From: Chitinophagales bacterium
GTDB lineage: Bacteria > Bacteroidota > Bacteroidia > Chitinophagales > UBA10324
DNA length: 14,793 nucleotides
Assembly (NCBI GenBank): GCA_013695715.1
Contig: JACCZZ010000016.1
Location: forward strand, 1-14,793
Reading direction: 5' to 3'
Both the position numbers and the translations under genes were made by a program. Position 1 is the stretch's first letter. Each line of letters opens with the position of its first letter. Under the pieces are notes generated by a model. It did no database searches and was not told the DNA's origin. It saw nothing but the letters and a program-made list of their open reading frames with translations. Of this stretch, positions 1 through 14,793 are shown one piece after another.

Positions 1-948
1 AACTATGGCAGAACCGTAATCGAGCGACCTGATCATAACACCACTCGAATAGATTTCCCGGTACGGAAGGGTTACTATATCGGAAGCCGCAAAATAATAT
101 GGAATGATTTCATTCGGAACATAGGAGTAATTTAATATGCAGTCTTTACTTAAATTAAGTTCCTTCACAATATTATCAAATTCCTCCTGCTCCACCTTCC
201 AGGGTTTTCCTACAACAAGCAACTTTACATTTGGAAGCCGATTGCGAACTATAGAATGAGCCTTCAGCAACACATCTAATCCCTTAACCTTCTTTATCTG
301 GCCAAAGAACAGTACGAGCTGTTGATCCATAGGAAGATCTAACTTCTTTCGTGCTTCTTCTCTGGTGATTGGCTTATTGAATAAAAAATCAGAATCCCCA
401 TGTGGCACTATGTGAATTTTCTGATCTGGGAAATCTGGAAAATATTTGTTTAATGCCCTTTTTGCATAATCTGAATGCACGATGATCTGATCTATAGAAC
501 GCTGAAATTTCTTATACTTACCGGCATCTATCTCTTTACCATACTTGTCAAAGCTTTCGATATCGTGAATGGTTGCCACTATCTTTATACCCTTTCGGCG
601 AAAAAGAAAGAAGTTCAGATACTCGCGTGCTGCAAAATGATAGACGTGAAAATGCACTACGTCAGCTCCTGATTTTGCCGCGTCATTAGCAGCATTCAAA
701 GCACCTACAGCATAGCGCAAGCCACGAAGCAGAACGGGATCTTTTCCATAAATTTTCTTATAAGGTTTTTTAGTACGGAATGGGAACGAAAACTTTGTGT
801 CAAGGTCGGTCTCATCACAGGTATAAAAAGTAAGCTCTGTACCCTGTTCTGCAACGGCCTTACATAATCCAAAATCATAAAAGTCATTTCCGCTGTGCCC
901 GCCAATAGGTTCTACCATCGCCACCCTAAGTTTTGCATGCTCATTCAT
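1..948 (-). CDS. Family 4 glycosyltransferase (GT-B fold), 3' end cut by window edge
   Basis: This is a retaining GT-B glycosyltransferase that would add a sugar from a nucleotide-sugar donor to the lipid-linked oligosaccharide in the cytoplasm. 316 codons are visible, open to base 1 with no stop, so the C-terminus is missing. The N-terminal acceptor domain starts with a beta strand and a Gly-rich loop (VEPIGGHSGND, residues about 12-22), followed by ADVVHFHVYH and VATIHDIESF. The donor domain begins near HIVPHGDSDF and carries FFGQIKKVKGLDVLL and KLLVVGKPW. It then carries LPYREIYSSGVMIRSLDYG (residues 294-312), which is the donor-binding E-containing segment of GT4 enzymes. The start ATG lies in ATGAATGA, overlapping the stop of the upstream sulfotransferase by 8 bases, which suggests translational coupling. 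The family is clear; donor and acceptor sugars cannot be read from the sequence. Confidence 0.88.
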   Translation of the reverse strand, partial: MNEHAKLRVAMVEPIGGHSGNDFYDFGLCKAVAEQGTELTFYTCDETDLDTKFSFPFRTKKPYKKIYGKDPVLLRGLRYAVGALNAANDAAKSGADVVHFHVYHFAAREYLNFFLFRRKGIKIVATIHDIESFDKYGKEIDAGKYKKFQRSIDQIIVHSDYAKRALNKYFPDFPDQKIHIVPHGDSDFLFNKPITREEARKKLDLPMDQQLVLFFGQIKKVKGLDVLLKAHSIVRNRLPNVKLLVVGKPWKVEQEEFDNIVKELNLSKDCILNYSYVPNEIIPYYFAASDIVTLPYREIYSSGVMIRSLDYGSAIV

Positions 949-1822
949 ACCAGGCACTCAGGTTTTTATTGAGCAGCTTTTCTAGTTCCATAATGTCGGG
1001 TTTAAATATTTCATTCATTCGCTCAACCGTTTTATCGTGCTTCAATGCCTTTTTCTTTCTTGTCAGGAAAAGATTTTTAATAGACTCCACCTTCTCATCA
1101 GGAATAAATTTTCGGGCCAGGGTACGTAAATTTTTTTGGGAGTATATAGCTCTGAAAAAGCTATTTCGCGGAGTAGAATAGGTATTGTATTTACCCTCTA
1201 ATCCAGGAATAAATGTTTTATCAATTTGCAGAAAATCAAAAACATTTAAGATCATCCCTTCGATATTTTCTGAAATCTCGTCATAGATGTAGATACGCAC
1301 GTTATCTCTGCCAAAAGCATCAAAATACCGCTTAACCTGAGTAGAATAAAGTCCTAATTCTACATATTGCTGATACCAGAGATGAGCAAACTTATGCTTG
1401 CATTTTCCGCTGACTATATCCTCAAGAGGAACGTTCACATAACCGAGCTTGTGCTCCATAAAAAAATGTGAAAAGGCACGTTCAATAGGATTGCGTAGGG
1501 ACATAATTATTTTCGCATCCGGAACAAGCTGATGAATTTTTTCAGCTACAGTAGGATAAAATAAGTACGATACACTGGCTTCACCAATTGCTTTATGGTG
1601 GCCATTTGCCTGCTCAAATAGTTTTTTGTATTCTTGAAATGTGCCAACACCTTTTTCTTTATGATACAGATTTTGCCTGATTGTGTCTTCATATGAGAAA
1701 AAATTTGGCTCCTTTATAGGGCTCATATAGACTTCGGGATGCCGCTTCAGATAATAATATAAAGAAGTGGTACCGGCCTTTGGTGCTCCTACAATAAAAA
1801 AGTTTGGTAATTTTTCAGCCAT
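941..1822 (-). CDS. PAPS-dependent sulfotransferase ST6
   Basis: A 293-residue soluble sulfotransferase of the heparan-sulfate-sulfotransferase-like class, transferring sulfate from PAPS to a carbohydrate hydroxyl or amine. The 5'-phosphosulfate loop is VGAPKAGTTSLY (residues 11-22, Lys15). IKEPNFFSYE (36-45) supplies Glu38, which aligns with the catalytic Glu of heparan 3-O-sulfotransferases. GEASVSYL (80-87) follows. The 3'-phosphate site is SLRNPIERAFSHF (108-120, Arg110 and Ser118). GLYSTQVKRY and the C-terminal DIMELEKLLNKNLSAWYE complete the bacterial family pattern. There is no signal peptide or membrane segment, so it acts in the cytoplasm. ATG lies 4 bases after the ST5 stop, and the gene ends inside the GT4 start. 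Its closest relative in the window appears to be ST4 (shared PIKE, RNPIERAFSH and a following GY). Its acceptor is unknown. Confidence 0.93.
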   Translation of the reverse strand: MAEKLPNFFIVGAPKAGTTSLYYYLKRHPEVYMSPIKEPNFFSYEDTIRQNLYHKEKGVGTFQEYKKLFEQANGHHKAIGEASVSYLFYPTVAEKIHQLVPDAKIIMSLRNPIERAFSHFFMEHKLGYVNVPLEDIVSGKCKHKFAHLWYQQYVELGLYSTQVKRYFDAFGRDNVRIYIYDEISENIEGMILNVFDFLQIDKTFIPGLEGKYNTYSTPRNSFFRAIYSQKNLRTLARKFIPDEKVESIKNLFLTRKKKALKHDKTVERMNEIFKPDIMELEKLLNKNLSAWYE

Positions 1823-1826
1823 TAGA

Positions 1827-2750
1827 TTAATTTAACCAGGCCGGAAACTGAGTGATCCCCCTTTTACGAAGGAAGTCAGCCAGGCGTTTATTGTAGGGTA
1901 CGTAAAGTGTTTCCAGGTAATTCCGTTCTTCAATATTCATCTTCTCACGTTTGCTTTCACTCGCATTAATTTTTTTATAGAGATTACGCAAAGTTCGTTT
2001 CAATCCTACATTTTTTCTCCAGAAAGACTCAAATTTTTTATTGACGCCAAGCATTGTACTATGCATCCAACGGTTTTTGTAGCCGATAGTTTGGTTTTCA
2101 ATTTTAAAATCATCTGGTTTGTAGAGGTTAAAATCTAAGCCGAGCCAGTTGCAAAGGTGTTCCATGAAAGCAGGAGTATCTTCTTTAAGGTCTTCAAAGA
2201 ATAACACCTTCAAATTGCTGCCGAAAATTTCAAACCAACACGGCAGGTAATCAATATAAAAACCTTCTTTGATTCCTCTGATGAATAATGCTTCTTCGTC
2301 TTCCCTCATATCATCCATCTCCTCAGTTGCAAGCGTTTGTGATTTTTTGATAAATTCACTAAAAGAAATCTTCTCACCAAGATATGCATTGGCCTTTTTC
2401 CTTTCATAGAAAGAAAATAAACGATCTGACGGATTACGGAAGATGAATAATATTTTTGTTTCAGAACCCAGCTCTTTTTTTATGCGGTGGGCAATTACTT
2501 CTTTTCCATATAAATAGCTGGGGCTCGCTTCAAGTCTATACTTATTATTTATATTACAATGGCTAAAGTACCCTTCGTATTCACTAAGAGGCGGAATCTC
2601 TTTCCCATATTTCAAGGGCATAAAAAAGCCAATCTCCTTAGACGTTGAACCACAGACTTCTGAATGCAGTGACAGATAGGTAAATACAGAGGTTGTTCCT
2701 GCTTTATGAACACCTCCAATGATCAGGTTTGGCAACTTCGAAGAATTCAT
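1827..2750 (-). CDS. PAPS-dependent sulfotransferase ST5, divergent member
   Basis: A 307-residue sulfotransferase and the most divergent of the six. The phosphosulfate loop reads IGGVHKAGTTSVF (residues 11-23, Lys16). SKEIGFF (37-43) keeps the putative catalytic Glu39. LEASPSYLYG (73-82) and FIFRNPSDRLFSFYERKK (102-119; Arg105, Ser113) follow, so the cofactor site is complete. It differs from its neighbours in the middle, with an acidic stretch TEEMDDMREDEEALF near 145-156 and GIKEGFYIDYLPCW where the others have a Y-x-x-QV helix. The C-terminus ends KRGITQFPAWLN rather than RDLSxW. These differences fall in regions expected to shape acceptor binding, so it may modify a different position or sugar. 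ATG lies 5 bases after the Wzy-like gene's stop. Cytoplasmic; acceptor unknown. Confidence 0.9.
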   Translation of the reverse strand: MNSSKLPNLIIGGVHKAGTTSVFTYLSLHSEVCGSTSKEIGFFMPLKYGKEIPPLSEYEGYFSHCNINNKYRLEASPSYLYGKEVIAHRIKKELGSETKILFIFRNPSDRLFSFYERKKANAYLGEKISFSEFIKKSQTLATEEMDDMREDEEALFIRGIKEGFYIDYLPCWFEIFGSNLKVLFFEDLKEDTPAFMEHLCNWLGLDFNLYKPDDFKIENQTIGYKNRWMHSTMLGVNKKFESFWRKNVGLKRTLRNLYKKINASESKREKMNIEERNYLETLYVPYNKRLADFLRKRGITQFPAWLN

Positions 2751-2755
2751 GTTCT

Positions 2756-4117
2756 TTAAGTTAACATCTGATTAGGGTTGTATTTGTAGTTTCGATCGGG
2801 ATGCTTTTGAATATAATAATAAAAATAGTGTATTGCAACAAATGATGATGCAATAGCAATGCCCGGATCGAAGAAGCTTCCTCCGGTAGGAATTCCTCTT
2901 ACAATAAAAAATATGATGAAAAAAAGAATTGCTTGATAAAAATAATCCTTCTTGAATTCCTTGTGAAGCCGGCGGTGGGTTCTGAAAACAAGCCAGTATT
3001 GCGACAATCCGATGAGCAAACCGAGCACTCCGAATTGATACACCACACCCAGCATCCCGATATCAGAAGCGTAAAAATGACCCAGCTCTGCAGTAGGACC
3101 GCCCCGCCAGTCATTATTTATCTTGCCATTTCCAAAAAACCAGCTAAAGGTATGTTTGCCAAAGTATTTAAATGCAATTGCACTCTCTCGAAGGCGGGCA
3201 TCCGCGGAGGCCTCACCGGTTTCCTGACCTGTGAGCACAAGAACAACAGAAGTGTACATGTCTACTATACGATCATTTATATCAGGACGTAATATTTCCA
3301 GCATTCCAACTGTGGTTACAATGATCAGTATAAAGGCCATGGAATAATAAACGATCTTTTCCTTGCTGGTGTAGATTAAAAAATACAAGCCCAAAGTTCC
3401 TAAGAGCGCAACTGATGTCCCCCTTTTTTGGTTGATAAAGAAAATGTAAGCAAAGAAACCAATAAAGAAAAGGGCATATTTTATCTTGTTCGTTCTTGTA
3501 AATCGAATAAAATAGTAGATGGTGGCAAAAGCAAATCCGAAGATGTCGAACTCAAATTGGCACCCACCTTTAGTCGAATTACAATAAACGAATAATGTTC
3601 CCGCGAACTGATTGGGATTGAGGGTAAGCAACATTAGCAAATACCACGGCAGGTTGAACCAGGCCATGAATAAGAGACCATCGCGCAAAATGGTTAAATC
3701 AAGAGCTTTTGTTTTTAACAGGTAAAAGAGGAAAATTCCTGATAAGATGGCAAGCCATGATTTCTCGGCTGACATGCCCAAAAGAATTGGCTGACCAAAA
3801 TAAAAATTGGTTACGAACCCAGCCTGAAGCATGATAAAAGTGAGTAGAACAAAAATGATGACCTCATAAGAGGTGAAGCCTGCATTCTTCACAAAAATCT
3901 TATCAATTACGAAACTAATTGTGAAAAGGAGATAGAAAAACAACATGGGATAACCCCCATACAGCAGGTAGTATAAAGTAAGAGGGCTTTTAATAAGCGT
4001 ACCGAAAATGTTTATAAAAAGGAAATAGACTCCTAAAACCTTAAGGCGTCGTTTCCAGGTATTCTGAATACTGGTAGTTATAATCGGATGTGATGTTAAT
4101 TCAAATCCCTGCTGCAC
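2756..4117 (-). CDS. Polytopic Wzy-like polysaccharide polymerase (or O-antigen ligase family)
   Basis: A 453-residue inner-membrane protein with roughly ten to twelve hydrophobic helices, the first near residues 28-45 after a basic WKRRLK. It resembles O-antigen polymerase/ligase proteins, which join lipid-linked repeat units on the periplasmic face. NQKRGTSVALLG (229-240) matches the small-residue Arg motif ahead of the late helices. A large loop follows, with SADARLRESAIAF (304-316) and WFFGNG (326-331), where this superfamily has its DAR..E and GxG motifs. Polymerase is preferred over ligase because the gene sits in a cluster with a flippase and glycosyltransferases, but the families cannot be separated by eye. 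The start is GTG: the frame has a stop (TAA) 6 bases upstream and there is no early ATG. AGG lies 9 bases before the GTG, and the gene overlaps the GT2 end by 22 bases. Confidence 0.8.
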   Translation of the reverse strand: MQQGFELTSHPIITTSIQNTWKRRLKVLGVYFLFINIFGTLIKSPLTLYYLLYGGYPMLFFYLLFTISFVIDKIFVKNAGFTSYEVIIFVLLTFIMLQAGFVTNFYFGQPILLGMSAEKSWLAILSGIFLFYLLKTKALDLTILRDGLLFMAWFNLPWYLLMLLTLNPNQFAGTLFVYCNSTKGGCQFEFDIFGFAFATIYYFIRFTRTNKIKYALFFIGFFAYIFFINQKRGTSVALLGTLGLYFLIYTSKEKIVYYSMAFILIIVTTVGMLEILRPDINDRIVDMYTSVVLVLTGQETGEASADARLRESAIAFKYFGKHTFSWFFGNGKINNDWRGGPTAELGHFYASDIGMLGVVYQFGVLGLLIGLSQYWLVFRTHRRLHKEFKKDYFYQAILFFIIFFIVRGIPTGGSFFDPGIAIASSFVAIHYFYYYIQKHPDRNYKYNPNQMLT

Positions 4118-5190
4118 GTGCGTTTACCTAAAAGTATTTTAAGGATGAGAACCGATTCTTTTGAATTACCTTCGGTAAGATTTTTAATAGCCTTAAGTGA
4201 GAGGCGGATTACAGGTGCGAAGATAAGGTACGGATAGTAAAGTTGGTAGAACAACATCCAACCGCGGTATTTACAACACATAAAAAAGAGTGGTCTTTGC
4301 TTACTTTTTATCTCTTTGCCGGTGGTTACCCCCTGTTTGTGATATATAACACTCTTATATGCATAGCCGTGTTTCCATCCCTTACGAACCCCCCGCACCT
4401 CCCAATCCATCTCTTCAAAATAGGCATAGTACACATCATTCATCAGTCCTACATCCTCTAAAAATTCCCTTCTTATAAATAACGAAGCACCATACACATA
4501 ATCAAATTTCACATCATCATGATCATACTGGCCTGAGTCTATTTCTTTTAACCCAAGGTGATAAGACCATGTATTCCATTTATTAAACATGCCGCCAACG
4601 GCATTGATTTTTTCCGGCCAGCGATACCATAACAATTTTGAACCTATGATGCCTACCTTTTCATGCCTCTCTTCGTATTCTTTGGCTTTTTCAAGAAGTG
4701 CGTTCAATGCATTATAGTCGAGAGTAGTATCATTGTTTAGGAGCCAGATAAAATCAGCATCGCCGCGTTTCAAGGCATATCTGGCCCCTGTATTATTTCC
4801 ACCGGCAAAGCCAATGTCTGTTCTTGCCTGGATGAATATGAGTGGATGTTTGAAACTATTTGCACCCGATGCAATTTGCTCTTCTGAGGCTATTTCCAGG
4901 TCACGATCACCTCCGGCTTCTGCTTCATCAATTTCATACTTCACATATGCAACAGGCTTGTTACAATAGGGAAATGAAAACTGTTTGATTTCATCAGGCG
5001 GATTAAAATCAATGGTTTGTTTTCCTTCAGCCCAATCCTTTATTATTTGTAATGAGGCCGGCGTATTGTTATCGACAATAATAACTTGAAAATTTGTGGA
5101 TGACTGCTTCGCCAGACTTTCAAGTGTCTCAATGGTATTTGCATGGCCATTGAAGTTGACAAGTACAATATATACTTTAGATGGTTCCAT
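4096..5190 (-). CDS. Family 2 glycosyltransferase (rhamnosyltransferase-like)
   Basis: A 364-residue inverting GT-A enzyme expected to extend the oligosaccharide on the cytoplasmic face. Visible motifs are YIVLVNFNG (residues 7-15), VIIVDNN (36-42, Asp40), IGFAGGNNTGAR (126-137), WLLNNDTTLD (149-158, the metal-binding DxD equivalent), YVYGASLFIRR (231-241) and YFEEMDWEVR (257-266, catalytic-base region). Between Asp40 and the GFAGGNN motif lie about 85 residues, longer than usual, including an acidic patch EIDEAEAGGDRDLEI (86-100). I recall comparable inserts in some GT2 relatives. A longer frame from an ATG at 5268 would overlap ST4 by 34 bases. The ATG at 5190 begins directly at the first beta strand and leaves a 44-base spacer, so it is preferred. 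The C-terminus has an amphipathic, partly hydrophobic region (LFYQLYYPYLIF) that may touch the membrane. Confidence 0.88.
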   Translation of the reverse strand: MEPSKVYIVLVNFNGHANTIETLESLAKQSSTNFQVIIVDNNTPASLQIIKDWAEGKQTIDFNPPDEIKQFSFPYCNKPVAYVKYEIDEAEAGGDRDLEIASEEQIASGANSFKHPLIFIQARTDIGFAGGNNTGARYALKRGDADFIWLLNNDTTLDYNALNALLEKAKEYEERHEKVGIIGSKLLWYRWPEKINAVGGMFNKWNTWSYHLGLKEIDSGQYDHDDVKFDYVYGASLFIRREFLEDVGLMNDVYYAYFEEMDWEVRGVRKGWKHGYAYKSVIYHKQGVTTGKEIKSKQRPLFFMCCKYRGWMLFYQLYYPYLIFAPVIRLSLKAIKNLTEGNSKESVLILKILLGKRTCSRDLN

Positions 5191-5234
5191 AACTTGTCTT
5201 TGTAACCTACTGTTCCAGTTAACTATTTTTCTTA

Positions 5235-6209
5235 TCAGCTCTTTTTTATCTGCGCTTCTGCAACCCATGATGAGAAGTCTCTGTTGATCAATTCGCCGAG
5301 TTTTAATACATCATCATGGAAAATGTCGGCAAGAAATCTTCTTTCTTCTTCTTTAATTTTAGGAAGATTTTTATTTGTGTAAAGAGTTTTTTTAAATTTT
5401 GATTTTATTGATTTCGGAAGCATCCCTTTTAACCAGTCTTTCATTCTTTTTTGTGAATTAAGGCTGCCTATTATCCTATTTTTAGGTATGAAAGAGGGAT
5501 TGAATTTTTGTGAATAATCTATCTCCACATCAGGATTTACATTGAGGAAAGCAAACATATCTTTTACAACAGCACCTGCATCTTTTTTGAAATCATCGAA
5601 GAGGTAAATGCGCCGCTGCCTCTCAGGAAAGATATCAATGAACCGCTTGACCTGTTCATAATACATTCCAATCTCTATGTATAAATTAGATATACCCCAT
5701 CCCTTAGGATTCCGTGCCATATCCTTTTTCAAAGCGGTCATGAAATCGTCTCTCTCATATCCTATGCGCAGGTCCATTAAATAATGACTGAAGGCACGCT
5801 CAATTGGGTTTCGTAACATCATAATCACCTTAGCATTGGGAAACTCGCTGAAAATATTTCTCGCAGCCTCAGTGGAATAGAGGTAAGAATTGGTGATCTC
5901 CCCTATAGCCTTTTCACCATTCACATTTTTAAACAGTTGTTCATACTGGCTTCTTTCTTTTACAAAGGCATGAAAAATTCCCTCCTTCATATCTGTTTCC
6001 AAAAAAGAAGATAAATCTTTGTTCAGCGATCTTGAATAATTAGGGCGAAATTTTGTGTTGTCTATATCAGTCGAAAAATGGTGTGTTTCTTTTATAGGTG
6101 CCATATAAATCTGAGGATGCATCTTCATGTATTCATACAATGAGGTTGTTCCGGACTTAGCAGCACCTACAACAAAAAAATTCGGAAGCTTCTCTTTATT
6201 TATTTCCAT
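5235..6209 (-). CDS. PAPS-dependent sulfotransferase ST4
   Basis: A 324-residue cytoplasmic sulfotransferase. The phosphosulfate loop is VGAAKSGTTSLY (residues 14-25, Lys18). IKETHHFSTD (39-48) carries the putative catalytic Glu41. IGEITNSYLY is at 102-111, and MLRNPIERAFSHY (131-143; Arg133, Ser141) binds the 3'-phosphate. Between residues 50 and 90 it has about 25 more residues than its relatives (NYSRSLNKDLSSFLETDMKE region), which probably forms an extra loop near the acceptor side. The family C-terminus DVLKLGELINRDFSSW is followed by a short tail, AEAQIKKS. The frame could open at a TTG at 6233, but the ATG at 6209 places the start just before LPNFFVVG, as in the paralogues. It is separated from ST3 by 83 bases without an obvious promoter. 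It resembles ST6 most closely. Confidence 0.92.
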   Translation of the reverse strand: MEINKEKLPNFFVVGAAKSGTTSLYEYMKMHPQIYMAPIKETHHFSTDIDNTKFRPNYSRSLNKDLSSFLETDMKEGIFHAFVKERSQYEQLFKNVNGEKAIGEITNSYLYSTEAARNIFSEFPNAKVIMMLRNPIERAFSHYLMDLRIGYERDDFMTALKKDMARNPKGWGISNLYIEIGMYYEQVKRFIDIFPERQRRIYLFDDFKKDAGAVVKDMFAFLNVNPDVEIDYSQKFNPSFIPKNRIIGSLNSQKRMKDWLKGMLPKSIKSKFKKTLYTNKNLPKIKEEERRFLADIFHDDVLKLGELINRDFSSWVAEAQIKKS

Positions 6210-6292
6210 CAATGTAAATCTTCTTTTCTTCAATCATCAATTAAGCGGTTGAAATCTCAAATTATTCTTGACGAAACGTCTTGCTGCAGTCA

Positions 6293-7219
6293 TTAATTAA
6301 TCCAGCCCGTAAGATCTCTTTTTATTACATCCTGCAACAGAAGAATATCTTCTGTATATATTTTTTTTAAGGTCGCTCTTGTTTCAGCATTCATCTCTTT
6401 TTTCTCAAGATTATATTTGTATACAGTGCTTTGAACTTTTAAACGCATCCTCTTGCGCACATCTTTAGGCACTAATTTACCCATGAATTTCTTAAAGGCA
6501 TTTGGCTTTTTTAGAAAGCTGTTTATCGCTTCTACTTTAGATTTTCCACTCACATTCAGTGCATCCCCAAAATCCAATGGTATTTCGTCAATCTTTAAAT
6601 ATTCCTCCAGTGAACGCACCACTTCTCTTGGATCATTACGCAGGTCTTCGTTCAAATAAATTTTAACATTTTGAAAATTGTTAAGAAACGCTTTTACCTG
6701 TTGATAATAAAAGCCACGTTGTATATATTGAAAATCGAAATGATGGTTGGCCGCTTTTCTTTGTTCTTCCGCTTCAATGGCATCTTCAAAACCCAGAGTT
6801 TCCGCAGCATCACGCAATTTGTGCATGTATTGTGAGAACGCACGATCTACAGGGTTGCGCAATACAATTACTATATTCACATTAGATGCATCAGGGTGAA
6901 TGCGATGAATATTCGAGATTGTTTTTTCATAAAAATAGAGATACGTTGTAGATGATTCGCCTCTGATTTTTCGGCTCTTCCCTTCTTCGAATAAGGCTAA
7001 ATAATCATCCAGCCGATTTACAAGAAAGCGAGGCTTTGTTACGAGCTTCCCGTGGTTGATGAATGAGAGGTCTTCTTCAGGCCATGTAAAATATCCGGGT
7101 TCCTTCTTCCTGCTCATAAATACCTGAGGATGCTGATCGAGCGCGTAATGCAATGTAGTGGTACCGCCTTTTGCAGCTCCTACAATGAAGAGATTTGGCC
7201 AGAAGAGGGTTGATGACAT
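6293..7219 (-). CDS. PAPS-dependent sulfotransferase ST3
   Basis: A 308-residue sulfotransferase with an intact cofactor site: IVGAAKGGTTTLH (residues 12-24, Lys17), KKEPGYFTW (38-46, Glu40), RGESSTTYLYFYE (86-98) and VLRNPVDRAFSQY (119-131; Arg121, Ser129). YIQRGFYYQQVKAF and the C-terminal DILLLQDVIKRDLTGWIN complete the pattern. The segment from residue 48 to 70 (LSFINHGKLVTKPRFLVNRLDD) is longer than in ST1 and may line the acceptor cleft. It shares RGFYxQQV, the preceding F-x-Y-I-x-R-G context and an IEAE helix with ST2 directly upstream, which suggests that the two arose by tandem duplication. There are 67 bases between the ST2 stop and this ATG, without a convincing promoter. It is expected to be cytoplasmic, and its acceptor is unknown. 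Confidence 0.92.
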   Translation of the reverse strand: MSSTLFWPNLFIVGAAKGGTTTLHYALDQHPQVFMSRKKEPGYFTWPEEDLSFINHGKLVTKPRFLVNRLDDYLALFEEGKSRKIRGESSTTYLYFYEKTISNIHRIHPDASNVNIVIVLRNPVDRAFSQYMHKLRDAAETLGFEDAIEAEEQRKAANHHFDFQYIQRGFYYQQVKAFLNNFQNVKIYLNEDLRNDPREVVRSLEEYLKIDEIPLDFGDALNVSGKSKVEAINSFLKKPNAFKKFMGKLVPKDVRKRMRLKVQSTVYKYNLEKKEMNAETRATLKKIYTEDILLLQDVIKRDLTGWIN

Positions 7220-7286
7220 TTCTTATTTACTTACCAATATATCTGTAAAGGTAATGGCAGATAGAGGTACTGCAATCTTGACCTAA

Positions 7287-8183
7287 TCATGAGGTGGATA
7301 ATACATTAGAATACCAGGTGCTTAAATCACGATGTATGATTTTTTCCAGTTGCTGAATGTCGGTAATAAAGTAATTATCTAGCAGCTCCTGCTCACGCTT
7401 TTTATCCAATTTTGAGTTCACAACGGCTACAGCATTTTTTCTTGAAATGAATTTTTGCATAGAACGCTTCCATTCAGGCGGTAACAACGATCCAATAATG
7501 TTACGTAAAGGATTCTTTTTCCTAGTTAACTGATGAACAGCTTTGATTTTAGGTAAAGCTGCTTCATTACTTCTTATGTCAAGATTAAGTTCTGCTCTTT
7601 TAACACTGAGAAAATCCTGTAAACGATTGAAGGTTTCTTTCCTGTTTTTTATCAGGTCTTCTTCAAAAAGCAGAAAGAGCATTTGATCATCAGTGAAAAA
7701 ATTTTTAAATCGCAGCACCTGTTGAGAATAAAAGCCCCGGCTGATATAGCTGTAATTAAATTTTTGCGCAGTTTTCTTCTCAAGCCGCTCTGTCTCCGCT
7801 TCAATTGCTTTTTCAAAAGGCAAATCTTCAAAACCTTTTCTCTGCGACATCAGAAAATGGGAATAGGCTCGCTCTGCAGGATTGCGTAAAATGAAAATGA
7901 GCTTCACCTCCTTTCCAAGACTTTCATAGATCCGCTGTGCAGCTTTCTCCTCAAACATAATGGCAGGGTCAACTTCACCGATGGCTTTTTGCCCATTCCA
8001 ACCACTAAAAAATTGGTTTTCATAGAAGCTTAATCCTCGCGCATACTTTTCCTCATAAACAAAAAATTTAGTCTCCTTCACCTTTTCAGGCAGGTAGATT
8101 TCCGGATGTTGTTTCAGAATTTCGTAGAGAGTAGTAGTTCCTGCTTTTTGCGCTCCTACGCAGAGAAAATTGGGTAACGCCAT
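7287..8183 (-). CDS. PAPS-dependent sulfotransferase ST2
   Basis: A 298-residue sulfotransferase. The phosphosulfate loop is VGAQKAGTTTLYE (residues 9-21, Lys13). VKETKFFVYEE (35-45) holds the putative catalytic Glu37. IGEVDPAIMF (68-77) stands where the others have GE(A/S)S-x-x-YL, a real local difference. FILRNPAERAYSHF (97-110; Arg100, Ser108) is the 3'-phosphate site. YISRGFYSQQVLRF and DIQQLEKIIHRDLSTWY follow. A longer frame begins at a GTG (8273), but its 30 extra residues are low-complexity and would run through a TACATTTG promoter-like element. The ATG at 8183 gives MALPNFLCVG, aligned with the starts of the sister genes. It follows the flippase gene after 127 bases, the longest gap inside the sulfotransferase block, so a new transcript may begin here. 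Confidence 0.92.
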   Translation of the reverse strand: MALPNFLCVGAQKAGTTTLYEILKQHPEIYLPEKVKETKFFVYEEKYARGLSFYENQFFSGWNGQKAIGEVDPAIMFEEKAAQRIYESLGKEVKLIFILRNPAERAYSHFLMSQRKGFEDLPFEKAIEAETERLEKKTAQKFNYSYISRGFYSQQVLRFKNFFTDDQMLFLLFEEDLIKNRKETFNRLQDFLSVKRAELNLDIRSNEAALPKIKAVHQLTRKKNPLRNIIGSLLPPEWKRSMQKFISRKNAVAVVNSKLDKKREQELLDNYFITDIQQLEKIIHRDLSTWYSNVLSTS

Positions 8184-8212
8184 CAGCACTATTCTTTTTT
8201 GTTCACGCGTTG

Positions 8213-8220
8213 CAAATGTA
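8213..8220 (-). promoter_or_regulatory. Possible -7 promoter element before ST2
   Basis: Read on the minus strand this is TACATTTG, an exact fit to the Bacteroidota -7 consensus TAnnTTTG, preceded by a run of T. It lies 29 bases before the ST2 ATG, leaving a leader of about 20 bases. No TTG is visible at the expected -33 position, so it may be fortuitous. It would let ST2 and the genes after it be transcribed apart from the flippase. Confidence 0.3.
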
Positions 8221-8293
8221 AAAAAAAAGAGTTTGGATTTTGCTTTCTGATAAGCAATTAAGCTGAAGTACACTTATGCATCAGAACACTATA

Positions 8294-8305
8294 GTCTAAT
8301 TAGAC
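8294..8305. repeat. Perfect 12-base palindrome between flippase gene and ST2
   Basis: GTCTAATTAGAC reads the same on both strands and begins 5 bases after the flippase stop codon. It could be a protein-binding dyad or form a weak 4-bp hairpin with an AATT loop. It has no U-rich tail that would make it a terminator. A 12-base palindrome can occur by chance in AT-rich spacer DNA, so a function is only a suggestion. Confidence 0.3.
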
Positions 8306-8310
8306 AATTA

Positions 8311-9768
8311 TTATTCAATATTTGAAATCTGATCTTCAATGGTGTCGGAATTATCTTTTTTCTTTTTCTTTTCAGGTTTCAATGCCTTCTTTAGCTCACT
8401 GAGGAAAGTACGCGGGTTGATATTAAACATATCTTTAAAATCAAGGGTGTAAAAGCCATAATATTTCTTTATAAGGATGAATGGAACTGCATTCATCAGC
8501 AATACGCCGAAAGCATTTACACATGCTGCCCCTACTGCACCATACCTGGGAATAAGCCACAGATCGAGCACTACCGCCAAAATAGTGGCTGCAACCATTA
8601 GGTTGCGATTGAGCTTTTGCTTACCAGTCATGATTAATACACTATTTACAGGCCCGGTAGCTGCATTGATAAACTGACCCACAGCAAGAATGATGAGAGA
8701 AATGCTACCACTGAGAAATTCTTTCCCAAATAGGCCCATAATGAACGGTGCGCCCAAGATTACTATAATAAGAATAGGTGCAGAACACCAAAAGATGATT
8801 TTAGTTACAAACTGCGCTGATTTTCTTAATTCATCCATTTTTCCTTCAGCAAAAAGCTCAGCAAACCTTGGCGCTGCCGGTATCAGCAGCGCTATCAATG
8901 CAATACGTGTGATGGTTGCTACTTTAAATGCATTGCGGTAAACACCTACATCCTCAATTGTGGCATAACGCCCAAGGATAAAGGTATCAGCATAACCTCT
9001 GATGAGAGAGGCAAAAGCAGCAACAAAAAGAGATATCCCTATCCAGAATTTCTCCCTGAAATTGATGCCTGCTTCTGACTGTGTTGAAAGATAATTTGAA
9101 TATTTGAGCCACCAATAAACACTCAGCACACTTGTAAGGGTTATATAAGCAACATAAGTGATTACTGGAACATAGAGATCACGCCGGCTGGTGAATAATA
9201 TGATGCTTCCAAGAATGAGGATGCCAAATATGAAATTACTTACATTATGAAGAAAGGTATACTGTTTTATTTTCTTAAGGCCTCTTATGCCACCGGTGCT
9301 GATTTGGAAAACTGTGAGAGGCAATAATGCCAAAGCGGCTATTCTGAAATAAGGGAAAAGCTCAGGTTTTTTAAATACATCACCTGCGATCTCTTCTGCA
9401 AAAAAATAGATTATGGTAGAAACCAACAAGCTTAATGGAACAGAGACAAGCATAGACTTATTATACAAGTCTTTAATCCACCCCATCTTTCTCTGCGCCT
9501 TATATTGTGCACCAAAACGGGTCATAAGGGTATCTGATCCCAGCTTTGAGATGCTATTGCTGAAATTCATCAGCGATTGGCAAAGGTTATAGATGCCAGT
9601 TCCGGCCGCGCCAGTGCTTCGGGCAAGCATTAAAGCGAAGAGCCAGTTTAGTCCCATTCCGATCAGCCGGGTGCTGAATGCTGAAATACCCCCACTAACC
9701 AATTCCTTATGATCTCCAGAATCCTTTTGCTCAGATTTATCCAGTACTTCTTCGTTAATGTTTTTCAT
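8311..9768 (-). CDS. Wzx-type polysaccharide flippase (MOP/MATE superfamily)
   Basis: A 485-residue inner-membrane protein with about twelve to fourteen hydrophobic helices, expected to move the undecaprenyl-linked repeat unit from the inner to the outer leaflet. After a charged cytoplasmic N-terminus the first helices carry SGGISAFSTRLIGMGLNW (residues about 25-42), GTGIYNLCQSLMNF and RFGAQYKAQ. Mid-protein GGIRGLKKIKQYTFLHNVSN and GRYATIEDVGVYRNAFKVA, and late LIILAVGQFINAATGPVNSVLIMTG, are typical of polysaccharide-synthesis MOP exporters. The C-terminus ends in a lysine cluster (KPEKKKKKD) and an acidic tail, both predicted cytoplasmic. The length is normal for Wzx. It begins 8 bases after the ST1 stop, so the two are co-transcribed. 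A flippase serving the same locus as the Wzy-like gene is the simplest reading; its substrate is not visible in the sequence. Confidence 0.87.
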   Translation of the reverse strand: MKNINEEVLDKSEQKDSGDHKELVSGGISAFSTRLIGMGLNWLFALMLARSTGAAGTGIYNLCQSLMNFSNSISKLGSDTLMTRFGAQYKAQRKMGWIKDLYNKSMLVSVPLSLLVSTIIYFFAEEIAGDVFKKPELFPYFRIAALALLPLTVFQISTGGIRGLKKIKQYTFLHNVSNFIFGILILGSIILFTSRRDLYVPVITYVAYITLTSVLSVYWWLKYSNYLSTQSEAGINFREKFWIGISLFVAAFASLIRGYADTFILGRYATIEDVGVYRNAFKVATITRIALIALLIPAAPRFAELFAEGKMDELRKSAQFVTKIIFWCSAPILIIVILGAPFIMGLFGKEFLSGSISLIILAVGQFINAATGPVNSVLIMTGKQKLNRNLMVAATILAVVLDLWLIPRYGAVGAACVNAFGVLLMNAVPFILIKKYYGFYTLDFKDMFNINPRTFLSELKKALKPEKKKKKDNSDTIEDQISNIE

Positions 9769-9776
9769 CGCATCAG

Positions 9777-10655
9777 TTAATGCAACCAGCTACTTAAATC
9801 TTTCGCGGTAAGTATAGATAATTTCTCTATATCAGTTCTGAAATATTCAATCAGGTTTCTTCTTGTATCTTCATTGATAGGCTCGGTCTTCTCCATAAAA
9901 TTCTTTGTGAAAAATTGGTTGGTACGCACACCCTTTCTTTTTTGAAACCACAGCTTATATATTTTTTTCAAAGGATTATTAGTCATAAACAGATAGCGCA
10001 ATACTGGATTTTTCCACTTCTTTCCTCCCTCGTTCCAGCGCTTGTTGTAATCAATTGCTGCTTTTTCATCAATACCAAGAAAATGAAATATGCCTTTTAT
10101 GGTGCCGGGCACATCTTTAATGAACTCGTCGTACCAGATGATGTGCACATTTTTAAAATGTTCTTTATAAGCCTGAACAGCATCGGCATATAAGCCCATC
10201 TTTTTATATTGCATGAAGAGTGAAGCATTTGTATTGAAGCGCTCATCTTCTTTCTGAAGCGCTTTCTCAAATGAATATTTTTCTTCCGGATTATTTACGC
10301 GCACGAAATTAAAGGCAGAATAAGCTCTGTCAACGGGGTTACGCAGGATCATCATGATCTTTACATCATCTCCTAGATACTTTTTTATATTATTGATTGC
10401 CTCCTTATAGAAGAACAAATACATCACGCTTGCTTCACCAATAACTTTTTTACCTTCTGATCCTTCAAACAATTGAAAATATTTATCTTCATCCTCCACA
10501 CATTTTTGAATTCTGTTCTTAACTGCATCTGCCACAAAAAACTGCGGCTCTTTCAGCTTTGGCATAAATACATCCGGATGCTGAATCATATAGTTATACA
10601 ATGACCGTGTTGCAGATTTGCCAGCACCAATTAATAAAAAATTAGGCAGAGGCAT
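9777..10655 (-). CDS. PAPS-dependent sulfotransferase ST1 with Thr-Arg phosphosulfate loop
   Basis: A 292-residue sulfotransferase. The phosphosulfate loop reads IGAGKSATRSLY (residues 9-20): Lys13 and Thr16 are kept, but the usual GTTS is replaced by ATRS. The same Thr-Arg pairing occurs in heparan sulfate 3-O-sulfotransferases (KGGTR), so the site is probably functional. KLKEPQFFVAD (33-43, Glu36), IGEASVMYLFFYKE (72-85) and MILRNPVDRAYSAF (102-115; Arg105, Ser113) follow. YKKMGLYADAVQAY and DIEKLSILTAKDLSSWLH complete the fold. An upstream AAAGGA lies 6 bases before the ATG, one of the clearest ribosome-binding sites in this window. It follows the SGNH-like gene after 55 bases and precedes the flippase gene by 8. 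It is the only sulfotransferase placed between the acylation pair and the flippase. Confidence 0.91.
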   Translation of the reverse strand: MPLPNFLLIGAGKSATRSLYNYMIQHPDVFMPKLKEPQFFVADAVKNRIQKCVEDEDKYFQLFEGSEGKKVIGEASVMYLFFYKEAINNIKKYLGDDVKIMMILRNPVDRAYSAFNFVRVNNPEEKYSFEKALQKEDERFNTNASLFMQYKKMGLYADAVQAYKEHFKNVHIIWYDEFIKDVPGTIKGIFHFLGIDEKAAIDYNKRWNEGGKKWKNPVLRYLFMTNNPLKKIYKLWFQKRKGVRTNQFFTKNFMEKTEPINEDTRRNLIEYFRTDIEKLSILTAKDLSSWLH

Positions 10656-10710
10656 GGATTTTCCTTTAAATTGTAATATTAAATTTACCCTTTAAAATTT
10701 TCGCTTATTA

Positions 10711-11820
10711 TTATTTCAGAACTGCAACTGTTGGAGTGAAAAACGTTTTCTTTATATCACTTGCAAGACGGGAGGTAAATAAATTTGCTCCATCCTTATT
10801 CATGTGATTATCGAAAAAATAACTAAGGTGATTGTAGCTCATATCCTGGCTGTAATCTTTGAAAGGGACATTGTATCTCTTACATACATTTATAATGGCT
10901 TCGTATGACGGCTCCATGCTAAAAGGTGCCAATGCAGGCGACATGGTTACATAAACTTTGGTTCCTTTTGATGTTAGATTCGAAAGCATTTCTTCCAGCC
11001 CCTGTATTTTGTTGTTGTCTACTACTTTTCCTTCTTGATTTCGAAGCTCAGCATTTTCACGAATCAACTCCTGTGCTTTCTGTTCTGTAATTACTCCTTT
11101 AAGAGGCTTAAAGCCCGATTCAGACTTTCTATTTTTGTAGATGCCTGCCATAATATCAAGGATTGATGAATTAAACCGATAGATTTTGGAAGACATCTTA
11201 ACTTTTTCATAATTCACAGGCAGAGACCATTCTTCCATAGCACCATGAGTCATCCAGAAATTCTGAGCTGCTTCAGAAGAGGGATATACAACTACTCCAT
11301 CAGACTTATTTCGGTCGCGAATACCTTTAAGCAAATAAATGTCTCTCACTTCCGATTCATCACCATAATATGGAGCCAGCACATTCAGCCTGTCATAATG
11401 TATATCCTTATAGTACATCTCCTCCGGATTCAAATCAATAATTACCAGTTGAGGAGTATAGCGGCTCAGCGCCATTCGAATTATTGCCTGCTCGTAGAAG
11501 ATTGTTTGTCCATCATGACCCGCATTGTAACAGCTAATCTTCAATGAGTCGGCTATGATATTTGGATTATAATTTCGTCGGCCGCGAGAGGAGCCAAGTA
11601 TTATTGCATCCTCATTCATCTTTGTAAATGTGAATGTAGTCTCAGCACCGGGACCAGCCTTTTGTTTAAAGTATAAGTAGTGTATCATTTCTCCAATCAG
11701 CTGATCAAATAAAATCAACGTTGCAAGAAAAAGCAGCCCGTTACGAAGGAGCTTCCACTTGCCATTAGACTGAACCTTTGTTTCCGTTTTAGAATTGGAA
11801 ATAGATAAACTGACTTGCAT
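10711..11820 (-). CDS. Membrane-anchored SGNH-hydrolase-like partner of the MBOAT acyltransferase
   Basis: A 369-residue protein with a basic, Ser/Thr-rich N-terminus, one transmembrane helix at about residues 27-44 (GLLFLATLILFDQLIG) and a large domain that should face the periplasm. AIILGSSRGRRNYNP (72-86) fits the SGNH block I with Ser77 as the candidate nucleophile. YNAGHDGQTIFYE (98-110) fits the oxyanion region, and VIIDLNPEE follows. FFDNHMNKDGANLF near the C-terminus offers Asp337 and His339, spaced D-x-H rather than the usual D-x-x-H. Such AlgX/AlgJ- or DltD-like proteins accompany MBOAT proteins and finish transfer of acyl groups to exported glycans. The ATG at 11820 is chosen over an upstream TTG (11832). 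It overlaps the MBOAT gene by 32 bases, so the products are probably translated together. It could also be a hydrolase that removes groups. Confidence 0.75.
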   Translation of the reverse strand: MQVSLSISNSKTETKVQSNGKWKLLRNGLLFLATLILFDQLIGEMIHYLYFKQKAGPGAETTFTFTKMNEDAIILGSSRGRRNYNPNIIADSLKISCYNAGHDGQTIFYEQAIIRMALSRYTPQLVIIDLNPEEMYYKDIHYDRLNVLAPYYGDESEVRDIYLLKGIRDRNKSDGVVVYPSSEAAQNFWMTHGAMEEWSLPVNYEKVKMSSKIYRFNSSILDIMAGIYKNRKSESGFKPLKGVITEQKAQELIRENAELRNQEGKVVDNNKIQGLEEMLSNLTSKGTKVYVTMSPALAPFSMEPSYEAIINVCKRYNVPFKDYSQDMSYNHLSYFFDNHMNKDGANLFTSRLASDIKKTFFTPTVAVLK

Positions 11821-13231
11821 CAAAAACACCAATTAGTAAAATGATTGAAATTACTCCTGCATAAAAAAGATACCTGAGCACATTATTACGAGGTTCAGGA
11901 AAAATAGCATTCTTATCTTTTGTATATTCTTCCTGGTAGATCTCTACTGAAAATAAGCACACGATTCCGAACAAGCCATACCACATGGTAGATTGATCGC
12001 CATCATAAAACTTTAAACTCTTAAAACTGAACATCTGGCTGTAATAATATAGTGCATCCTGCACGCTCATCGAACGGAAAAATATATAAGAGAAGATGCC
12101 GCAGTGAAAGGCAAGGATGGTTCCAACGATTCTTCCGAATAAGGGATGAATGCCGTATACAACTTTATCAAACTTTTCGATCTGCTTTTTCATCACCAGA
12201 CGTGACGCAAGAAAAATAAAAAAGAGAAGAAAGCATAGTACATAAGTCCAGTTTGCGCCATGCCATAGTCCAGCAAGAAACATCAGCACTCCAAGATTGA
12301 AAATACCTCTCCACTTTCCTTTTCTATAACCGCCCAATGGCTTAAAAACATAATCACCAAACCAGGTGGTGAGTGAGATGTGCCATCGCTGCCACACTTC
12401 ACCTACCGAGCGACCGAGGTAAGGCCTTCTGAAATTTGTCATCAGATTAAAACCCATAATACGGGCTGAGCCAATTGCCATGTCGCTGTAACCGCCAAAG
12501 TCGCAATAAAGTTGAATGGCAAAAAACCACGCCGACACCCAGAAGGTCAGTGGTTCGCCGCTGTGCTGATGTGGAAAGTTGAAAACATTGGCGACGTAAG
12601 CTCCAAGCCGATCAGCAATCACCACCTTTTTAAACAACCCCCACAGCATAAGTTTTAGTCCGGAGATCACCCTGTCATAATCGAATTCATGCTTTTGATA
12701 GAACTGCGGAATCAGGTTCTGCGGCCGCTCAATTGGCCCTGCCACCAACTGCGGATAAAACATTACATAAAGGGAATAGATGCCGAAGTCACGAACGGGC
12801 TTAAAGTTTCCACGATAGACCTCTATCGTATAGCTCATGGCCTGAAAAGTATGAAACGATAATCCGATGGGGAGAATGATGTTTAAATATGGAATATCCA
12901 TACTTACTCCAAACAGGTCTGTAACCCAGTTTAGATTACCAAGAAAGAAGTTGTAATATTTGAAAACAGCAAGTACTCCTATGTTGGCAGCCAGACTCAA
13001 TAAAAGAAATGCCTTCCTTCGCCTTCCCTGAGCCTGATCAATCATTATTCCGGCGAAATAATCAATGATGATGGTGAAAATGAGTATTAGAATATAAATT
13101 GGAATAAAAAACATGTAGAAGATGCAACTGCTGATTAACAGATGCACCCACCTGAATCTATGGGGAAGAAGAAAATAGATGAGGGTAACGAGCGGGAAAA
13201 ATAATAAGAAGCTAAATGAATTAAATACCAT
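11789..13231 (-). CDS. MBOAT family O-acyltransferase (AlgI-like)
   Basis: A 480-residue inner-membrane protein of the AlgI/DltB/PatA type, which passes an acyl group, usually acetyl from acetyl-CoA, across the membrane to an exported polysaccharide. Hydrophobic helices run through most of its length. Signature segments are LPIGLSFHTFQAMSYTIEVY (residues 120-139), PQLVAGPIERP (160-170), YCDFGGYSDMAIGSARIMG (242-260) and EVWQRWHISLTTWF (278-291, His284). GLWHGANWTYV (321-331) carries His324, the invariant His of the family. The end, ASQFIYFQF, is also typical. The length matches AlgI. The start ATG is preceded by a 50-base leader with two inverted repeats and a TACATTTG element. It overlaps the SGNH-like gene downstream. 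The acyl group and the acceptor sugar are not determined by the sequence. Confidence 0.93.
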   Translation of the reverse strand: MVFNSFSFLLFFPLVTLIYFLLPHRFRWVHLLISSCIFYMFFIPIYILILIFTIIIDYFAGIMIDQAQGRRRKAFLLLSLAANIGVLAVFKYYNFFLGNLNWVTDLFGVSMDIPYLNIILPIGLSFHTFQAMSYTIEVYRGNFKPVRDFGIYSLYVMFYPQLVAGPIERPQNLIPQFYQKHEFDYDRVISGLKLMLWGLFKKVVIADRLGAYVANVFNFPHQHSGEPLTFWVSAWFFAIQLYCDFGGYSDMAIGSARIMGFNLMTNFRRPYLGRSVGEVWQRWHISLTTWFGDYVFKPLGGYRKGKWRGIFNLGVLMFLAGLWHGANWTYVLCFLLFFIFLASRLVMKKQIEKFDKVVYGIHPLFGRIVGTILAFHCGIFSYIFFRSMSVQDALYYYSQMFSFKSLKFYDGDQSTMWYGLFGIVCLFSVEIYQEEYTKDKNAIFPEPRNNVLRYLFYAGVISIILLIGVFDASQFIYFQF

Positions 13232-13232
13232 G

Positions 13233-13244
13233 CGTTCCCGAACG
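13233..13244. repeat. Inverted repeat next to the MBOAT start codon
   Basis: CGTTCCCGAACG on the plus strand has two 5-base arms (CGTTC and GAACG) around two bases. It ends one base before the MBOAT ATG on the minus strand, so it covers the place where a ribosome would bind. In RNA the loop would have to open to four bases. It may be a protein site, a translational control element or chance. Confidence 0.3.
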
Positions 13245-13252
13245 TTGTGTGG

Positions 13253-13267
13253 AGGAGATGTTCTCCT
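13253..13267 (-). promoter_or_regulatory. Leader hairpin upstream of the MBOAT gene
   Basis: On the minus strand AGGAGA-ACA-TCTCCT forms a perfect 6-base stem with a 3-base loop. The 5' arm contains the only strong Shine-Dalgarno-like purine run in this leader, although it lies more than 20 bases before the ATG. No U tract follows, so it is not an intrinsic terminator. It could stabilise the leader RNA or regulate translation. Confidence 0.35.
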
Positions 13268-13283
13268 GAATTAAAAAACGGCG

Positions 13284-13291
13284 CAAATGTA
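13284..13291 (-). promoter_or_regulatory. Possible -7 promoter element before the MBOAT gene
   Basis: TACATTTG on the minus strand matches TAnnTTTG exactly and sits 52 bases before the MBOAT start, giving a leader of about 45 bases that would include both inverted repeats. The expected -33 position shows TTT rather than TTG, so the match is partial. If real, it separates the polysaccharide genes from cysQ. Confidence 0.4.
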
Positions 13292-13408
13292 GAAATTATC
13301 CAGCTATAGGGAAAGATTAACCATCAGACACTATTTATACTCATGCTGCTGATTAAAGTTTTCTGAAGCCTTTGCCAAATGAATCATGGGAGCATTGCCG
13401 CCGTTACT

Positions 13409-13430
13409 CTCACAATTGTTTGTCTGTGAG
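13409..13430 (-). other. Weak inverted repeat downstream of cysQ
   Basis: CTCACA and TGTGAG form 6-base arms around a 10-base loop, starting 18 bases after the cysQ stop. No run of T follows on the minus strand, so it is not a convincing intrinsic terminator, and read-through from cysQ into the MBOAT gene remains possible. The rest of the 217-base gap holds only short open frames. Confidence 0.25.
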
Positions 13431-13448
13431 CACGCAAGCTTTACTTCA

Positions 13449-14228
13449 TTATGCAAATTCCGCGATGAAATAAGGGTTTAAGAGGTTTTCCTTATTGTAT
13501 TCGAGACGCTTGTTGGTTTCCCAATTCAACACCCTTCCACCTGCAAGTTCAATTACTGCCTGACCGGCAGCAGTGTCCCATTCCATGGTAGGACCAAATC
13601 GAGGATATACGTCGGCTTTTCCTTCAGCTACCAGGCAAAATTTCAGAGAACTTCCTGAAGAAACAAATTCAACTTCCCTACCCTCTTTTTTCAAATCTTC
13701 CACAAACTCAAGGGTATCATCATTCAAATGTGAACGGCTTGCAACCACGTTTACTTTTTGAAGATGACGCCAGTTCTCCCCTTTCTTCAATGGTATCTTT
13801 GTACCATCTCCATTCATCTTAAAGCTGCCTTCTCCTTTAATGCCATACCAGATTAATTTTTGAGCCGGAGCATAAACTACTCCGAGTATAGGCCTATCAT
13901 GTGACATGAGAGCGATATTGACAGTGAACTCCCCATTTTTTTTGATGAATTCCTTAGTGCCATCTAAGGGATCTACCAGCCAATACATCTTCCAGTTCTT
14001 ACGGTCTTCATAAGGTATCAGCTTCGTTTCCTCAGAAATTACGGGTATATCGGGATACAGTTCTTTTAAGGAAGCCACAATAATGTTATTAGATTTTTGG
14101 TCGGCAAGTGTAAGCGGAGAATTGTCGCCCTTCAATTCTACTGTAAAATCCTGATCATAAACCACCATAATTTCTTTTCCTGCATCTACAGCAATTTCTA
14201 TTATTTCTTCTATATCAAAGTCTTTCAT
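13449..14228 (-). CDS. cysQ: 3'(2'),5'-bisphosphate nucleotidase CysQ
   Basis: A 259-residue cytoplasmic Mg-dependent phosphatase of the inositol-monophosphatase superfamily. It removes the 3'-phosphate from PAP (and PAPS), giving AMP. PAP is the inhibitory by-product of every PAPS-dependent sulfotransferase reaction. Key residues are visible: PLTLADQ (38-44, Asp43), VISEE (63-67), WLVDPLDGTKEFI (83-95; Asp86 and Asp89 bind metal), GSSLKFC (192-198) and PTMEWDTAAGQAV (213-225, Asp218). The DPLDGTKEFI form and GSSLKFC separate CysQ from plain inositol monophosphatases. The length is typical. The frame could be read from a TTG at 14288, but that triplet is the -33 box of a good promoter, so the ATG at 14228 is the start. 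It stands at the head of the sulfotransferase locus, in the same direction, 217 bases before the MBOAT gene. Confidence 0.93.
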   Translation of the reverse strand: MKDFDIEEIIEIAVDAGKEIMVVYDQDFTVELKGDNSPLTLADQKSNNIIVASLKELYPDIPVISEETKLIPYEDRKNWKMYWLVDPLDGTKEFIKKNGEFTVNIALMSHDRPILGVVYAPAQKLIWYGIKGEGSFKMNGDGTKIPLKKGENWRHLQKVNVVASRSHLNDDTLEFVEDLKKEGREVEFVSSGSSLKFCLVAEGKADVYPRFGPTMEWDTAAGQAVIELAGGRVLNWETNKRLEYNKENLLNPYFIAEFA

Positions 14229-14257
14229 ATTGATGAAGGTGTTTAAAAATGGGAGCG

Positions 14258-14288
14258 CAAACCTACATGTTTGCAGATGAATATACAA
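14258..14288 (-). promoter_or_regulatory. Bacteroidota-type promoter of cysQ
   Basis: On the minus strand TTG (14286-14288) is followed after 20 bases by TAGGTTTG (14258-14265). This is an exact match to the Bacteroidota housekeeping promoter (TTG, about 19-20 bases, TAnnTTTG). The transcript would start near 14251, leaving a leader of about 22 bases before the ATG at 14228. It may drive the whole array if no terminator follows cysQ. Confidence 0.6.
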
Positions 14289-14793
14289 GGCTCTGAAAGT
14301 ATGTTTTTAGAGAGGCGAATTAATTTTAATGCTTCTGTACTGCAGTGGGGTAATTACTTGCCCTCTCAATTCATTCATCTTCCTATTCGGTCAGGCAATA
14401 AGGGGAGTCATAACCGAAAGTGTTGTTTGCAGCATCAATGATTTTACAGGTGAGGTTAGCATTTGAATAAATGCATTTGCCCCCGGAAAGGATGTAGCAC
14501 TATTGTCCGGTTGTACTAATCCTGAGGGTGTCTGCGCAAAAAGCAGGGTAATGGTAATTCAGTGAAGGAAACAGCACTGCAAGCTTTCATCGTGTTTGTG
14601 TTTTCATAGTTAATTTTTGTTGATTAATATAATGATTCAAAGATGGGGTGCTGAATTGCCCTTGCCAATCCCCAATTCTGGTGATAGGGCGTTTTATATT
14701 GTCTGATAGTGAGTTCTCTTAACCAACCACGTAGTAAAAGAAGGTAAATGAAATGTTTCAGCACATTGATTTTATATTCGCCCTAATAAAGTT
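14289..14793. other. 505-base stretch with no intact gene
   Basis: This stretch holds no intact recognisable gene on either strand. It contains the frameshifted remnant at 14383-14607, described separately. It also has a 46-codon open frame from a GTG on the minus strand (14624-14764) and a 23-codon frame (14307-14378), neither resembling a known protein. TAGGGCG at 14685-14691 and CGCCCTA at 14779-14785 form a 7-base inverted repeat, and TTTTATATT is repeated nearby at 14692 and 14770. The stretch separates cysQ from whatever lies to the right. Confidence 0.5.
14383..14607 (-). pseudogene. Frameshifted remnant of a small secreted protein
   Basis: Read from the ATG at 14607, the frame starts MKTQTR, meets a TGA at codon 7, then continues KLAVLFPSL. 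Shifting frame gives ITITLLFAQTPSGLVQPDNS, which looks like the hydrophobic core and cleavage site of a signal peptide followed by a mature N-terminus. Returning to the first frame gives NLTCKIIDAANNTFGYDS and a TAG at 14383. The last piece faintly recalls small Bacteroidota lipoprotein/secreted domains with a GYD motif (DUF4907-like), from memory only. Two compensating shifts and two in-frame stops make a decayed gene the best reading. Sequencing error or chance cannot be excluded. Confidence 0.35.

What the first reader, a model, noticed from the sequence alone, without database searches (positions are those of the whole stretch)
941..10655. Six distinct PAPS sulfotransferases interleaved with a Wzx/Wzy-type polysaccharide locus
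Six separate 292-324-residue genes each keep a phosphosulfate loop, a KE-x-x-F catalytic-Glu segment and an RNPxxRxxS 3'-phosphate site. They are interleaved with a flippase, a Wzy-like protein and two glycosyltransferases on one strand with gaps of a few to 127 bases. Established knowledge: this class sulfates carbohydrates using cytosolic PAPS. Inference: the locus makes a heavily sulfated exopolysaccharide or capsule in a Bacteroidota bacterium, sulfated before flipping, functionally like a bacterial counterpart of glycosaminoglycans. Six in one locus is far more than I would expect for a single repeat unit.
Basis: partly seen in the sequence, partly recalled or inferred. Interest (0 to 1): 0.85.

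Follow-up and report, generated by a model that had tools for sequence, protein, structure and literature searches.

The report
Six-sulfotransferase locus for a sulfated polysaccharide
Some bacteria of one Bacteroidota family carry a conserved gene set with six different sulfate-adding enzymes but few sugar-adding ones, which probably builds a densely sulfated coat or matrix polymer somewhat like the sulfated sugars of animal tissues.

Summary
Six diverged PAPS sulfotransferases (24-35% identical to ST1), a Wzx flippase, a Wzy-like protein and one glycosyltransferase lie on one strand at 941-10655; a second glycosyltransferase (1-957) lies mostly outside. The window also holds CysQ, which removes the PAP by-product, and a probable MBOAT/SGNH O-acetylation pair. 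The host is a Chitinophagales MAG. The same order, with an orthologue of each sulfotransferase, is in 7 of 16 held genomes of its family (window included), partly in an eighth; the other eight have two or three in or near the locus. A 90-sequence tree gives six supported clades; relatives of ST1, ST3, ST4 and ST5 also occur in loci of other families. Each ST is under purifying selection (dN/dS 0.04-0.11). A profile of the six resembles heparan-sulfate sulfotransferases more than cytosolic SULTs. Flanks in four relatives encode polymer export and a TviB-like nucleotide-sugar dehydrogenase. Best reading: a Wzx/Wzy polymer on a short repeat, sulfated in the cytosol before flipping, O-acetylated after. 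The kind is known (synechan: two STs, eight GTs); six STs to two GTs in Bacteroidota is new as far as my searches show. Polymer chemistry, positions sulfated and a glycosaminoglycan-type backbone are inferred only.

The parts
13449..14228 (-). CysQ, 3'(2'),5'-bisphosphate nucleotidase (clears PAP)
   Evidence: TIGR01331 299.7 bits, cut-off 228.8; same place in G003, G004, G006, G076, G118
11789..13231 (-). MBOAT O-acyltransferase, AlgI/DltB type
   Evidence: PF03062 86.6 bits, cut-off 27; DltB model 128.3 under its cut-off 375
10711..11820 (-). SGNH-hydrolase-like protein with one hydrophobic segment, probable O-acetyltransferase partner of MBOAT
   Evidence: Lipase_GDSL_2 23.1 bits, below cut-off 32.9; S76/S77 and D336-N337-H338 invariant in 12 of 12; 4 of 12 match Lipase_GDSL_2 and 1 of 12 ALGX at E 0.01; hydrophobic segment 23-41
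9777..10655 (-). Sulfotransferase ST6
   Evidence: PF00685 55.8 bits; own clade 100/99
8311..9768 (-). Wzx-type flippase
   Evidence: PF01943 71.3 bits, cut-off 28.2
7287..8183 (-). Sulfotransferase ST5
   Evidence: PF00685 69.2 bits; clade 100/99 with f13 members
6293..7219 (-). Sulfotransferase ST4
   Evidence: PF13469 51.4, PF00685 46.5 bits; clade 100/98 with f13 members
5235..6209 (-). Sulfotransferase ST3
   Evidence: PF13469 54.6, PF00685 46.0 bits; a homologue at E 1e-10 or better in 16 of 16 genomes of the family
4096..5268 (-). GT2 glycosyltransferase
   Evidence: PF00535 49 bits, cut-off 23.3
2756..4117 (-). Wzy-like polymerase (O-antigen ligase/polymerase superfamily, weak)
   Evidence: PF04932 24.5 bits, below cut-off 31.7; profile of 17 homologues hits ligase 7tpg at E 0.013
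1827..2750 (-). Sulfotransferase ST2 (most diverged)
   Evidence: PF00685 41 bits; clade 100/100 on a long branch
941..1822 (-). Sulfotransferase ST1
   Evidence: PF13469 53.5, PF00685 49.2 bits; clade 99/98 reaching a family outside the order
1..957 (-). GT4 glycosyltransferase, cut by the contig end
   Evidence: PF13439 56.4, PF00534 50.2 bits

Best explanation
The locus makes a sulfated, O-acetylated surface or matrix polysaccharide by the Wzx/Wzy route. A priming sugar-phosphate transferase coded elsewhere, then GT2 and GT4, build a short lipid-linked repeat in the cytosol. Six cytosolic PAPS sulfotransferases, each probably with its own sugar and position, sulfate that repeat (or its growing precursor); CysQ hydrolyses the PAP by-product and so relieves inhibition. 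Wzx flips the sulfated repeat, Wzy polymerises it, MBOAT/SGNH adds acetyl groups in the periplasm, and a Wza/Wzz/CpsB-type export set (next door in four relatives) sends the chain out as EPS or capsule. Shown by calls: gene content, order, conservation, selection, catalytic residues, no strong hydrophobic segment in the STs. Inferred: substrate, one ST per position, all six on the same polymer, repeat length, capsule rather than O-antigen, O-acetylation.
For: Pfam/NCBIfam assignments. Same gene order with an orthologue of each ST in other MAGs. Six supported ST clades in a 90-row tree. dN/dS 0.036-0.107 for the STs against 0.034-0.107 for Wzx, Wzy, GT2, GT4 and SGNH, G000 against G001, dS 0.9-1.9. 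Of 90 aligned STs: K (84) or R (5) at the PAPS-loop lysine, one gap; E38 in 89, one gap; R110 in 89, K in one; S118 in 87, A in three. Profile hits 3rnl (1.9e-78), NDST1 (8.1e-28), HS3ST (1.3e-21), above the best SULT (1.4e-6). Flanks: Poly_export/SLBB, CpsB/CapC, RmlB, TviB-like and TviC-like enzymes, in 4 of 5 six-ST genomes whose upstream DNA I held. Relatives have Sat beside CysC, so can make PAPS. Priming PF02397 transferase in 5 of 5 genomes searched, own included.
Against: No polymer, acceptor or expression data. No APS kinase or ATP sulfurylase was found in the window's own MAG; the MAG is 75% complete and the two genes are neighbours in relatives, so one gap could explain both. CysD was absent in 5 of 5; relatives have Sat instead. 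Wzy and SGNH assignments are below curated cut-offs. In G118 the export set is not upstream. Eight of 16 family members do with two or three STs in or near the locus, so six are not needed for every version of the polymer. More glycosyltransferases may sit elsewhere, so the repeat may be longer than three sugars.
Confidence: 0.85

Rival explanations
1. The product is a sulfated O-antigen of lipopolysaccharide, not an exported EPS or capsule: the repeat is polymerised and then ligated to lipid A-core.
For: The Wzy-like protein resembles the O-antigen ligase/polymerase superfamily; Wzx/Wzy also builds O-antigens (established knowledge). In G118 no exporter is upstream of CysQ.
Against: G003, G004, G006 and G076 carry a Poly_export/SLBB exporter, a Wzz-like protein and a CpsB/CapC phosphatase directly upstream of CysQ, the set expected for EPS/capsule.
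Confidence: 0.12
2. Only some of the six STs act on this polymer; others sulfate a different glycan or lipid and sit here for co-regulation, or are redundant.
For: Eight of 16 family members have only two or three STs in or near the locus; in synechan one of two ST mutants (xssE) was little altered in EPS amount or blooms.
Against: All six keep position and order in seven genomes and are under purifying selection like the polymer genes; the paralogues are 24-35% identical to ST1, so recent redundancy is excluded.
Confidence: 0.3
3. The proteins sulfate small molecules or lipids (Nod-factor-like or sulfolipid type), and the polysaccharide genes are chance neighbours.
For: Some bacterial sulfotransferases act on lipo-oligosaccharides of rhizobia or on mycobacterial molecules (Maeda et al., passages).
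Against: Interleaving with Wzx, Wzy-like, GT2 and GT4 is conserved over the family and, in part, in other families inside and outside the order; closest solved animal enzymes are heparan-sulfate sulfotransferases.
Confidence: 0.03

Closest known systems
Synechan xss cluster, Synechocystis PCC 6803 (PMC8205485, passages read)
   Same: Wzx/Wzy polysaccharide cluster with sulfotransferases; a sulfated EPS shown chemically
   Different: Two STs and eight GTs (2 sulfates per 8 sugars) against six STs and two GTs here; on a cyanobacterial megaplasmid; the passages name no CysQ or MBOAT/SGNH
Sulfated CPS clusters of Vibrio KMM 8419 (PMC11641403, passages) and Cobetia marina KMM 1449 (PMC11766843, passages)
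   Same: STs with PAPS genes (the Cobetia passages name CysQ) in a polysaccharide region; the Vibrio polymer is also O-acetylated; structures solved as sulfated disaccharides
   Different: ABC-transporter route; three STs in a Vibrio region of 80 genes (Cobetia number not seen in the passages); one sulfate per repeat in both
Pontiella sulfatireligans F21 putative sulfated GAG-like cluster (PMC7356697, passages)
   Same: GAG-type ST in an EPS cluster; sulfated exopolymer detected by dye
   Different: One ST in the cluster (three in the genome), eight GTs, another phylum
Actinoplanes wps-1 cluster (PMC13390465, passages)
   Same: Wzx/Wzy cluster with STs, one with a heparan-sulfate-ST domain, and a glycoside hydrolase, as in some relatives here
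   Different: Two STs; actinomycete; product not chemically verified
Heparan-sulfate sulfotransferases NDST1 and HS3ST (solved structures)
   Same: Sequence profile, PAPS loop, alignment of the KE segment
   Different: Golgi enzymes acting on finished chains (recalled); here probably cytosolic, before flipping; acceptor unknown

Membership tests
PAPS-dependent sulfotransferase (PF00685/PF13469) | Profile score over curated cut-off | tested here: met
   6 of 6 over the PF00685 cut-off
PAPS-dependent sulfotransferase (PF00685/PF13469) | 5'-phosphosulfate loop Lys, catalytic-type Glu, 3'-phosphate Arg/Ser | tested here: met
   All present in 6 of 6 window STs; the roles are recalled from NDST/HS3ST knowledge
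Heparan-sulfate-type (NDST/HS3ST-like) sulfotransferase | Closer in sequence to NDST/HS3ST than to SULTs | tested here: met
   8.1e-28 and 1.3e-21 against 1.4e-6 for the best SULT, profile of the six
Heparan-sulfate-type (NDST/HS3ST-like) sulfotransferase | Transfers sulfate to a HexNAc/uronic-acid chain | not testable with these tools
   Needs biochemistry
Wzx/Wzy-dependent polysaccharide locus | Wzx flippase | tested here: met
   PF01943 71.3 bits
Wzx/Wzy-dependent polysaccharide locus | Wzy polymerase | tested here: inconclusive
   Wzy_C under cut-off; 6 of 17 homologues match at E 0.01; 7tpg E 0.013
Wzx/Wzy-dependent polysaccharide locus | Outer-membrane exporter and co-polymerase nearby | tested here: inconclusive
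   Upstream in G003, G004, G006, G076, not in G118; the window's contig ends before that place; the Wzz-like match is weak (BexC/CtrB 25.9 bits under 437.5)
Wzx/Wzy-dependent polysaccharide locus | Priming sugar-phosphate transferase in the genome | tested here: met
   PF02397 in 5 of 5 genomes, own included
Sulfated glycosaminoglycan | Repeating uronic acid/hexosamine backbone | not testable with these tools
   TviB-like dehydrogenase beside the locus in relatives is only a hint (TviB 440 bits under its 592)
Sulfated polysaccharide cluster | PAPS synthesis in the genome | tested here: inconclusive
   CysC in 4 of 5 and Sat in 6 of 7 genomes, the missing one both times being the own 75% MAG

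The most novel reading that the evidence does not exclude
Bacteria of this Bacteroidota family make a polymer with heparin-like charge density: six (seven with the downstream Sulfotransfer_3-type enzyme of relatives) position-specific sulfotransferases acting on a repeat of about three sugars in the cytosol, so that the whole sulfation pattern is written on each repeat before polymerisation. This would give a uniform sulfation code, unlike the heterogeneous post-polymerisation pattern of animal glycosaminoglycans.
Probability: 0.35. Interest if true: 0.8.

Novelty: new variant of a known kind. Interest (0 to 1): 0.6.

Why it matters
The synechan paper says that among bacteria sulfated polysaccharides are made exclusively by cyanobacteria, and for sulfated GAG-like material in granular sludge the producers and pathways are described as unclear (passages). 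A family-wide locus in Chitinophagales, with related loci in other Bacteroidota, gives genes to test. If each of six STs has its own position, it is also a toolbox of heparan-type enzymes for making defined sulfated glycans.

Tried and rejected
Recent tandem duplication of one ST: rejected, since orthologues of the six-ST group are 53-90% identical to the window's while paralogues are mostly 24-40%, and each class is its own clade. Decay of some copies: not seen in the window (dN/dS 0.036-0.107); the ST4 value rests on a 202-codon fragment, dS is high (0.9-1.9), and values against G006 are saturated and were not used. CysD-type ATP sulfurylase: none in 5 of 5. Own-genome PAPS genes: none. The 533-aa GH-like protein of a relative gave no PDB hit singly; a 7-sequence profile gave weak GH51-type arabinofuranosidase hits (1.1e-4). 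Single Wzy and SGNH searches of the PDB gave nothing; the SGNH profile gave only an unrelated-looking hit at E 0.08. Structure prediction never ran. Paper searches: in the listings and abstract openings I saw no Bacteroidota Wzx/Wzy sulfation locus; the library holds open-licence papers only. Tree rows: 99 ORFs matched the ST profile at E 1e-6 and 9 were dropped (under 230 aa or under 100 bits): two G001 ST4 pieces, G002 ST5 and two ST4 pieces, three G343 proteins, one G395 protein. The tree program warns that long branches (ST2 and ST6 among them) may be misplaced; ST3-labelled proteins of G094 and a second pair in G322/G395 fall outside the ST3 clade.
Full report
What is there. The window is the whole of contig C210 of a MAG (1.9 Mb, 411 contigs, 74.9% complete). 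It is placed in Chitinophagales because the four named near relatives are Chitinophagales MAGs. The genes named here are all on the minus strand. In reading order: CysQ, MBOAT, SGNH-like, ST6, Wzx, ST5, ST4, ST3, GT2, Wzy-like, ST2, ST1, GT4 (cut). The six STs pass the PF00685 cut-off with 40-69 bits. They are 24-35% identical to ST1. From GT4 to ST6 genes overlap or lie 4-127 bases apart, as in an operon; the gap MBOAT-CysQ is 217 bases.

It is conserved. A scan of genome contigs with Wzx found four loci, in four Chitinophagales MAGs; the STs present there have their own orthologues in the same order (two of the contigs are short). By contig number and coordinates these four are G124, G135, G040 and G027, elsewhere called G001, G002, G003 and G004. 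Wzx at E 1e-60 is in 16 of 298 genomes of the order, 15 of them in the window's family. ST3 homologues at E 1e-10 are in 16 of 16 held genomes of that family, 8 genera. Six STs in the same order are in 7 of these 16 (G000, G124, G006, G027, G040, G076, G118; in G124 the locus is split over two contigs and seen only from SGNH to GT4). G135 has ST6, ST5, ST4 and ST3, with breaks in ST5 and ST4, and then the contig ends. The six g3 genomes keep two STs in the locus; in five of them an ST3 homologue lies elsewhere. G130 has three STs over two contigs and G094 two. So six is the rich form, not the family rule.

Six old classes. A tree of 90 STs (9 of 99 matches dropped) gives one supported clade round each window ST: ST2 100/100, ST6 100/99, ST4 100/98, ST5 100/99, ST1 99/98, ST3 97/91. 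ST4 and ST5 clades take in another family of the order (f13). ST1 takes in a family outside the order (f43), and ST3 both f13 and f43. ST2 and ST6 were seen only in the six-ST group and, for ST6, G135. Some ST3-labelled proteins (G094; a second pair in f43) fall outside the ST3 clade. This argues for distinct, long-kept roles. Between G000 and G001 dN/dS is 0.058, 0.107, 0.061, 0.056, 0.101, 0.036 for ST1-ST6, against 0.034-0.107 for Wzx, Wzy, GT2, GT4 and SGNH (dS 0.9-1.9, ST4 on 202 codons).

What the enzymes are. A profile of the six finds a bacterial sulfotransferase (3rnl, 1.9e-78), then NDST1 (8.1e-28) and HS3ST (1.3e-21), well above cytosolic SULTs (1.4e-6 at best). In that alignment the KE segment falls on the E-E-I-Q-F-F segment of NDST1; that this Glu is the catalytic base is recalled. 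The Glu is present in 89 of 90 STs, the last row having a gap there. None of the six has a strong hydrophobic segment by a simple Kyte-Doolittle scan, so they are most likely cytosolic and act before Wzx.

Surroundings. In G003 the genes upstream of CysQ encode a CpsB/CapC phosphatase, a weakly Wzz-like protein, a Poly_export/SLBB protein, a TviC-like epimerase, RmlB, a TviB-like nucleotide-sugar dehydrogenase (TIGR03026 over cut-off; TviB 440 bits under its 592), a NeuD-like acetyltransferase and a UXS-like enzyme (UXS, NeuD and TviC names are from below-cut-off matches or my reading). The same set is upstream in G003, G004, G006 and G076, not in G118: 4 of 5 six-ST genomes whose upstream I held. 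No further glycosyltransferase was recognised among the genes scanned in G003 from 10417 to 37478. A GDP-mannose-dehydratase-type enzyme follows GT4, and a seventh, Sulfotransfer_3, protein lies downstream. Relatives have Sat next to CysC. The own MAG shows neither.

Rarity. In 119 genomes of the class searched with PF00685, 56 have a match over the cut-off. Of the 150 printed of 170 matches, the largest runs within 15 kb are six (the window) and four (G322, G395, G370, G343). In six f13 genomes the largest runs are four (by eye). In 298 genomes of the order 175 have a match over the cut-off, but that match list was cut, so I draw no run statistic from it.

Comparison. Synechan has two STs and eight GTs with sulfate 2 per 8 sugars. 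In the passages I read, Pontiella has one ST in its cluster and three in the genome, Vibrio three in an 80-gene region, Actinoplanes two; the Cobetia number I did not see. Shark Bay MAG work reported no sulfotransferase by PF13469 queries in its Bacteroidetes MAGs (passages). The kind is known; the ST-to-GT ratio, the six old classes and the host group set this one apart.

What stays open. No chemistry. Six STs need not mean six sulfates. The GAG likeness rests on enzyme homology and a dehydrogenase in relatives. Capsule, free EPS and O-antigen are not finally separated.

Noticed in passing
L046 6066-7667 (G087), L048, L050, L055, L059 14988-16553, L078 7222-8676, L079 8055-9497: A glycoside-hydrolase-like protein with a signal- or lipoprotein-like start (invariant RxPxG, GxE and TEWN in 7 of 7) sits inside related sulfation loci that do not have the six-ST form; the two scanned meet no Pfam glycosidase family, and a profile gives weak GH51-type hits.
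   Followed up: partly
L008 (G000:C73 1950-2858); L062; L065: A second Wzx-like plus ST pair in G000, G118 and G006 whose ST has Met and Ala in place of the 3'-phosphate Arg and Ser in all three.
   Followed up: no
L033 425-1429; also L035, L037, L041/L039, L043, L045, L046: A seventh sulfotransferase (Sulfotransfer_3 in G003, the others by similarity to it) lies downstream of the locus in G001, G003, G004, G006, G076, G118 and G087.
   Followed up: partly
L076, L077, L081 (family f13): Related loci with four STs and a Wzy-like gene in another family of the order; L076 and L077 also show Wza-, MBOAT- and Wzx-like genes.
   Followed up: partly
L010 6195-7776: ST5 and ST4 of G002/G135 are split by stops or frame breaks, real or assembly error.
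   Followed up: no
L080 (G343 C42 111463-120591): Five weak ST7-like proteins (20-25% identity) around an MBOAT in another family of the class.
   Followed up: no
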